From assembly GCA_002163155.1 (NCBI GenBank), contig MAAO01000004.1, positions 62,001 to 126,000 of the forward strand: a DNA stretch of 64,000 nucleotides, in the 5' to 3' direction. This DNA comes from Halobacteriovorax marinus (GTDB taxonomy: Bacteria; Bdellovibrionota; Bacteriovoracia; Bacteriovoracales; Bacteriovoracaceae). Shown here in pieces: positions 1 to 64,000 of the stretch. Each line of letters begins with the position of its first letter. The stretch's first letter is position 1. A model generated the notes under the pieces. That model was not told the DNA's origin. It searched no databases and saw only the letters and a program-made list of their open reading frames with translations. The translations under genes were made by a program, and so were the position numbers.

Positions 1-59
1 GCTGAAACATTCGTACAAAATAGAGCTGCTAAGATAATTGTTGAAATTATTTTTTTCAT
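1..59 (-). CDS. Start of exported protein, probably TRAP transporter solute-binding subunit (partial)
   Basis: Only the first 19 or so codons are in the window; the rest lies off the left edge. They encode a textbook signal peptide (Lys-Lys, then a hydrophobic run, ending in an Asn-Val-Ser-Ala cleavage region). A good ribosome site (AGGTGA) precedes the ATG, and the gene starts 15 bases after the stop of the TatT-like gene. In spirochaetes TatT is co-transcribed with the TRAP solute-binding protein TatP, so a DctP/TatP-type protein is the expected product. That identity is inferred from the neighbour only. Confidence 0.5.
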   Translation of the reverse strand, partial: MKKIISTIILAALFCTNVS

Positions 60-74
60 TTTCGTCACCTATTA

Positions 75-1058
75 TTAGAATAAATCTTCTTGATATTTCT
101 TTATTACTTCATACCTTTTTACAGCAAGAGACTGATAAAGTCTCAGTCTAGGCTCTTTAAACGCATTGTCTAATTTTCTATTGGGTTTACCTAGTAATTC
201 TCTATAATGTTTTCTAAGTGCTGATTCCATGAAGAATTGTTGAGTTTTAAACTCTTCTTCATCAGACATGGGTATTATATAAAATTGCATAAAGGCGACT
301 CTTGCTAACCAATTGTTGGGATTATTCTTGATTAACTTTTCAAAAATTTTCTTTCCTTTCTCTGGGTTGCCTCCCAACATTTTAGGTCTTGAAGCCTCAT
401 ATGTACCATAGAAGATTTGGCAAACTCCAAAGCTAATATCTGGCTCTTTATTACAAACCCAATCAAACATTCCCTTCACAATTGGTAGATAAGATACAAG
501 AGTCATATCTGTTTTCTGAAGGTTAATCATTCCACCCAAGGCTTGGGCCGTAAATAGAATGGCTTCATAACTTTCCATGTTATTAGATAGGTGCATATTT
601 AATTTTGCTTCTACTCCACCCTCTTTATTTTGAGATTTCACAATATCGTCCCAAGAGATTCCTTCATTTCCGAGGAATCTTCTTCCATAGGCAAAGGCTT
701 TAGCGTAGTTATAGATCGCCTGATCACCATATGAACTGCTCTCTTCTTCAGCAAAATAATCATTTAAGTATTCGGTTTCATTGATCGCAAAGGCATAACC
801 GGCATAACCCTTTATAGCCGTCACTAATAATTCCACATCGTTAGGCTTCAGATAAAGTAAACCATCTACCAGTAGTAAATTGCCTAAAGCTCCCTGTTTG
901 AAGTTCTGCCAATTTCCTTCTGTCTCTAATCCCTTCGTTGCGTCGTACATAAGTGTCCCAGTCGTCCCAACTGCGATTTTTTGAACGCTTCCACAGCTAC
1001 TTAGCACCCCTACTGTCAAAAGTGACAACAGTAGCGACCTGATTGAGTGATTAGACAT
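75..1058 (-). CDS. TatT-like TRAP transporter T-component lipoprotein
   Basis: Probably a periplasmic lipoprotein of the TRAP transporter T-component family (TatT), whose known member is a TPR-like homotrimer that partners the substrate-binding subunit. The 327-residue product begins with a lipoprotein signal ending in a Leu-Ser-Ser-Cys lipobox. The body is helical with family-like stretches: GNLLLVDGLLYLKP after the lipobox, FGVCQIFYGTYEASRPKMLG near residue 230, then a TPR-like segment (IFEKLIKNNPNNWLARV). The start at 1058 is preferred over the longer frame because AGGAAG lies just before it and the signal peptide then begins correctly. The partial exported protein downstream is probably its partner. 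Confidence 0.75.
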   Translation of the reverse strand: MSNHSIRSLLLSLLTVGVLSSCGSVQKIAVGTTGTLMYDATKGLETEGNWQNFKQGALGNLLLVDGLLYLKPNDVELLVTAIKGYAGYAFAINETEYLNDYFAEEESSSYGDQAIYNYAKAFAYGRRFLGNEGISWDDIVKSQNKEGGVEAKLNMHLSNNMESYEAILFTAQALGGMINLQKTDMTLVSYLPIVKGMFDWVCNKEPDISFGVCQIFYGTYEASRPKMLGGNPEKGKKIFEKLIKNNPNNWLARVAFMQFYIIPMSDEEEFKTQQFFMESALRKHYRELLGKPNRKLDNAFKEPRLRLYQSLAVKRYEVIKKYQEDLF

Positions 1059-1088
1059 AATTCGTCTTCCTTTTTGACATTTTTCCAT

Positions 1089-1352
1089 AGATTTAATGTA
1101 TAGATTGCCCTAGATTTCAGCTATTTACAACTCACGGCGCACGCGGTCAAAACTTCCGCCTATAGAGGGTGATTTTTCTGGCAATATGTGTTAAAATAAG
1201 TGAAACTTGATCCAATTTATTGAGTTAAGTTTGTACACTCATTTACCGACAAGGTACAAGTTATAGCAAATTTGGCTAAAGGATTCGCCGTTGTTAAAAA
1301 CATGCTTAAAAGGTAGAAATACCCATCTTCTTGATCATCCATAGGTACTAGA
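1089..1352. other. Gene-free divergent intergenic region
   Basis: No supportable gene between the TatT-like gene and the small plus-strand gene. The region should hold promoters for both directions, but no convincing -35/-10 pair was found. A minus-strand frame covering 1217-1462 exists but has no ribosome site and overlaps the better-supported small gene. Confidence 0.4.
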
Positions 1353-1408
1353 CCTCCTATTTGTGTGAACTGAAGGTGAATAAAATTCAGACACACTAAA
1401 AAAGGAGG
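1353..1408 (+). promoter_or_regulatory. Leader hairpin covering the ribosome-binding site of the small gene at 1416
   Basis: CCTCCT (1353-1358) is fully complementary to the Shine-Dalgarno AGGAGG (1403-1408). Nested inside are TTT/AAA (1360-1362 with 1398-1400), GTGTG/CACAC (1363-1367 with 1392-1396) and CTGAA/TTCAG (1370-1374 with 1386-1390), closing an 11-base loop. That is 19 base pairs with small bulges, and it would hide the ribosome site. Regulation of translation by folding (thermometer, ligand or protein) is inferred; the pairing is seen directly. Confidence 0.5.
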
Positions 1409-1415
1409 AAGTCGC

Positions 1416-1622
1416 ATGAGCACTTCAAATGAAACATCTACACAAAATGAAAACCTGATCAAAATTGATCACAAAGGGTTCAAAAGAGCTACAAAGTCAG
1501 CGAGTCGCTCACTAAGCCTTAAACCTTCTAGATCATTTGCTGGAATTAAAAGTATTAGATCGAGAACTGCACTGGCAACGACAAAAGTTGTAACTTCTAA
1601 CGATAATTTAGCGGATAAGTAG
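1416..1622 (+). CDS. Small basic Ser/Thr/Lys-rich protein, unknown
   Basis: A 68-residue product with no recognised family. It has no hydrophobic stretch, so it is probably cytoplasmic. The first 15 residues are Ser/Thr/Asn/Glu-rich, the middle is basic (FKRATKSASRSLSLKPSRS) with many Ser and Arg, and the tail is acidic. The call rests on an almost perfect ribosome site, AGGAGG seven bases before ATG, plus a leader hairpin able to cover that site. The overlapping minus-strand frame has no such signal. It stands alone: upstream is a divergent gene and downstream a convergent operon. Basic composition could suit nucleic-acid binding, but nothing in the sequence proves it. Confidence 0.6.
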   Translation: MSTSNETSTQNENLIKIDHKGFKRATKSASRSLSLKPSRSFAGIKSIRSRTALATTKVVTSNDNLADK

Positions 1623-1631
1623 GACAGGATT

Positions 1632-2105
1632 CTACCTGCTACGTTTTGATCTACTCTTCTTATTAAAGCTTCTTTGTAAGCTCTTGATGGCCTTTTCTCT
1701 TTCTTGATCTAATTCCAATATATTTTTCTCATGAATAGATTGTAAGAAATTCTTTCTAGCAATGAAGAGGTTGTTTATAAAGGTCGTTTGCAAGGCCTTC
1801 AGCTCTCTAAAACACAGCCCCCTCTCTTCCTTTGTTAACTTATTAATTTTATCACTTTGTTCACTGTTATCCATGAGAATTAACGAGGAGAACTCTCCGT
1901 TGCAAACTTTCTTCTTATGCGAGAAAAATGTTTCCAAACTCATTTTCAAATCATGGACTTCAAAAAGGTAATTATTTGAACTAATAGTTTTTATTTTAGA
2001 GATTTTCTCATGGATGTCCCGAGTGTACTCAAAAGAAGTTTGCTTCTCATTTGCAGAAACACTAAGACTAAAAAGGAATGTCATTAAAATTACTGTTTTT
2101 TTCAT
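1632..2105 (-). CDS. Small exported protein, unknown
   Basis: The 157-residue product starts with a clear signal peptide ending near residue 18 (Val-Ser-Ala). The mature part is charged and largely helical, with two Cys residues (around 69 and 97) that could form a disulfide in the periplasm. A strongly basic tail (SFNKKSRSKRSR) ends the protein. Its ATG overlaps the stop of the YggU-family gene by 4 bases, so it is the last gene of the fecR-like/maf/yggU operon and translationally coupled. No family was recognised. Confidence 0.65.
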   Translation of the reverse strand: MKKTVILMTFLFSLSVSANEKQTSFEYTRDIHEKISKIKTISSNNYLFEVHDLKMSLETFFSHKKKVCNGEFSSLILMDNSEQSDKINKLTKEERGLCFRELKALQTTFINNLFIARKNFLQSIHEKNILELDQEREKAIKSLQRSFNKKSRSKRSR

Positions 2106-2476
2106 TTACTAAATACTTTATCCATTTTCTCTAAATAATAGTTGATATCCTTATGATTTGTAAAAGTTAATCTAATAGCAAAACGCTTAAATTTAGATTT
2201 TCCTCCTCCAATCATTTCAACATTAGATGCTGGTACGCCAAACTTCTTAGCTAACTTCTTAGTAAAGCCCTTGTTTGCAGCGCCAGCGATCGGTTTCTCT
2301 TTGATATAGAGAATAATTTCACCACTTGGTCCCAACAACAACTTCTCTACTTTCGCACCTGGTTTGGCCCAGAGATCTAGACCAAATACAAGAGAGTCAG
2401 GTTCTTCTTTTATCGAAAAAATTTTAATTCCTAAGTCTTGGCATTTCTGAGAGATCAGTTCTAAAGAATTAGACAT
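2102..2476 (-). CDS. DUF167/YggU family protein
   Basis: A small cytoplasmic alpha/beta protein of the YggU (DUF167) family, whose biochemical role is not established. The 124-residue product carries the family pattern: a WAKPGAKVEKL strand, then KEKPIAGAANKGFTKKLAKK, then the helix and VEMIGGGKSKFKRF. The start at 2476 is preferred because GGAGAG precedes it and it overlaps the maf stop by only 8 bases; a longer frame begins at 2521 well inside maf. It sits between maf and a small exported protein in one minus-strand operon. YggU genes are often beside unrelated housekeeping genes, so context adds little. Confidence 0.8.
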   Translation of the reverse strand: MSNSLELISQKCQDLGIKIFSIKEEPDSLVFGLDLWAKPGAKVEKLLLGPSGEIILYIKEKPIAGAANKGFTKKLAKKFGVPASNVEMIGGGKSKFKRFAIRLTFTNHKDINYYLEKMDKVFSK

Positions 2477-3131
2477 GAAAGAGTTCTCTCCACTCTCCAT
2501 GAACAGAATTAGCGTGCCCAAGGAATTTCTTAAACTCTCTTAAGAAGTCTGATAAGGGGAAACCTACAACATTTGAGTAGGAGCCATTCAAATTAGAAAT
2601 GAAACTTAATCCTTGTCCTTGAATACCGTAGGAACCGGCCTTATCAAGGGATTCTTCACTTTTAATATAGAGATCCAACAAGTCTTTATCAATTTTTTCA
2701 AAAGTCACTTCACTTCTACAAGAAAAAACCATCTCTTTCATTTTTGATTCTTCAAAATCAAAACAAGACATAAAGATACTTGTGACAACACTATGTTCTT
2801 TACCTTCAAGCTCTAGCAACATTTTTCTAGCCCCTTCTGGCCCAGATGGCTTTCCATAAATTTTCTCCCCCAAAGTCACAATGGTATCTGAGGCCACTAT
2901 GAAGGGAAAATAAGTTTTTGAAAAATCTGATCTTTGAGATAATTTACTAAGAACATCTCTACCTTTTAGGGCCGCTAAGTCTTCTGCTACAGCAACTGGA
3001 TCTACTTCACTTGTCACCTCTTCTACATCTGAGGAGATGACCTCAAAAGGGACCCCAATCCACCCAAGTAATTCTTTTCGTCTAGGACTTCCACTTGCTA
3101 AAATTAAATTATATAAGTTATTTGATGTCAT
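2469..3131 (-). CDS. maf: Maf-like nucleoside triphosphate pyrophosphatase
   Basis: Maf/YhdE family enzyme that hydrolyses non-canonical or house-cleaning nucleoside triphosphates to monophosphate and pyrophosphate in the cytoplasm. The N-terminal signature ILASGSPRRKELL (about residues 10-22) and the catalytic-base region VASDTIV near residue 80 are present, followed by GKP and the C-terminal GSYGIQGQG and GSYSNVVGFPL motifs. At 220 residues it is of usual length. The ATG at 3131 follows GGAAG and lies 14 bases inside the end of the FecR-domain gene, so the two are probably coupled. The family splits into dTTP/UTP and m7GTP types; which applies was not resolved. Confidence 0.9.
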   Translation of the reverse strand: MTSNNLYNLILASGSPRRKELLGWIGVPFEVISSDVEEVTSEVDPVAVAEDLAALKGRDVLSKLSQRSDFSKTYFPFIVASDTIVTLGEKIYGKPSGPEGARKMLLELEGKEHSVVTSIFMSCFDFEESKMKEMVFSCRSEVTFEKIDKDLLDLYIKSEESLDKAGSYGIQGQGLSFISNLNGSYSNVVGFPLSDFLREFKKFLGHANSVHGEWRELFHV

Positions 3132-4524
3132 TTATAATCTTCCAATATTTCTTGGTTGTACTATTTAAAACTTCTCTATCACTTCTTACCTGGGCAGATG
3201 AGTTCTTGCTTCTCAAGTAGTTCACGAGAGCAAGGTTAAAGAATTTTGCAGAGTATTGCATATCATCTGTGGGCTCATTCCTTGCGAGCATCTTCTCTCT
3301 TAAGCGCTGAGAAGTAAGAAGAGTAGTTGTTTCCATTCTTCTTGTATATTCTTTTAAATATGCCAGTCTTAAACTCATATCACTTTTTTTATTTGAAAAG
3401 ATTCCCCACTGTCTATAGCTATAGATCTTAGCGAATTTCTCAGCATCATCAACAAAGTTAGTGAAACCGCTGTACTCATTCATAAGCAATTCTCTAGCCA
3501 CAAGCATTGTAGGGATTCTCTTAGTCATTAATTCTCCCACGGAGAATTTCTTTTCTCTATCAAACTTATTAATGAATCTTCCTCTTTGATCTATTTCATA
3601 CCAAGAGTCAGCGTCAAGGATCTCAGTTTTTTTATTTTCAAAACCTCTAAATGAAAATGTGGCGACACTATCTTTTAATTCATCTTTGAGACCCAATTTC
3701 TCATGTCCCCTGGATTTGATATAAGATCTATTTCCGATCAATGAAATAAATTCAATATTTATATCCCTTCCCTCAACCGTACCGTTAGGAGAAACAAGAA
3801 ATGAATAGGTTTTTCTCTTCTTAAATTTCTTATTATTTTCATCTATCAATTGATTCAATCTTTCATATTGTTTTTTTACTGTTTGACTCTCTTCAATCAA
3901 ATTGATGAGAGAGTTTTCATCGTAATCAATTTTTTCTGAGATTGGCATGGCGGCGTAAAACTGTAAGGGAAAAAAGATAACATCTGTTTCTCTATCATTG
4001 GTAGTGACATATCGAGATTCCGACCTTGATAGCCATAGAACATTTCCAGAGTTTATCCTGGCATGAATAAAAGTTTCCTCAAGTCCAAAGTTGATCTCTC
4101 TAAAAGTTACCGAAGAGCTGGGAGAGAGACGCACCATTGTGCCATCAAAGAGAAAGATCCATGCATAACTATCAAAACTTGTGTGTATCTCATCACCCTC
4201 AAGAATACTGGAGCGAAATTGAGTATTGTAAAAACCTACACCTCGGTAGTTCTTGCAATCACCCACACAGTGAACAACCTTACCAATGGTTTCTCTCTGC
4301 CTTTTCTCTCTTATGGTCTTTTCCCAATTGGGCCACTTATCTCTCAGATTGGTATCTTGGAGCCAGAGGTCATAATCGAGAAAATCAACAGAATCGATTT
4401 TATCCCATTGAATAAGGCTATTTTTCATCCCCTTATAGTAGTAATTCTTGGTGTGCTTTCTCTCATCTCCATTAGAGTGCAGAGTAAAGAACAGAACGGA
4501 AAGTATTAAAAGTTTGAGATTCAT
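3118..4524 (-). CDS. FecR-domain exported protein
   Basis: The 468-residue product has an N-terminal signal peptide (about 1-19) and, after roughly residue 85, a FecR-like domain: SILEGDEIHTSFDSYAWIF followed by FDGTMVRLSPSSSV, the pattern of an ordered beta sandwich sensing or structural domain. FecR proper is an anti-sigma regulator of iron-siderophore uptake, but stand-alone exported FecR-domain proteins without a sigma factor are common, and no sigma or TonB gene is nearby. The C-terminal half is charged and helical. It is the first gene of the minus operon with maf and yggU. A periplasmic or envelope structural role is as likely as signalling. Confidence 0.65.
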   Translation of the reverse strand: MNLKLLILSVLFFTLHSNGDERKHTKNYYYKGMKNSLIQWDKIDSVDFLDYDLWLQDTNLRDKWPNWEKTIREKRQRETIGKVVHCVGDCKNYRGVGFYNTQFRSSILEGDEIHTSFDSYAWIFLFDGTMVRLSPSSSVTFREINFGLEETFIHARINSGNVLWLSRSESRYVTTNDRETDVIFFPLQFYAAMPISEKIDYDENSLINLIEESQTVKKQYERLNQLIDENNKKFKKRKTYSFLVSPNGTVEGRDINIEFISLIGNRSYIKSRGHEKLGLKDELKDSVATFSFRGFENKKTEILDADSWYEIDQRGRFINKFDREKKFSVGELMTKRIPTMLVARELLMNEYSGFTNFVDDAEKFAKIYSYRQWGIFSNKKSDMSLRLAYLKEYTRRMETTTLLTSQRLREKMLARNEPTDDMQYSAKFFNLALVNYLRSKNSSAQVRSDREVLNSTTKKYWKIINDIK

Positions 4525-4702
4525 GCATAACTTATCGGAATTTATGAAACTGAGTCCACCTTTATGCCCAATCTAGGGGTTAGCGGCAAAAAATGACTCC
4601 ACCATGCGCATTGCGAGAATAAACTATTAATTTCATGTGGGATTTGATAAAATTGGCCCCTTTGAAACTACTATTTTTGCCTTTCATTTTAGGAGACAAG
4701 TC

Positions 4703-7700
4703 GTGTCGGACACAGAAAATACCAGCCCAGAAAGTTTTTCATTTGTTGAAAACGAACATCAAGTTCTATCTTTTTGGAAAGAACAGGATATCTTTAAAAA
4801 ATCTCTAGAGAGAACTCAAGATAAGAAACCTTTTATTTTCTACGATGGTCCTCCATTTGCGACAGGTCTTCCTCATCATGGTCACCTTTTAGGTTCAACT
4901 CTTAAAGATATTGTTCCAAGATATTGGACGATGAAGGGCCGCTACGTTGAAAGACGTTTTGGTTGGGATTGTCATGGTCTTCCAGTTGAATATGAAATTG
5001 ATAAGAAACTTGGAATGTCTGCACAAGACGCAGTAGAGAAACTTGGAGTTAAAGCTTACAACGACGAATGTCGTGGCATTGTTCAAAGATTTACTTCTGA
5101 ATGGCAGAAAACTGTTTCAAGAATTGGCCGTTGGGTTGATTTTGAAAATGATTATAAGACAATGGATCCAACTTTCATGGAATCTGTCTGGTGGGTTTTC
5201 AAGGAGCTTTGGAATAAAGATCTTGTTTACCAAGGTACTAAAGTCGTTCCTTTCTCTACAGAACTTGGTACTGTGCTCTCTAACTTTGAGGCCACATCAA
5301 ATTACAAAGACGTTCAAGACCCAGCTGTCACAATATTATTTAAAGTTGACGGAGAAGAAAATACTCACTTCGCAGCTTGGACAACAACTCCTTGGACACT
5401 TCCTTCAAACCTATGTCTCTGTGTTGGTGCTGATATTGATTATGTAAAAGTGAAAGATGAAGATAAAGATCTCTTCTTCTACCTTGCAAAATCGAGATTA
5501 GAGCACTACTCAAAAAAGAGAAATCTAACTGTAGTAGAAGAAATGAAAGGATCTGCACTTAAAGGGAAAACTTATACTCCTCTTTTTGACTTCTTTGCAG
5601 AACTTAAAGCAGAGGGAGCCTTCCAAGTTCTTAACGATGATTACGTAACGACAGAAGATGGTACAGGAATCGTTCACACAGCTCCAGCTTTTGGTGAAGA
5701 TGATAATAGAATCATGAAAGAAGCAGGAATCAGCGCTATCGTTTGTCCAGTAGATAATGCCGGTAAATTTACAGCGAAAGTAACTCCTTACCAGGGCGTT
5801 CATGTAAAAGAAGCTGATAAACAAATTATAAAAGATCTAAAAGATAACGGTAAACTCTACGAGCAATCAGTGCTCGTGCATCCTTATCCTTTCTGTCCTA
5901 GATCAGATACACCACTTATTTATAAATCAATCCCTTCTTGGTATATTAAAGTTGAAGAAAATGTTGAAAATCTCATAAAGAACAATGATCAAATCAACTG
6001 GGTACCTGGTCACATAAAATCAGGACGTTTTGGAAAGTGGCTAGAAGGTGCTAGAGATTGGGCAGTTTCAAGAAATAGAGTTTGGGGAACACCTCTTCCT
6101 ATTTGGAGAAATGATGTCTCTGATAAATGTATCTGTATTGGATCAATTGCTGAACTTAAAGAGCTCTCAGGTGTTGAACTTACTGATCTTCACAGAGAAA
6201 ATGCCGACGTGGTAACTTTCACAGTTGAAGGTGAAGAAGGAACTTATAAGAGAATAACTGAAGTCTTTGACTGTTGGTTTGAATCAGGTTCAATGCCTTA
6301 CGCACAACTACATTACCCATTTGAGAACAAAGATGTTTTTGAAAATGGTTTCCCTGCAGAATTCATTGCGGAAGGTTTAGATCAAACGAGAGGATGGTTC
6401 TACACCCTTACAGTTTTATCAACTGCCCTATTTAATAAACCTGCTTTTAAAAATGTTATCGTTAACGGTCTTGTTATGGCCGAAGATGGTAAGAAAATGT
6501 CTAAGAGTCTTAAGAACTACACACCACCAGATGATTTAATGGAAGAGTATGGAGCGGATGCACTAAGACTTTACCTTATCAACTCTGGTCTAGTTAAAGG
6601 TGAAGAGCAAAGGTTCACTGATGCTGGTGTAAAAGACATGGTAAGAAGAGCACTTCTTCCTTGGTACAATGCTTTTAGATTTTTCCAAACATATGCCAAA
6701 GTTGATGGTTTCCAAGTCGCTGAACATTACAAAGAAGGCGACAATATTGTAGACCAGTGGGTTGTTTCAAAACTCCAAACTCTTAAACAAAATATCGCCA
6801 CAGAAATGGAGCAGTACAAGTTATACAACGTTGTACCTGCACTCTTTAACTTTATTGAAGATCTAACAAATTGGTACATCAGACTTAACCGTTCAAGGTT
6901 TTGGGGAGAAGGGCTTAACGACGATAAACGTGCAGCTTACTCAACTCTTCACTATGTACTAACTGAAATTTCAAAATGTATGGCTCCGTTTACTCCATTT
7001 CTTTCAGAGTATACTTTTAAGGAATTAAAGAAATTTGATTCTAGTGAAGTTTCTGCCTCTGTTCACCTTTGTGACTATCCAGAAGCTGATCAAGAAAAAA
7101 TAAAACCAGTTCTTGAAGATGCAGTAGATAGAATGCAACAGCTAATTCTATTAGGACGTCAAAAGAGAAATCAAGTTCAGATAAAAGTTAAAACTCCACT
7201 TGCGACACTAACTATTATTCATAAAGACAAAGAACTCTTAGAAGAAATATCTAAGCTTGAAACTTATATTCAAACAGAACTTAATGTGAAAACAATTGAG
7301 TACTCTACTGAAGAGAATAAGTTCATTAAACTCTTTGCTAAGCCTAATTTCAAAGTTCTTGGAAAAAAACTTGGTAAGAGAATGGGACAATTTGGGAAAC
7401 TTATTTCTGCCCTAGATGCAAAAGAACTTGCTGATTTTGAAGCCAACGGAGAAATTGTACTCGACGGTGAAAAATTCATCTCTGAAGACATTGCTATATT
7501 CAGAGAAGCTAAGGAAGGAACTGAAGCCCTTTCAAATAGATTCATTTCAATTGATATGGATATTAATCTCACTGAAGATTTAATTGAAGAAGGATTAGCA
7601 AGAGAAGTTGTTAATAGAATTCAAAGAAGTCGTAAAGAAATGGGATTAAATATTGATGACAGAATCATCGTGAAATTCTCTGGAGATGCCAAACTAGTCT

Positions 7701-7834
7701 CGGCCATAAACAAACACTCCGCTTATATAGCTGGTGAAACACTTTCTAGTGAAATCACCGAAAGTGACTCAGTTTCTGGCAGTGAATTTAATATCGATGA
7801 CTTAGCGATTAATGTGTCCATTATTAAAGCCTAA
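4703..7834 (+). CDS. ileS: Isoleucyl-tRNA synthetase, eukaryote-like (type 2)
   Basis: Charges tRNA-Ile with isoleucine. The class I signature appears as PFATGLPHHGHLL (HHGH about residues 59-62) and KMSKS (about 598-602). The segment RRFGWDCHGLPVEYEIDK and the long C-terminal region mark the eukaryote-like IleRS2 clade rather than the usual bacterial IleRS1 with a C-terminal zinc finger. IleRS2 enzymes are generally insensitive to mupirocin. A GTG start at 4703 is chosen because AGGAGA lies seven bases before it; the longer frame from 4637 has no such site and adds an unlikely 22-residue head. The result is 1043 residues, normal for type 2. It appears monocistronic with a hairpin after the stop. 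Confidence 0.95.
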   Translation: MSDTENTSPESFSFVENEHQVLSFWKEQDIFKKSLERTQDKKPFIFYDGPPFATGLPHHGHLLGSTLKDIVPRYWTMKGRYVERRFGWDCHGLPVEYEIDKKLGMSAQDAVEKLGVKAYNDECRGIVQRFTSEWQKTVSRIGRWVDFENDYKTMDPTFMESVWWVFKELWNKDLVYQGTKVVPFSTELGTVLSNFEATSNYKDVQDPAVTILFKVDGEENTHFAAWTTTPWTLPSNLCLCVGADIDYVKVKDEDKDLFFYLAKSRLEHYSKKRNLTVVEEMKGSALKGKTYTPLFDFFAELKAEGAFQVLNDDYVTTEDGTGIVHTAPAFGEDDNRIMKEAGISAIVCPVDNAGKFTAKVTPYQGVHVKEADKQIIKDLKDNGKLYEQSVLVHPYPFCPRSDTPLIYKSIPSWYIKVEENVENLIKNNDQINWVPGHIKSGRFGKWLEGARDWAVSRNRVWGTPLPIWRNDVSDKCICIGSIAELKELSGVELTDLHRENADVVTFTVEGEEGTYKRITEVFDCWFESGSMPYAQLHYPFENKDVFENGFPAEFIAEGLDQTRGWFYTLTVLSTALFNKPAFKNVIVNGLVMAEDGKKMSKSLKNYTPPDDLMEEYGADALRLYLINSGLVKGEEQRFTDAGVKDMVRRALLPWYNAFRFFQTYAKVDGFQVAEHYKEGDNIVDQWVVSKLQTLKQNIATEMEQYKLYNVVPALFNFIEDLTNWYIRLNRSRFWGEGLNDDKRAAYSTLHYVLTEISKCMAPFTPFLSEYTFKELKKFDSSEVSASVHLCDYPEADQEKIKPVLEDAVDRMQQLILLGRQKRNQVQIKVKTPLATLTIIHKDKELLEEISKLETYIQTELNVKTIEYSTEENKFIKLFAKPNFKVLGKKLGKRMGQFGKLISALDAKELADFEANGEIVLDGEKFISEDIAIFREAKEGTEALSNRFISIDMDINLTEDLIEEGLAREVVNRIQRSRKEMGLNIDDRIIVKFSGDAKLVSAINKHSAYIAGETLSSEITESDSVSGSEFNIDDLAINVSIIKA

Positions 7835-7844
7835 ACAATTTTTG

Positions 7845-7867
7845 CAGGAGAGGGTTTTCCTCTCCTG
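7845..7867 (+). terminator. Hairpin after ileS
   Basis: A 9-bp perfect stem (CAGGAGAGG with CCTCTCCTG, loop GTTTT) begins ten bases after the ileS stop. The following run is only weakly T-rich, so termination may be partial. Confidence 0.55.
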
Positions 7868-7973
7868 ATTTCATGTACTTGTCAATTTTCATAGTAAAAT
7901 CCTCTAATATTTTTCAAAAATATTCCGACTAGATATAAACTATAGTTGAAATAAAATATTTCTGGAGAGAATT

Positions 7974-8477
7974 ATGGCTACGTCACATCCGTTTAAAGGT
8001 CAGATTAAACTTGTTTCAGGATCTCAAAAATCACATATGGATTTTGAAGTTCCAGAAGAAGATTTACCATTTTCTGAAACCTTGATGAATAGTTACTCCG
8101 GTTTAAAATTAACAATGGAAGAAAAGCGAGAGCTGAGCTTAAAGCATAGAAAAATCATTCATCAATATCAAAGCATAGATGATGAAGTGGTTCTAAAGTA
8201 TGTAAAACGTTTCATCAATGCCCTCCCAAGACCAACTAATAAGAAAATTAAAGTTAAAACTAAAGACTTTGGAAGTTATATTTGTCTTATGGCCATTTCA
8301 TCTGGAAAAATTCCTGATTCTCTTAATCTTTGTTTTGAATTAGAAGATACTCCAGTAGGATTATTTCCAAAGAAATTATTAAAGAAAGTTCTAAGTAAGA
8401 ATATTGCTGTTAAGTTCATACTTAGTAAGAATTCATGGGTAAAACCATTTAAGACTATCTACCAAGAAGCTGCCTAA
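7974..8477 (+). CDS. Hypothetical cytoplasmic protein
   Basis: A 167-residue protein that I do not recognise. It has no signal peptide or membrane segment, is rich in Lys and Ser, and looks alpha/beta. A ribosome site GGAGAG precedes the ATG. The region FINALPRPTNKKIKVKTKDF is notably basic, and the C-terminal half contains alternating strand-like segments. It lies between ileS and an exported unknown on the same strand but is separated from ileS by a hairpin and a 100-base gap, so it probably has its own promoter. It shows no obvious catalytic motif. Confidence 0.6.
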   Translation: MATSHPFKGQIKLVSGSQKSHMDFEVPEEDLPFSETLMNSYSGLKLTMEEKRELSLKHRKIIHQYQSIDDEVVLKYVKRFINALPRPTNKKIKVKTKDFGSYICLMAISSGKIPDSLNLCFELEDTPVGLFPKKLLKKVLSKNIAVKFILSKNSWVKPFKTIYQEAA

Positions 8478-8524
8478 AGAGCTCTAGCTTTGACAAATGT
8501 TTACAGACATTAAACAATAGAGCT

Positions 8525-9355
8525 ATGAAAAAAATCATACTTCTCATTTCTATCCTTTTAGTACCTTGCAGTACTCTTGGTTATTCTTTTTTTAAGATTA
8601 AACCTAATGATATTAAATTAAGCTCTGAAAGTTTTAGAAGGTATGTAAGACCTCAATTGAAAAGTATTGTAAGCGAATACTTCCATGTCTTAAAAAAGGT
8701 TTCACCAGAAACAGAACCTATTATAAGTCTAAGAAGAAATATCCTTTCAATTTCAAAAATGACAAGAAACTACGTTACCAGTTGCTCTAACCTAAATGCT
8801 GAAGGCCTGTCTAATTGTCCAAATAAAGTTCAACAAATATCTCATCTCTTAAAACAATATGAGAAAAATCTTTACAAAAAACTTGAGAATTTTTCACTCA
8901 TTGGTAGTGAAATTGAAGATGCACTGTCCTACCAAAAACTTCTTAGAAATCTAATAACTTCTCTGGCCGCAATTAATCACCATCTCGAAGAGTATAGGAT
9001 TTTAAATGGAACTGATTTTGAAAAGTATGCAACAAGTTTTGATGAGATCAATTTGCTAGTCGAGAAGTCTCTTGCTGAGATCAATTTAAAAATGAACATT
9101 CTTGTTCCTTTAAAACTGAAAAACGAATTTGAAACGATTTGGATTTCATTTATTCTTCCTATTCAAGAGATGGTCGTACTCAAAAATAGTAAAACTTTTC
9201 TCATTACTCACCTAGAGAGACTAAATATTGACTGGAATAGTTTTAATAAGAATATGACTAAAGGAAATTACAATATCGTACTCAGCAAAATCAAAGTCAC
9301 CAAGATAATGCACAATCGCTGGAATGCCGTTTTAAAAATAATTCTTAGAAAGTAG
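8525..9355 (+). CDS. Exported helical protein, unknown
   Basis: The 276-residue product begins with a signal peptide (MKKIILLISILLVPCST, cleavage near residue 20). The mature part is almost entirely helical with many Leu, Ile, Asn and Lys and contains one Cys pair (about residues 86 and 97) that could be disulfide bonded in the periplasm. No domain was recognised. It follows the 167-residue unknown by 47 bases on the same strand and may share a transcript. A strong bidirectional hairpin terminates it against the convergent rpsU gene. Confidence 0.6.
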   Translation: MKKIILLISILLVPCSTLGYSFFKIKPNDIKLSSESFRRYVRPQLKSIVSEYFHVLKKVSPETEPIISLRRNILSISKMTRNYVTSCSNLNAEGLSNCPNKVQQISHLLKQYEKNLYKKLENFSLIGSEIEDALSYQKLLRNLITSLAAINHHLEEYRILNGTDFEKYATSFDEINLLVEKSLAEINLKMNILVPLKLKNEFETIWISFILPIQEMVVLKNSKTFLITHLERLNIDWNSFNKNMTKGNYNIVLSKIKVTKIMHNRWNAVLKIILRK

Positions 9356-9382
9356 ACCTGAGCCTAAGTGGCGGACAAAAAA

Positions 9383-9402
9383 AAGGCTCCTTTCGGAGCC
9401 TT
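9383..9402. terminator. Bidirectional terminator between the exported unknown and rpsU
   Basis: Stem AAGGCTCC/GGAGCCTT with a TTTC loop. Read on the minus strand it is followed by a run of eight T, a strong intrinsic terminator for rpsU. On the plus strand the following TTAATATTT is weaker. Confidence 0.85.
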
Positions 9403-9412
9403 AATATTTCAA

Positions 9413-9643
9413 CTAAATTTTTGAAACTCTTCTCATCTTGCTTGCAGATTTATTTCTTCTTTTCTCTGCTGCTTCGAGTTTTTCGATTCTACGAATTGAA
9501 GGCTTTTTATATTCTTTTCTCTTACGATACTCACGAACAACACCAAAAGCTTCACATAGTCTCTTGAACTTTCTTAATGAACGCTCAGCTCCTAATTTAT
9601 CATCAATCGAAATATGGATTGAATAACTATTATCTTTTGCCAC
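9413..9643 (-). CDS. rpsU: Small ribosomal subunit protein bS21
   Basis: Component of the 30S platform that assists initiation on mRNAs with Shine-Dalgarno sequences. The 76-residue product has the family core ERSLRKFKRLCEAFGVVREY followed by the basic RKRKEYKKP region and a long basic helix. Two in-frame GTG codons exist; the second (9643) is chosen because AGGAGGTG lies at the right distance before it and overlaps the first. The protein then reads Met-Ala-Lys. It is monocistronic, convergent with the exported unknown and divergent from rarA. The 3' terminator is very strong. Confidence 0.95.
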   Translation of the reverse strand: MAKDNSYSIHISIDDKLGAERSLRKFKRLCEAFGVVREYRKRKEYKKPSIRRIEKLEAAEKRRNKSASKMRRVSKI

Positions 9644-9777
9644 TGAAATCACCTCCTCTTCGGCTTGATATTACCTTCCACTGAAGGCCTTGGACCTTTT
9701 CGGTCTAGCTTTTATAAGTTGCATAAGTTAGGATGCCTCCAATATAAAGTCAATAGTTTTCCATAGTTGGGAATGAA

Positions 9778-11073
9778 ATGGATAATAATAATCACGATGC
9801 TCCACAAGTAGACCTGTTTTCAGGCACTTCTATTGAAGTCGAACAAGAATCTGTGCATCGCGCTGGCCAACCTCTGCCTTTTAGGGCGAGACCAGATGAC
9901 TTTGAGGGTTATTTTGGCCAAGAACACGTTTTCAAGAGATATTCTTTCTTAAAATCTAAGAATTTTCCAAGTCTCGTGATTTGGGGACCTCCAGGAACGG
10001 GAAAAACCACCCTCGCTCATATCCTGGCCAAGAATAGTGGTCTTGAGCTCTATAATTTTAATGCCGTCCTAGGTGGCGTAAATGACCTAAAGAAACTCAT
10101 CGCAAGTGCTATCTCTATGAAAGAGAGATACAATCAAGAAGCGATAATATTCATTGATGAGATCCACCGTTTCAACAAGGCACAACAAGATGCTCTGCTC
10201 CCCTATGTGGAACAGGGAAGCTTTATCTTGATTGGTGCTACTACAGAAAATCCAAGAAGCTCCGTCAACCGTGCCCTACTCTCAAGGGTTCAAATTATTG
10301 AACTCAAGAAGCTTAGTGAAGAAAATCTCGAATCAATAATTCGTAATGTAGCAAAGAGATTTGAAATTAATATTGATGAGGACTGTGTTCACTTCATTAG
10401 TGACTACTCTAATGGTGACGCTAGAAACTCACTAAATATTCTAGAATTACTAGAGAAGAACTCTGCAGGTGATCAGAAATTACTCACGCTCTCGGATGTA
10501 AAACCTATGGTTTTAGAAAATGCGAGAGAATACGATCGAAATAAAGATCGCCACTATGATGTCATCTCTGCCTTTATTAAAAGTATGAGAGGAAGTGACC
10601 CAAGTGCGGCCCTCTTATGGTTAGCGGTAATGCTTGATGGCGGAGAAGACCCCGTCTTTATAGCCAGAAGACTTGTAGTCTTTGCCTCAGAAGATGTGGG
10701 AAATGCCGATCCCCAGGCCTTAACTATGGCCACTTCATGCCTAACGGCGGTTGCACAAATTGGAATGCCAGAAGCCAGAATAAATCTCGCTCAGGCAACA
10801 ACCTATCTCGCTGCAACAGTGAAAAGTAACGCTGCTTACTTAGGAATCAATGAGGCCTTAAGTTATGTGGAATCTAATCAAACAATCGAAGTTCCTCATC
10901 ACTTAAAGAACTATCCACCAAAAGATGCGACAGTGACTTACCAGTACCCTCATTCATTTCCCCATCACTATGTGAAGCAGGACTATACTCCAGCAGGCAC
11001 ACCCGAGTTCTACCGCCCAACAGAAATGGGACTAGAGAAGAATATTAAAGAAAGGCTCTCGAAACTAAAGTAG
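9778..11073 (+). CDS. rarA: Replication-associated recombination protein A (AAA+ ATPase)
   Basis: RarA/MgsA acts at stalled replication forks. It is a AAA+ clamp-loader-like ATPase in the cytoplasm. Visible motifs are the Walker A GPPGTGKTT (about residues 71-79), Walker B IFIDEIHRF (about 124-132), sensor 1 GATTENP and the Arg finger region ALLSRVQII. The C-terminal part, with EDVGNADPQALTMA and ALSYVE, is typical of RarA rather than RuvB. The 431-residue length is normal. An N-terminal 30-residue acidic extension contains VDLFSG, resembling a peptide for binding other replication proteins. It stands alone on the plus strand, divergent from rpsU. Confidence 0.93.
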   Translation: MDNNNHDAPQVDLFSGTSIEVEQESVHRAGQPLPFRARPDDFEGYFGQEHVFKRYSFLKSKNFPSLVIWGPPGTGKTTLAHILAKNSGLELYNFNAVLGGVNDLKKLIASAISMKERYNQEAIIFIDEIHRFNKAQQDALLPYVEQGSFILIGATTENPRSSVNRALLSRVQIIELKKLSEENLESIIRNVAKRFEINIDEDCVHFISDYSNGDARNSLNILELLEKNSAGDQKLLTLSDVKPMVLENAREYDRNKDRHYDVISAFIKSMRGSDPSAALLWLAVMLDGGEDPVFIARRLVVFASEDVGNADPQALTMATSCLTAVAQIGMPEARINLAQATTYLAATVKSNAAYLGINEALSYVESNQTIEVPHHLKNYPPKDATVTYQYPHSFPHHYVKQDYTPAGTPEFYRPTEMGLEKNIKERLSKLK

Positions 11074-11244
11074 TCACATAGAACAAGAGTCTCAGGTAAA
11101 CAGCTAGTATTACTATAAAAATCAGTGTTGCTTAGTCGAAATTTGCCTAATTTCTTTACACCACTGAAAAGATTTCAAGTTACAGGTTAATTTTTCAAAA
11201 TCAGTTTATATTAAATAAAATAAATTTTTAATCAGAGGACTACT

Positions 11245-12171
11245 ATGAAAAAGTTAGCTATCGGCCTATGTTTGGGTGCAATGACGTTGAGTGCAAACGC
11301 TGGAACTTACCAAGGTTCATCACTTGAAAGTGTTTGGAATAAAATTGATTCAAATTCATATGCCACTCTTCCCCATAATAAGGTTAGTTTTCTAAGTTTA
11401 TTTAACGGTCTTAAAAGTAGAATCGCTCAATCAGCAAATAGAACTCTAAATAATAAATCAGATATTCTTCCTCACTTTGATAAACTTGCTCACCCAAATG
11501 GAACTTGTCTTAAAGGAACATGGAATATAACTGAAGAAAGTCCTTATACAGGTTTTTATAGAAATGGTTCAAAAGGACTAATCATCACAAGAGCTTCTGT
11601 TGCCCTGTCTAAAACGACTGTTGGTAATGACCGTGCTTTTGGATTTGCAGGAAAGATCTTTCCAACGCAAGATGAAACAGAAGTTGTAAAAACAGCAAAC
11701 TTCTTTCTAGTAGATGATCTTGGTGGAACAAAAGCAAAGAACTACACTGGTGTTGAAATGACTAATGAGCCAGCTGTTTCAAAAACTCTAGCAGTTATAA
11801 AGAATTTAGCCTACGCACTTAAACTTGCAGTAACTTTTGGAAAGGCCGATTCAAATCCAGGAATCAGACAAGTTTATCAAATTTCAGAATTAGAAGAAGC
11901 AGCAAAAGCGATCACTCCAAAGTGGATGATGATTAAGGCCAGAAATGGTCAAAATATGAATGTAAGAGATTTTAGAAATGAGCTTTCACTAAATAATAGA
12001 AGCCAAAACCTTTTCTTTGATATCTATGCCACAAGTAAAGTTGAGGGTGATAAGAAGCAATGGAAGAAGTTAGGTTATATTGAATTTACTGAATCAGCTA
12101 CATCAGTTTCATGTGATCACAATCTTCACTTCAATCACCCAAAGTGGAGAACAAACTTAAATCACAAATAG
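11245..12171 (+). CDS. Exported catalase-like haem-domain protein
   Basis: A 308-residue protein with a signal peptide (residues 1-19, ending Ala-Asn-Ala) and good ribosome site (AGAGGA). The body resembles the catalase-like haem-binding superfamily (y4iL-like group): KLAHPNGTCLKGTWNI would carry the distal His of catalase, followed by GFAGKIFPT, ANFFLVDDLGG and a helical C-terminus. The classic C-terminal haem-ligand Tyr motif of catalase is not evident by eye. If it binds haem, a periplasmic peroxidase, oxygenase or haem-storage role is possible. It stands alone with a strong terminator. Assignment rests on motif resemblance, so is moderate. Confidence 0.6.
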   Translation: MKKLAIGLCLGAMTLSANAGTYQGSSLESVWNKIDSNSYATLPHNKVSFLSLFNGLKSRIAQSANRTLNNKSDILPHFDKLAHPNGTCLKGTWNITEESPYTGFYRNGSKGLIITRASVALSKTTVGNDRAFGFAGKIFPTQDETEVVKTANFFLVDDLGGTKAKNYTGVEMTNEPAVSKTLAVIKNLAYALKLAVTFGKADSNPGIRQVYQISELEEAAKAITPKWMMIKARNGQNMNVRDFRNELSLNNRSQNLFFDIYATSKVEGDKKQWKKLGYIEFTESATSVSCDHNLHFNHPKWRTNLNHK

Positions 12172-12179
12172 AAATATAT

Positions 12180-12218
12180 TGGGGCATAAATTTAGAAAAG
12201 TTCATGCCCCATTTTTTT
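12180..12218 (+). terminator. Terminator after the catalase-like gene
   Basis: Stem TGGGGCAT (12180-12187) with ATGCCCCA (12204-12211), 16-base loop, followed by seven T. It also lies just beyond the stop of the convergent peptidase gene and may serve both strands. Confidence 0.8.
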
Positions 12219-14031
12219 AACTAAGTGATTCGAAAACTTCAACCTGTCTTTCAACTAATTTTAAACTATCCATCCAAAATTCAGCTTTAGTAATATCTTT
12301 TCCTAAATGTTTTAAAACAAGTTCTTCCGCTTTCATTTTACCTGTGTCTCTTAAGAGATTAATGTAAGCTTCATTGAATTTATCTCCTAGCGCCTCTCTT
12401 TGAGAGAGGATTCCAAGACTAAAGAGGTATCCAAAGAGATAAGGATAATTATAAAAACCAAAACCAGAAATAGAAAAGTGTAATTTTGAGGCCCAGAACA
12501 TTTCATCATATTCACTTATAGAATCATCGTACCAAGTTTTCCAAGCTCCACTCATTAACCCCTTTAGTTCATCGGGAGTTAAGGTCTGCCCTTTTCTCTT
12601 TTCCACTAAGCTTTTTTCAAATTCAAATCTAGCAGGGATATTACACAACATGGCCGCTGCGCTCTCTCCATTTTGCCAAGCGATATCTAACTTATCTTCA
12701 TCACTCTCAAGAGTTTCAAAGAGGTATTCTCTGACGAGAGTTTCAGCGAAGATGGAAGCTGTTTCAGCCAGAGTCATTGAGTAGTGAGTTTCCATAAAAG
12801 GAAGATCTCTCATAACCCAATTGTGATAAGCGTGACCAATTTCATGAGCAAGAGTTACCATCTCTCCAATGGAACCATTGTAAGTCATAAAAACTCTAGG
12901 CTCTCTCACGCTAGCAAAACCTGTGCAATAAGCACCTGGAGAGCGGTACTTACTAGGTTTAGCATCTATCCAATTCTTCTCGTACATCATACGAGCAAAG
13001 GCTCCCATCTCAGGACTTAGTCTATTAAAAGCTTTTTCAATAGTATCGATGGCCTCTTTAAAAGATATTTTCTTCTCTGTCTTACTTGGCGCTGGCGCTA
13101 AGAGATCCCATGGACCTAACTTATCTTTTCCCGTTAATTTGGCCATAGTCTTGATGGCCCTTTGACCAATAGATCTTTTTTCAAACGTAGATGACATGAG
13201 AGAATTTAGAGTTTCTCTCGTAATACGCGACTGCTTACAAGATACATCTAGATAGTGAAGTTCTGTAATATCTGAGCGCACAGAGTTTTCTTCTAAACGC
13301 CAACCATTAATAGCATTTAAAATAGCAGCTGCACTCTCCTCATGAACACTCCAAGATTTTTGAATCGCTCTATAGGCCTGCTCTCTCTTCTTGGCATCAC
13401 TTCCTCTTGTCAGGGAAGCTGCATCAGCGTAACTCACATTTGATCCATCAATTTCACAAGTCAACTTTCCACAAATATCTGTGTAGAGTTTTCCCCACGC
13501 GTGAAGTCCATCAGTTGATAATCCCTGAAAAAGAGATTCTCTACTTACGTCAAGTGTGTGATCTTTAAGTTCACGTAGAAGAGAAATTTTAAATCTCTTA
13601 CATTCTAATTCCTCATTGAAGAAACTCTCAATGAGATCATCATCGAGCCTAGTAAGGAAAACATCTAATGACGAATATTTCTTACTCATCTCTGCACCAA
13701 GCTTTCCTAGTTTCGATCTGAGAGTCTTTGCAATGTCATTACTTGAATCAACTGAAATAGTCGTACTTATAAATGTATTTAAAGTATAAAAAGGAATCAA
13801 CATTTTTAAACTGACTGAGGTCATGTCTTGAGCAATGGTGATCAAACTTTTCTTTTGCTCAATATCTAGAGACTCCCAACGAGAGAGTGCACTTGTTAAG
13901 TTCTTAGAGTTTTCCTCTTGCCCCAAGAGCATTCCGTTAATAAGCTCTATATCTTTTGTAATTTTTGTATCTTCAATGGATGAATAAATATTTGAGTTAT
14001 CCCAAACTGTAGTGTCTTCTATAACATTCAT
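12217..14031 (-). CDS. pepF: M3 family oligoendopeptidase (PepF-like)
   Basis: A zinc metallopeptidase that trims oligopeptides in the cytoplasm. The zinc signature HEIGH is at about residues 395-399 (LAHEIGHAYHNW), with the third ligand Glu in the ETASIFAETLV helix some 25 residues further. The 604-residue length and N-terminal all-helical domain match the PepF/M3B branch. No signal peptide is present. A GGGAGT ribosome site precedes the ATG. It is monocistronic, converging with the catalase-like gene. Confidence 0.88.
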   Translation of the reverse strand: MNVIEDTTVWDNSNIYSSIEDTKITKDIELINGMLLGQEENSKNLTSALSRWESLDIEQKKSLITIAQDMTSVSLKMLIPFYTLNTFISTTISVDSSNDIAKTLRSKLGKLGAEMSKKYSSLDVFLTRLDDDLIESFFNEELECKRFKISLLRELKDHTLDVSRESLFQGLSTDGLHAWGKLYTDICGKLTCEIDGSNVSYADAASLTRGSDAKKREQAYRAIQKSWSVHEESAAAILNAINGWRLEENSVRSDITELHYLDVSCKQSRITRETLNSLMSSTFEKRSIGQRAIKTMAKLTGKDKLGPWDLLAPAPSKTEKKISFKEAIDTIEKAFNRLSPEMGAFARMMYEKNWIDAKPSKYRSPGAYCTGFASVREPRVFMTYNGSIGEMVTLAHEIGHAYHNWVMRDLPFMETHYSMTLAETASIFAETLVREYLFETLESDEDKLDIAWQNGESAAAMLCNIPARFEFEKSLVEKRKGQTLTPDELKGLMSGAWKTWYDDSISEYDEMFWASKLHFSISGFGFYNYPYLFGYLFSLGILSQREALGDKFNEAYINLLRDTGKMKAEELVLKHLGKDITKAEFWMDSLKLVERQVEVFESLS

Positions 14032-14105
14032 TATACTACTCCCAAGTTAAATTCACTAAACTTAGGGAAGACTACCTTAGATTTTACTGGAGAGGAAAAT
14101 AAAAA

Positions 14106-14122
14106 GGGCACTGAAAGTGCCC
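14106..14122 (-). terminator. Terminator of the EEP nuclease gene
   Basis: Stem GGGCACT/AGTGCCC with a 3-base loop, lying just after the stop codon on the minus strand and followed there by TTTTTATTTT. Confidence 0.85.
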
Positions 14123-14129
14123 TGTGGTA

Positions 14130-14978
14130 TTAAAGGTAAGAAACGTCTATGGTCATGGCCATATGATCTGAAGATTTAAGGTGGCCATACACCTCTGAAT
14201 CAAGAACTTTTAAGTCCCTTACGTAAATATAATCTATAATTCTACCAGTCATTCCCGATCTATATCTAGAGTCATTTCTAAAAGTCACTTCAGTAAACCC
14301 AAGTTCTTTAAAGAAGTTTCTCATATACTTCGTTTTTGCTTTTGAACGACAATTAAAATCTCCACCAAAGATGACCGGTCCCTTATGACTTTTAATCATC
14401 AGCTCTGTTTGTTTCAACTGATGATAGAAGGCCTTCTTTCTGGCAAAGTTAATGGCATGAATACTAAGGGCGAGCAATTTCTCTTCTCTACCTTTAATTG
14501 GATAACTAGCAGCCGTGATAACTTTATGAGTTCTCACTAGAGGCTCTTTATACTTAGATCTAATAATTTCAACTTTCTTAGGCTCAACGGAAGAACCGAT
14601 TAAGGTCCCAGTGAAAGATCCAAATTTCTTGGCGTAAGTAAAACTTATTCCCGTATCCCATCTAAAACCAGGAACAGATTCAAGAACATTTTGAACTCTA
14701 ATGTCTGAGTCAGTTTCTTGAATAATAAGAAGGTCCTTGCCTGTAGCAAGTTCAGGAAAATCACTCTTAAAGGTATCTTTCTTACCTTTATAGATATTCC
14801 AAACGAGAACCGAAATTTGGTTGGGGTTGAGCTCACTCTTGCTGGCCCTTCCCTTTGTTAAGTGAGTTTCACTTAACGGCGGTGTTTTAAACCTGCCAAA
14901 GAAAAAGAAAGAGTAACCTGACTCAATGCTCAGCATGCATGCTAGAGCGACTATAAACATCCGTGTATAAATTTTCAT
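14130..14978 (-). CDS. Exported endonuclease/exonuclease/phosphatase (EEP) family protein
   Basis: A metal-dependent phosphodiesterase of the EEP superfamily (DNase I, ExoIII, sphingomyelinase fold). Motifs in order: VLVWNIYKG, IIQETD with the metal-binding Glu, a histidine in LALSIHAINF, GGDFN (about residue 206), IIDYIYV and the terminal SSDH. The first 23 residues are a signal peptide, so it acts in the periplasm or outside; nucleic acid or a lipid phosphodiester could be the substrate. The 282-residue length is usual. Two secreted endonuclease I genes lie 1-3 kb away, fitting a DNA-degrading set, although they are not in one operon. Confidence 0.8.
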   Translation of the reverse strand: MKIYTRMFIVALACMLSIESGYSFFFFGRFKTPPLSETHLTKGRASKSELNPNQISVLVWNIYKGKKDTFKSDFPELATGKDLLIIQETDSDIRVQNVLESVPGFRWDTGISFTYAKKFGSFTGTLIGSSVEPKKVEIIRSKYKEPLVRTHKVITAASYPIKGREEKLLALSIHAINFARKKAFYHQLKQTELMIKSHKGPVIFGGDFNCRSKAKTKYMRNFFKELGFTEVTFRNDSRYRSGMTGRIIDYIYVRDLKVLDSEVYGHLKSSDHMAMTIDVSYL

Positions 14979-15070
14979 AAGAATATAGTACAGAGTTTTT
15001 TACTAAAGTATAAAAAAAAATGACTTATAATGACGCCTGTCAGCTCATGTTAGATTTTAAGCCAAAAAAA

Positions 15071-15086
15071 GCCTTCATTCGAAGGC
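15071..15086 (-). terminator. Terminator of the small exported protein gene
   Basis: Stem GCCTTC/GAAGGC with a 4-base loop; on the minus strand a run of seven T follows. Confidence 0.85.
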
Positions 15087-15123
15087 ATTTTATATATGAT
15101 AATTTTATTTTATGCAGATCTAA

Positions 15124-15531
15124 TTAGTCCCAACGATTAAACGTCACGTGAACATTAGTAAGCATGTCTCTAGTCACAAAGAAGTAACCTAAGTTAGTCT
15201 CTACGTAACATACTCTAGAACCAGGTACGCCTCTAAGGACCTGATCACAACGATTGTGCGATCTACCTCTAGCACTTCTACCAAAATTGATAGCAGTACG
15301 AGAACAACCTACTTCACTAAGAAGATTTCTAATCATCTTAATAGAGAACGCTAAATGGTCATTACCATAATCACGAACTTCGTAATCATTTAGATCCATT
15401 GTATGAGTGATAGAGTCTTGCGAATAATCATTCGTAAGTCTGGTGATACATCTTGTTTCGCTGGCATTCGACCATTGTGACATGGCCAGTAAAAGAAAAC
15501 TTGTTACAACTACAAATCTTGCAAATTTCAT
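15124..15531 (-). CDS. Small exported Cys-containing protein, unknown
   Basis: A 135-residue protein with an N-terminal signal peptide (MKFARFVVVTSFLLLA, cleavage after Asn-Ala-Ser-Ala). The start at 15531 is supported by AAGGAG eight bases upstream; the longer frame to 15600 has no site and would bury the signal peptide. The mature part has four Cys, probably two disulfides, and ends with a hydrophobic-aromatic segment (GYFFVTRDMLTNVHV). No family was recognised. It is monocistronic with a strong terminator and divergent from the first endonuclease I gene. Confidence 0.65.
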   Translation of the reverse strand: MKFARFVVVTSFLLLAMSQWSNASETRCITRLTNDYSQDSITHTMDLNDYEVRDYGNDHLAFSIKMIRNLLSEVGCSRTAINFGRSARGRSHNRCDQVLRGVPGSRVCYVETNLGYFFVTRDMLTNVHVTFNRWD

Positions 15532-15777
15532 TCTGTGCTCCTTAAATCTCTTACTCGTGTGTGTGTTTTGCGGATAAAGGTATAACAAGAGCCAAACCAA
15601 GAATCAAAGAATTTAGTCAATTTTTTCTCTTTGTTCTTATGTCGCACCGCAAGGCCACTGATAATATGATAGATGTTGTTTTTATTAGATTGACTTAAAA
15701 AAACTATTAGCCAAGTTAATACTCAAGCTATATAAACCTTACACACTATTAAGACTCAATAAAAGGTTGTAAGAAAA

Positions 15778-16599
15778 ATGAAAAAAACTCTTCAAGCATT
15801 AATCGTTTTAACTCTGTCACTCACTGCTAACGCCGCTAGCAACTACTACCCAACTGCCTATAAAACAAAACTTGAAAGAGGTTCAATCTCAGGACAAGAA
15901 CTTAAAGATACACTCTTTTTAATTCTTAGTTCAACGCACGAAAAGAAAAATGGAAAAGCTGACACTCTCGGATGTTCTAACGGAACTGGAAAGTGTTACT
16001 CACATAAAGTTCTTGGATATAAAGGAGCTAGAAAAGTTCTTTTTGGAAAACTTCATTTAGAAGAAGGACCAGAGGGATATTACGTAAAAGATGTCTACTG
16101 TAGAAAGCTTATCACTCAATCTCAAGCAAATGTAGGCCCTAACATAATTCCAAACAGTACTGTTATGAACTGTGAGCACTCATGGCCACAGAGTAAATTT
16201 AGCAGAAGGTTTGGTAAAGGAATGCAAAAGAGTGATCTTCACCACCTCTACCCTACTGACTCTAGGGCCAATAGCATTAGAGGAAATTACGAATTTGGTA
16301 ACGTAGATAACGGACAAGATCTTAGAAACTGTAGCGGTTCTCGCTCTGCTGGACACGGTAGTAGATTTGAACCACCATCAGAACATAAAGGAAATGTTGC
16401 CAGAGCACTTTTCTACTTCTCAGTAAGATACAAAATTGAAATTAGCCCAAGACAAGAAGCAGTTTTAAAAGGATGGCACATTCAAGATCCTGTTGACGCT
16501 GAAGAAAGAGAGAGAAACGAAGGGATCTATAATGTTCAACAAAATAGAAACCCATTCATTGATTTCCCAACTCTAGTCGACAATATTAGAGACTTCTAA
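15778..16599 (+). CDS. Secreted endonuclease I family DNase (copy 1)
   Basis: Non-specific nuclease of the EndA/Vvn (DNase I, beta-beta-alpha-metal) family, exported by a signal peptide (residues 1-19, Ala-Asn-Ala-Ala). The active-site block NCEHSWPQSKF (about residues 130-140) gives the catalytic Glu-His, followed by KSDLHHLYPTDSRAN and IRGNYEFG with the metal-binding Asn. Six Cys could form disulfides. Members act on DNA in the periplasm or outside, typically for nutrient uptake. A strongly related second copy follows on the same strand after a terminator, so the pair looks like a tandem duplication with separate promoters. Digestion of foreign or prey DNA is a plausible role. Confidence 0.92.
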   Translation: MKKTLQALIVLTLSLTANAASNYYPTAYKTKLERGSISGQELKDTLFLILSSTHEKKNGKADTLGCSNGTGKCYSHKVLGYKGARKVLFGKLHLEEGPEGYYVKDVYCRKLITQSQANVGPNIIPNSTVMNCEHSWPQSKFSRRFGKGMQKSDLHHLYPTDSRANSIRGNYEFGNVDNGQDLRNCSGSRSAGHGSRFEPPSEHKGNVARALFYFSVRYKIEISPRQEAVLKGWHIQDPVDAEERERNEGIYNVQQNRNPFIDFPTLVDNIRDF

Positions 16600-16625
16600 T
16601 CCAAATCAATAAAATCAATTACATC

Positions 16626-16651
16626 GCCTCGCTAATAGCGGGGCTTTTTTT
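16626..16651 (+). terminator. Terminator after first endonuclease I gene
   Basis: Seven-pair stem GCCTCGC (16626-16632) with GCGGGGC (16638-16644), one G-T pair, 5-base loop, followed by seven T. Confidence 0.85.
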
Positions 16652-16760
16652 GGTCCAAACTAAACACTGACAGGAAATATAAGAGAATCTAATAAAAAAC
16701 TCTTGGCAGTTTCAAGCCTAAGTGTGTAAAATTTTTACGACTCTTTCAAAGGATGAAAGC

Positions 16761-17597
16761 TTGAAATCATTTCTTATATTGGCTTCTCTAGTTACTACAA
16801 TTCAGTCGACATTTGCTGGACACTCTTACTATCCGCAATCTTTTCAAGATTCGGTAGAGCGCCGAGACCTGCAAGACGAAGAACTAAGAGAGAAACTCAA
16901 AAGAATACTCACCTCCACTCACCAGAAAAGATCTGGTTCAGCTGATACGCTTGGCTGTAGAAGTGGCTCTGGAGACTGCTATTCACATGTAAATCTTGGC
17001 TATAAAAACGCTAGAAAGCATATGTTTGGTGATCCAAAACTTGGACACTTAAAGAAAGATGGAAGTACTCACTACATAGTAGATGTCTACTGTCATAAGA
17101 AGTTCACAACTTCACGCGAGACTGGAAAAATCGGTCCCATGAGCATTCCAAATAGCAATGTTATTAACTGTGAGCACACATGGCCACAGAGTAAATTCAC
17201 CGGATCTGATAGCAGATTTCAAAAAAGTGATCTAAACCACTTATTTCCAACAGACTCTAGGGCCAATGGAACAAGAGGAAACCATAATTTTGGAGAAGTC
17301 ACCAATGGTCGTGAACCTGCGGTAAACTGCAAGGCCTCATCTTACGGCAATAGTAGAAGGCTTTTTCAACCTCCAACTGTTCACCAAGGAAATGTCGCCA
17401 GAGCGATGTTCTACTTCGCTGTTAGATACAATGGGAAGATCTCCAATGATATGGAGAGAATCTTAAAGAAATGGCACTTAGAAGACCCTGTGGATGATGC
17501 TGAAAGAATGAGAAATGAAGGTGTCTACCTTGCTCAAAAAAATAGAAACCCATTCATCGACTACCCAGAACTAGTCGACTTCATCGGTGATCTCTAA
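16761..17597 (+). CDS. Secreted endonuclease I family DNase (copy 2)
   Basis: Paralogue of the preceding nuclease. The active-site block reads NCEHTWPQSKF (about residue 138) and then KSDLNHLFPTDSRAN and TRGNHNFG, so the Glu-His and metal-binding Asn are kept, with His to Asn at one flanking site. The C-terminal NRNPFIDYPELVDFI matches copy 1. A TTG start at 16761 is chosen: AAGGA lies seven bases before it and the product then begins with a proper signal peptide (KSFLILASLVTTIQSTFA). A GTG at 16722 in the same frame has no ribosome site and would add 13 residues. A separate promoter is expected because a terminator precedes it. Confidence 0.9.
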   Translation: MKSFLILASLVTTIQSTFAGHSYYPQSFQDSVERRDLQDEELREKLKRILTSTHQKRSGSADTLGCRSGSGDCYSHVNLGYKNARKHMFGDPKLGHLKKDGSTHYIVDVYCHKKFTTSRETGKIGPMSIPNSNVINCEHTWPQSKFTGSDSRFQKSDLNHLFPTDSRANGTRGNHNFGEVTNGREPAVNCKASSYGNSRRLFQPPTVHQGNVARAMFYFAVRYNGKISNDMERILKKWHLEDPVDDAERMRNEGVYLAQKNRNPFIDYPELVDFIGDL

Positions 17598-17633
17598 AAT
17601 TATTACAATCCATATATAATTTCCCTCACTTGA

Positions 17634-17659
17634 GTGTTAGAAAAGGCTACTTTTAACAC
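17634..17659 (+). repeat. Short inverted repeat in the leader of the next gene
   Basis: GTGTTA (17634-17639) and TAACAC (17654-17659) are complementary, and CACTTGAG occurs on both sides as a direct repeat. It could be a weak terminator for the nuclease gene or a leader structure. Confidence 0.3.
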
Positions 17660-17675
17660 ACTTGAGGGAGAATAT

Positions 17676-18431
17676 ATGAAAGGTCTACTGACTTTCTTAA
17701 TGGCGCTAAGTTCACTTAGCTCAATCGCTACAACTACTATTAAATTTCAATGCTCACAAACTGATGTGACTTATATGAATCGTTTTGAACTTACTGGAGA
17801 AGTTGAAGTTTATGACTCTCAAGTTGGAAGTAAAACGACAAGATTTTGGAATGAGAACATTTCTTTTAATTTAACTAATGCTGGTACAAATGCTCAGGCC
17901 TCTGAACAAATTGAATTAAATACAAGCGGAGAAGTTAAATTCTTCGCTCCAGGAACTTTCTCTGAAAACAATGAAGTTATTCTTGTAAGAGCACTTCCAA
18001 AAGAAGCCAAAGGTTATTTTGTAAATCTTCTCTTAGACTACCCCGGTAATAATTCAAGTAAAATTAGAACGGCTGATGGTCGCGAATACAAGTCTACTTG
18101 TAAAATCGTTTCTAAAAAATCTTGTATCTTTGGAGACTCTTTAAATGATCTTCAAGAATCATCTAAATTTACTTCTAAAGAAATCGGAGACTTCTTCGTA
18201 GCTTCAAGAATTTATGAAGGGACTCATGATATTTCTTACGATGAAGACTTCAAGCCAGAAGTGACTAAGATTGAATTTACTCACAAAGTGACTGGAAACA
18301 AGTATTACTCTTTCAATACTTTTGAAGATCAGTGGGATGGTGGAAATACAATCGGTTGGATTGAAAATGCCGCAGGAAACAAAGTTTCTTCAATTAGTGA
18401 TGGTGATCTATACGGGTGTACCGCTTACTAA
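17676..18431 (+). CDS. Exported beta-rich protein, unknown
   Basis: A 251-residue exported protein with signal peptide (MKGLLTFLMALSSLSSIATT). The ATG at 17676 has GAGGGAG six bases upstream; the longer frame starting at 17634 has no site. The mature sequence alternates polar and hydrophobic residues with many Thr and Asn and looks beta-rich. It contains four or five Cys that may pair. No family was recognised. It follows the second nuclease by about 80 bases and precedes the redoxin operon. Confidence 0.65.
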   Translation: MKGLLTFLMALSSLSSIATTTIKFQCSQTDVTYMNRFELTGEVEVYDSQVGSKTTRFWNENISFNLTNAGTNAQASEQIELNTSGEVKFFAPGTFSENNEVILVRALPKEAKGYFVNLLLDYPGNNSSKIRTADGREYKSTCKIVSKKSCIFGDSLNDLQESSKFTSKEIGDFFVASRIYEGTHDISYDEDFKPEVTKIEFTHKVTGNKYYSFNTFEDQWDGGNTIGWIENAAGNKVSSISDGDLYGCTAY

Positions 18432-18467
18432 AATAGCGTAGACTTTTACCGCTTAAATATATATAAG

Positions 18468-19001
18468 ATGGCCATGAAAATTTTAGTATTCTTACTTTTT
18501 ACTATCTCTCTAAATTCATGGTCATTAGATACCATTATCCAAAATAGCCAACTCCTATCAGGGAAGAAAGTATCCTCTCTTGCTAAAGCAAAGAAGGGGC
18601 ACGTGATATTTTTCTTGAGTGGTGCCTGTCCTTGTACTAAGAAACATATTCCTTATTTAGAGAGTCTTGCTAAAGATCACCCTGATTTTAGATTTCTAGG
18701 AGTTCACTCTAACTCGTTAGAGTCATTTGCAAAGGCCAAGAAAGTATACCAAGATACAAAGTTTCCTATTGCCTACGATGAAGATGCCAAAATTGCCAAC
18801 TTCTTTAAGGCCATAAAAACTCCTCATGTCTTTGTCATAACAAATGAAGACAAGACTCTTTATCACGGAGGAGTGACTAATAGCATGGATCCCAAAAGGG
18901 CCAAGAAGTTCTACCTAGAAAACGCCCTCAATGATCTTAAAAAATCTAGAGAAGTAGAAACCAAGTTTGCCAAAGCACTTGGTTGTTACATTGTGAGATA
19001 A
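18468..19001 (+). CDS. Periplasmic redoxin (thioredoxin-fold) protein
   Basis: A 177-residue thioredoxin-fold protein with an N-terminal signal peptide (about residues 1-19). The active-site region is FFLSGACPCTKKH (Cys about 55 and 57), followed by the cis-Pro motif KTPHVFV and the C-terminal GCYI with a third Cys, a pattern known from the redoxin family whose last Cys lies at the end of the protein. It probably reduces or exchanges disulfides, or detoxifies peroxide, in the periplasm. No ribosome site decides between Met1 and Met3 (18474). The stop overlaps the frame of the next gene, so it heads a four-gene operon. Confidence 0.75.
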   Translation: MAMKILVFLLFTISLNSWSLDTIIQNSQLLSGKKVSSLAKAKKGHVIFFLSGACPCTKKHIPYLESLAKDHPDFRFLGVHSNSLESFAKAKKVYQDTKFPIAYDEDAKIANFFKAIKTPHVFVITNEDKTLYHGGVTNSMDPKRAKKFYLENALNDLKKSREVETKFAKALGCYIVR

Positions 19002-19003
19002 TT

Positions 19004-19459
19004 TTGAAAATTACTTTTTATATCATAATACTTTTTACTTTCCTCTCTTGCGGAAAATCGCCTCTTTTTAATCATCAAGATGAAGCTGACAAACCTAATC
19101 AAAACGGAATTAACTTTGTTTCATCAATGCAGTTAAAGAATCTTAATAAGTTCATAAAGATCTCTTGGGTCAATACTCCCAGCGGAGACCCTAGTATTGA
19201 AAATGAATTCATCATTCTAGTTCAAAATGGCTCAGGAGAGCTCGTAGACCTAGATGCTGACGCAACATTTTCAATTTGGGGTTGGATGCCTTCAATGGGT
19301 CATGGAACGGCAGATGATGGCCATACAACTCGCCTCTCAAAGGGAATTTACCATCACCGAGAATTATTTTTTAATATGGGTGGCGACTGGCAAATTCATT
19401 TAGATATTTTACAATTCGGAATTATAATTGATTCAACTGAGACCTCATTATCTCTATAA
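19004..19459 (+). CDS. FixH/YtkA-like lipoprotein
   Basis: A 151-residue lipoprotein. The signal ends at the lipobox FLSCGK. The mature part has the FixH/YtkA-like pattern of one small beta sandwich: WGWMPSMGHGT in the middle, GIYHHREL, then FFNMGGDWQIHLDI near the end. The Met and His residues are potential copper ligands. A TTG at 19004 is taken as start because the signal peptide begins there and it lies directly after the redoxin stop; the frame also has a TTG at 18983. The same core appears again in the gene at 20370, so these are paralogues. Location: outer face of inner membrane or inner face of outer membrane. Confidence 0.6.
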   Translation: MKITFYIIILFTFLSCGKSPLFNHQDEADKPNQNGINFVSSMQLKNLNKFIKISWVNTPSGDPSIENEFIILVQNGSGELVDLDADATFSIWGWMPSMGHGTADDGHTTRLSKGIYHHRELFFNMGGDWQIHLDILQFGIIIDSTETSLSL

Positions 19460-20358
19460 AAATAGTCTTACCACTTATATTTATTTTACTAAGTTTTAAA
19501 ATTTACGGAGCTGCTTGCTGTGGTGGAAGCTCTTCAATTCCCTCTCTAATTACAGGGGATAATCAATCTCAACTTTCTTTTTCCTACGCTAGATCTAAAG
19601 TGATTGGTCAAACTTATGGAGATAGTGAGCCTGTATTTTTTAACGACAATAAAACTTACAACACGAATACTCTCTCGCTTAAGGGAGCTTACCTTATTTC
19701 TTCTCTTTGGCAATTTGGATTAGAAGCTTCATTCCTTAGTAAAGATAATACTTATAATTCAACTGCTGAATCAAATTCTAGCCTAGCTGACACTTCACTC
19801 TCTCTTACTTTCGAACTTTTTCCAGAAGAGTATTTCTCAGTGTGGAAGCCTAGAGTATTTATTTTCGTGAGACAGTTATTTCCAACAGGAAAATCTAACT
19901 ACGAATCAGATAGTGAACTCTTAAGTGATGTGAGTGGTAAAGGTCATTATATAACCTCATCAGGACTTATTTTATCAAAGGTATATAGATCAATTGATTG
20001 GCAATTATTTTTTGAATATAAGTATCTTTATAAAACGAAAGTCAATCAGATGGAAATAGCAGGACACACTGGATTTACTACAGGAGGAAGTCTAGGACTT
20101 AGTCCTGCAGGAACGAATTTTCGTTTAGGTGTTGGTATTACGAACTTCTACTTTGATTCAAAAGAAATTCTAATCAAAAACCAAAAACAAGCTTCATCAG
20201 AAGAACAATATTGGGATAGTAGCTTCACAGTTAACTATCTTCATAAAGACTCTACTTACTCGTTAACCTATACAGACCAAACGCTACTAGGTCCGAGTCA
20301 AAATACGACTTTATCAAGAACAATATCTTTAAGCTGGCTCGAAAGATGGCCACTATAA
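19447..20358 (+). CDS. Outer-membrane barrel-like protein with no ordinary start codon
   Basis: The frame is open from 19441 and encodes an obvious signal peptide (IVLPLIFILLSFKIYG) followed by AACCGGSSS and about 270 residues of alternating polar/hydrophobic, aromatic-rich strands like an outer-membrane beta-barrel. The first ATG, GTG or TTG in this frame is the GTG at 19600, well inside the barrel and after the signal peptide. The gene therefore seems to start at ATT 19447 (GAG five bases upstream), ATC 19450 or ATA 19456. The start overlaps the end of the FixH-like gene, so coupling is likely. The Cys-Cys pair and FixH-like neighbours suggest a metal or redox link, inferred only. Confidence 0.6.
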   Translation: MISIKIVLPLIFILLSFKIYGAACCGGSSSIPSLITGDNQSQLSFSYARSKVIGQTYGDSEPVFFNDNKTYNTNTLSLKGAYLISSLWQFGLEASFLSKDNTYNSTAESNSSLADTSLSLTFELFPEEYFSVWKPRVFIFVRQLFPTGKSNYESDSELLSDVSGKGHYITSSGLILSKVYRSIDWQLFFEYKYLYKTKVNQMEIAGHTGFTTGGSLGLSPAGTNFRLGVGITNFYFDSKEILIKNQKQASSEEQYWDSSFTVNYLHKDSTYSLTYTDQTLLGPSQNTTLSRTISLSWLERWPL

Positions 20359-20369
20359 TTGGAGAACAA

Positions 20370-20792
20370 ATGAAAAGAATATTTACTTTATTACTCTTAG
20401 TCCTAACTCAAGTGTCCATGGCCGATTGCCAAGTACTACTTAATAAAGTCAACACTTGTGTAGATTACAAATGGACTAGCGGACCATACTTAAACTCTAG
20501 AGGTCAGAGGAATTTTTCTGAATTAGAAGTCAAATTCTTTATGAAAGATGATGCTTCAGAATCTCCTATTAAAATTGATGGCATAAAAGTTTACCCATGG
20601 ATGATCATGGCGGGAATGCAACACGGAACAAGACCCGTACAAACTACAGCTCTTACTAATGGATCTTATCTGGTTTCAGAAATATTTCTTAGGAAAATGA
20701 TGGGTCACTGGGAAATTCGTTTTGGAGAAGACAGTGATGATTTCGATCCTCAAAATGACGACCATATTCTTGGAAAATTTATTATAAAATAG
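20370..20792 (+). CDS. Exported FixH-like protein (second copy)
   Basis: A 140-residue exported protein with signal peptide (MKRIFTLLLLVLTQVSMA). The ATG at 20370 has GGAG six bases before it and sits 11 bases after the barrel stop. The core YPWMIMAGMQHGT, a GSYLVSE turn and MMGHWEIRF repeats the pattern of the lipoprotein two genes earlier, so both belong to one FixH/YtkA-like family, here without a lipobox. Two Cys near residues 21 and 30 may form a disulfide. The Met/His cluster could bind copper. It is the last gene of the redoxin operon, with a strong palindromic terminator after it. Confidence 0.65.
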   Translation: MKRIFTLLLLVLTQVSMADCQVLLNKVNTCVDYKWTSGPYLNSRGQRNFSELEVKFFMKDDASESPIKIDGIKVYPWMIMAGMQHGTRPVQTTALTNGSYLVSEIFLRKMMGHWEIRFGEDSDDFDPQNDDHILGKFIIK

Positions 20793-20798
20793 AAGAAA

Positions 20799-20826
20799 AG
20801 TAGCACTGAACTAGTTCAGTGCTACT
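20799..20826. terminator. Bidirectional terminator (28-bp perfect palindrome)
   Basis: Fourteen bases AGTAGCACTGAACT are followed directly by their exact reverse complement. The plus strand continues AAGTCTTTAG and the minus strand TTTTCTTCTA. It separates the redoxin operon from the convergent 3D-domain gene. Confidence 0.7.
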
Positions 20827-20832
20827 AAGTCT

Positions 20833-21573
20833 TTAGTATGCTTTTGTATGGATTCTATTTAAATCTTCAATGATTTCAGAATCATCAATTATAATCGCTT
20901 GAAATGAACCACTCTTTTTATTCTTTATGAATGAGAATGAGTGGCTTCTAGAGTTTCCAGTAAAGACATCAATATGGTTACCTCTAATGGCGCCGCCTTT
21001 ATCGGCAGCAAAGAAATATCCATCATGCACAATTGACTTTCCCACCCAATGAAATTGGGCTCCCTTAGCAGCGGGAATAAATATCACACTTCCAAAAGGA
21101 ATAATTTTTGGATCAACGGCAATAGAACGAAAAGGCACGAGAGAGTAGATAGATATCCCATCTCCCCAACGGCTTCTGGCACTCTTAAATCTTACTTTAT
21201 TTGTTTTTGGAAAATCTTTTCCAAAGTATCTCGAACAATCAACTTGCTCTGTAGTAGTTCCTGCATAGTTATAGGTTCTCTGTAGTCCTTCTGGAAATTT
21301 GATGGAAACTGATCCTTCCATGGCCGAATAACACCACTCCTTACGACTAAGTAGAACGGGATGAACTCCATGGGCCATGGTATTTTCCCCAAGATCTTTT
21401 AGGGGAAAACCATTCATTCTGGCGCTGTATACGGGAGTGTAATAGTTAGTCGCCCAAAGCTTAAGAGACTTGCCCTCAACTTCTTTAGACGAAAAATCGT
21501 AATCTATAGCTGTTCTCACTCTTGAAGAACAAGAGATGAGTGAAAGTGATAAAATCAGTAAAAGATACTTCAT
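20833..21573 (-). CDS. 3D-domain lipoprotein
   Basis: A 246-residue lipoprotein (lipobox LISCSS). The C-terminal part carries a 3D (Asp-Asp-Asp) domain: SIAVDPKIIPFGSVIFIP, then HDGYFFAADKGGAIRGNHID. The three aspartates are present (VDP, AADK, HIDV). This double-psi-barrel fold is shared with the lytic transglycosylase MltA and with Rpf/YabE-type cell-wall proteins, so peptidoglycan cleavage or binding at the envelope is likely. The N-terminal 100 residues are not recognised. GAGG precedes the ATG. Monocistronic, convergent with the redoxin operon. Confidence 0.78.
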   Translation of the reverse strand: MKYLLLILSLSLISCSSRVRTAIDYDFSSKEVEGKSLKLWATNYYTPVYSARMNGFPLKDLGENTMAHGVHPVLLSRKEWCYSAMEGSVSIKFPEGLQRTYNYAGTTTEQVDCSRYFGKDFPKTNKVRFKSARSRWGDGISIYSLVPFRSIAVDPKIIPFGSVIFIPAAKGAQFHWVGKSIVHDGYFFAADKGGAIRGNHIDVFTGNSRSHSFSFIKNKKSGSFQAIIIDDSEIIEDLNRIHTKAY

Positions 21574-21660
21574 TTCTTAGCCTCTACAATAGAATGTTTC
21601 TTAATATTGTAGATTTTAAATCAGCTCGTGCCAAATATTTAAAAAATTGACCAAAAAAAA

Positions 21661-21678
21661 GGGCCTCAGAAGAGGCCC
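21661..21678 (-). terminator. Terminator of the E2 gene
   Basis: Stem GGGCCTC/GAGGCCC with a 4-base loop; the minus strand continues with eight T. Confidence 0.9.
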
Positions 21679-21694
21679 TATTAGAAATTTGAAT

Positions 21695-22969
21695 TTAGAA
21701 TAATGAAGCAGCGTCCATAGTTTGAAGAGTCATAATGACGTGTCTTAAGAACTTAGAACCAACTTCACCGTCAATAACTCTGTGATCATAAGTATGAGTT
21801 GCATACATGATGTCACGGATAGCAATTGCTAGGTCATCCGTACAAACTGGAGTTTTCTTAATTGTACCAACACAGAAAATACCAAGTTGTGGTTGAAGGA
21901 TAACTGGAGTTGCAGCAAGAATTCCAAATGAACCATTGTTTGTGAAAGTATAAGTTCCACCAGTCATGTCATCCATTGTTAATTTCTTGCTTCTAGCTTT
22001 AATAACTAGGTCATTTAAAGCACGACCAAGTCCTGTAATATTTAAATTGTCTGCACCTTTAATTACTGGAACAACAAGTCCGTTTCCAGGAACAGCTACT
22101 GCACAACCAAGATTAATATCTTTCTTGTAAACAATATTGTCACCATCAATTGAAGCGTTAACAATTGGAAATTCTTTAAGAGCTTGGATAAGCGCATAAA
22201 GGATAAAGTGAGTATATGTTAAAGAGAATCCTTCTTGTTTTTTGAACTCATCTTTAAATCCATTTCTGAATTTAACTAAGTTTGTCATATCGACTGTGTC
22301 GATTGAGTTCACATGTGGAGAAATCATTTTAGAAGCGATCATATTCTTAGCGATAGCTTTTCTCATATTGTCCATTGGAACAATTTCAACTCTATCACTT
22401 GCAGTAAATGAAGGTTTAAATGGAGCTGGAGCTGGTTTAGCTGCTGCTGCAGGAGCCGCCGCTGGTGCAGATCCTCTAGTGCTTAAGAATTTTTCAAAGT
22501 CTGCTTTATTTACTCTACCTGCAGAACCTGATCCCGCAATGTGAGCTAGTTCAGAAAGAGCAACACCGGCTTCTTTGGCCATGGCCTTAACTAGTGGAGT
22601 GTAGAATTTTCTCTCTCCACTCTCAGTTGCTGCTGTTTCTACTGCTGCTGATGCCGCGGCAGGTGCTGCGGCTTCAGTTTTAGCAGGAGCAGCTGCTGCT
22701 GTTTCTCCACCACCAAAAGGAACTGAAACATCATCTTCAATAGAAGCGATTTTAATTCCAACGTCAATTGTATCTCCCTCTGGGAAAAGAATTTCTTCAA
22801 CTCTTCCCGCCATAGGACTAGGTATTTCTGATTCTACTTTATCAGTTGAGATTTCAAAAAGAATCTCATCAATTTCAATCATGTCACCTGGTTGTTTGTG
22901 CCATTTTGTAATTGTACCATTTGTAATCGACTCACCCATTTGTGGCATTACGATTTCGTGCTTGGCCAT
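21695..22969 (-). CDS. 2-oxoacid dehydrogenase E2 (dihydrolipoamide acyltransferase)
   Basis: Acyltransferase core of a 2-oxoacid dehydrogenase complex. Domains in order: one lipoyl domain (1-80, lipoylated Lys about 44 in STDKVESEIP), an Ala/Pro-rich linker, a peripheral-subunit-binding domain (about 115-155, VKAMAKEAGVALSEL), a second Ala/Pro linker, and the catalytic domain with His about 396 and Asp about 400 in DHRVIDG. The 424-residue length is normal for a single-lipoyl E2. AGGAGA precedes the ATG. The E3 gene is 30 bases upstream on the same strand; no E1 is in the window, so whether the substrate is pyruvate, 2-oxoglutarate or branched-chain oxoacids is open. Confidence 0.9.
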   Translation of the reverse strand: MAKHEIVMPQMGESITNGTITKWHKQPGDMIEIDEILFEISTDKVESEIPSPMAGRVEEILFPEGDTIDVGIKIASIEDDVSVPFGGGETAAAAPAKTEAAAPAAASAAVETAATESGERKFYTPLVKAMAKEAGVALSELAHIAGSGSAGRVNKADFEKFLSTRGSAPAAAPAAAAKPAPAPFKPSFTASDRVEIVPMDNMRKAIAKNMIASKMISPHVNSIDTVDMTNLVKFRNGFKDEFKKQEGFSLTYTHFILYALIQALKEFPIVNASIDGDNIVYKKDINLGCAVAVPGNGLVVPVIKGADNLNITGLGRALNDLVIKARSKKLTMDDMTGGTYTFTNNGSFGILAATPVILQPQLGIFCVGTIKKTPVCTDDLAIAIRDIMYATHTYDHRVIDGEVGSKFLRHVIMTLQTMDAASLF

Positions 22970-22999
22970 AGTATTTCTCCTGTAAACGTATAGTTCTAA

Positions 23000-24388
23000 T
23001 TAAAAGTTGAGTGCTCTACCCTTAGCGGCCATAACAGACTCAGCTAAAAACTCCCCAAGTGTTGGGTGTGGGTGAACAGTTGCGAAGATATCTTCGTCAA
23101 TCCCTTCCATTGTTTTTAATAATGCGTACTCGTGAATCATCTCGGTTGCTTGAGCTCCAACAATGTGGGCCCCTAACATTTCACCGTGCTCACCTAATAG
23201 AGTTTTAACAAAGCCAGCTGTTTCATTTGAAGCAACGGCTTTACCATTCGCCTGGAATGGAAGCTTTCCTACAGAGTATTTAATACCTTTTTCTTTAAGA
23301 GCTCTTTCAGTGTACCCAATAGAAGCTACTTGTGGCTGACAATAAGTACAACCCGGAATATTCATACTATCTAGCGCATGTGGTTTCTTACCTGACATAT
23401 GTTCAGCGGCAATAACACCTTCATGAGAAGCTGCGTGAGCTAATAATGGAGGTCCTGCAAGATCACCAATAGCATAGATATTTGAAACATTTGTTTGGTA
23501 CATATCATTTACAGCAACAAAACCTCTATCAGTTTTAATTCCTACATTCTCAAGACCAATATTATCAATATTACCTGTCATTCCTACAGCAATAAGACCC
23601 ATTTCAAATTTATATTCTACAGTCTTACCTTTCTCAACAGCAGTGATTGTCACATCTTTACCGTTGTTCTTAGCTGAAACTTTTTCAACACCTAGAGAAA
23701 GTTTAATTCCAAGCTTCTTGTAAGCTCTCGCCACTTCTTTAGATGAATCTTCGTCTTCAATAGGAAGAATATTTTTTTGTAATTCAAAAATATGAACATC
23801 AACGCCAAAAGCATTCCAAAAGTAAGCGAATTCAACACCGATAGCACCTGCTCCGACGATCCCGATTGACTTAGGAAGTTCTTCCATTTTAACTGCTTCC
23901 CATGCACCAATAAGTCTCTTTCCATCATGCTCAAGGCCTGGAAAAGTTTTATAGTGAGCACCAGTAGCTAAAATAATATTTGTCGCTTTAACAGTTTCAG
24001 TGTGACCTTTCTTAGATTTAACTTCAATTGTCGTCTTATCTTTAAGAGTCGCGTATCCCTCAATAGAGGTGATGTTGTTCTTCTTCATAAGAAACTCAAC
24101 ACCCTTAGAAATACGATCACTAATTCCCTTAGCTCTCTTTACGGCCTGTCCACCATCTAAAGACTTAAGATCAACATTGATTCCTAGCTCTTTCATATCC
24201 GCTAACTCATGTACTGAGTGCGCAGACTTAAGAACTGCTTTAGTAGGAATACATCCACGGTTGAGACAAACTCCACCAAACTTATCTACTTCAATAATAG
24301 CAACTTTCTTACCAAGTTGTGAGGCACGAATTGCGGAAACATATCCACCAGGTCCTGCACCAATAACTACAACATCAAAACTCTTCAT
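23000..24388 (-). CDS. lpdA: Dihydrolipoamide dehydrogenase (E3)
   Basis: FAD-dependent disulfide oxidoreductase that reoxidises dihydrolipoamide with NAD+. Present are the FAD-binding GAGPGGY, the redox pair in CLNRGC (Cys 41 and 46), the NAD-binding GAGAIGVEFAYFW, the second FAD motif IYAIGDLAG and the C-terminal catalytic HPHPTLGE (His 441 and Glu 446). At 462 residues it is of usual length. AAGGAT precedes the ATG. The gene is first of a two-gene operon with E2, an order (E3 then E2, E1 elsewhere) less common than E1-E2-E3. It may serve other lipoyl systems such as glycine cleavage too. Confidence 0.93.
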   Translation of the reverse strand: MKSFDVVVIGAGPGGYVSAIRASQLGKKVAIIEVDKFGGVCLNRGCIPTKAVLKSAHSVHELADMKELGINVDLKSLDGGQAVKRAKGISDRISKGVEFLMKKNNITSIEGYATLKDKTTIEVKSKKGHTETVKATNIILATGAHYKTFPGLEHDGKRLIGAWEAVKMEELPKSIGIVGAGAIGVEFAYFWNAFGVDVHIFELQKNILPIEDEDSSKEVARAYKKLGIKLSLGVEKVSAKNNGKDVTITAVEKGKTVEYKFEMGLIAVGMTGNIDNIGLENVGIKTDRGFVAVNDMYQTNVSNIYAIGDLAGPPLLAHAASHEGVIAAEHMSGKKPHALDSMNIPGCTYCQPQVASIGYTERALKEKGIKYSVGKLPFQANGKAVASNETAGFVKTLLGEHGEMLGAHIVGAQATEMIHEYALLKTMEGIDEDIFATVHPHPTLGEFLAESVMAAKGRALNF

Positions 24389-24556
24389 ATATTTGTATCC
24401 TTCGGTGTTTTAAGATATATGACTACTCATAAAAGAGTTGAAAATATCGCAATATAAAGTCGTTGATTAATATCAACACTTTGCAAGTTTGGCCATTGAT
24501 ATCTGCCATTACAAGCACTGTGAAGTTAGACGAATGACTCTGTGCAAAAGGAAATA

Positions 24557-25453
24557 ATGAGTTTTTTTAACGAAGAGGAAAGGGAGATCATCCTTCGATC
24601 TTTCCCTAACGGAATCATAGCCGTCGATCTAGAGACAACTGGCCTCTCGCCTTTAATAGACAAGGTTATCGAAATTGGGGCTATCAAGATAACGCCCTTC
24701 GGTGAAGAGATTTTTAATGAATTAATTGATCCACAAATCACCATTCCTCAGTTCACAATTGACATTCATGGCATCACTGACGACATGGTGCAAGGTAAAC
24801 CAACCCTAGATAAAGTTCTTCCTGATTTTGTAAAATTTATGGGAAGTCTGCCCATGGTGGCACATAATGCAAAATTTGACCTAGGTTTCATCGTTTTTGG
24901 AATGCATCAAGGAAAGTTACCTTTAAATGAATCTCACATATATTGCTCATGTAAATTTTCAAGATTTGCTTTTAGAGGAAGAATGCCTAATTTTAAATTA
25001 GGAACGCTAACTAAAGAGTTAGAAATCCCTTTAGAAAACCATCACCGAGCATTTGATGATGCTATTGCCTGTTTAAAAGTTTTTACCAGATCTCTCGAGG
25101 TCTTTAAGAAACCTGATAGAAAAACTCTTGCTGAAGCTTACCTCTTTAAAATTAAAGATTTTTCAAAACAAGATGACTTTAGCATTTCTTCTAAATTAAA
25201 ACCTTTGATTGATAAAATGAAAGAGCAGGATCTTGTCGAAATAAAATATAGAGGTGGTAGTTTAAAAAATCAATTTAGACCTATAAAGCCCGTAAGTTTT
25301 CTTCCCATGCCACAGGGAAATATGCTCTACGCTCATTGCTTAGTAAGTAATATGTTTAAGTCTTTTTCTCTTAAGAAAATTGTTGAGATTAGGGAAATTG
25401 AAGAGATTGAAAAAAAAGAGCTCATAGAGAGAATGAATGAGAAGCGTAAATGA
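24557..25453 (+). CDS. DnaQ-like 3'-5' exonuclease with WYL-like C-terminal domain
   Basis: DEDDh-family exonuclease. The N-terminal domain shows motif I AVDLETTGL (Asp 24, Glu 26), motif II VAHNAKFDLGF and motif III HHRAFDDA (His and Asp). After about residue 200 comes a domain resembling WYL: LVEIKYRGGSLKNQFRPIKP, NMLYAHC and FKSFSLKKIVEI. This pairing could couple nuclease activity to ligand or nucleic-acid sensing. The ATG at 24557 is chosen because AAGGA precedes it; a GTG at 24542 lacks a site. It overlaps the next small gene by 4 bases. Proofreading subunit of a polymerase is another option, but the WYL-like part argues for a stand-alone exonuclease. Confidence 0.8.
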   Translation: MSFFNEEEREIILRSFPNGIIAVDLETTGLSPLIDKVIEIGAIKITPFGEEIFNELIDPQITIPQFTIDIHGITDDMVQGKPTLDKVLPDFVKFMGSLPMVAHNAKFDLGFIVFGMHQGKLPLNESHIYCSCKFSRFAFRGRMPNFKLGTLTKELEIPLENHHRAFDDAIACLKVFTRSLEVFKKPDRKTLAEAYLFKIKDFSKQDDFSISSKLKPLIDKMKEQDLVEIKYRGGSLKNQFRPIKPVSFLPMPQGNMLYAHCLVSNMFKSFSLKKIVEIREIEEIEKKELIERMNEKRK

Positions 25454-25680
25454 GTTACGTAACGAAGAAAAATATTAATTTAAGATTTCAACAGTTATTG
25501 ATTCTAGTACTTCATCTTGTTTTACTTAGATGGATTTTTTATACATTAGGTAATGCTGGCTCCATGCTAACGTCAGAAGTTCTCTTGCATTTTGCAGGAA
25601 TTGGGACTTATGGTGGCTTTCTTATTTTTGGTTGTGCTAAATGGGCAAGAAGAAGGTACGTCAAAGGTTTAGACGACTAG
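25450..25680 (+). CDS. Small two-helix membrane protein, unknown
   Basis: A 76-residue protein with two probable transmembrane helices (LLILVLHLVLLRWIFYTL and a second around residues 42-62) and basic ends (RRRY near the C-terminus), so it sits in the inner membrane. It overlaps the exonuclease gene by an ATGA junction and its stop directly abuts the ATG of the radical SAM gene, so the three form one tight operon. Its job is not evident. No family was recognised. Confidence 0.6.
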   Translation: MSYVTKKNINLRFQQLLILVLHLVLLRWIFYTLGNAGSMLTSEVLLHFAGIGTYGGFLIFGCAKWARRRYVKGLDD

Positions 25681-26718
25681 ATGAAAGAGCTTTCCTGGCA
25701 AGAGGAATATAGAAGCGCGATTCGTTCCCACAAAGAACTAGAGAATTACTTCAACCATACATTCTCAAAAACACCTTTCCCCATTTTAATTCCCCTAGGT
25801 CTTGCTCAGAAGATCAAAAGAAGTGGAATAAACTCAGTCCTAGGAAAACAATTTCTTCCAGTCGAAAATGAAAACTGTCACAAAGGTTTCATTGATCCTA
25901 TTGGAGATCATGACTACTCTCCAGTAGCTGGACTCGTCCACCGCTATAAGAATAGAGTACTATTTTTTCCCACATCTAACTGTCCTGTGATTTGTCGTTA
26001 TTGTTTTAGAAAAAATGAACTCTCAACTAACGATGATCTCTTTAAGTCTAATTTTAAGAAAGTTAAAGAGTACCTCTTACAACATAGTGAAGTTGAAGAA
26101 ATCATTTTCAGTGGTGGTGATCCCTTTATTTTAAGTGATGAAAAAATTCAATATTATCTAGAAGAGTTTAAAGAAATAAAATCCATTAAATACATTCGCT
26201 TTCATACTAGAACGCCTGTCATAATCCCTACTCGTTTTACAAATAAACTGATTTCTCTTTTGAAAACTTTTAAAAGTGTATTTGTTCAATTACAAATTGT
26301 GGTCCACATTAATCATAGTGATGAAATTGATTTAGACGTTAAACATACTCTTGAGAAGCTAGATCAAGCAGGTATAACTCTACTCTCACAAAGTGTATTA
26401 CTGAAGGGAGTTAATAACGATTTTTCTTCACTGAAAGATCTCATTGATGCTTTGGTTTCACTAAATATTAGACCCTACTATCTTCACCACCCCGACCAAG
26501 TGAGAGGCGCTTCACACTTTAATATAACTCTAAGTGAAGGACGCGCAGTATACGCAAAACTTAGAGATGCTCTACCGGGCTGGGCGATACCAACATACAT
26601 TATTGATCTTCCATCAGGAGAGGGAAAGACAAGTGCCTTTAATCCTGAAAGCTACAACTTTAGTGGTCAATTTATTAATAAAGATGGAACTATAATCCCC
26701 CATAAAGAGCCCATTTGA
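25681..26718 (+). CDS. KamA-family radical SAM aminomutase-like enzyme (EpmB-like)
   Basis: Radical SAM enzyme of the lysine 2,3-aminomutase family. The iron-sulfur motif is CPVICRYC (Cys about 101, 105, 108), flanked by VLFFPTSN; IIFSGGDPFILSD binds SAM and YIRFHTRTPVIIP is a family landmark. The short 345-residue length, without the extra C-terminal domain of clostridial KamA, matches EpmB, which beta-lysylates elongation factor P together with EpmA. Neither efp nor epmA is in the window, so EpmB identity is a reasonable inference, not shown. It starts at the base after the stop of the small membrane protein. Confidence 0.82.
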   Translation: MKELSWQEEYRSAIRSHKELENYFNHTFSKTPFPILIPLGLAQKIKRSGINSVLGKQFLPVENENCHKGFIDPIGDHDYSPVAGLVHRYKNRVLFFPTSNCPVICRYCFRKNELSTNDDLFKSNFKKVKEYLLQHSEVEEIIFSGGDPFILSDEKIQYYLEEFKEIKSIKYIRFHTRTPVIIPTRFTNKLISLLKTFKSVFVQLQIVVHINHSDEIDLDVKHTLEKLDQAGITLLSQSVLLKGVNNDFSSLKDLIDALVSLNIRPYYLHHPDQVRGASHFNITLSEGRAVYAKLRDALPGWAIPTYIIDLPSGEGKTSAFNPESYNFSGQFINKDGTIIPHKEPI

Positions 26719-26748
26719 GCAAAATTCAATTTTGATCTACTATGGATT

Positions 26749-27192
26749 ATGAAAAGAGATGCTGCTAAACAAAACCTATTAAGTGAACTACTTAACCAAG
26801 AAGACTATAAAGAGTTGGGACATTCAATCCTCCTTAGGAATGATACTTCTGGAACTTCTTTCTTAGATTATAAATCAATTACCATACGTGAGTTAAAGGA
26901 AGATTCTCTTTGTTTAGAGCTCCCTAAGAATGTCTGTCAAAATGGACACAGCCTTACTCTCATATTTTTTTCTTCTCCCCTCAAAACTCTCATTGGAAAA
27001 TTTCCAAGTGTAGACAGCACTAGCGGTATCCCCATTATTGGAAAAGTCATTGAACATTTAATAAATGAAGAAAAAGTAAATATAGAAATAAAGTTCACTC
27101 AATACAAACCTACTCTATGGAATTCGTTACTTGAAACTTATGAAGCACAACAGAGAAAAATTTCATCTTTAATTAGCAAGGTGAAAAAATGA
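26749..27192 (+). CDS. Hypothetical protein, possibly PilZ-like
   Basis: A 147-residue cytoplasmic protein with no signal. The middle has alternating strands (SITIRELKEDSLCLELPK, then SLTLIFFSSPL, then VNIEIKFTQYKP) reminiscent of a PilZ-type barrel, but the c-di-GMP motifs RxxxR and DxSxxG are not visible, so the resemblance is only structural. Its stop overlaps the ATG of the receiver/TPR gene in an ATGA junction, so the two are coupled and probably act together. It starts 30 bases after the radical SAM gene. Confidence 0.55.
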   Translation: MKRDAAKQNLLSELLNQEDYKELGHSILLRNDTSGTSFLDYKSITIRELKEDSLCLELPKNVCQNGHSLTLIFFSSPLKTLIGKFPSVDSTSGIPIIGKVIEHLINEEKVNIEIKFTQYKPTLWNSLLETYEAQQRKISSLISKVKK

Positions 27193-28511
27193 TCTTTGAA
27201 GACATGGACCCAAAAGTAGTTGCGAATATAAATAACTTCTTAGGAGATAAGAAGGCCCTTATTGTTGACGCTAGAAAAACATCTAAGTCTACGGTCAAAA
27301 AAATGTTAGTTGCTTCAGGTGTAAAGATGTCCCATATTTTTAATGCGACATCTCTGTCTGACGCTAGAGATATCATTATTGATTTAAAAATTGATATTGT
27401 GATCACAGCTAGTGAAGTTCAAAAAGAAAAAGGAATGAAGCTTATTGAGGATCATCAAAAAGTTTTTCCAAATAGAAGTGCTGCCATATTCATTTTAATG
27501 TCAGAAGCGAATTCACCGGCTTCAGCCTGTGCCATTTTAGACACAGAGATTGATGACTATCTTGCTGAGCCCTTTACCGCTAAAAGCTTAGCTGAAAATT
27601 TCATAAATATTGTGCAAAAGAAAATGGAAACTTCTAATTTTCTCACCTTCTATCACAGGGTGAAAGAACATATTTTTTTAAATAAGTTAGATGAAGCAGA
27701 AGACGATCTACTGCAACTTATGCAAATAGAAGACTATTTGGATGAAACTTTCTACCTAGAGGGACTCATTAATAAGAAACACGGAGACTTTGAAAAGTCT
27801 CTCCTCTCTTTTAAAAAATCCGTTGAAGTAAACCCAAGACACTACCTAAGCCTGCAAGAGCTCATAGATGGACATACGAAATTAAAGCAATACGCAAAAG
27901 CCTATGAATTTTCTTTCGCATCTCTAAAAAACTACCCCATTGATCCAGAGAAACTTCCTAATCTAATTAGGCTTTCGCTGACAAATCAAAAATATGAAGA
28001 CCTCATTCGTTACGCTAAATTCTTCTCTAGCCTCGATGAGCAATGTCCTGCAACAAAGACAAGTATTGCGGCAAGTTTAGTTCTTTGTAGTAAATACTTC
28101 TTTAATAACGACAATAGAAAACAGGGAATTCAAACACTCTTAGAAGCGGTTAAGGCCTCTTCAGGAAAACTCTCTATTCTTCACAATATCATTGAGACTT
28201 TTATTGCCAATAAAGAATCTAAACTCGCTTACGAGATTTTAAATAAATTTAGTCCCCTACACGGAAAAAATCCGATTTTTAAATTACTGGAAATCGAAAT
28301 CTGCTTTATCTTAGAAGATGTGCAAACAGTTCTTACAAAGGGAATTCCTCTCGCAGAATCAGGGCACGCCAATAAGAAAGTCTTTGAGGCAGTGATTGTG
28401 AGTTCTATTAAAACAGATAGAAAGAAATCATCCATTGAGAACCTCATAGATAAGGCGCAAACGAAGTTTCCTGACTCTATCGATTATTTTTCCTCTCTCT
28501 ATAAGAAATAA
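27189..28511 (+). CDS. Pseudo-receiver plus TPR-repeat protein
   Basis: A 440-residue cytoplasmic protein. Residues about 20-135 have a CheY-like fold (KKALIVDARKTSKSTVKKML at the start, AEPFTAKSLAENF at the end). The phospho-acceptor position that should be Asp falls in IVITASEVQ, where Ala or Ser stands, and the usual Lys near the end is Glu, so it is unlikely to be phosphorylated. From about residue 150 on there are TPR-like helix pairs, for example FYLEGLINKKHGDFEKSLLS. Such proteins serve as scaffolds. It overlaps the preceding 147-residue gene by 4 bases. A phosphorylation-independent regulator is inferred. Confidence 0.7.
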   Translation: MIFEDMDPKVVANINNFLGDKKALIVDARKTSKSTVKKMLVASGVKMSHIFNATSLSDARDIIIDLKIDIVITASEVQKEKGMKLIEDHQKVFPNRSAAIFILMSEANSPASACAILDTEIDDYLAEPFTAKSLAENFINIVQKKMETSNFLTFYHRVKEHIFLNKLDEAEDDLLQLMQIEDYLDETFYLEGLINKKHGDFEKSLLSFKKSVEVNPRHYLSLQELIDGHTKLKQYAKAYEFSFASLKNYPIDPEKLPNLIRLSLTNQKYEDLIRYAKFFSSLDEQCPATKTSIAASLVLCSKYFFNNDNRKQGIQTLLEAVKASSGKLSILHNIIETFIANKESKLAYEILNKFSPLHGKNPIFKLLEIEICFILEDVQTVLTKGIPLAESGHANKKVFEAVIVSSIKTDRKKSSIENLIDKAQTKFPDSIDYFSSLYKK

Positions 28512-28527
28512 ATCATTTCAGACATTT

Positions 28528-28560
28528 ACGGTATAATTAACTACTATTAATTTATACCGT
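28528..28560 (+). promoter_or_regulatory. Inverted repeat just before the LysM gene
   Basis: ACGGTATAA (28528-28536) and TTATACCGT (28552-28560) are exact complements, and the inner TTAA pairs continue the stem with a one-base bulge. It ends eight bases before the LysM ATG. No T run follows, so an operator or leader structure is as likely as a terminator for the TPR operon. Confidence 0.4.
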
Positions 28561-28568
28561 GAAGACCT

Positions 28569-29154
28569 ATGAAAAATTTAAGAAAAACACTTTGCTCACT
28601 CCTCCTACTCTCTCTATCACTTAGTCCATTGGCGCAAGTAAGGTAATAGATAAGGATAAAGAAACTTTTTATTCCTTTCAATATATAGCTGGAGCTGAAA
28701 AAAACCTTGAAAAAGTAGTTCTTAAATTCTCTAAGACGGGAACAGTCCTGAAATCTGATGATTCTTCCCTCACTAATACGATGTTCCAGAGAATCCCTTT
28801 ATTTGGAAACCGATGGGTAAACCTCATATTATTAAAAGAGGTGAAACTCTACAAAATGTTTCTTTACAACACTATGGAACCAATAGAGAGTGGCCCTATA
28901 TATGGGCCAACAATAGTCCTCTCATTGAAAACCCAAATAAGGTCTATGCAGGCTTTACAATTTTCTACCTACCCTTAGAAGAAAAGAACACTCTTTCAAA
29001 AGTCTTAGAAGAAAGACATCTCATGATGAAAAGACACTATGAAGTGCAAGAGATGACTAATAACTACTACCTAAGAAAGAAAGAAGGAGACTTTGTTGAA
29101 AAGTTCTTCGCAAGAAAGATCTTTCAAGATTTATCCCATACAGCAAATATCTAA
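28569..29154 (+). pseudogene. Exported LysM-domain protein, broken by two frameshifts
   Basis: Three reading frames join to one sensible product. Frame one, 28569-28646, gives a signal peptide (CSLLLLSLSLSPLAQ) and stops. The next frame, from 28625, reads KVIDKDKETFYSFQYI and on to SDDSSLTNTMFQRIP. A third frame, to 29154, gives a LysM domain (HIIKRGETLQNVSLQHYG, VYAGFTIFYLP) and a charged tail. Both joins need a -1 shift. The second lies on C CCT TTA at 28795-28801, the XXXYYYZ pattern of a slippery site; the first has none. LysM binds peptidoglycan. A pseudogene or assembly error is most likely; programmed shifting at the second site cannot be excluded. Confidence 0.6.
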
Positions 29155-29164
29155 GTCCTTAGTA

Positions 29165-30199
29165 CTAGGCCTGAAATCGCTCTACTAGAGGATTCATCTT
29201 CTTCATAAACACTTTCGGAAATAAACTCATCACCACCATGTGTGGATAGCCATAAGGCAATTGAGGGCTCTCATCAAAGTGTCTTAACACTTGAAACCTC
29301 CTCGAAGCATTGGCGTGATGATCACTATGACGACTCAATTCAAAAAGAAGTGCACGCCCTAGCACATGATTAGAATTCCATGAATGCCACACTTGCACCT
29401 TTTCATATCTCCCACTCGCATTCCTCTTTCTAAGCAGTCCATAGTGTTCAATGTAATTGATGGTCTCAAGTAGAAGGATTCCAAAGAGAGCAGCTCCCAT
29501 GAATGCTAAGAGACTCTGCACACCATAGAAATAGTAAATAGCAACAAGTAGAGAGACTTCAATAAGTTTTTGTAGGATAAAGAGATTTCTTGGACCGTAA
29601 GCAAATAGACCTTTTGATTTAAGTCTCTTCACTTCAAATTCAAAGGCCTTCTTGGTTGTGAGGTAAATCGATCTTATCCAAAAGTGATAAACATTTTGGT
29701 TAATTTTTGAAGTGTTGGCATCTTCTGGTGTAGCGATGAGTTTATGATGTGATTTATTATGGGTAATAAAGAATTGCGAATAGAGACTTGAAAACAACAT
29801 GATATTAGCGAGAACTTTTTCCCAAGTGGAATTTCTATGCCCTAACTCATGGCCAAGGTTTATCCCGTAGAGACCACAACTAAACCCTAAGGTACAACTA
29901 AGCCCCACGAGAGTCAGTATCGAATCAGCTTTAGAAGTCATATTTAAAAAAACAAGAACGAGAGCAAGGTGAATAAGACAACTTAGAATGATCACCAACT
30001 CATAGTAATTTGAATTGAGAACTTTTTCTTCTTCTTCACTCGAAAAATTATATTCACTCTCGCCTAGTAAGTAATCCATTAAAGGGATTAATCCAAAGAA
30101 GTAAATAAAAGGAATAAAGGTATAGGCCCCTTTTAAATTTAAAAAGAAAAAAACTATTGCTAGTGATGACATTGAAAATAAATATATTAACTTATCCAT
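29165..30199 (-). CDS. AlkB-like alkane/fatty-acyl hydroxylase (membrane di-iron)
   Basis: Integral-membrane di-iron oxygenase of the alkane 1-monooxygenase / fatty acid desaturase superfamily. Histidine boxes are HELGH, HNKSHH, the IEHYGL motif and SRHSDHHANASRRFQ, all typical of AlkB rather than desaturases. Several hydrophobic segments span the inner membrane. It probably hydroxylates a terminal methyl of an alkane or acyl chain with electrons from rubredoxin, but no rubredoxin gene is here. The ATG at 30199 has AGGGGAGC before it; a longer frame to 30250 has none. At 344 residues it is somewhat short for AlkB (about 400). A divergent TetR gene with a palindrome between suggests regulation by a lipid or hydrophobic ligand. 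Confidence 0.82.
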   Translation of the reverse strand: MDKLIYLFSMSSLAIVFFFLNLKGAYTFIPFIYFFGLIPLMDYLLGESEYNFSSEEEEKVLNSNYYELVIILSCLIHLALVLVFLNMTSKADSILTLVGLSCTLGFSCGLYGINLGHELGHRNSTWEKVLANIMLFSSLYSQFFITHNKSHHKLIATPEDANTSKINQNVYHFWIRSIYLTTKKAFEFEVKRLKSKGLFAYGPRNLFILQKLIEVSLLVAIYYFYGVQSLLAFMGAALFGILLLETINYIEHYGLLRKRNASGRYEKVQVWHSWNSNHVLGRALLFELSRHSDHHANASRRFQVLRHFDESPQLPYGYPHMVVMSLFPKVFMKKMNPLVERFQA

Positions 30200-30214
30200 A
30201 AAGCTCCCCTTCCA

Positions 30215-30230
30215 TGGTAAACTATTACCA
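30215..30230. promoter_or_regulatory. Candidate TetR operator between alkB-like and tetR
   Basis: TGGTAA-ACTA-TTACCA is a 16-base perfect dyad (6-base arms, 4-base spacer) lying 16 bases upstream of the alkB-like ATG and 42 bases before the tetR ATG. Such a site suits a TetR dimer controlling both genes; binding was not tested. Confidence 0.5.
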
Positions 30231-30271
30231 GTTTTTAGTATACCACACAAGTGACATGAGAGAAATTACCT

Positions 30272-30865
30272 ATGGGACGCGTAAGTATTGATAAAAAGAG
30301 GATTTTAAATCCAGATAAGAGAGCGGAATTGCTCTTTAAACTCATGCCGGCGCTACTTACAGAAGGTATAAAGAAATTCAAAACTAATGATCTACTAGAA
30401 GTCGCTGAGGTCAGCAAGCGAACTCTCTACCAACACTTTAGTTCAAAATCCGAGATTGTTGCTGTTACTATTGAGTATGTATTCCTACAAATTGATATTG
30501 TCTGTGAAGTTTTAAAAGAGAGTCACCTTGCTCACGAAGAACGTTTCATAAAAGTCATGCATGAGATTGTAGGAGCGCTAGATTTAGTTTCAGCTCAATT
30601 TCTCATTGATCTTAGAGATGAGTACCCTGAAATAAACACAATGATGAATGAACATATCCACTCAATCCTGCTAGATTTTAAAGATTTCTATAAAGACGCT
30701 ATTAAGAAAAAGAAAATGAGAAAAGTTAGCGTAGAAACTCTTGTCCACATGGATAGACTCTTTATCTTTGATCTGGCCAATCCTGATAATAAGAGTGATC
30801 GAAATATTTCAAATGAATTGGAATCTTATTTGGACCTTAAGTGGAATGGTTTAAGGCCCAATTAA
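30272..30865 (+). CDS. TetR family transcriptional regulator
   Basis: A 197-residue repressor-type protein. The N-terminal helix-turn-helix lies at about residues 32-58 with the recognition helix VSKRTLYQHFSSKSEIVAVT, typical of TetR. The C-terminal ligand and dimerisation domain is helical with no identified ligand. It is divergent from the AlkB-like hydroxylase, with a 16-base palindrome in the shared 72-base region, so it probably controls that gene and itself in response to a hydrophobic compound. That is inference from position. Confidence 0.88.
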   Translation: MGRVSIDKKRILNPDKRAELLFKLMPALLTEGIKKFKTNDLLEVAEVSKRTLYQHFSSKSEIVAVTIEYVFLQIDIVCEVLKESHLAHEERFIKVMHEIVGALDLVSAQFLIDLRDEYPEINTMMNEHIHSILLDFKDFYKDAIKKKKMRKVSVETLVHMDRLFIFDLANPDNKSDRNISNELESYLDLKWNGLRPN

Positions 30866-30872
30866 TTTGAAG

Positions 30873-31799
30873 TTACTTTTGCGTTTGTTTGGTAGACGTT
30901 TCAATTGTATCTGTTGAAGTTTTACTCTCGCTTTGTTCCTTGGCCCTTCTAGCAGAATCACCTACAGTACGACATCTCTCATCCTCACTCAAAGTACTTC
31001 CTTCACCTACTTCTTTATCTGTTGCTATTGGTGATTGAAAGTTTTTCTGACAAGTTGGAATTTGCTGAATTTGAGCTGTAAACCTTGAAGTCATTTTAGC
31101 AGAGCCTTTACGACTCTTTCTAAGTACTGCCCAGTAACTCTTAGAAGAAAAGATACTTCCTCCAGTTCTCTCTATTTGCCTATTTAATATATAGAGACCG
31201 CAACGTAAATTTACTTTGGGTTTATACATATCTCCACCACCAGAACGACCAGACTTAGAACCCATAGGAGAAATTCCCTTAGCTGTTTTACAACCATAGG
31301 CCCTGGCATTGGGAGCATCAATTTGCAACAGCCCATAAGAATCATTCGTCCCCTTCTCGTCGTAGTAGTTACTCGTATCAAAACTACTTTCAGCGTAACT
31401 CATAGAGGCCATGAGAATCACCCAGAAGTTCTTCTTATCGGCTTCATTCATTGAGTTATAGTTGGGACAATGGAGATCATTTAAATCACTTCTATTAAGC
31501 TTAGTAGAAGTGAGGTTTGCAATTCTCTCGCTATCAAGAGTGTCATAAATTTCTTTACTCCACTCATCACTCCACGCTTTCTTTCCCACAGGAGCAATCA
31601 AAGGAAATGCAGACTCTTTAGAAACTCCATCTACAATCACTGGGCAATTAGTCTTAGAGCTCGTTTGATCTTGCATCCACTTATTTACATTTGTACTCGA
31701 GGGAATTCCACCAGAGCCGGAAGAAAGTCCTCCGGGCTTTTTACAAGAAAAGAGAGATAGGAAAATAAAGAAAACTATAAATTTACTCGTATTATTCAT
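30873..31799 (-). CDS. Lysozyme-like / lytic transglycosylase lipoprotein
   Basis: A 308-residue lipoprotein (lipobox LFSCKK, followed by a Gly/Ser-rich stretch GGLSSGSGGIPSS). The core has an SLT-like pattern: WVILMASMSYAESSFD with the catalytic Glu, then DSYGLLQIDAPNARAYGC and KVNLRCGLYILNRQIERTGG. This is the goose-lysozyme/lytic transglycosylase fold that cleaves peptidoglycan between MurNAc and GlcNAc. Several Cys probably form disulfides. The C-terminal tail is long and rich in Ser, Thr, Gln and Glu. Monocistronic and convergent with tetR. Confidence 0.72.
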   Translation of the reverse strand: MNNTSKFIVFFIFLSLFSCKKPGGLSSGSGGIPSSTNVNKWMQDQTSSKTNCPVIVDGVSKESAFPLIAPVGKKAWSDEWSKEIYDTLDSERIANLTSTKLNRSDLNDLHCPNYNSMNEADKKNFWVILMASMSYAESSFDTSNYYDEKGTNDSYGLLQIDAPNARAYGCKTAKGISPMGSKSGRSGGGDMYKPKVNLRCGLYILNRQIERTGGSIFSSKSYWAVLRKSRKGSAKMTSRFTAQIQQIPTCQKNFQSPIATDKEVGEGSTLSEDERCRTVGDSARRAKEQSESKTSTDTIETSTKQTQK

Positions 31800-31962
31800 G
31801 ATCTATTCTATCGTCTATTAATTTCTGGTTCAAGGGAGCAAGTTGTGAATCAATATTATTGATAGGTTAGAGCAGATAAAGTAATTACTCTTACCCAAGA
31901 AAACCTGTCAGTTTAATCTTTCAACCTTGATAAAATTACAGTTTGGCAGTATCTTTTTAGCA

Positions 31963-32343
31963 ATGAAATTACCTGGAATACTCCTCATCGATGGAGACTT
32001 AAAAAGAAGAAATGACTTTGCCTCACGCCTTAGAGTTATAGGGTATGATGTGGAACTTGCTGATGGAGGATTTCACGCCATCCATCTCATTGAGAAAGTA
32101 GAATACTTCTGTCTTATTGTTCTAGAAGATATGCAAGACATGTCGGGCAATGAGATCATCACTCATGCTCGAACTCACAAAGAAAAGTTAGATCTACCTA
32201 TCATCTATATATCTAGGACCACCGATCAAGGAGAAGTCCTACACGCCTTTGAAAGTGGTGCCAATGATTTCATTGTCTACTCTCCCAAGTGCTTTAACTC
32301 TATTTCAGAAAAACTCAAAAAATTTAGTAAAACTGCTAAGTAA
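31963..32343 (+). CDS. Single-domain response regulator, atypical acceptor
   Basis: A 126-residue CheY-like receiver without output domain. The acidic pocket begins in ILLIDGD, and the helix-loop after strand 3 reads IVLEDMQDMSGNE, so Glu rather than Asp seems to occupy the phospho-acceptor spot, as in some constitutively active or unphosphorylated receivers. The final strands (LPIIYISRT and GANDFIVYS) keep the fold. The ATG at 31963 lacks a clear ribosome site; an in-frame TTG at 31927 would add 12 residues. No kinase is adjacent. Confidence in the domain is good, in the missing acceptor moderate. Confidence 0.7.
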   Translation: MKLPGILLIDGDLKRRNDFASRLRVIGYDVELADGGFHAIHLIEKVEYFCLIVLEDMQDMSGNEIITHARTHKEKLDLPIIYISRTTDQGEVLHAFESGANDFIVYSPKCFNSISEKLKKFSKTAK

Positions 32344-32452
32344 CTGTTTACAGACCGCCTTAACGCACCGCAAGTATAATATCTTCAGCTAGTTTTACAT
32401 TCTGCACAATAAACGCTAAAAAATATTTAAATTAAAATATATGGAGAAAGAA

Positions 32453-32755
32453 ATGAAAAGTATCGTTTTAGCAGCCCTCTTGCTCACTAGCTCAGCGTTC
32501 GCACAATATGAATCAACAAGTATAGATTTTGATATGCCTATTGATATTGACGGTACTTATAACTCTCAACCAGGTGCTAAGAAATTAACAGCTTCAGAGA
32601 GAATGAAAATTCTTAGAAAGAAATTAGAAAAAAGAAATGAATTAATGGTTAAGAGAAAAATTGAGACCCTTCGTTACCAACAAGAAGTTGAGATGATGAA
32701 GAAGATCCAAAGTGCTTTTAACAAAACAATGAATAACTTAAATAATATTCAATAA
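32453..32755 (+). CDS. Small exported coiled-coil protein
   Basis: A 100-residue protein with signal peptide (MKSIVLAALLLTSSAFA). After an acidic linker (YESTSIDFDMPIDIDG) it forms one long, strongly charged helix (Lys, Arg, Glu, Met) ending in an Asn/Gln tail. A ribosome site GGAGAAAG precedes the ATG at 32453, better than the in-frame ATG at 32441. No family was recognised. Its helix composition resembles the two longer coiled-coil proteins that follow, so it may belong to the same set of envelope proteins. Confidence 0.65.
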   Translation: MKSIVLAALLLTSSAFAQYESTSIDFDMPIDIDGTYNSQPGAKKLTASERMKILRKKLEKRNELMVKRKIETLRYQQEVEMMKKIQSAFNKTMNNLNNIQ

Positions 32756-32765
32756 TAAATCACTC

Positions 32766-32809
32766 ATCACAAAAACTACGACCGAAGTAGTTTTTGTGAT
32801 CATTTTTTT
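32766..32809 (+). terminator. Strong terminator after the small coiled-coil gene
   Basis: A 14-bp perfect stem (ATCACAAAAACTAC with its complement, 32766-32779 and 32787-32800) with a 7-base loop, then CATTTTTTTT. Confidence 0.95.
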
Positions 32810-32964
32810 TACACCCCTATAATTTTTTTCACAGTTCAAAAAAGTCATCTAACAAATTTCTAAACACTTAAGCTCATTTTTTCTTGGCATCAGTTTTGTA
32901 ATGTCTATTGCAGAGATATGCGTTTTCTGTAATGGAAAACAAAAGAGAAATAGAGGAGAATAAA

Positions 32965-33975
32965 ATGAAAAAGCCTATTATGTATGGCCTAACGGCCCTT
33001 TGCGTACTGAGCAGTCCAGCTCTAGTACAAGACTTTAAAGCCCCGAGTTTTATTAATGTTTATAGAACAATCGCTTCTGAAATTATCGCTGAAGCACCCC
33101 TATCAGAGCTCTTTAGTGTAGAAAAGCCTACTGAGAGCTTTGAAGAATTTAAAACTGCATTATTAAAAAAAGCGAAAGAAACAAATTCAAAAGCTCAAAG
33201 AATTGATGAAATATCAAAGATGGAAGATTCCGAACTTAGTAAAGTTAGCTATAAAGAGCTTAAAGAACTCAAGAAGTTTGCAAAGGGATCTCATCCAGAA
33301 GTTAAAAATCTATATACTCAAGTTGATGAAGTTAAGAAAATAATTACTGAAAATTCTCTAAATATTGAGACTAATCCATTACTTGAAGAAATTTCTAAAC
33401 TTAGAATATCGAGTAAGTATGAAGAACTAAGTGATGATTTAATTTTCAAAAAAATGGACTTAGAGAAGTCAGCTGCAGCTAATACCATAACTTGTGGTTT
33501 AAAGAACCAAATCTCATCATTATCAGAACAAGTGGCTGAACTTCTAAAAGACAAAGAAGAGGCACTAGCTAAAATAGAAGAAAAAGAAAAGAAGAAGAAA
33601 GAGCGTGAAGAAAAGCTCAAAAAGTCTCAAGAACTCTATGCGATGGGTATGATTTTTGGACAAGGAATGAGAAGAGCGATGGCGATGCCACGTATGAACT
33701 TCTCCCCTAATCCTTTCATGATTTATAACCCTTTAACGAGTCTCTCAGGCGGAAATTTCCCTTGGATGAACTTAATGAGAAGACAATTCTCAGGTCTCCC
33801 TTCGTTTTCAGGATTTCCAGGAATGAGCTCAAGCTTACCCACAAAGCAAACAATTAATAACTACCTAGGAGAATCAGCGGCCCATACTAGAGATGTAGCC
33901 TCAGCTCCTAGCGTGAACTTTATACCAAGATTTAGCCGAGCACTAGTTGAAGAAGACTCAATCAGTGTGAACTAA
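32965..33975 (+). CDS. Exported coiled-coil protein with Met/Pro-rich tail (paralogue 1)
   Basis: A 336-residue exported protein. Signal peptide (MKKPIMYGLTALCVLSSPAL), then helical charged segments, a coiled coil about residues 190-225 (SEQVAELLKDKEEALAKIEE, followed by KKKK), and a Met, Pro, Phe and Ser-rich tail (GMRRAMAMPRMNFSPNPFM) closing with TINNYLGES. AGAGGAGAA precedes the ATG at 32965. The next gene has the same plan: signal, coiled coil, Met-rich region, NNY motif. The two are therefore paralogues of an unrecognised family, perhaps structural envelope or periplasmic filament proteins. Confidence 0.65.
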   Translation: MKKPIMYGLTALCVLSSPALVQDFKAPSFINVYRTIASEIIAEAPLSELFSVEKPTESFEEFKTALLKKAKETNSKAQRIDEISKMEDSELSKVSYKELKELKKFAKGSHPEVKNLYTQVDEVKKIITENSLNIETNPLLEEISKLRISSKYEELSDDLIFKKMDLEKSAAANTITCGLKNQISSLSEQVAELLKDKEEALAKIEEKEKKKKEREEKLKKSQELYAMGMIFGQGMRRAMAMPRMNFSPNPFMIYNPLTSLSGGNFPWMNLMRRQFSGLPSFSGFPGMSSSLPTKQTINNYLGESAAHTRDVASAPSVNFIPRFSRALVEEDSISVN

Positions 33976-34001
33976 TATATATCTCTCTCCCCTAATCTCT
34001 T

Positions 34002-34034
34002 AAAAGACGCTACCGCCTTTGGTGGCGTCTTTTT
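34002..34034 (+). terminator. Terminator after paralogue 1
   Basis: Stem AAAAGACGC/GCGTCTTTT (34002-34010 with 34025-34033) around an inner ACC/GGT pair, ending in a T run. Confidence 0.9.
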
Positions 34035-34049
34035 GAATTAATTTCACAC

Positions 34050-34070
34050 ACTGTCCAAACTTTAGACAGT
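34050..34070. promoter_or_regulatory. Inverted repeat in the promoter region of paralogue 2
   Basis: ACTGTC (34050-34055) and GACAGT (34065-34070) are complementary with a 9-base spacer, 109 bases before the ATG. It could be an operator; nothing more is visible. Confidence 0.3.
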
Positions 34071-34178
34071 TTCCTCTACCTACTTTCATGCACTTACTCT
34101 CAAAATCTTGGCACATTTCTTGGAATGTATAAGTTGTATTCAAAATTAATAAATATTATTTTTTCTGGGAGAAGAGAT

Positions 34179-35609
34179 ATGAGAAAGCCAATACTGAATT
34201 CGTTTATCGCATTAGCAGTCCTAACTTCTACATTTGGAGCCGTCGCAGTCTATAAGACTTCTGATCACTCAGGTAGATCCATTGCTTCTGTAGAGAATCC
34301 TATTGTTGCTGAGTATGCTTCTGCTTCATTTATTAGAGAACAAAAAATAAGAATGGAAGAAGTCACCATTGAAATGAAAAATGCCAATGGCGAAATGATA
34401 AAAGTGACAAAGAGAATTGTAGAAATTGAAACACGCATCGCTGCACAAATGAAAAAAGGTGTTGCCTATAGTAACATCGCAGAAATTACCAAATTAAAGA
34501 ATGACCTAGCTAGTGTGAACGCTGCTAAGGCAAAAGTTGAAACTACAATGTCTTCTCTAAAAGTTAAACACCAGAAGGCACTTGATGATTTAACTTCTAC
34601 CAACAAAGCCTTATCTAATTTAGTGACGAAGAAGAAAGCTGAAACAGTGGCCTTGAAGAGTAAAATAGCAGAACTAGAAAGAACAGGACTTGTGAGTACA
34701 GAAGAGATTGCAAAACTTAAATCAAGCCTCTCTGCTAAAGAGCTTGAAAATGGAAAACTAACCAAGAGTTTGGTTGATTTACGTGCTCAAGTAAATATAA
34801 AGAATACTGCTTTAGCGCAATCTATAATGAAAGGTAATAAACTTGAGACTTCTGTTCAAAAACTAAATATACAATTAGAAAAATTAAATCTAACAATGGA
34901 AAATAAAGATCAAGAGTTTCAAACTCTCTCTGAAGCAAAAATAGCTCTTCAGGAAAACCATGACAATTTGGTTACGGAGAAAGAGAACTTAGATATTCAA
35001 ATAGGAAAACTTATTTCGGAGACAGAAGCGAAATCAAAACTTCTCTCTGATAAAGAAAGTGAAATTAAAGAAAATCAAAATCTCATAAGTTGTCAAAAAG
35101 AAGAAATTAAAGTGAACACTGATAAAATAGCTGAACTCAAGGCGCTGGTAGAAAAAAGTACTAAGGCGATTAGTGATTCAGCGAAGGCGATAAAGAGCTT
35201 TAAAGTAGAGAAAGAAGAAAGAGTAGAAAAGATTACTAAGTTAGAAAAAGAAAATAAGAAATTTAAAACGGAACAAAAAGAGTTTGGTTCTGTAATGCAG
35301 ATGATGATGTCACAATTTATGATGATGCCTCAAATGATGCAACCGAGAATGGCCAGACCACAAATCACCAATCCTCTGGCAGGATTCTCAATGAGCGATA
35401 TGTTCATGATGAAAATGATGCAAGGAGGAGGTTCTAACGGATTTGGGTCTACAGGATTTCCAATGTTTGATCCATATGCTGCACCAAAGGTTGTGACTAA
35501 TAACTACTTTGCTCAAAAAAATCCTTATGGCGGAGAACTTAACGACTTCAATGTAAGAGAGATGTATCAGCCAAGTAATAGAGCACCGAGTGGATACTTT
35601 ACCTTTTAA
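34179..35609 (+). CDS. Exported long coiled-coil protein with Met-rich region (paralogue 2)
   Basis: A 476-residue exported protein. After the signal region (SFIALAVLTSTFGAVAV) the stretch from about residue 50 to 370 is one long coiled coil rich in Lys, Glu, Leu and Thr. Then comes a Met-rich segment (VMQMMMSQFMMMPQMMQPRM), a Gly-rich part and a C-terminus with VVTNNYFAQ. GGGAGAAG precedes the ATG at 34179. It is longer than its upstream paralogue mainly in the coiled coil. Such proteins may be envelope fibres or scaffold; methionine clusters could also bind Cu(I) or pack as hydrophobic plugs. No known family was recognised. Confidence 0.7.
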   Translation: MRKPILNSFIALAVLTSTFGAVAVYKTSDHSGRSIASVENPIVAEYASASFIREQKIRMEEVTIEMKNANGEMIKVTKRIVEIETRIAAQMKKGVAYSNIAEITKLKNDLASVNAAKAKVETTMSSLKVKHQKALDDLTSTNKALSNLVTKKKAETVALKSKIAELERTGLVSTEEIAKLKSSLSAKELENGKLTKSLVDLRAQVNIKNTALAQSIMKGNKLETSVQKLNIQLEKLNLTMENKDQEFQTLSEAKIALQENHDNLVTEKENLDIQIGKLISETEAKSKLLSDKESEIKENQNLISCQKEEIKVNTDKIAELKALVEKSTKAISDSAKAIKSFKVEKEERVEKITKLEKENKKFKTEQKEFGSVMQMMMSQFMMMPQMMQPRMARPQITNPLAGFSMSDMFMMKMMQGGGSNGFGSTGFPMFDPYAAPKVVTNNYFAQKNPYGGELNDFNVREMYQPSNRAPSGYFTF

Positions 35610-35634
35610 TAAAATCAATAATTTCGATCACCTT

Positions 35635-35660
35635 AGGAGACCAAATTGGTCTCCTTTTTA
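35635..35660 (+). terminator. Terminator after paralogue 2
   Basis: Stem AGGAGACC/GGTCTCCT (35635-35642 with 35648-35655), loop AAATT, then five T. Confidence 0.9.
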
Positions 35661-35822
35661 CTTTAGTAAGTTATACTTGATCGCTTTGACCCGGCACTTT
35701 TTTCCACTTTTTCCTAAACATTTTTACAAAAGTCACGAAACGTTAATTAGTACATCAAAGGAATTGATGCATAAAATAATCAAGGACCGATGTATGTACG
35801 AATGTACTTATAGGGGAAACAA

Positions 35823-36071
35823 GTGAAAGCTGAACTAACTAAGAGAAAGACAAAAGAAAAAGTCATTATTAAAAGATGCCACTGTTGCGGATATTTAATG
35901 GAAACATATAGGGAAGCTCAGAAATGTACTTCTTGTAAAAAGTCATTCCTCCCTTCAAATTATTTCGGAAAAGTGCATACTAAAAATTCAGAAGATTTTA
36001 GAAATCTATTTCTCACCTCGGATGAACTTCATGAGGATGATTTAATCAAAGGCATGTACGTCATTTGGTAA
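35823..36071 (+). CDS. Small zinc-ribbon protein
   Basis: An 82-residue cytoplasmic protein with two CxxC pairs (CHCC about residues 19-22 and CTSC about 35-38), a likely four-Cys zinc ribbon. The N-terminus is very basic (KRKTKEKVIIKR); the C-terminal half is acidic (TSDELHEDDLIKG). It starts at GTG with GGGGAAA upstream. A terminator follows. Small ribbons of this kind can bind RNA, DNA or proteins, but no specific family is recognised. Confidence 0.7.
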   Translation: MKAELTKRKTKEKVIIKRCHCCGYLMETYREAQKCTSCKKSFLPSNYFGKVHTKNSEDFRNLFLTSDELHEDDLIKGMYVIW

Positions 36072-36080
36072 ATAAGTTTT

Positions 36081-36106
36081 GGGCCATAGAAATGGCCCTT
36101 TTTTTT
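36081..36106 (+). terminator. Terminator after the zinc-ribbon gene
   Basis: Stem GGGCCAT/ATGGCCC (36081-36087 with 36092-36098), 4-base loop, then ten consecutive T (36099-36106 and on). Confidence 0.9.
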
Positions 36107-36205
36107 GTCCAAAATTTCAAATACTTAAGCTTTTCATGAATACTCAACCAGTTAACGCACCCCTATCTAGAAGTCTTTTGGGGAAGTCTATGATAAATTT
36201 ATCAA

Positions 36206-37945
36206 ATGCAAACTACACACACTACACAACATAAGAATGCCCCTCAAACTGCAGGACAATCAAAGTTTCACCCCGTCATTCAAAGAATATTTGATAAGCG
36301 AGAAATGAGTCCCAGTGACATCAAAGAATTTCTCTCTTGGGACTTAAAAGATCTCCCAGACCTAACGGACATGAAAGATATGGACAAGGCCTCTAAGAGA
36401 ATCATTGAGGCCATGGCAAATAACGAAAAGATTGCCATCTATGGTGATTACGATGTTGATGGAACAACTTCATGTGCCCTACTCTACCATTTCTTTAAAA
36501 TGTTAGGAACAGAAGTAGGTCTCATTCAACCAAGTCGTTTTATTGAAGGTTACGGTATTCATCCTCCACAAATTGAAAAAGGCCATGAGAATGGTTACAA
36601 GATTATGATTACGGTTGATTGTGGAATCACTAATAATGAAGCCGCTGACAAAGCAAAAGAGCTGGGTCTTGATTTGATCATCACTGATCACCACAAAGAC
36701 GCTAGGGATGAAATGCCTGATGCCTTCGCCATAATCAATCCAAATAGAAGAGACGAACCTGCAGATTCTCCAAGAGTATCACTAGCAGGAGTTACCGTGG
36801 GATTTGCTCTAGCAGTAAAAATTAGACAAGACTTAATTGATAGCGGAAGAGAAGTGGCCAGTATTTATCCCCTTCTCCAATTTGCCGCCATCGGAACGAT
36901 TTGCGATTTAGCGGCCCTTAATCCTATGAACTTAAAAATAGTCAGGCATGGATTAAAACAAGTTCCAACGACAAAGTACCCAGGAATTAGGGCCTTCTTC
37001 ACACCAGAAGAAAGAAAAAGAGGCTTTGTGCCCGCTGAAAAACTTGGGTTTAATATTGGGCCTCTTATTAATTCCAAAGGTCGACTTGATCACCCTGAAA
37101 AAGCACTTAATCTACTCATCACTGATGATGATCAAAAAGCATTTGAATTTTACTCTCACTTAGAAATTTCAAATAAAGAAAGAAAGTTCATTCAAGCAGA
37201 AGTTTTCAATAGTGCTAGAGACCAAGTTTTAAAAACTATGGATGGTAGTGAACACACAGTGACAATTGTTTACGCACCAGAGTGGCACGAAGGTGTTATT
37301 GGTATCGTGGCCTCTAAATTAGTAGATGCTTTTAAAGTACCGGCCATTGTCTTTACGGACTCCGGAGAAAAAGGAATCATTAAAGCTTCTGCCAGAAGTG
37401 CAGGAGGTTTAAACCTCTTTGATTGTTTAAAAGAAAACGAAGAGCTCTTTATCAAGTTTGGTGGTCATCATGCTGCCGCTGGACTCTCAATGGTCAAAGA
37501 GAACTTAGATGCCTTTAAGAAGAATATGCAGGCCACTGTTTCTAGTTTTCCGGCCATTCAAAGAACTGTTCAAAGTTACTATGATCTAGAAATTACACCA
37601 GAAGAAGTTAACCCTCGCCTGTTAAAGGAGCTAGAACTATTAGAGCCTTATGGAATGGGTAATCAAAAACCTATCTTTAAAATGAAAGGTTTTAGATTAG
37701 ATAGTTATGATCTTTTAAAAGATATACACGTAAGGTGGAACTTTAGTTCAATTAAAGATCCAAGTGTTCGTTTAAAGGGAATCAGTTTTAACTATATTGG
37801 GAAATGGGGAATTGTTCATCCTGAAGAGCTTTTTAATTCTCAGTCTATTCGTGGTGAAGAATTAACGGCTTATTTTACTTTGGCGGTGAACCACTTTAAC
37901 GGAAATCAATATATTCAATTAATGATAGAGAGAATGGAAGTTTAA
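36206..37945 (+). CDS. recJ: Single-stranded-DNA-specific exonuclease RecJ
   Basis: 5'-3' single-strand DNA exonuclease for recombination and mismatch/base repair. DHH-family motifs are IYGDYDVDGTTS (about residues 78-89), ITVDCGITNNEA, LIITDHHK and AAIGTICDLA, with the DHHA1 part GPLINSKGRLDHPEKA and GGHHAAAGLS and a C-terminal OB-like domain. The 579-residue length is normal. The ATG at 36206 has only a weak ribosome site. It converges with the cyclophilin gene. Confidence 0.93.
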   Translation: MQTTHTTQHKNAPQTAGQSKFHPVIQRIFDKREMSPSDIKEFLSWDLKDLPDLTDMKDMDKASKRIIEAMANNEKIAIYGDYDVDGTTSCALLYHFFKMLGTEVGLIQPSRFIEGYGIHPPQIEKGHENGYKIMITVDCGITNNEAADKAKELGLDLIITDHHKDARDEMPDAFAIINPNRRDEPADSPRVSLAGVTVGFALAVKIRQDLIDSGREVASIYPLLQFAAIGTICDLAALNPMNLKIVRHGLKQVPTTKYPGIRAFFTPEERKRGFVPAEKLGFNIGPLINSKGRLDHPEKALNLLITDDDQKAFEFYSHLEISNKERKFIQAEVFNSARDQVLKTMDGSEHTVTIVYAPEWHEGVIGIVASKLVDAFKVPAIVFTDSGEKGIIKASARSAGGLNLFDCLKENEELFIKFGGHHAAAGLSMVKENLDAFKKNMQATVSSFPAIQRTVQSYYDLEITPEEVNPRLLKELELLEPYGMGNQKPIFKMKGFRLDSYDLLKDIHVRWNFSSIKDPSVRLKGISFNYIGKWGIVHPEELFNSQSIRGEELTAYFTLAVNHFNGNQYIQLMIERMEV

Positions 37946-37958
37946 TTCCATTCCCTCT
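37927..37958. terminator. Hairpin spanning the recJ stop, between convergent genes
   Basis: AGAG plus GAATGGAA pairs with TTCCATTC plus CTCT (one mismatch) around the 6-base loop GTTTAA, which includes the recJ stop codon. The plus strand then reads TGGTCTTTTATTT. Confidence 0.55.
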
Positions 37959-37969
37959 TGGTCTTTTAT

Positions 37970-38506
37970 TTACGCTCTTTTTACTGTTACTTTTTCCATA
38001 ACGATGTCATTGCTTGGACGATCCATTGCACCAGTTGAAGTGGCTCCAATCTTGTGAATTGTATCCATTCCTTCTATCACTTTACCAAAAACAGTGTGTC
38101 TACCATTTAAGTGTGGAGTTGCTCCTAAAGTAATAAAGAATTGAGAACCATTTGTTCCAGGCCCTGCGTTGGCCATAGAAAAGATTCCTTCACTATCATG
38201 CTTAAGTTCTGCAGTACATTCGTCACCAAATTTATAACCTGGTCCACCCATACCTGTTCCGTCTGGACATCCACCTTGGATCATGAAACCAGAGATAACT
38301 CTGTGGAAAATTAGACCATCATAGTAAGGTCCTTCTTTCTTTGTTTCTTGTCTTCCTTCAACTAAGTTGATGAAGTTCCAAACAGTTTCTGGACATTCTT
38401 TAGCATAGAATTCAGCTTCAAAATCACCCATATTTGTTTGAAAATGAACATTTACTCTGTCTAACTCTTCTCTGTGATCACATTTTTCTACTTTACTACC
38501 AAACAT
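37970..38506 (-). CDS. Cyclophilin-type peptidyl-prolyl cis-trans isomerase
   Basis: Catalyses proline isomerisation during protein folding. Cyclophilin hallmarks: FHRVISGFMIQGGCPDGTG (active-site Arg, Phe, Met, Gln), SMANAGPGTNGSQFFITLG, and PHLNGRHTVFGKVIEGMD. No signal peptide is visible, so it is probably the cytoplasmic (PpiB-like) form. The 178-residue length is usual, with a 20-residue N-terminal extension. It lies 13 bases downstream of a lipoprotein gene on the same strand. Confidence 0.93.
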   Translation of the reverse strand: MFGSKVEKCDHREELDRVNVHFQTNMGDFEAEFYAKECPETVWNFINLVEGRQETKKEGPYYDGLIFHRVISGFMIQGGCPDGTGMGGPGYKFGDECTAELKHDSEGIFSMANAGPGTNGSQFFITLGATPHLNGRHTVFGKVIEGMDTIHKIGATSTGAMDRPSNDIVMEKVTVKRA

Positions 38507-38519
38507 TTAAACTCCTTTA

Positions 38520-39272
38520 TTAAAATTTATGAATATTAAACTTACCTTTAAATTCTGAGGGTTGTTCCTTTGGAAGAAAGAAATTAATTCTTTGCTTCTT
38601 ACTAAAAATTCTATTTATTTCAACCATGGGAACTGGTTCTAATATACTATCTTTATTGTAAGGATTGAGCATTTCATAAGTTAGAAATTTTGCTCCATCC
38701 AAATGTAATCCATTTTTTCTTACAAAGTTTTTTAATTCTACTTGGCTTAGGCAAAGAGAAACAAAAACAGGGTGACCTTTAGAAAACTTTTGACTCTTAA
38801 CAAGAGCTTGGACTTTCCTAAGTTCTTTCTTACTCTCCAGAGCCGAATCAAGCCAAAGAAGATTTACCACTTTATACTTAGGTCTTACAAAATTTCGAAT
38901 ACCGGCCTTGATCTTATCAAGTACAGTGTAGAATATTTTCTCTTCATCTTTGAAAGGAATATATTTAGCAGAGGCCTTAGTCTTCAATTGGTTTGAAAGT
39001 TCATTAAACATCAATTGGAATTGAATCGCCTCTTCGTAGCTAAGAGAGAAGCTATTTCTAATATTTTGTAAATGAAGGTAACGAATAGGAAGGGATCTGT
39101 GACAACTTCCGGCCGATGAAAAATTGGCCCAACTTGGAAGTTCTGCTAAGAAATATTGTACGACACCAATACCATCATAATACTCCTCAACATTTCTTCT
39201 TTCATAATTCTTCAAGGATTTTGAAGAACAACTCGAGAGAAGAATGATCAATGTTAAAAGTATATATTTCAA
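38520..39272 (-). CDS. Lipoprotein of unknown function
   Basis: A 250-residue lipoprotein with lipobox LLSSCSS, otherwise unrecognised. The mature part is mixed alpha/beta, basic, with Cys at about 57 and 173. The start is a TTG at 39272, directly after the stop of the oxidoreductase gene, preceded by GAG; no ATG in the frame would keep the signal peptide. It is between the oxidoreductase and the cyclophilin, all in one direction, so an operon is likely. Confidence 0.6.
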   Translation of the reverse strand: MKYILLTLIILLSSCSSKSLKNYERRNVEEYYDGIGVVQYFLAELPSWANFSSAGSCHRSLPIRYLHLQNIRNSFSLSYEEAIQFQLMFNELSNQLKTKASAKYIPFKDEEKIFYTVLDKIKAGIRNFVRPKYKVVNLLWLDSALESKKELRKVQALVKSQKFSKGHPVFVSLCLSQVELKNFVRKNGLHLDGAKFLTYEMLNPYNKDSILEPVPMVEINRIFSKKQRINFFLPKEQPSEFKGKFNIHKF

Positions 39273-39273
39273 A

Positions 39274-40620
39274 TTATGCTCTACTGAAAAATTTCATTAC
39301 TTCTGCTTCAATCAAAGGGATTTGTAATAATCCTTTTGATAGAGAAGAATTTATTCCACTCACACTACCCAAGGTGAAAAAACCTGGCTCAGGGTGAGCT
39401 CCACTTGCGTTCTTTGCAAGAGAGTCTGTTAAGTTGAATTCCACTTGAAGTCCGTTAAACATCGAGGGAGTTTTTGCGTGACCTGTACAGACAAAAACAC
39501 TATCACAAGAAATAGTGCTCATTTCCTCTTCATCACTTTTAGCATCTCTTCTAAAAGCATTTGTTTCACAAGTAACATAGAGTCCATCTCTATCTAATAA
39601 CCTATCAAGAGAAGTGGCGTTGCTACAGGGAATGACATTTAATTGAGAGAGAGGCTCCTTTGGCTGAGGATGCTTGGCCCTAACGTGAGGCTCAAGTTCT
39701 CTCCAAGCAAAGAGATCTTTCTCAAATTGCCTTCTATCATTTTGTAAATTATGGAAATACTTCCCCATAACCTCAGTAGTCATCATTCTAAGAATTTCAG
39801 AAGATTCAGTTTTAAGAAATTTCTCAAAAGGTTTAGACTCAGTAGTTATAAGTGAGATCATTCTCTCAGGATCTGCTTCTAGCCATAAATCAAGTTCACA
39901 AAGTAGGAGTGCAGACATTGCACCAGAACCTATGAGAACAATATGTTTTGATTTCTTTGTCACTTCTTTGTAGTGAGTTAAACACTCTCTACCGTAGAAT
40001 ATATCTGAATTGTTTTTTAGTCTTTCTTCATTTAAGGCAAAACTATTTGATGGACCCATAGGCCTTGGACAATAGTGAGTTCCAGTGGCATCAATGACCA
40101 GATCAAAATCTTCAAATGATTCAACAGCTTCATTTAAAGATTGTAAAACGTCTTCACCCAGTTTTTCAAAAAGCTCAGGATTACTCTTAACCTGATTTAA
40201 AACACTCTCTTTTGGATCAGTAGAAAAAACCACTCTAAAAAGATCTTGTAAGCGGCTCTTGCCAGGGATGACTTCATCTAGTGAAAGAAATCTCTTATGA
40301 ACTCTTTGCACAGTTCCAGGTTTTACAAAAACCTCACCGCTACCTTTTTCAACTAGCGGCAGAAAGTATTGCTCACAATACTCCTTAACTGTAGGAACAT
40401 CATCTAACGAGGCCACAAGTCCTATAGACTCTCTTCCAAGTCCAGTCGTAAGCATTGACCAACTTTCCTCTAGAGATGTCTCAGGAGCAAAATCGTAAAG
40501 CCTACGGATCATTCCACCTAAACCTGACTTGGCGAACACAGAAACACTGGCCCCAAGACCTTCAAAATGTAATGCAGCTTCTAAGGCCAATGGCCCACTG
40601 CCCAATATAGCAATTTTCAT
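39274..40620 (-). CDS. FAD-dependent oxidoreductase-like protein
   Basis: A 448-residue protein with two dinucleotide-binding folds. The first, at the N-terminus, is ILGSGPLALEAALHFEGLGA; the second, around residue 210, is IVLIGSGAMSALLLCEL, preceded by LVIDATGTHYCPRP, the second FAD motif. This two-Rossmann layout fits pyridine-nucleotide-disulfide oxidoreductases or flavin monooxygenase relatives. No redox Cys pair is obvious, so a disulfide reductase role is doubtful. The substrate is unknown. It is first in the short minus operon with the lipoprotein and cyclophilin. Confidence 0.65.
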   Translation of the reverse strand: MKIAILGSGPLALEAALHFEGLGASVSVFAKSGLGGMIRRLYDFAPETSLEESWSMLTTGLGRESIGLVASLDDVPTVKEYCEQYFLPLVEKGSGEVFVKPGTVQRVHKRFLSLDEVIPGKSRLQDLFRVVFSTDPKESVLNQVKSNPELFEKLGEDVLQSLNEAVESFEDFDLVIDATGTHYCPRPMGPSNSFALNEERLKNNSDIFYGRECLTHYKEVTKKSKHIVLIGSGAMSALLLCELDLWLEADPERMISLITTESKPFEKFLKTESSEILRMMTTEVMGKYFHNLQNDRRQFEKDLFAWRELEPHVRAKHPQPKEPLSQLNVIPCSNATSLDRLLDRDGLYVTCETNAFRRDAKSDEEEMSTISCDSVFVCTGHAKTPSMFNGLQVEFNLTDSLAKNASGAHPEPGFFTLGSVSGINSSLSKGLLQIPLIEAEVMKFFSRA

Positions 40621-40660
40621 TAATGAACTTTTAACATGAAAGGATCGTACTTAAAAGAAA

Positions 40661-40680
40661 AGGCCCGTCTTGATGGGCCC
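40661..40680 (-). terminator. Terminator of the PilZ gene
   Basis: Stem GGCCC (40662-40666) with GGGCC (40675-40679), 8-base loop; the minus strand continues TTTTCTTTTA. Confidence 0.75.
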
Positions 40681-40696
40681 TTATTGTGATTATTTT

Positions 40697-41155
40697 CTAG
40701 TAAAAGAAAGCTTTTTGATCGCCTCGGTCAATGGCCGAGTGCTCAGCAAAGGAATACATGAACTCAATAAAGTGATTCATCGCTTTAAACGAAGGAAGCG
40801 ATTGGTCAAATTCACAACCATATTGCATATATGTATTACCATTCTTACTTAGATGCTCTTTTCCATATTTAACATTTACTACAACAGGAATATAACTCTG
40901 CTTAGTAAAATACATTCTCATAGTAATTTCTGTGTCATTTTCAATCTTTGCGTCCCTACTAGGCTCCCAAGGAATTTGAAATAAACAACCATCGTGAGAA
41001 ACATCAACCAGCTCAATAGGATATATAGTTCCCGCCTGATCAATAACTGAATATGCTCCTAGAAAATTTTGAAAGAGAACCCTCTCAAAACTTCTGCGCT
41101 TTTGTTCTACGTTTTCTTTTCTTTTTTCTACAAAATTCAATACTTTATCAGTCAT
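40697..41155 (-). CDS. PilZ-domain protein (c-di-GMP binding)
   Basis: A 152-residue cytoplasmic PilZ protein. The c-di-GMP signature is an Arg-rich RRSFERV (the RxxxR part, about residues 20-26) and VDVSHDGCLF (the DxSxxG part, about 50-59), then a typical barrel strand series to the C-terminus. It should bind cyclic di-GMP and pass the signal to motility or secretion machinery. No partner is adjacent. A strong T-rich terminator follows; the ATG has AGGAGACC before it. Single-domain PilZ proteins are common in predatory delta-type bacteria, and a second possible barrel-like protein is at 26749. Confidence 0.82.
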   Translation of the reverse strand: MTDKVLNFVEKRKENVEQKRRSFERVLFQNFLGAYSVIDQAGTIYPIELVDVSHDGCLFQIPWEPSRDAKIENDTEITMRMYFTKQSYIPVVVNVKYGKEHLSKNGNTYMQYGCEFDQSLPSFKAMNHFIEFMYSFAEHSAIDRGDQKAFFY

Positions 41156-41244
41156 TTAGGTCTCCTAAAAGTTTTCACTCAGGGGACTTATCGGCAAGTA
41201 TGCCTCTAAACATTAGCATTTAACCCAATAGAATCATTGATTTT

Positions 41245-42201
41245 TTAGAATTTCTTCTTCCAAAATGGCAGGGCGGAAACCTCTTCATAAATACGACGAA
41301 AGGAATCAAGTCGGCTATGTACGAGCTCCCCTTCAAGGGTATCTGGAGCGTAGCTTGTCCAGAAAATACAGCCCTTGGAGTTTTCCTCATGCTGACAATT
41401 TGTAAATTTACACTCTACCGCCATCTCTTCTAAGTCAGGAAAATACGAGAGAAGTTCCTCTGGATTGAGATCTTCCAGTGAAAAGGAACGAATTCCTGGA
41501 GAATCAATGGTGCAAAAACCATCGAGGTCAATTATCTCAGACCAAGTGGTTGTATGAGATCCCTTCCCCACTCGCGCCACTTCGTTAGTTCTAAGTTCAA
41601 ACTTTCCATCAGAGAGAGCATTAATCGTCTCACTCTTTCCCACACCAGACTGGCCTAGGAAAATAGAAGTCTTATCGTGTATCTCTTCTGTGAGTTCTTT
41701 AAAACCATTCTTTAAATACTTTGGTTGATAGTCAGACTCTAGCGCCGACATCTCAAAACATTTCACTCCGAGTTTCTCTAGTCTCTTCTCCTCAAAACAA
41801 ATATCAAAAGACTCATCAAATTCATCCATCTTATTAAAGACAACGATAGGACGAATGTCCCACTGACTAGCACGGCACAAGAAGCGATCAATGAAGCCAC
41901 GCTTATACTGAGGCTTAGAAACTGAAGTGAGAATTATTAAGAGGTCGCAATTGGCAGCGGTCACTTTCTTTTTTGATTCACGAACTATAATACGAAAGAT
42001 CTCACTAGATCTCTCCTCTAAGGTTGTAATCATAAGTTCACCAGTTTCAGGAATCTCTTCAATTCCTACCCAGTCTCCTACTACGAGAGTTTCACCCTTT
42101 TTTAAAAGGTTTCCAATCGCCGTGGCCTTAATCATTTCACCGGTGACATCAACTTTGCATTCAAAAATTCTCTTATCGGATTTGTATATTCTTGCTCGCA
42201 T
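41245..42201 (-). CDS. rsgA: Ribosome small-subunit GTPase RsgA
   Basis: Circularly permuted GTPase for late 30S maturation. Features in order: an OB-fold (about 1-70), G4 VVFNKMDE, G1 GQSGVGKSE (about 182-190), G3 DSPGIRSF and the C-terminal zinc region with CKFTNCQHEENSKGC. The loop RVGKGSHTTT (with switch Thr) is in place. The 318-residue length is normal. Its ATG overlaps the stop of the FAD oxidase gene by one base (TAATG), so the two are coupled. Confidence 0.93.
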   Translation of the reverse strand: MRARIYKSDKRIFECKVDVTGEMIKATAIGNLLKKGETLVVGDWVGIEEIPETGELMITTLEERSSEIFRIIVRESKKKVTAANCDLLIILTSVSKPQYKRGFIDRFLCRASQWDIRPIVVFNKMDEFDESFDICFEEKRLEKLGVKCFEMSALESDYQPKYLKNGFKELTEEIHDKTSIFLGQSGVGKSETINALSDGKFELRTNEVARVGKGSHTTTWSEIIDLDGFCTIDSPGIRSFSLEDLNPEELLSYFPDLEEMAVECKFTNCQHEENSKGCIFWTSYAPDTLEGELVHSRLDSFRRIYEEVSALPFWKKKF

Positions 42202-43547
42202 TAAGCTTTTTCCTTCAAGTTTAAATATCCCACAGGGAAGAAGATATTCTCTGGATCCATTTCCTGCTTTAAGACTTTAAAAAAGTCGTATTGGGTAGAA
42301 CTTAAATAGTTCTTTATAAATTTCTGCTTAATAAGTCCAATTCCATGTTCCGCAAAAGGAGATCCACCCAACTCTAAAACTTTCTTATAGAGTTGCAGAA
42401 GCTGCTCTTGGCACACCTCTTCCTGCTCTTTAGTGGGCATGAAGTTAAAGTGGAGATGGGCATCTCCAAAATGTCCAAAGAGATTGTACTCAACTCCAAG
42501 CTTGGTCCAAGATCTATAGATCTCAAAGAGCTCTTCGAAGTTAGCGCTCTTAACCTGTACATCCGTCCCCTTCTTCACAACACCCATACGGGCGTTCCTC
42601 TCAAAGGTATACCGTGGCACATTCATGCGCAGGGCGTGGCATCTAGCGGCCGAAATTTCAAAGATATCCTCTTCACTTATGAAGTCGAATTCACCTAAGA
42701 GCTTTTCATAAACCTCTTCAAAAGAGCCAGTTAAAACTTCTAAGAAAATAAGATCGCCAGAAGAGCTCACTTGCTCCTCACTCGGAAGAACCTTTAATGA
42801 ATTTGAATCTAGCAGTTCGCAGGAAAAAACCTGATCGCGAAAAGCTTGCACCTTATGAAAAACTTCCATATGGGGCTTTATACTCTCCTCCCACTTGGGA
42901 AGTTTAATAAAAATATAAGTTCTCTCATTGAGTTCAGTAGTTTTTAAAGTAGCACCGGTAATAACTCCCAGCTGTCCCTCAGTTCCAATAAGTAAATCCG
43001 TCTCCTGCACCATTCTAGGAAAGGGAGCGTTCTTAAACTCACTAAAGTGCTCGTAACTCTTTTGATACTCAGTAAGATCTGTATAGTCCTCAATCGGCTT
43101 AGTCGCTTGCAGCTCACAAGTCTCTGCCTTAGCATTGCAGTACTCTAGAGACACAACCTGCTCCCTAAGACCACCAAAACCAAAGAACCTCTCTCCAGTG
43201 GCAGAGGTTGCAAATCCAGCTAGGATACAGGCCAGCTCTTCCGTGGGAGACGTCATTATATCTCGCCCCTTAGAGCGGCAAAATGCCTTAGCATCCTTCC
43301 AAGTAACGGCTCCGGAAATTACTAACTCTCCCCTCTCATTTATCTCCATAAAATTAGGCATAGTAGAGAGGTCAACCATAGTGAACTCAGCTATTCCAAT
43401 ACTAGAGAGATAGGACTCAATTGAGTCGTAGGGAATCACCGTCGAAGTCATCGAGCTGTGATAGAAAGACGGAGTCTTTGAAAGAATGTGACTTCTTAAA
43501 TCTGCGATAGATTTAAGAGTTAATTTATTTAGTTTCATAATTTTCAT
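42201..43547 (-). CDS. FAD-linked oxidase (D-lactate dehydrogenase/glycolate oxidase type)
   Basis: PCMH-type flavoprotein that oxidises a 2-hydroxyacid. The FAD-binding part is TSPTEELACILAGFATSATG with GGLREQVVSLEY and TDLLIGTEGQLGVITGATL. The C-terminal FAD-oxidase domain has FGHFGDAHLHFNFMP, where the histidines lie near the flavin and metal site, and HGIGLIKQKF. The length of 448 is that of family members such as GlcD and D-2-hydroxyglutarate dehydrogenase. Which 2-hydroxyacid it uses is open. First gene of a two-gene operon with rsgA. Met4 is an alternative start. Confidence 0.85.
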   Translation of the reverse strand: MKIMKLNKLTLKSIADLRSHILSKTPSFYHSSMTSTVIPYDSIESYLSSIGIAEFTMVDLSTMPNFMEINERGELVISGAVTWKDAKAFCRSKGRDIMTSPTEELACILAGFATSATGERFFGFGGLREQVVSLEYCNAKAETCELQATKPIEDYTDLTEYQKSYEHFSEFKNAPFPRMVQETDLLIGTEGQLGVITGATLKTTELNERTYIFIKLPKWEESIKPHMEVFHKVQAFRDQVFSCELLDSNSLKVLPSEEQVSSSGDLIFLEVLTGSFEEVYEKLLGEFDFISEEDIFEISAARCHALRMNVPRYTFERNARMGVVKKGTDVQVKSANFEELFEIYRSWTKLGVEYNLFGHFGDAHLHFNFMPTKEQEEVCQEQLLQLYKKVLELGGSPFAEHGIGLIKQKFIKNYLSSTQYDFFKVLKQEMDPENIFFPVGYLNLKEKA

Positions 43548-43633
43548 CTAATTAGTTATCACAAAGAGTAAGAATATTTTACAGGGAAATGCACTTCTCT
43601 AGTATTTTTAATTATTTAAACGGGGAAAGGATG

Positions 43634-43662
43634 TTGACAAATAACCAACTTTACCTTACTTT
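43634..43662 (+). promoter_or_regulatory. Promoter of tRNA-Arg
   Basis: A perfect -35 TTGACA (43634-43639), a 17-base spacer and a weak -10 TACTTT (43657-43662) lie 17 bases before the tRNA gene. Confidence 0.55.
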
Positions 43663-43679
43663 TAACCTTCAAATCCAGT

Positions 43680-43756
43680 GGTTCCATAGCTCAGCTGGAT
43701 AGAGCATTCCCCTTCTAAGGGAATGGTCGCTGGTTCGAATCCAGCTGGGACCACCA
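43680..43756 (+). tRNA. tRNA-Arg (anticodon UCU)
   Basis: A complete 77-base cloverleaf. Acceptor GGTTCCA pairs with TGGGACC with one T-G pair; the D loop is AGCTCAGCTGGATAGAGC; the anticodon stem TTCCC/GGGAA encloses CTTCTAA with anticodon TCT; the T arm reads GCTGGTTCGAATCCAGC; CCA is encoded. It decodes AGA, the Arg codon most used in the neighbouring AT-rich genes, and stands alone. Confidence 0.97.
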
Positions 43757-43785
43757 TATTTTTCCTTCAAAATTGACAAAGAAAA

Positions 43786-43804
43786 GGCCAGACAATGTCT
43801 GACC
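43786..43804 (-). terminator. Terminator of the 817-residue protein gene
   Basis: Stem GGCCAGAC (43786-43793) with GTCTGACC (43797-43804), one wobble pair, 3-base loop; the minus strand continues TTTTCTTTG. Confidence 0.8.
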
Positions 43805-43832
43805 CTCACTAATTTTGAATTTTCTTTTAAAT

Positions 43833-46286
43833 CTATTTTTCTTCTTCAAGTAATTTATTAAATCCTGATTTAAGATATCTCACAGAGATCACTTTAAAGA
43901 TGGAAACTTCTTTATTAAAGACGATGTCATCTTGTGACTCTTCGTTCATCGCATTCACCGCTTCTTGATTCGCTAAAACATCTTCAGCACTAAGTCCTTC
44001 ATTTCCACCTTCATTTTCAAGATCTAATGAGAACACTGGAGCTCTCTTAGCTTTTCTTCCCGCTCCACCGATTGTTGGTTTGGTATTGTTTGCTGCAGCG
44101 ACTTTCTTTTCTTCTTTAGAATCCCCTTTATTAGATACAGGACCTAACGAAGCAAGTAAGCTTCCTGCAGACTTTCCAGATTTTCTTAATTGGTTAGCAG
44201 TACTTTTTCTAAGTCTAGCCAAAAGCTTTTTGTTAAGTTTATCGAAGTCTAATGGTCGTCTACCAGTCTTCTTTAATCCACTATTAACTTTTCTTTGCAT
44301 TTGTCTTAACTTCTTTTGAATAGCTTCATTTTTCTTTGATAAATTTACGATACCATCAACACCACTTCCTGGTATTGAGCCACTACCAGAAATAGCATCT
44401 GCAGCACCTCCAACAGAGCCAGCAAGAGCGCCAAAGTTTCCACCAAGACTAGAGAATCCCTGATTTTTTTCTATTCCAGACTTAAGTGACTTACACCCAC
44501 TTGTTTTATTACTGTTAACACAAGGAGCTTTTCCAGGACCTAAGTTAATGGGCTCATTTCCTGATATAGGAAATGGAATTCGTGAAGGAATTGATACGTT
44601 ATACCCTGAAAGGTTTTGTTTAGAAGCATTTTTCATTTGTCCGTATCTATCTATGATTGTTTGAATTTTTTCAGCATTACTTTCTGCTGTTTCTTGAATT
44701 TTTGCTGTTTGTCCAGCTGAAACCATCGCAAGTCCTGCACCAACAGTCCATGCAATCCCTCTATGAAGTGGAGTTGTCATCCAAAAATCCATTGCTGTTG
44801 CTGTAGACATTTTGAGAGCAACCACAATACCAATTATTGCTGCAAACATTCCCATAAAGGAATTGGCATTTACACTAGGAACTAATAAATCAATTCCATA
44901 ATGTAGGGCCATCTCTAGAGAGTTTCCATAATCCTCTGAAGTGGAATTGTTGTTAATATTCAACATTGTATTTTTAAAACTTGAATATTGCTCTGTCGAA
45001 GAAGAAACAATCTCACCTTGATAAAAACGTGTTAAATCTCTATTTCTAACATAAGATTTAACTTTTTCCTGAAAATTTAAGCCATTAAAAGAAACTCCAC
45101 TATTAAGGTTGTAAAAAGGATTTTCTCTATCAATAAAGCTAGCAACCTGAAATTTATCAGTTAACTCTTCAGCTTCAATTTCAACAATTGATTCATTTAT
45201 CATTTTTGGATTTATACCATCTTCAAACCCAGGAATTTTAATACCTTCTCTTGCAAATTTTTCGAATGAATTATCAGGAGAAGGTACCAATTTTTCTTGA
45301 GATTCATCATTTGCCATATTAGCAAATGTTAAATAATTATTATGAATATTATCAGATCGACATAAGGCTACTGAAACCGCACAAGATGATGTAGCCGCTA
45401 CACATGTAGCCAATCCCGCTTTAGTCGATACTACTAAAGCTGCAGCGGCGACACCTGCCCCAGGAATAGCTGCTGCTGCAACGGCAGCTGTTACTGCAGT
45501 GGTCCAGGTAATAACTGAAGCTGCATTCGCTGCACCAATAGCGCCACATTTAATTTGTATAGGTCCGTATTTTGCCTCGGACATCATAGGTGTTTTTTCT
45601 AGCGCTTGTTTACTTGCAATGATCGCTGTTGCCGGTCCAACACAAAGTGCACAACCAGCATCTACAGTATCCATAGTTGCAGCAGTCCAAAAACCTTTAA
45701 TTGCTGCAATTCCAAAAGCTGCAGCAGCTGCCTTTTGAATCATACCTTTGGTTTTAGCCGTTTTAGCAATTTCATCATAATTTTTCTTGTGCTCTTTAAG
45801 CATATCAATTTGCTTTTCAGGATCTGTTCCATCTTCTCTCATTACATAATCTATAGTTTCACCCTTATGATCTTTAAAGGCATTGAAAGCGTAAAGCTCT
45901 CCAACAACATAAATAATACCCCCACCGGCGGCAATCATTGTGTCCATAGGAACAGGAGTTTGCATCATTACGGCCCTTGAAGTTGCATAGCCATAAATTA
46001 ACATAATAAGCATATCCATAAAGGCATTAGGCCTAGCACCGTCAGTCTTAACTTGCCCACTCTTCTGAGCAACACCATCGGCACCTTTAGTTATACTTCC
46101 AGTCAGCTCTGATGTTTGCGCAGCTTGCTCCTCTTGGTCTCCACTACCTTCGCCTTCTTCGGCCATAACATAGCCAGCAGAATACTTTAGGTTTTGAATC
46201 GGGAGCAACACTTGCACTTGCACTAGGGCAAACGCGATCGTGTAAGTTAGTAAGCATTTTCTGAGGTATGAAAATATAGTCTTCAT
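43833..46286 (-). CDS. Large lineage-specific envelope protein, unknown
   Basis: An 817-residue protein not matched to a family. The first 41 residues look like a long signal peptide (IAFALVQVQVLLPIQNL, ending near VMA). Further hydrophobic stretches occur around residues 88-105, 118-138, 255-290, 475-495 and 510-530, several Ala/Gly-rich (AAVAAAAIPGAGVAAAALVV). Two Cys-rich spots (DAGCALCVG and the following ATCVAATSSC) may pair. The C-terminal quarter is basic and Gly/Ser-rich with KKNEAIQKKLRQMQRK. An inner-membrane protein with large periplasmic loops is most likely. GGAAGG precedes the ATG. It is monocistronic with a terminator. Confidence 0.6.
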   Translation of the reverse strand: MKTIFSYLRKCLLTYTIAFALVQVQVLLPIQNLKYSAGYVMAEEGEGSGDQEEQAAQTSELTGSITKGADGVAQKSGQVKTDGARPNAFMDMLIMLIYGYATSRAVMMQTPVPMDTMIAAGGGIIYVVGELYAFNAFKDHKGETIDYVMREDGTDPEKQIDMLKEHKKNYDEIAKTAKTKGMIQKAAAAAFGIAAIKGFWTAATMDTVDAGCALCVGPATAIIASKQALEKTPMMSEAKYGPIQIKCGAIGAANAASVITWTTAVTAAVAAAAIPGAGVAAAALVVSTKAGLATCVAATSSCAVSVALCRSDNIHNNYLTFANMANDESQEKLVPSPDNSFEKFAREGIKIPGFEDGINPKMINESIVEIEAEELTDKFQVASFIDRENPFYNLNSGVSFNGLNFQEKVKSYVRNRDLTRFYQGEIVSSSTEQYSSFKNTMLNINNNSTSEDYGNSLEMALHYGIDLLVPSVNANSFMGMFAAIIGIVVALKMSTATAMDFWMTTPLHRGIAWTVGAGLAMVSAGQTAKIQETAESNAEKIQTIIDRYGQMKNASKQNLSGYNVSIPSRIPFPISGNEPINLGPGKAPCVNSNKTSGCKSLKSGIEKNQGFSSLGGNFGALAGSVGGAADAISGSGSIPGSGVDGIVNLSKKNEAIQKKLRQMQRKVNSGLKKTGRRPLDFDKLNKKLLARLRKSTANQLRKSGKSAGSLLASLGPVSNKGDSKEEKKVAAANNTKPTIGGAGRKAKRAPVFSLDLENEGGNEGLSAEDVLANQEAVNAMNEESQDDIVFNKEVSIFKVISVRYLKSGFNKLLEEEK

Positions 46287-46599
46287 TGGACTACCCTTCC
46301 TTTTTTATAATCTATAATAACTATTTTATTCTACTCCCTATTATTGACTAAAAGAATTGGGTAGATAAGATCAGAAACCAAGGATTTCGGTACGTTATAC
46401 ACGTTGGGTAATGAATGAGGGGTAGCATAGAAGGTTGGCAGTTGGGGCATAAACCAAAGAAAACTCTCTCTATCATTTCAATTCTTGATTATCTTAGATT
46501 CCGATTCTCATAAACTTAACAAGCTACTCTCCCACTCTCTCTTGCATAGGTTCATCTCGACCAACTACACTCAATAGGGTAGTATAAAGGAGACAGGTA
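46287..46599. other. Gene-free region before the toxin remnant
   Basis: No supportable gene. TTGCAT (46542-46547) and TACACT (46566-46571) at 18-base spacing make a possible promoter just ahead of the toxin remnant. The missing N-terminal half of that toxin is not found here in any frame by eye. Confidence 0.4.
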
Positions 46600-46737
46600 G
46601 TGAGTCTTAGAGATGTTAAATATTGCGCAGATGAAGATGGAAAAGAATTAATACTTCTCCTCGTTGGCGGTAGCAAGAAAACACAAAGTCGAGATATAGA
46701 GAAAGCAAAAGAGTACTGGAGAAACTATGGCAAATAG
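46600..46737 (+). pseudogene. Truncated RelE/HigB-type addiction toxin (C-terminal half)
   Basis: A 45-codon frame, GTG start, reads as the end of an addiction-module killer protein: [20 protein letters not shown] followed by KAKEYW. That block is the usual C-terminal strand and helix of this toxin group (about 95-100 residues); the N-terminal half with substrate-binding residues is absent. Yet an AAAGGAG site lies six bases before the GTG and the frame overlaps the antitoxin start by 11 bases, as in an intact module. Either the gene was cut and fortuitously kept a start, or a mini-protein is made. Toxin activity is unlikely. Confidence 0.6.
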
Positions 46738-47062
46738 ACATAAAGACTTTAACGAATTAATTGCTTCTCAATTTGAAGATTTAGAATTCTCCAAAGCCTA
46801 TATAACAAATCTTATAAATGAAGAAGACATGAGTCTTGAAGAGGCCCTACGCGAAACCATTATCTCCATGGGCCTACAAGCTTTTGCAGATAAGTCAGAC
46901 CTCTCCATTCAATACGTTTCAGACTTTGTAAAAAAAAGAAGAAAGTTCTCCACTGATACAGTGAATAAGTATCTTCAGCGGGCCTTTCAATTAGAAATTA
47001 AATTTAGCGTTGAATCTATTAATCCACAAACAAACTACGAGTCGCCTATTTCAAGAAATTAA
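46727..47062 (+). CDS. Antitoxin-like helix-turn-helix protein, partner of the truncated toxin
   Basis: A 111-residue DNA-binding protein of the addiction-module antidote (XRE-like) type. [20 protein letters not shown] holds the helix-turn-helix; the N-terminal [20 protein letters not shown] is the toxin-facing arm. It begins 11 bases inside the toxin remnant. Its last 15 codons ([13 protein letters not shown]) are read, in the opposite direction, from a 50-base copy of the 3' end of the DTW gene located 0.8 kb away, so the original C-terminus was replaced or extended by recombination. It may still repress its own promoter. Confidence 0.7.
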
Positions 47063-47068
47063 CTCTAT
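47019..47068. repeat. Direct repeat, copy 1 (3'-end remnant of the DTW gene)
   Basis: Fifty bases match 47862-47911 with about six differences, including 21 identical bases at 47023-47043. Read on the minus strand they give the DTW gene's last codons and stop, but with an in-frame stop near its middle, so this is a decayed copy. It overlaps the 3' end of the first antitoxin. Confidence 0.85.
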
Positions 47069-47190
47069 TCCTGGCTATCAATAATTAGCGACATACACTC
47101 ACTCTACTAGAGTTTTCAACCATTTAACTTTCATCACATTCCCCTATTCCATGCACCCTCACCTCTAAACAAGTGTAAAGTACACACATC

Positions 47191-47219
47191 TTGAACAGTG
47201 GTAGTAAATTTGCTACCAT
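47191..47219 (+). promoter_or_regulatory. Promoter with palindromic operator for the second toxin-antitoxin module
   Basis: TTGAAC (47191-47196), 17 bases, TACCAT (47214-47219). Between and over them lies a 20-base dyad: TGGTAG (47199-47204) and CTACCA (47213-47218) around AAATTT. The position suits self-repression by the helix-turn-helix antitoxin, usual for these modules. Confidence 0.6.
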
Positions 47220-47235
47220 ACAGGAATTACGACTT

Positions 47236-47546
47236 ATGGTTCGTAGAATTAGATATACCAATAAATTTGAAGATGATTTGGCAGACATTCCAAAGAGTAT
47301 TCGAGAAGACTTCTAATGGGAGAGAAGTTACCTTCAACATACTTTAAAACTTTTAAATTAGAAAAAGGAATTAAAGTTCAAGAATTCAAAGTTAAGGATC
47401 ACACAGGAAATTGGCGAGCAATATCCTGTTTTGAAAATAAAGAATACATAACGCTCGTATATGCCTTTCACAAAAAGTCGCAAAGACTGCTTGAAAAGGA
47501 TAAGAAAATCATAATTAGAAGAGTAAAGGAGATCCAATGCCAGTAA
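47236..47546 (+). pseudogene. RelE/HigB (Gp49-like) toxin, split by a frameshift
   Basis: Two frames together make one toxin of about 102 residues. 47236-47316 gives MVRRIRYTNKFEDDLADIPK and six more residues, ending in TAA; the rest, from ATG 47316 to 47546, gives FKTFKLEKGIKVQEFKVKD, NWRAISCF and LVYAFHKKSQRLLEKDKK, characteristic of phage Gp49-like/HigB toxins. Stop and start share an A (TAATG). One base missing near 47311-47316 would explain the break; a one-base restoration rejoins the frames. Alternatively reinitiation at TAATG makes two pieces. The stop overlaps the antitoxin start by 10 bases. Confidence 0.65.
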
Positions 47547-47860
47547 ATAAATCCAAACTAATCATCAAAGAAGCCTCCCTAGCAGAACTCTCCGAAACAT
47601 TTGGTATTGATTACCAAGTTGTGAAAATAAAATCTCAACTCATAGATAAGATTAAAAATCATTGTAAGAAGAATAGTATCTCTCAAAGAAAACTAGCTTC
47701 TATGGTCACAGGTCTCACACACGACCGGGTCAATAAGATATTTCAAGGATTAATTGGTCACATGACCATTGATAAGCTTCTACAAATTACCAATGCTCTA
47801 GATATAGAAGTTAAGATTAGTTTTTCTAAATTAAAAAGAAGCTCAGAAAGGGTCGCCTAA
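47537..47860 (+). CDS. HigA-like XRE antitoxin
   Basis: A 107-residue helix-turn-helix antitoxin. SISQRKLASMVTGLTHDRVN (about residues 53-72) is the HTH, followed by GLIGHMTIDKLLQITNALDI with the XRE-like fourth helix. The N-terminal 45 residues probably bind toxin. It overlaps the toxin frame by 10 bases (toxin first, antitoxin second, the HigBA order). It ends one base before the stop of the convergent DTW gene. Together with the frameshifted toxin it forms the second module of the islet; the antitoxin looks intact. Confidence 0.78.
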   Translation: MPVNKSKLIIKEASLAELSETFGIDYQVVKIKSQLIDKIKNHCKKNSISQRKLASMVTGLTHDRVNKIFQGLIGHMTIDKLLQITNALDIEVKISFSKLKRSSERVA

Positions 47861-47861
47861 C

Positions 47862-47911
47862 TTAGTCCACAAACAAACTACGAGTCCCCCACTTCAAGGA
47901 CTTAACTCTAT
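47862..47911. repeat. Direct repeat, copy 2 (intact 3' end of the DTW gene)
   Basis: Fifty bases including the stop and last 15 codons of the DTW gene, repeated at 47019-47068. The second toxin-antitoxin module lies exactly between the two copies (47069-47861). Confidence 0.85.
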
Positions 47912-48629
47912 CCTCAGCGGGCGTAAAAGAATTTCTTCTATAAGTTTGTTTATCAGGGTCTTCTTCGCAGGCGAGCTGAAAGTTAACCAGCGCCTCTAAC
48001 GTCTTTAACAGACCATCTTCTGAGAGGTCTTTATCCTCTATCCCCTGCTCTTTAAGCGCTCCTAGAAAGTAGTGCACAGACTCTATAGTTGAGAGGCAAA
48101 ACTCCATAGGCTGGTGTTTGATATGAAACTTTGATCTCTCACTGGGAGTAAAACAAAGTCTTGGTAGGTTTAATAAATTCTCTGAGAGTTTCATCATCTT
48201 CTTAGCACAAGGCCAAGTGGCATCAATAACAAAGACGACTAATTCTTTATCTGCATTTTTATTATCTAGAGTAAACTTTGTCTCACTAATATTGAGTGCC
48301 GTTTTTCCTGGATACATGACGAAACAATTTTTTGTGGGATCTCCAATCAGCTGATTAACTCTAGGATCATCTATAAAAGAAACTGAGACAATGATTTCAG
48401 AATTAGGGAGACTGGCATGAGTTAGTCTTCCGGTCCCTACTTTTTCTTTCTTAGCTTCCATGGGATGCATGAGAAGGACAAACTTTGTTTTCGTTTCAAT
48501 CGTTGTAATACTCTCACAAAGACAAGCACCCTTAGTTCTTCTGCAGGTAAAACAAACATCTCTTCTTTGAACTTCTTCAAAGTCTCTTTGTCTTAGCGCT
48601 TTCTTCTTTAGGTACTCTTCTTTATTCAT
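47862..48629 (-). CDS. DTW-domain tRNA-uridine aminocarboxypropyltransferase (TapT-like)
   Basis: Enzymes of the DTW family attach a 3-amino-3-carboxypropyl group from SAM to uridine (acp3U) in tRNA. Present are the N-terminal zinc-like cluster CFTCRRTKGACLC (about residues 26-38), the MHPMEAKKEKVGTGRL loop, and the DTW-like IDATW followed by CAKKM (about 145), plus the C-terminal ACEED region. The 255-residue length is on the upper side of the family. It begins 2 bases after the ArsC-like gene stop. Its 3' end is duplicated at 47019-47068 on the far side of the second toxin-antitoxin module. Confidence 0.85.
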   Translation of the reverse strand: MNKEEYLKKKALRQRDFEEVQRRDVCFTCRRTKGACLCESITTIETKTKFVLLMHPMEAKKEKVGTGRLTHASLPNSEIIVSVSFIDDPRVNQLIGDPTKNCFVMYPGKTALNISETKFTLDNKNADKELVVFVIDATWPCAKKMMKLSENLLNLPRLCFTPSERSKFHIKHQPMEFCLSTIESVHYFLGALKEQGIEDKDLSEDGLLKTLEALVNFQLACEEDPDKQTYRRNSFTPAEDRVKSLKWGTRSLFVD

Positions 48630-48631
48630 GC

Positions 48632-48967
48632 TTATAAACCAGCGTAAATGTCTTTATCAAAACCTAAACAAAGAACTTTTCCATTCTTTTCTAAAACCGG
48701 TCTCTTTATAACAGAAGTATTTTCAATCATGAGCTCAACTAACTTTGCATCAGTCGCTCCTTCAAACTCTTCTTTTAGTTTTCTAAAAGTCGTTCCTCTT
48801 TTATTGATTGGCCACTCTCCAAAGAAAGCTTTCCATTCTTTAAGATTTTTCTTGGAAGGTTTCGTCTTTTTGAAATCTACAAATTCATATTCCACACCAC
48901 TAGCTTCTAGCGCTTTCTTGGCTTTTTTAACTGTGTCACAATTTGGAATTCCGTACATTGTAATCAT
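48632..48967 (-). CDS. ArsC/Spx/MgsR (YffB-like) family protein
   Basis: A 111-residue thioredoxin-fold protein. The N-terminal GIPNCDTVKKA carries the single active-site Cys (about residue 10) without the second Cys of Spx, followed by EFVDFKKTKPSK and the C-terminal VIKRPVLEKNGKVLCLGF with the Arg-Pro motif. This is the YffB branch, probably a GSH-dependent reductase-like protein rather than arsenate reductase. The ATG overlaps the end of the methyltransferase gene by 4 bases, so the run methyltransferase, ArsC-like, DTW is one operon. Confidence 0.85.
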   Translation of the reverse strand: MITMYGIPNCDTVKKAKKALEASGVEYEFVDFKKTKPSKKNLKEWKAFFGEWPINKRGTTFRKLKEEFEGATDAKLVELMIENTSVIKRPVLEKNGKVLCLGFDKDIYAGL

Positions 48968-49602
48968 GAATTTCCCTTTTTAAAAATCACCACATTTCGT
49001 GATGGGATTTCTAACTCTAGTTGGTACTTATTGGCCATCCACTCAAAAGTCTTTTGACTGAAAAATCTCACGTGAGTTGGATCACGCATATAGCCCCAAT
49101 TTTTAAACTTATTTATATCATCAGGATAAAAAGAAGTCATTATCCCCAGCCCCCCGTAAGGTGCTAGAACACTTAACATTTGCTCAAATCCTTCCTTTGA
49201 TTCATAGATATGCTCAATAACTTCTGTCGCAACAACGAATTGATATCTCTTCTCTAGAAGTGAATTATCGGGAAAGAAAATAGGATCATAGTTAGAAACC
49301 TCTATCCCCTCTTCTTTCAATATGGGCGCCACCACAGGACCAGGTCCGCAGCCAAAATCTAATCCCTCTCCAGAGATATACTTTCTTAGTGGAGTTAACA
49401 TTCTCTCCATGAACTCACGGTAGCGTGGATCACTGGGATCATTCTCGTGTAGATCATAAATCTCTCTTTCTTCTTTAAGATTTAAAAGAGAATTCTCAGG
49501 CACAAAGATTAACTTACAAGTATCACAGAGGTAGTACGCTCGTGACTTATCTTCGAAGCATTGGCTTATTTTTGAATTTCTACAAAGGGGACATTTGCTC
49601 AT
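48964..49602 (-). CDS. SAM-dependent methyltransferase with N-terminal zinc motif
   Basis: A 212-residue class I methyltransferase (Methyltransf_23-like). It begins with a four-Cys zinc-type motif (CPLC and CDTC, residues 4-31). SAM binding is LDFGCGPGPVVAP (about residues 81-93), then VVATEVIEHI and YGGLGIMTSFYP. The substrate is not evident; small-molecule or protein targets are both possible. It heads the operon with the ArsC-like and DTW genes, 18 bases downstream of the YkgJ-family gene. The domain is clear, the role not. Confidence 0.82.
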   Translation of the reverse strand: MSKCPLCRNSKISQCFEDKSRAYYLCDTCKLIFVPENSLLNLKEEREIYDLHENDPSDPRYREFMERMLTPLRKYISGEGLDFGCGPGPVVAPILKEEGIEVSNYDPIFFPDNSLLEKRYQFVVATEVIEHIYESKEGFEQMLSVLAPYGGLGIMTSFYPDDINKFKNWGYMRDPTHVRFFSQKTFEWMANKYQLELEIPSRNVVIFKKGNS

Positions 49603-49620
49603 GGAGTGAGCATATAATGA

Positions 49621-50328
49621 TTATAGTTCTTTGAAAACTGGGAGGTGATGTTTTTTAGGTGACATGGTATCTCTAGTTTCTTTAGTTTCTTTATTTTCCA
49701 ATAGGTCAAATAATAAACTTGGTAGCGCTCCATTATTCTCACAAGCCGCAAATCCGGCCATGATGGTCATATCGGCTTCAAAAGTATTTAGCAATTTTAC
49801 AGACTTAACCACACCTGCTTCAGTTGAACAATCCTCAGGGCTTCCTACCACATGATTTGTTCTGCAAACAGCTGGCCGATCATTATAGACTGTACATTCT
49901 TTATTCTCATCTAGAAAAACGCACCCTCTTTCTTCAAAGGGAATTTGATACCATAAAGTTGCGCTCTTGCTGGCCGCAGATTGAGACTTTAACTTCGCCA
50001 TATCAATATTCACTCCACCATTAACTAATTTTGCTAATAGTGCAGCTTCATCATCTGAGATACTTACTTGAGTATGACAACAAGCGGAACAACCTTTTCT
50101 ACACGAAATATGTTTCTCAACCATTGGATCTTGGAACAATACTGATAGGTGATTATTGATTTCTTTATGAACAAATCGGGCTCTACGAACAGCCGAAGAG
50201 ATTTTATTTAATCTCTTTAAGACTTTATTAGTGATTTTTATCATGAATACATCACTACTAAATCGCTTATATGTTTTTGCGGCTATTGCGGGAAAATTTA
50301 TGAACTCCTCCTTGACAGGTGTGGGCAT
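49621..50328 (-). CDS. YkgJ-family cysteine-cluster protein
   Basis: A 235-residue protein with the CxxCxxxCC-type cluster of the YkgJ/Fe-S or zinc-binding (UPF0153) family: CRKGCSACCHTQVSI near residue 92, then CVFLDENKECTVYNDRPAVC, about 85 residues further. Family members bind iron-sulfur or zinc; biochemical role not settled. The ATG at 50328 is preferred to a GTG at 50340 because AAAGG precedes it. It lies 18 bases upstream of the methyltransferase gene and is the first gene of that four-gene minus operon. Confidence 0.8.
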   Translation of the reverse strand: MPTPVKEEFINFPAIAAKTYKRFSSDVFMIKITNKVLKRLNKISSAVRRARFVHKEINNHLSVLFQDPMVEKHISCRKGCSACCHTQVSISDDEAALLAKLVNGGVNIDMAKLKSQSAASKSATLWYQIPFEERGCVFLDENKECTVYNDRPAVCRTNHVVGSPEDCSTEAGVVKSVKLLNTFEADMTIMAGFAACENNGALPSLLFDLLENKETKETRDTMSPKKHHLPVFKEL

Positions 50329-50498
50329 TAACCTTTCCACCTTTAATTAGTATACCTTTTACGATTCCCCTATCTTTCAATGCGGAATATTATTCCGATG
50401 CTATTAACGCATATCCTAAATAACAGTCACTTAGACTTCCTAATTTAATAAAAATTGACTCAATATAGGGAGAAAGTATTCCGAAATATTAGCTACAA

Positions 50499-51845
50499 AT
50501 GAAAGAAAAAGACTTAAATAAATTTAATTTCAAGAGACTGGACTACCTTTTTGAGAAGAAAGTCATCGTCTATAGTATGGCGCTCATTGGAGCGGGGGTA
50601 CTTGCTTGGTCATATAAGTCCCCTACTAATTCCCCCTGGTTAATTGCTTGGCTTACAATTTATGCCACTACTACAATCGCCCGTTTTATTTTAATTAAAA
50701 TCTACAATGAAAAGAAAGAGAATTTCTCTCCCCTTGTTTGGGAAATAACCTACACAGCTTTCACTTCTCTAATCGGACTACTCTGGGCCATGTCAGGAGT
50801 ATTTCTACTGGCAGAGGGTGATACGAATTTTAATTTCACTTCTATTTTTCTCATCTGTGGAATAGCTTCAGGAAGTTTACTCGGAAATGCATCATCAAGA
50901 ATGTCCACTGTTTCAATGCTCTCAACAATTCTTCTTCCCTCAGCATTTCTCTACTACAGAGCAGACTTTACGAGCTCAAGTACGCTAGCTGCTCTATTTA
51001 TTTTATACTGGTTAGGACTTGTTCTCACTTCAGTAAAATTAAATCAATTCATCACTGATAATATTAAATTACAATTAACTAATACTAGTCTCATTGAAGA
51101 TTTAAAGAAGTCCTCACAAAAATTGAATGAAACTGAAAAACAAGCGATCAACTCTTCTAAGTTAGCGGCCATTGGTGAAATGGCTTCAGGCATTGCCCAC
51201 GAAATCAACAACCCACTCGCAATTTTGAGTGGAAATCTAAGAAATATAGATAGAACTCTAGGAAAGCCCGATTACCATCAAAAAATTTCAGCTATGACAG
51301 AAAAGTGTCACTCTAGTATCCAAAGGATTACGAAAATTATTCGAGGCCTTAAGAAAATGTCACGGGATGGTGTTAATGATGACTTTCAGCATATCACTGT
51401 TAAATCTATTTACGAAGATATCGAATCTCTTATCCATGAAAGATTCAGAGTGGGAGGAATTGCTTTTCACCTGCACAATGAGTGTCCAGATGAATTGATT
51501 TTTTGCCAACCTGTACAAATTTCACAAATTCTTCTCAATCTCTTAAATAATGCCTACCACGCTGTTGAAGACAAATCGGCTCAGTGGGTAAAACTCACAG
51601 CAGACCTCTCGGAGGGAGAGGTCATTCTAAGGGTTCTGGATTCTGGATTAGGAATCGCAAAAGAAGATGAAGATAAGATTTTCACCCCCTTTTTCACAAC
51701 TAAAGAAGTCGGCAAAGGAACGGGGCTTGGGCTATCAATTTCAAGAGATATTGCCCAAAAGCATGAAGGAAAACTCTTTATAGACTATGAGCATAAAAAT
51801 ACCTGCTTTACTCTGACTCTACCAGTTAAGAAGCTTGCTGCTTGA
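50499..51845 (+). CDS. Membrane sensor histidine kinase
   Basis: A 448-residue histidine kinase. Residues 20-190 contain about six transmembrane helices with no large periplasmic domain, so signals are sensed in or near the membrane. The phosphorylated His is about residue 234 in GIAHEINNPLA. ATP-binding boxes follow: ILLNLLNNAYHA (N), VLDSGLGI (G1), FFTTKEVGKGTGLGLSIS (G2). No response regulator is adjacent, so the partner is elsewhere. The leader has no clear Shine-Dalgarno at the usual distance. Divergent from the YkgJ-family operon. Confidence 0.88.
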   Translation: MKEKDLNKFNFKRLDYLFEKKVIVYSMALIGAGVLAWSYKSPTNSPWLIAWLTIYATTTIARFILIKIYNEKKENFSPLVWEITYTAFTSLIGLLWAMSGVFLLAEGDTNFNFTSIFLICGIASGSLLGNASSRMSTVSMLSTILLPSAFLYYRADFTSSSTLAALFILYWLGLVLTSVKLNQFITDNIKLQLTNTSLIEDLKKSSQKLNETEKQAINSSKLAAIGEMASGIAHEINNPLAILSGNLRNIDRTLGKPDYHQKISAMTEKCHSSIQRITKIIRGLKKMSRDGVNDDFQHITVKSIYEDIESLIHERFRVGGIAFHLHNECPDELIFCQPVQISQILLNLLNNAYHAVEDKSAQWVKLTADLSEGEVILRVLDSGLGIAKEDEDKIFTPFFTTKEVGKGTGLGLSISRDIAQKHEGKLFIDYEHKNTCFTLTLPVKKLAA

Positions 51846-51876
51846 TAAAACTCACTCTTAGCTATATAGTTCAAAA

Positions 51877-53844
51877 ATGTCATTACTGTGCACTTTGAAT
51901 AATTTACATCTCCAACTTGGAACTAAGAACCTATTTACAGGAACAGGTTTCACCATTTCTTTTGGAGAACAAATTGGTCTTCTAGGTTTAAATGGTCAGG
52001 GAAAGTCTTCACTATTTAAAGTCCTCTCAGACATGATTTCACCAGACCCTTCTACCCCTGCATTTACTTTTGATAAGGCTAAATCTGGAGGAGAGGGAAA
52101 CTCGGGGTTCTCAACATTCTTAGTGCCCCAAGAGATGCATCTCTCACCTAATGACAATGTCACTATTAAAGACTTTTTCTTTAGATTCTACCCTGCTCAT
52201 AGAGATATTCATGAGCAGCTTGAAGATGTGAATGAACAACTAGAACTCTCCAGTGATGAAAAACTGATTTCAAAACAAAAAGAGCTCTTAGAACAATTAG
52301 ATCACTTGGGAAGTTGGGACCTTATTCGTTCTTTTGAATCTTATTTAAAATACTTTGGCCTTAATGATTTTCAAAAAGAAGTCGTAAGCCTTAGTGGTGG
52401 TGAGCAGAAAAAGATTCTTCTAAGCCTAGGTTTTACGGCAAGAGAAAATCTCATACTCTGGGACGAACCTACAAACCATCTAGATATTGAATCTATAAAA
52501 CTCTTTGAAGGAGAGCTCTTAAGCTCTGGAAAGACTTTTATCCTTATCACCCACGATAGATATCTCTTAAGTAAGGTTTGCTCAAAAATCTTTCATATTA
52601 AAAGAGGTAAAATAGAAACCTTTAAAGGTTCTTATATCGATTACCTAGACTTCTTACAAGAAGAAGAGCAAGCACGAACTAAACTGCTGGGCCGTCTTAA
52701 GAACTCTCTATCTAGAGAACAAGCTTGGATGAGACAAGGGATTAAGGCCAGAGGGACTCGAAGTAAAAAGAGAGTTGAAGGTTTTCACGATCTTAAAAGT
52801 AAAATATCAGAAGTAAAAGGCGCGGCCAGAAGAGAGTTAGACCTCAACTTAAGTTCCTCACAGAGAAAGACCAAGAGTTTAATCGAATTTAAAAACCTCG
52901 GTTTTAGTTTTCCTGATAAAGAAATATTCAAAGATGTTAACTTGAATCTCTATAAGGGAGACAGAGTTGGTCTCATTGGTAAGAACGGTTCAGGAAAAAC
53001 AACATTAGTGAAAGTCATTCTAGAAGAATTGATCAAGACTAATGGTGAATTAAAAAAAGCTGACAACTTAGTCATCCAATACTTTTCTCAAAAAAGAGAT
53101 GAGCTTAATGAGGCGATGACTCCCTTTGATCTACTTGGAGATGGGAACGACCAGATCAGTCTTCCCGGAGGACAAAGTAAACATGTAGCTGCTTACTTTG
53201 AAAGTTTTCTCTTTTCAAAAGACGATTTAAATAGACCCATCAAAACACTTTCAGGTGGAGAAAAAAGTCGACTACAACTCGCAAAGAATCTAACAAAGAG
53301 TGCCGATGTTTGGATTTTCGATGAACCTACAAACGACCTCGATTTAGAAACCCTACAAATACTAGAAGATACCTTAGTTAATTTTAAAGGTTCTCTCGTT
53401 CTTATTTCTCACGATAGAAGTTTTCTCTCTAATGTTACCAATAAGACTTGGGTACTAGAGGGTCAAGCTGTAGAAGAATTTGTCGGAGGGTATGCTCAGA
53501 CAGAAAGTTATCTTGAGGCCCTTGCTCTTGAGCACATTCTCAAGGAACAAGAGTCTGAAGAGCTAAAAGAAATGACTCCAGAAACTACTGAGGTAGTAAT
53601 TCCTGAAAAAACGCAAACTCAAAAATTGAGCAATAGTGAAAAGAAACGTTTGGACTCTATCCCCTCTCTAATTGAGGAAAAAGAAGCGCAAATAGAAAAT
53701 ATTGACAAGCTTATGTTAAAGTTCAATTTCTCAAATATGGACGAAGATACCAGCAAACTCTACTCCGATCTGGCCCTGAAGAAGGAGAGGTTCGAAGAGG
53801 AATTGATGGAAATCTACGAAGAGTTTGAGACCCTAAGTCCTTGA
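51877..53844 (+). CDS. uup: ABC-F family ATPase, Uup-like
   Basis: A 655-residue cytoplasmic protein with two ABC domains and no membrane helices, so not a transporter but an ABC-F protein acting on ribosomes or DNA. Walker A motifs are GLNGQGKSS (about 37-45) and GKNGSGKTT (about 368-376); signatures are SLSGGEQKK and TLSGGEKSR; Walker B with DEPTNHLD and DEPTNDLD. The C-terminal coiled coil (SNSEKKRLDSIPSLIEEKEA) is the DNA-binding tail typical of Uup. The ATG has no clear ribosome site. It is followed by the efflux operon but is separated by about 130 bases. Confidence 0.88.
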   Translation: MSLLCTLNNLHLQLGTKNLFTGTGFTISFGEQIGLLGLNGQGKSSLFKVLSDMISPDPSTPAFTFDKAKSGGEGNSGFSTFLVPQEMHLSPNDNVTIKDFFFRFYPAHRDIHEQLEDVNEQLELSSDEKLISKQKELLEQLDHLGSWDLIRSFESYLKYFGLNDFQKEVVSLSGGEQKKILLSLGFTARENLILWDEPTNHLDIESIKLFEGELLSSGKTFILITHDRYLLSKVCSKIFHIKRGKIETFKGSYIDYLDFLQEEEQARTKLLGRLKNSLSREQAWMRQGIKARGTRSKKRVEGFHDLKSKISEVKGAARRELDLNLSSSQRKTKSLIEFKNLGFSFPDKEIFKDVNLNLYKGDRVGLIGKNGSGKTTLVKVILEELIKTNGELKKADNLVIQYFSQKRDELNEAMTPFDLLGDGNDQISLPGGQSKHVAAYFESFLFSKDDLNRPIKTLSGGEKSRLQLAKNLTKSADVWIFDEPTNDLDLETLQILEDTLVNFKGSLVLISHDRSFLSNVTNKTWVLEGQAVEEFVGGYAQTESYLEALALEHILKEQESEELKEMTPETTEVVIPEKTQTQKLSNSEKKRLDSIPSLIEEKEAQIENIDKLMLKFNFSNMDEDTSKLYSDLALKKERFEEELMEIYEEFETLSP

Positions 53845-53929
53845 TATTAAAATCTAGTTAACAAATCACGCCTAAAATTATTCTATACCTGATAAAAATT
53901 AACTTGAGAAAATTCAAACGTTCGTATAG

Positions 53930-53949
53930 ATTCAAACAAACGTTTGAAT
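53930..53949. promoter_or_regulatory. Palindromic TetR operator of the efflux operon
   Basis: ATTCAAAC-AAAC-GTTTGAAT is a perfect dyad with 8-base arms and a 4-base spacer, 24 bases before the tolC-like ATG. A half-site TTCAAACGTT lies 18 bases upstream (53913-53922). The regulator encoded last in the operon is the likely ligand, by inference. Confidence 0.65.
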
Positions 53950-53972
53950 AATATAATATAGGAATGAAATAG

Positions 53973-55415
53973 ATGAAACCAATAATGACACTATTCTCGC
54001 TACTGCTCTTGAATCAAATGGTACTAGCTCAGCCTACAGTGACTCTCACTGAAGAGCTTATTAAGGAGCAAGTTGAAACTGCAGCTCCAAATACTTTAGC
54101 TATTGAAGCTTCATTTCTCGCCGTTGATCTCCAAAGGCAAGCTTTTGAAGATGGTTTTGACCTCACTTTAAATGGTTCTTCCAGTTATACGCGCACGAGT
54201 GAAAAATCATTCAGCACACAGATGCCCGTAACCTCACCTACTAAGGCCTATAAACTTGGAGTGGTAAAACCTCTAGATAGCGGAATGAGTATCGGAGTGA
54301 ATACTTTCTCTGAACAGATAACCAATTCTCTTGTCAAGAATGGAACTAAGACGGGATTTGGAATAGAGTTCTCGATGGATCTTTATAAGAATTTCCTAGG
54401 ACGCTTAACTAAGGCACAGAGAAATCTCTTACAGGGTTCTACAAAAAGAGCTGGGCTCGAAAAGAAAATTCAAAATAAAGCTTTCTATCAAAGTCTTAGA
54501 AAAGTTTATTGGTCACTAGTTGCTAATAGTGAGCAACGTAAAATTTCTGAATCTCTACTAAATCTTGCTCTTAGACAAATGAAAGATGCCAAGAAAAGAT
54601 ATAAGAATAAAATTGCAGATATTGGCGAAGTCGCAAGATATGAATCACAGGTTGCAGATAGAAGGGCCGGAATCATTAGTCTTGATTATCAAAAAGAGTT
54701 ACTCAATCAAAATATAAAAACTCTTCTACCAGAGCTCTCTGATAAGAACATTGTCCTTGGAAGTTATTCAGTAGAAAATACTGCAAAACAACTCTTTAAG
54801 TGTACGGCTAAGATTCAAAAATTTATTGAACCACCTATGCACTATACTTACTACGATGAAGTTTTAAGCTCACTTCAAGATGAATACTCTCATCAAAGAA
54901 AGATAACCGACTCTTACTCCAATGTTAGTGTTGAGTTTACTTCTGAAATGCAAAGAATGGGAAAAGCTCCAGGTTATTCAAACTCTTGGGATAAATTCTC
55001 AGAAGAAGGAAGAAATGCTTACTCAGCTGGAGTTCAATTCGTCATCCCTCTGGGAGGGAGTCATAAGAAATCACAAAAGCTACAACAAGTTCTTGAACAA
55101 AAGAGATACATTTCTCAAAAAGAAGAAATTGTAGGAAAAGTTAATTCTTACCATACTCAAGTCATTAGAAATATCTTTCTTCTACAGAAAGTAATGGCGC
55201 AAGAAAAAATCAACAGCTCGAAACTTGAAATAAGTCTTAAAGAAACAACCAAGAAGTATAATCAAGCAAGACTAAGTGTTAGAGATCTTATACAGGATCA
55301 AAACGCCTATTCTTCAAGTAAGCTTCTGCAAATTCAAAGTCAATTAACAATTATTACAACACTTTTGGATTACTTCTCTGTCTATACAGAAATTCCATGT
55401 GAAATGAATAACTAA
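53973..55415 (+). CDS. TolC-family outer-membrane efflux protein
   Basis: Outer-membrane channel of the TolC family. The 480-residue product has a signal peptide (about 1-19), then the family's duplicated coiled-coil/barrel halves. FEDGFDLTLNGSSSYTR begins the first barrel strand; the helical repeats with VYWSLVANSEQRKISESLL and the later QARLSVRDLIQDQNAYSSSK are typical of the second half. It should join an RND pump to the outside. It lies 22 bases upstream of the RND gene; no adaptor (membrane-fusion) gene is in between. Confidence 0.85.
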   Translation: MKPIMTLFSLLLLNQMVLAQPTVTLTEELIKEQVETAAPNTLAIEASFLAVDLQRQAFEDGFDLTLNGSSSYTRTSEKSFSTQMPVTSPTKAYKLGVVKPLDSGMSIGVNTFSEQITNSLVKNGTKTGFGIEFSMDLYKNFLGRLTKAQRNLLQGSTKRAGLEKKIQNKAFYQSLRKVYWSLVANSEQRKISESLLNLALRQMKDAKKRYKNKIADIGEVARYESQVADRRAGIISLDYQKELLNQNIKTLLPELSDKNIVLGSYSVENTAKQLFKCTAKIQKFIEPPMHYTYYDEVLSSLQDEYSHQRKITDSYSNVSVEFTSEMQRMGKAPGYSNSWDKFSEEGRNAYSAGVQFVIPLGGSHKKSQKLQQVLEQKRYISQKEEIVGKVNSYHTQVIRNIFLLQKVMAQEKINSSKLEISLKETTKKYNQARLSVRDLIQDQNAYSSSKLLQIQSQLTIITTLLDYFSVYTEIPCEMNN

Positions 55416-55437
55416 TTAATACAAAAAAGAGATACTT

Positions 55438-58400
55438 ATGAAAAACATTGCCAAATTTTTTATTGAAAACTCAAAACTCTCGATGGTCCTCATGTTAGGA
55501 CTCATCATCTTTGGAGCGATGGGACTTAAAAAAATGAACGCTGAGACTTATCCAAGCGTGAGTTTTGCCACGGCTATCGTTACTACTAGATACGATGGTG
55601 CTACTGCTCAAGATATTGAAACAAAAATTACGAAACCTATTGAAGATGAAATTCGAACTGTACGTGGCTTGAAAGACGTTAAATCTACAAGTCAATCTGG
55701 TCTTAGTACAATAGTTATACGAGTCGACATGGATAGATCCGGAATTGTTGTTGATACGGTTATGAACGATATTCAAAAAGCAGTGGATAGAACGACCAAG
55801 CTTCCAGCAGATCTCATAGATAGACCTAAGTTTAGTGAAATTAAATCAGAAGAAATGCCTGTTTTTCAAATCGCCGTCATGGGTGTTAACGATAATAGAG
55901 AAAGAGATGCAATTGCAGATCATTTAAAAGATGAACTTGAAGATAATAAACTGATAAAGGGAGTTTCTCTCTCTGGTTTTACTAAGAGAACTTTTCAAAT
56001 TGAAATTAATAACGATGCTCTTAATAAGCATCATATTGGAATGGGCGAAGTTATTGCTAAAATTAAAGCGAGGAACGTAAATATTCCTGGTGGAAACTTG
56101 AAACAAGATGCAACTCAACAACTTCTACGTCTAGAAGGAAAGATAAAGAATACGAAAGAACTTGAAAATATTCTTATTCGCTCTAACTTTTCTGGTCAGT
56201 CAATCTACTTAAAAGATGTAGCGACAGTTACTGATGGCAAAGAAGAGATTAAAGTAAAAGCTCGTTACAACGGTAAAGATGCCACTTTAGTCACAGTAAC
56301 AAAGAAAGGTGGAGCTGATACCATTGCTCTTGTTAGAAAGGTCGAAAAGAAAATGGCTGAACTGCAAGAGCTCTATAAAGGAAAAGCAGAGTTTGCAGTT
56401 TTTCTCAATGAATCTATTAAAGTTAAAGAAAAACTAGATGTTCTTGGAAATAATGCCTTGTCAGGATTAATTCTAGTGGTTGTCTTCCTCTTCATTTTCC
56501 TACCTGGAAGAATCGGAATTATGGCCTCACTCTCCTTACCACTAGCGGTAATGGGAACTCTGGGATTGATGCCCGCCTTTGGAATGAGTTTAAATTCTAT
56601 AACGATACTAGCTCTAGTGATTGCCCTTGGAATGCTCGTTGATAACTCAGTTGTTATTAGTGAAAACTTTACGAGATTAGTACAAGACGGGAAATCTCCT
56701 AAGGAAGCTGCTCTAGATTCTATACGCTCTCTTTGGTTACCAATCACAGCAACTGCCCTCACAACTATTGCAGCGTTTCTTCCAATGCTTGTGACAAAAG
56801 GAATTATGGGACAATTCATTAAATGGATCCCTATTGTCGTGACAATTTCACTACTTCTATCTCTAGTAGAGAGTTTCTTCTTTCTTCCTATGAGACTGGT
56901 ATGGGCCGGATCAAGTATCAAGAAACAAGGAAAAGAGGCCAAGAAAGATTGGTTTAATAAATTCGAAAAGAAATTTGAAAACTTTATGAATTTACTTGTT
57001 CGTAGGAGATATATTGCGGCTGCAGGTTTTTCAGTGCTCATAGTTTTTGCTCTTTATATGATGACGGCGGGAAATAAGTTTATTCTCTTCCCTGCTGATC
57101 AGACTGAAATTTATATTTCAAGGTTTGAGCTTCCAAATGGAACGAAACTAGATAAGACCCACTTAAAACTTCAAGACCTCTCTGCTAAAGTCAAAGATGT
57201 ATTAGGTGACGATGTTAAACATATAATTGCTAAATCAGGGGAATCAAAAGTTGATCTTACTGATCCAAAAGCAAGTGAAGGAAATAGTGTCGGGATTCTC
57301 TTTATCTATGTGACAGATGAGGCTAAGAAAAATCTTCTTCACACAGACGCTCTTGAAAAGCTAAGAACTAATATCTCTAATGAAGGTTATAAAACCTTAA
57401 CTTTTGAAGCTCAGGTTAATGGGCCTCCAGTTGGTAGTGATATTGCCGCTACTTTTAGATCTAATAATGATACTGAACTAACGACGCTTATCAATGAAGT
57501 TAAAAACAGAATGGCAAAAATTGATGGAATTATAGATTTAAGAATTAATGATGTCATTGGTGACAATGAAGTCTTCATTAATATCGATTATAAGAAAGCT
57601 GATCAACTTGGACTTGATATTTTTAATGCAGGAGACACTGTACGTAGTGCAATCTCAGGAAGAATTGTCTCAGAGGTCACACTAAATAATAAAGACATCG
57701 ACCTAAGAGTAAGCTTTCAAGAGAAATTTAGAAAGAGTATTGAAGAGTTAAAAAATGTTTCCATCATGGATGCAAAAGGAAATCTTGTCCCACTGGGAAC
57801 ATTTGCTACATTTACTACTAAGAAGGGATCTCCTCAAATTAAGAGGCTTGATTTTAAAAGATCAAAAGGTCTTACTGGTTCTGTGAATGAAAAAATCATC
57901 ACTCCTATTAAAGCGAATAGATTTTTAAAGAATATTTATGAAGAGCTTAGGTCCAAATATCCAAGTGTCTCTCTTGTGTTTGGTGGAGTTGCTGAATCAA
58001 CAAAAGAGTCGATGGAAAGTTTGGCACAGGCAAGTGTAATGGCCTCAATTGGAATTTTTGCCATCCTCGTCTTTCTCTTTAAATCCTACCTACGTCCGCT
58101 CATTATTATGATGACTATACCGCTTGGATTATTAGGTTTTTCAGTGGCCTTTGCCACACCAATCCTCAGTGGATATATGGATAGACCAAGACCTGTTTCT
58201 TTTCTAGCTCTCATCGGAATCATTGGATTAGCGGGAATTATAGTGAACTCGGGAATTGTCTTAATAAGTTTTATTGACGAAATGCGAAAGGAAGGAAAGT
58301 TAAGCCTCCACGAAATACTTGTTAAGGCCTCCGGAATGAGACTAAGAGCTGTGATAGTGACCTCTCTAACTACCGTCAGTGGGCTAATTCCTACTGCCTA

Positions 58401-58617
58401 TGGTGTTGGAGGTTCAGATCCAATGCTTGTGCCTATGACGCTTGCCATGGCCTGGGGACTTGTTTCTGGGACAGTATTAACACTTTCATTTATTCCACCA
58501 GCCTACGCGATCTTAGAAGACTTTTTAAACTTTACAGATAGATTGCTTAAAAGGAAGAATGATACTGACAACGATAATGATGAAAGTAGTATAGGTAGCC
58601 TGGAAGAGCCGGTATAG
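55438..58617 (+). CDS. RND-family efflux transporter
   Basis: Inner-membrane proton-driven pump of the AcrB/HAE or related RND clade, 1059 residues. The start SMVLMLGLIIFGAMGLKKM is TM1, followed by periplasmic porter domains (YPSVSFATAIVTTRYDGATA). TM4 has ALGMLVDNSVVISENF with a single Asp rather than the Asp-Asp of AcrB, the SwrC-like form. The second half repeats TM7-12 (ASIGIFAILVFLF, LALIGIIGLAGIIVNSGIVL). It is probably a drug, lipid or metabolite exporter. No membrane-fusion protein gene is in the operon, so an adaptor would come from elsewhere. Confidence 0.9.
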   Translation: MKNIAKFFIENSKLSMVLMLGLIIFGAMGLKKMNAETYPSVSFATAIVTTRYDGATAQDIETKITKPIEDEIRTVRGLKDVKSTSQSGLSTIVIRVDMDRSGIVVDTVMNDIQKAVDRTTKLPADLIDRPKFSEIKSEEMPVFQIAVMGVNDNRERDAIADHLKDELEDNKLIKGVSLSGFTKRTFQIEINNDALNKHHIGMGEVIAKIKARNVNIPGGNLKQDATQQLLRLEGKIKNTKELENILIRSNFSGQSIYLKDVATVTDGKEEIKVKARYNGKDATLVTVTKKGGADTIALVRKVEKKMAELQELYKGKAEFAVFLNESIKVKEKLDVLGNNALSGLILVVVFLFIFLPGRIGIMASLSLPLAVMGTLGLMPAFGMSLNSITILALVIALGMLVDNSVVISENFTRLVQDGKSPKEAALDSIRSLWLPITATALTTIAAFLPMLVTKGIMGQFIKWIPIVVTISLLLSLVESFFFLPMRLVWAGSSIKKQGKEAKKDWFNKFEKKFENFMNLLVRRRYIAAAGFSVLIVFALYMMTAGNKFILFPADQTEIYISRFELPNGTKLDKTHLKLQDLSAKVKDVLGDDVKHIIAKSGESKVDLTDPKASEGNSVGILFIYVTDEAKKNLLHTDALEKLRTNISNEGYKTLTFEAQVNGPPVGSDIAATFRSNNDTELTTLINEVKNRMAKIDGIIDLRINDVIGDNEVFINIDYKKADQLGLDIFNAGDTVRSAISGRIVSEVTLNNKDIDLRVSFQEKFRKSIEELKNVSIMDAKGNLVPLGTFATFTTKKGSPQIKRLDFKRSKGLTGSVNEKIITPIKANRFLKNIYEELRSKYPSVSLVFGGVAESTKESMESLAQASVMASIGIFAILVFLFKSYLRPLIIMMTIPLGLLGFSVAFATPILSGYMDRPRPVSFLALIGIIGLAGIIVNSGIVLISFIDEMRKEGKLSLHEILVKASGMRLRAVIVTSLTTVSGLIPTAYGVGGSDPMLVPMTLAMAWGLVSGTVLTLSFIPPAYAILEDFLNFTDRLLKRKNDTDNDNDESSIGSLEEPV

Positions 58618-58626
58618 GGTTTAATT

Positions 58627-59277
58627 ATGACTAAAGTCAACGAGACTAAACAAAAAATTCTTGATAGTGCCAATACGCTCTTTGCAAGTTTTGGTTATGA
58701 TGGAACCTCTGTCAGAGATATTGCCAAAGAGGCAGGGGTTAATCTTGCTGCTATAAACTATCACTTTAAGAATAAAGAGAACCTCTACTGCGAAGTTTTC
58801 AATATTAATTGTGAGAAAATTGAAACTGGTTTACGCAATGTCGTTAATGACAATATGAGCACTAGCGATTTTGCTGTCCAAGTTTACAAACACTTCATTG
58901 AAAACGGTAATTCCCTCTTAAATACTTTTAAAATCATGTTAACGGGTAATGTGAAAATCCCAGATTGCCATTTACACGAGGACCCAGAATGTTTTGGTCC
59001 TCCCGGTGGCGATATTCTACTGGCCATTATCACTAAAGAAGTTGGCGAGGACATTCCTCTCGATGGTCGCTTTTGGGCGATGAATATGATCTTCTCCCAT
59101 GTTACTCACATGGCGATAATTATGAACACTTCAATTATCAAAGAGAAAGTTCAAGGAATGAAACACATGACAGAGGCCTTTAAAGAGAGAAATATCTCCT
59201 TTCACTGCACAGCTGTCTTAGATTTTCTAAGAAATAGTCCCCTTAATCAGTGGGATTCCACAGCATTTCCTGAATGA
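58627..59277 (+). CDS. TetR/CerR-type regulator of the efflux operon
   Basis: A 216-residue TetR-family regulator. The HTH is about residues 28-50: SVRDIAKEAGVNLAAINYHF, and KNKENLYCEVF completes the domain. The helical C-terminus resembles the DUF1956/CerR type. It starts 10 bases after the RND stop and is the last gene of tolC-RND-tetR. It probably represses the operon at the palindrome before tolC, released by the pump's substrate. That assignment rests on position and on the TetR-sized dyad. Confidence 0.9.
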   Translation: MTKVNETKQKILDSANTLFASFGYDGTSVRDIAKEAGVNLAAINYHFKNKENLYCEVFNINCEKIETGLRNVVNDNMSTSDFAVQVYKHFIENGNSLLNTFKIMLTGNVKIPDCHLHEDPECFGPPGGDILLAIITKEVGEDIPLDGRFWAMNMIFSHVTHMAIIMNTSIIKEKVQGMKHMTEAFKERNISFHCTAVLDFLRNSPLNQWDSTAFPE

Positions 59278-59312
59278 AAATAATGCAATAACTGCAATGA
59301 ATTTTGACCCTA

Positions 59313-59321
59313 TGCTATAAT
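59313..59321 (+). promoter_or_regulatory. Extended -10 promoter element of the amidotransferase gene
   Basis: TGCTATAAT is an exact extended -10 (TGn then TATAAT), 33 bases before the ATG. No good -35 is at the usual distance, as extended -10 promoters allow. Confidence 0.5.
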
Positions 59322-59354
59322 GGTTAAGTATACGTTATAGCTATAGGACAAAGT

Positions 59355-60197
59355 ATGTGTAGATTATTTGGATTTAGGTCTGTTATTCAAAGCCAGGTTC
59401 ACCACAGTTTAATCAGTGCAGAGAACGCTCTTGGAGTTCAAAGTAATCGACATCCAGACGGTTGGGGCGTGTGCTACTACGTTGGCGGATCTCCTCATAT
59501 TATTCGTTCCGAAAAAACAGCTGTAAATGATACTCTCTTTAAGAAAGTTTCAGGTGTTGTAAGTTCTGAAACAGTAGTTGCTCACATAAGAAATGCCACA
59601 CTAGGCAGTGTAAATATTCTCAACACTCACCCCTTTCAATATGGTCATTGGGTTTTTGCTCACAATGGAAATATTAAAAACTTTGATAAACATAGAGATC
59701 AGCTGCTCGCAAGAATTTCTCCTAGACTTAAAAGATTTATTCTAGGTAGTACAGATTCAGAAATTATTTTCTATTTTCTTCTCACTCGTCTTGAACAAAG
59801 AGTTGATTTAAATCAAAAGAATTGCCCCATAGATATCCTTCAAAAGGCCCTACAAGAAGCTCTCGAGGTTCTCGTTAGCATTGTGGGAGACTATTGTGAA
59901 AATGATGATGGTAGTAATACTGAAACATTTCTGACTTTCATTCTCACTAACGGTGAGACTATGGTTGCTCACCAAGGTGGAAAGAAGTTGTACTACTCAA
60001 CCTTCAAAGTAAAGTGTAAAGAAAGAGATGTTTGTCCCTACTTTGCAAGTGAGTGTGAAGCCCCCACTGAGAGTGGAAAAGTGAATCATATGATTTTCAG
60101 TAGTGAACCTCTCCATGGAGATAATACTTGGATTCCCATGAAAGTTGGACAGATTGTAGGTGTTGATAATTCGATGGAATTAAATATCTTTTCCTAA
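59355..60197 (+). CDS. Class II glutamine amidotransferase-like protein (YafJ/EgtC type)
   Basis: N-terminal nucleophile amidotransferase fold, 280 residues. The N-terminal Met is followed directly by the nucleophile Cys (MCRLFGFRS), then ADGWG-like HPDGWGVCYY, VVAHIRNATLG and HPFQYGHWVFAHNGNI. Family members such as EgtC hydrolyse a gamma-glutamyl or glutamine amide; here the substrate is unknown. The start therefore has to be the ATG at 59355, which has AGGA before it. Convergent with the next gene, overlapping by 4 bases. Confidence 0.85.
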   Translation: MCRLFGFRSVIQSQVHHSLISAENALGVQSNRHPDGWGVCYYVGGSPHIIRSEKTAVNDTLFKKVSGVVSSETVVAHIRNATLGSVNILNTHPFQYGHWVFAHNGNIKNFDKHRDQLLARISPRLKRFILGSTDSEIIFYFLLTRLEQRVDLNQKNCPIDILQKALQEALEVLVSIVGDYCENDDGSNTETFLTFILTNGETMVAHQGGKKLYYSTFKVKCKERDVCPYFASECEAPTESGKVNHMIFSSEPLHGDNTWIPMKVGQIVGVDNSMELNIFS

Positions 60198-61558
60198 CTA
60201 CCGACAGTAATTGTTTTCTTGAAGACATTCATTAAACCATCGAATGGTTTTTGATAATTACCTGTACTAAATCTCTTCTTCATTCGAGCTAAAATAGTTG
60301 AAACTTTATCGAGATCGAATTCCTCTCTATAGAGCTCGTCTACAAATGAATGCGCCACAATAAAAACCGCCGATAATTGAGTGACTCGGTGAGAACTCAA
60401 AGCTCTTGGAAACCCATTTCCCTCAGGCTTTTCATGATGAGATAAGAGAATTTCATCAACATTTAAGGGTATTTTATTATTCTTTTTAACTAGTTCACAG
60501 ATTTGTTGAGGATGGCTTTTATAATACGCTATCTGCTCATCAGTATAATTAACCATATCCGCAGTTTGTAAATTTACTGCCATGGCGAGTTCAGGATCTG
60601 CTAAAGTTAAATCTTGCAACATCGCTGCGTAACTTAGCTTCTTTCTAATCTCTTCAGAATCCCAATCCATATTAGAGCAAACAGAATTTGAGAAATAGGC
60701 CACCATGTAACTATGATCTAAGAGATAATCTTTACGATCCTTAAAAGATGCTAAGAGACGACTTAGAATACGATCATCCTCTAAAGTATTTTCTATTTGA
60801 TAAACACTATAATCAACTAGGTTAATCACTTCATCAGTGACCCCGGACTCACTTACCATCTCGTGGACAATATCAAGAGTATTGATAATGGCATCTTCTA
60901 CATATTTTGGATCTAGATTTTTATCTTCAATAAGAAAAGGTGTCTTAGATAATCCTGCACCAAATTCTTCGTAATCCTCGGACTGCACATAGAGAAATTT
61001 AATTTTCTTTTCCCTATATTTTTGTAGATCATCTCTTGTATAGATATCGCCTTTTTTGAGAATTTTTATATATTTTTCTTCACTAAGTTTAATATAGACA
61101 TCACAGAGAACTTTATTACATCTTAGAAAATAGATAAGACGTACTTTCCTATACTCTTCTTCGGTATATTCAAAACTTAAATCCTTTCTTCTTTTTAAGA
61201 TATCTAAGACTAGGTTATGAAAAGTTTCGCAATTGACATCATTTTGAATCAGGTGAGATCTTTCATTTAGAGCTTCAAAGGATTTATACTCTAGAGAGCC
61301 CTCTAGGTTTTCTTCCGTGTTCACAACTAAATCACAATCGTAATCCTTTAATAAAGATGACGCTATTTTCATACCCTCAAAACTTGAATTTTCATGACAA
61401 GTTAGAACGATATCAATTCCCATAATTTGTTCGAGCAAGTCTTTCATCTGAGAAATATCACTTGTCTCTATCACCTCAACGGAAGTGGGAAGATTATCCA
61501 AGTAAAGGTTAAGTCGATCTTTTAATTTATGATTCGTTTGCGCTAACAATATCTTCAA
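60194..61558 (-). CDS. HD-GYP-like regulatory protein with degenerate motifs
   Basis: A 454-residue cytoplasmic protein. The first 120 residues resemble a receiver fold without a clear acceptor (MGIDIVLTCHENSS). The C-terminal domain after about residue 270 is HD-GYP-like: LDHSYMVAYFSNSV, SYAAMLQDLTLADPELAM where the metal HD is QD, and HHEKPEGNGFP in place of HHE...GYP. Loss of the HD pair means c-di-GMP phosphodiesterase activity is doubtful; a binding role is possible. A TTG at 61558 is the start, with AAAAAGG seven bases upstream; no ATG gives a full receiver domain. Confidence 0.7.
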   Translation of the reverse strand: MKILLAQTNHKLKDRLNLYLDNLPTSVEVIETSDISQMKDLLEQIMGIDIVLTCHENSSFEGMKIASSLLKDYDCDLVVNTEENLEGSLEYKSFEALNERSHLIQNDVNCETFHNLVLDILKRRKDLSFEYTEEEYRKVRLIYFLRCNKVLCDVYIKLSEEKYIKILKKGDIYTRDDLQKYREKKIKFLYVQSEDYEEFGAGLSKTPFLIEDKNLDPKYVEDAIINTLDIVHEMVSESGVTDEVINLVDYSVYQIENTLEDDRILSRLLASFKDRKDYLLDHSYMVAYFSNSVCSNMDWDSEEIRKKLSYAAMLQDLTLADPELAMAVNLQTADMVNYTDEQIAYYKSHPQQICELVKKNNKIPLNVDEILLSHHEKPEGNGFPRALSSHRVTQLSAVFIVAHSFVDELYREEFDLDKVSTILARMKKRFSTGNYQKPFDGLMNVFKKTITVGS

Positions 61559-61623
61559 AATGGTACCTTTTTATAAATTACTATAAAATGATATCACGAA
61601 TCATGATTTGGAACGGTAATAGG

Positions 61624-62871
61624 TCAATTATTTCGCTGGTCTATAACTAATTTTAATTTCCCCGTACGAGGATTTTTAAGTAAGTTATCACTTGGAACTA
61701 ATGAGATTTCAACATCTTCGATTATATTAGATTGATATTCTTTCAGATACATTGGTCTCTGCTCATAGAAATAGGCCTTGAGACTAGTTTCTATTTCGCT
61801 AGAATTGAGCTCTTCTTTCCCCAAACGCCCCAAGAAGAGGTGCAAATAATCTTTGCCACTCTTTCTCTTTATCACTAGTTGAAAACTATTTACTAGGTGA
61901 TCAATTTTTGAGCCCTTTAGGATAGAGGCAATATCATCGCGATTAATAGTTACAGGACCGATACGCGCCCCCTCATCTGATCGTCCCAATAACTTAAACT
62001 TCTCACCCACCTGCACCCAACTGGCCATATCACCCACAGGATATTTAATAATGGGCATGAGTCTTCTGGAGAGATTTGTAAAAATAAGTTTTCCTACTCT
62101 TCCCTCCTCTTCAATAAGTTCACCAGTATCAGCATCAACTATTTCTATAATGGTTGAGGGAAAAACCTTATGTTCACTAGCACTACATTCAGAGTCCACG
62201 TATCCTAATTGACCACCATCCACACTGGCATAACCTATGGATGAGATATAGGCATTGGGAAATGCTTTTAAGAGGGATTCTCGCTGATCATCAAATAATG
62301 GCTCTCCACCATAATAGATCTGATCGACACAAGTAATAGGTTCACTAGTAAGTGCGGCCATATTAATCAAAGAAGTTGGAACTCCAAAGAGTACATTAAC
62401 TTTGTAATCAGTAATTATTTTTAAGCTAACATCTATTTCAGTTTGACCAGTTATAGGAAATTGAGTCACTTTAGTCTGCATTTGCTCAACACTCTTATTG
62501 ATAAACAAAAATGAAGCATAGAGATCTCCTGAATAGAAGAGATTGGCACACAGATCTCCGTCTCTCATTCTTAACTGATCCATTCCAAAACCAAAATCAA
62601 GTGTGAACTTATTCCACTCCGACTTAGTAAAGTAACTGAACTTAGGATTACCGGTAGTTCCTCCGCTTTTAAAAATGACTCCATCACTAGTCTTATCTGT
62701 GAGAACAGAGTTATTCGAAAAGGAATTATGTTTCCAGTATTCATCTTGATTGGTAATAGGAAGATCTGAAACTCTAAATCCACTTGTTGGTAAATGTGCG
62801 TAAAGATCTCTGAAGAACTTTGAGTTCTCTCTTACATATGTAATGAGTTCATGAAAATCATATGTACTCAT
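61624..62871 (-). CDS. PaaK-like adenylate-forming enzyme (second of pair)
   Basis: A 415-residue member of the AMP-forming ligase superfamily nearest to phenylacetate-CoA ligase/LuxE-like synthetases. The ATP loop is FKSGGTTGNPK (about residues 68-78); YYGGEPLFDDQ, SIGYASVDGGQLGY and IIKYPVGDMASWV are the next family motifs, and GRSDEGARIGPV is the hinge to the C-terminal domain. It activates a carboxylic acid as adenylate; CoA or a protein would be acceptor. Its ATG overlaps the preceding gene's stop (ATGA). It resembles its neighbour throughout, so the two are duplicates. Confidence 0.75.
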   Translation of the reverse strand: MSTYDFHELITYVRENSKFFRDLYAHLPTSGFRVSDLPITNQDEYWKHNSFSNNSVLTDKTSDGVIFKSGGTTGNPKFSYFTKSEWNKFTLDFGFGMDQLRMRDGDLCANLFYSGDLYASFLFINKSVEQMQTKVTQFPITGQTEIDVSLKIITDYKVNVLFGVPTSLINMAALTSEPITCVDQIYYGGEPLFDDQRESLLKAFPNAYISSIGYASVDGGQLGYVDSECSASEHKVFPSTIIEIVDADTGELIEEEGRVGKLIFTNLSRRLMPIIKYPVGDMASWVQVGEKFKLLGRSDEGARIGPVTINRDDIASILKGSKIDHLVNSFQLVIKRKSGKDYLHLFLGRLGKEELNSSEIETSLKAYFYEQRPMYLKEYQSNIIEDVEISLVPSDNLLKNPRTGKLKLVIDQRNN

Positions 62872-64000
62872 AGTTTTCTCTCATCGATAACTCTTAATAT
62901 TTTTCCACTATTTTTTGAATGAACAAATGACTCAACATTTGAAACAATAATTTCAAAATCCAACGTAAGCTCTCTAGTGACAGCTTCATTTAAGTCTTGA
63001 AAGACATTCATCAACTTTGACTTTTCAATCAAGTCAGTCGTTAAGTAAAGACTAAGTCTATCAATATTAGATTGTGAAGACTCATTAGATATTTTAATTT
63101 GAATGAGGTCAGCGTAATCGAAGTGATCTAAGAGAACCTTTTGAAACTTCATATAATTAAAAAATGTTCCACCGGCACGAAAAATATCCCCATGCCTTCC
63201 TAGTAATTCAAATTTTCTATTCGTTCTACCACAATCACAATTTTCTAGAACCCAACGACCAAGGTCACCTAAGTCATATCGTTCTATCTTTACACAATCA
63301 CGTGCCTTGGAAGTAAAAACTAATCTTCCAATTTCATCACCAGAAACTTTTTCATCACTGTCGATTCTTAGAATCTCTAAGTCCTGAATACTTTCATTTA
63401 AATGATGTTCTCCCTTCACGCAACTTGGACATTGAAACCCAAGCGGACCAGCGTCAACTGACCCATAACTCGCCGAACGGATAATTTGAATTCCAAACTC
63501 TTGAACTAGCCAATCTCTTTGCTTTTGTCCAAAGTGCTCTCCTCCAAAATAGATTTTCTCTACTTTAGATTTCTTAAGAACTTCTGCGTGATTTGAGAAT
63601 AACTCAATTATATATGAGGGCATACCTACGATGACATTGATATCATTTGAAGCGAGAACTTCTGCTACAAAATTCTTATCTTCATAGGCAGCTATAGGAT
63701 ATTGAACAATTTCAAGTTTTTCTAAAATAGTATAGAAGCTTAGAAATCCTCCATAGAGTCCACCACCAAAGAAGAGATTAGCCACCTTATCTACCAAAGG
63801 ATCTAGTCCTGCAGCAAAGAGACCTTCCGCGGCAGCTTGCATTTGTCTGTGATAAGCGTTGTAAGAGAAGGGAGAGATTGCTGTTTTCCCAGAACTTCCC
63901 CCACTTCTAAAAAAGAGATGCGCTAACTCTTCGTTTGGCGTTAGCGCTTGAAAATCTTCTTTAGACATAACTTGTGCTGTACGCTCTACAACTTGTGATT
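62868..64000 (-). CDS. PaaK-like adenylate-forming enzyme (first of pair; N-terminus outside window)
   Basis: The reading frame stays open to the right edge. From ATG 63968 only about 22 residues precede the ATP loop FRSGGSSGKT, while the paralogue has about 67, so the true start lies beyond 64000 and this is partial. Other motifs are KIYFGGEHFGQKQRDW, SASYGSVDAGPLGF with a small CPSC cluster, IERYDLGDLGRWV followed by CDCGR, and GRHGDIFRAGG. The extra CPSC and CDCGR cysteines (not in the paralogue) may bind zinc. Carboxylate activation is likely, the substrate unknown. It shares an ATGA junction with the next gene. Confidence 0.72.
   Translation of the reverse strand, partial: SQVVERTAQVMSKEDFQALTPNEELAHLFFRSGGSSGKTAISPFSYNAYHRQMQAAAEGLFAAGLDPLVDKVANLFFGGGLYGGFLSFYTILEKLEIVQYPIAAYEDKNFVAEVLASNDINVIVGMPSYIIELFSNHAEVLKKSKVEKIYFGGEHFGQKQRDWLVQEFGIQIIRSASYGSVDAGPLGFQCPSCVKGEHHLNESIQDLEILRIDSDEKVSGDEIGRLVFTSKARDCVKIERYDLGDLGRWVLENCDCGRTNRKFELLGRHGDIFRAGGTFFNYMKFQKVLLDHFDYADLIQIKISNESSQSNIDRLSLYLTTDLIEKSKLMNVFQDLNEAVTRELTLDFEIIVSNVESFVHSKNSGKILRVIDERKL

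Follow-up and report, generated by a model that had tools for sequence, protein, structure and literature searches.

In one Halobacteriovorax-like species of marine predatory bacteria, the ATG start codon of an outer-membrane barrel gene appears, from comparison with the sequences of congeners, to have mutated to ATA, a very weak start. The gene is located in a window of 64,000 nucleotides (the whole stretch of DNA that was analysed), where its open frame runs on the plus strand from position 19441, immediately after the TGA 19438-19440, to the stop codon 20356-20358. The earliest ATG, GTG or TTG of this frame is the GTG 19600. Upstream of the mature N-terminus AACCGG, the frame reads GAC CTC ATT ATC TCT ATA AAA ATA GTC..., and the only candidates near the beginning of the signal peptide are ATT 19447, ATC 19450, ATA 19456 and ATA 19462. 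Because the frame encodes a protein of 300 amino acids with 50-52% identity to the orthologues of three congeners, which have an ATG at this site, the lack of a canonical start exceeds what chance would give. The gene is present in a single copy in the source genome and is also found in the congeners, with an identity of 51-52% in the genome search. A first-pass annotation of the window had reported that a signal peptide and the sequence AACCGG are encoded before any canonical start codon, and this is confirmed, GTG 19600 being residue 49. A start at this GTG was rejected, as the protein would then lack its signal peptide and the invariant Cys-Cys-Gly, along with the greater part of predicted strand 1 (residues 36-53). 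No AUG, GUG or UUG is found where the homologs start, which makes the barrel gene a candidate for the class of AUH (AUA, AUU or AUC) starts and bears out the non-canonical start proposed for it. Gene finders limited to ATG, GTG and TTG would cut this outer-membrane protein short, with GTG 19600 as its start, or treat the gene as broken. The features of the locus are listed in the table.

Table. Features of the barrel locus (positions of the window).
Feature	Position	Strand	Evidence or remark
AhpC/TSA-redoxin-like exported protein, first in the conserved cluster	18474..19001	+	
YtkA/FixH-like lipoprotein, start TTG 19004, presumed coupling partner	19004..19459	+	Pfam PF13115, E=3.8e-6
ATT chosen by the first-pass annotation	19447..19449	+	No congener counterpart; weak Shine-Dalgarno
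ATA, proposed barrel start	19456..19458	+	Aligns gap-free with ATG in three congeners and with TTG in G013
ATAA, 4-nt start/stop overlap (ATGA in congeners), includes the TAA 19457-19459 of the upstream gene	19456..19459	+	Alignment
Signal peptide (M)KIVLPLIFILLSFKIYG-A, mature protein from about AACCGG	19456..19512	+	Cleavage site inferred; alignment; model helix 4-12, then disorder
Barrel gene, 300 aa, predicted outer-membrane beta-barrel, FapF/COG4313-like fold	19456..20358	+	pLDDT 88.8
GTG, first canonical start codon, residue 49	19600..19602	+	Rejected: within predicted strand 1
Second YtkA-like protein, after the barrel	20370..20792	+	Good Shine-Dalgarno, -6.4 kcal/mol

At the junction, the DNA sequences align without a gap from the final 70 bases of the lipoprotein gene up to and including the start codon, and ATA 19456 falls on the ATG of the congeners. 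In G001, G003 and G004, the barrel gene starts with ATG AAA or ATG AAG within an ATGA motif whose TGA is the stop codon of the lipoprotein, and in G013 it starts with a TTG within TTGA. The 4-nt overlap is conserved in the source genome, the downstream start lying on the upstream stop in the ATAA 19456-19459 (ATGA in the three congeners), so that the overlap with the FixH/YtkA-like gene noted previously stands. A single change of G to A accounts for both differences, from ATG to ATA and from the neighbour's TGA to TAA. Across the family, the overlap with the upstream gene comprises 4, 11-14, 19, 25 or 29 nucleotides, and none was seen in a few members. The next relatives include Bacteriovorax sp. 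BSW11_IV (L053). Among the other homologs examined, none was found without a canonical start codon before the CC motif, with the exception of three sequences that could not be judged (L102 is at a contig end, the motif of L081 is misplaced and the start of L065 was not located). The comparison with relatives that had been recommended as a check, an ATG in them being listed as a refutation, does reveal an ATG at the homologous site, but this site is ATA 19456 and not ATT 19447. On these alignments, which include one genome of the species, an ATG that is present in the relatives and missing in the window fits better with a lineage-specific loss of AUG than with an overlooked ordinary start.

The codon preferred by the first-pass annotation, ATT 19447, finds no such correspondence. 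Were it the start, initiation would have moved to the ATT in place of the lost ATG, and a GAG located five bases before it would serve as ribosome-binding site. AUU is known as a weak start, the additional residues MIS would still leave a workable signal peptide, and the GAG is indeed present (19439-19441); it forms, however, a weak Shine-Dalgarno of -2.7 kcal/mol, the value being the same for ATA and ATT. A sample of 395 genes with an ATG start in the source genome has a median of -4.7 kcal/mol, and the barrel genes of the three congeners display values from -1.8 to -4.7 kcal/mol. The ATT is also more distant from the upstream stop, and reinitiation tends to use the start nearest the stop, as indicated by work on phage fr cited in PMC10666635. 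The alignment and the Shine-Dalgarno values led us to exclude ATT 19447 as the homologous start, and initiation at this codon is improbable.

We consider it rather likely that the barrel is translated weakly from AUA 19456, by ribosomes that terminate on the overlapping gene upstream and then reinitiate. Ancestrally, the ATG of the barrel would have stood in an ATGA overlap with the lipoprotein gene, and a single transition would have converted the start to ATA and the neighbour's stop to TAA. The initiator tRNA would read AUA inefficiently, the ribosome terminating at the overlapping UAA would already be in place, and a fraction of these ribosomes would reinitiate at the AUA, so that the output of barrel would be low and dependent on the upstream gene. 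Short overlaps give termination-reinitiation, for which overlaps or short distances are required (PMC10666635), and AUU yields approximately 0.3% of AUG in E. coli (Hecht 2017, as quoted in PMC10666635). From this arrangement we infer the use of AUA as the actual start, a low yield of the barrel and a coupling of its translation to the upstream gene. The weak Shine-Dalgarno would favour such a dependence; synthesis of the protein probably relies on ribosomes coming directly from the upstream gene, and translational coupling is the likely control, in agreement with the first-pass annotation. At the third base of the start codon, the 4-nt overlap tolerates G and A alone, ATA being the sole variant since T or C would abolish the neighbour's stop, and AUG versions can be taken from the relatives. 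With a difference of one base, the junction thus offers a natural test of restarting by a terminating ribosome on an AUA that overlaps the stop. If reinitiation on AUA works, overlaps of the ATAA type merit a place in annotation.

An altered initiator tRNA was rejected, as a search of the genome with one form of the initiator-type tRNA motif yielded nothing other than a motif with the anticodon CAU. Relaxed start selection through IF3 is not supported either: at the position which we take to be the equivalent of E. coli R112 (alignment by eye), the residue is N in the source genome and K in the congeners, but N is also found in other members of the family.

The frames of the barrel and of the lipoprotein overlap over 19441-19459 with an offset of -1, and a fusion of the two proteins by a -1 frameshift had been put forward as an alternative. 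This overlap contains no slippery heptamer, the signal peptide would end up buried inside the lipoprotein, and in the congeners the two genes each have their own start and stop; we thus abandon the fusion, which is extremely unlikely. The reading frame of the barrel is intact and departs at only two of 35 well-conserved columns, and gene decay was rejected on the basis of these conserved columns. The protein of the source genome nevertheless deviates from the congeners more than the congeners deviate from one another; phylogeny or a relaxed constraint may be the reason. Its larger number of unique changes, together with the very poor AUA start and the weak Shine-Dalgarno, would also be expected if the barrel were effectively silent, the loss of AUG being a recent near-null mutation that leaves little or no protein. 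This possibility appears quite improbable in view of 300 codons without a stop or a frame break and with the conserved columns kept, although a very recent loss would look alike. Very improbable too is a base error of the assembly at 19458, the true genome carrying ATGA. Such a single G-to-A error would account for everything, but the 770 orthologue pairs compared (approximately 1.2 Mb) contain no genome-specific indel-type breaks beyond the expected recoding sites, and the change keeps the stop of the neighbour, as one third of third-base changes would do by chance.

Non-canonical starts are well represented by infC, whose AUU or AUA start serves in the autoregulation of IF3 by feedback on IF3. 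In all five congeners, ATT is the sole possible start of infC, and most of the other family members examined have ATT, ATC or ATA without a suitable canonical codon. With these likely starts, the infC genes of the family (L169-L173, L214-L243) provide a series of AUH starts supplied by nature. The barrel gene resembles infC by a proposed AUH start that replaces AUG (ATT for infC in the source genome). It differs in that the start of infC is conserved, is subject to IF3 feedback and is accompanied by a very strong Shine-Dalgarno, whereas the change in the barrel is seen, as far as the sequences go, in one species and involves no such feedback. A strong or extended Shine-Dalgarno, which is typical of infC and of the cases in Staphylococcus aureus without being strictly defining, is absent at the barrel (-2.7 kcal/mol, versus -12.6 kcal/mol for infC of the source genome). 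An AUG-to-AUA mutant of T4 rIIB is reportedly the subject of papers.

In S. aureus, AUA starts have been described for infC, ccpN and citZ, with emphasis on extended Shine-Dalgarno motifs for the non-canonical starts; the AUA of citZ is confined to one lineage, the strains derived from NCTC 8325, and gives about 10% of the output of AUG (PMC13009471). The case of citZ is similar to that of the barrel by the AUA start, proposed for the barrel, of a structural gene in one lineage only. It is staphylococcal, from a set of non-canonical starts for which extended motifs are stressed, whereas the Shine-Dalgarno of the barrel is weak and its start codon lies on the stop of its neighbour. The ATGA overlaps of four nucleotides with termination-reinitiation (PMC6728339, PMC10666635) display the same geometry, with bases shared between start and stop, but the proposed start of the barrel is ATA instead of ATG, GTG or TTG, which results in ATAA.

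Start losses were sought by homology in 770 reciprocal-best pairs, for which approximately 1.2 Mb of the source genome was compared with 1.2 Mb of G001. This survey spans roughly one quarter of the genome, and starts displaced by a few codons escape it. Two genes were found without a canonical start where the congeners have an ATG, namely the barrel gene and a lipoprotein gene after pal, for which the best start is ATT. The other cases were prfB (a known frameshift), infC and one gene with an A-tract common to both genomes. The 4-nt overlaps near homology starts in the sample consist of 33 ATGA, 8 GTGA and 1 TTGA. Most of the ATAA strings in the sample have another in-frame start nearby, and the barrel has none. 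It is conceivable, though doubtful, that this lineage tolerates AUA or AUU starts in ordinary structural genes without a strong Shine-Dalgarno, since reinitiation would bring the ribosome from a gene that overlaps them or lies directly upstream. If so, ATAA would be a working type of overlap that annotation has passed over. The barrel gene and the lipoprotein gene after pal would then be two cases of such starts, and further genes of this kind would be overlooked or shortened by standard gene finders.

The lipoprotein gene directly after pal (G000:C15:35979, L285) has no canonical start, and its best start is an ATT located two nucleotides past the TAA of Pal, with a weak Shine-Dalgarno (-1.0 kcal/mol). 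In four congeners an ATG is found one codon earlier, and the locus is syntenic in L286-L289. At the A-tract gene (G000:C1:233763 and G001:C1:2777236), a conserved run of 10 A's links two frames. The membrane-anchored one stops soon after the run, where, in both genomes, a large homologous frame opens that has no start codon. This locus looks like programmed frameshifting or transcriptional slippage. In G001, a gene for a GmhA-like isomerase on the minus strand (G001:C1:412953) has no canonical start in its first 87 codons; by eye it is no AUH case, and the gene may be degraded or recoded.

The predicted structure of the barrel protein (pLDDT 88.8, pTM 0.83, 20 sequences) begins with a short helix, which is followed by a disordered segment and by the barrel, whose first strand comprises residues 36-53. 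For this predicted model, the nearest solved folds are FapF (5o65, 5o67 and 5o68; TM 0.66-0.70) and COG4313 (4rl8; TM 0.66-0.67), and the model has a barrel fold of the FapF/COG4313 type. The protein falls below the cut-off of the FapF equivalog NCBIfam NF058560 (16.5 versus 700 bits). It is thus similar to the FapF and COG4313 barrels by its predicted fold, and differs from them by an identity of 10-17%, another gene neighbourhood and the N-terminal AACCGG. At the clearest loci, the barrel gene lies beside genes for a redoxin and for one or two proteins of the YtkA-like type, and redoxins also adjoin the distant barrel relatives of gammaproteobacteria and zetaproteobacteria. As a guess, the barrel could serve envelope redox or metal handling. 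One barrel homolog, L014 (G007:C38:21535-22410), contains one internal TGA according to the search report. Elsewhere in the window, two secreted endonuclease I genes are found in tandem (15778-16599 and 16722-17597), the first matching Pfam PF04231 and the second being similar by eye.
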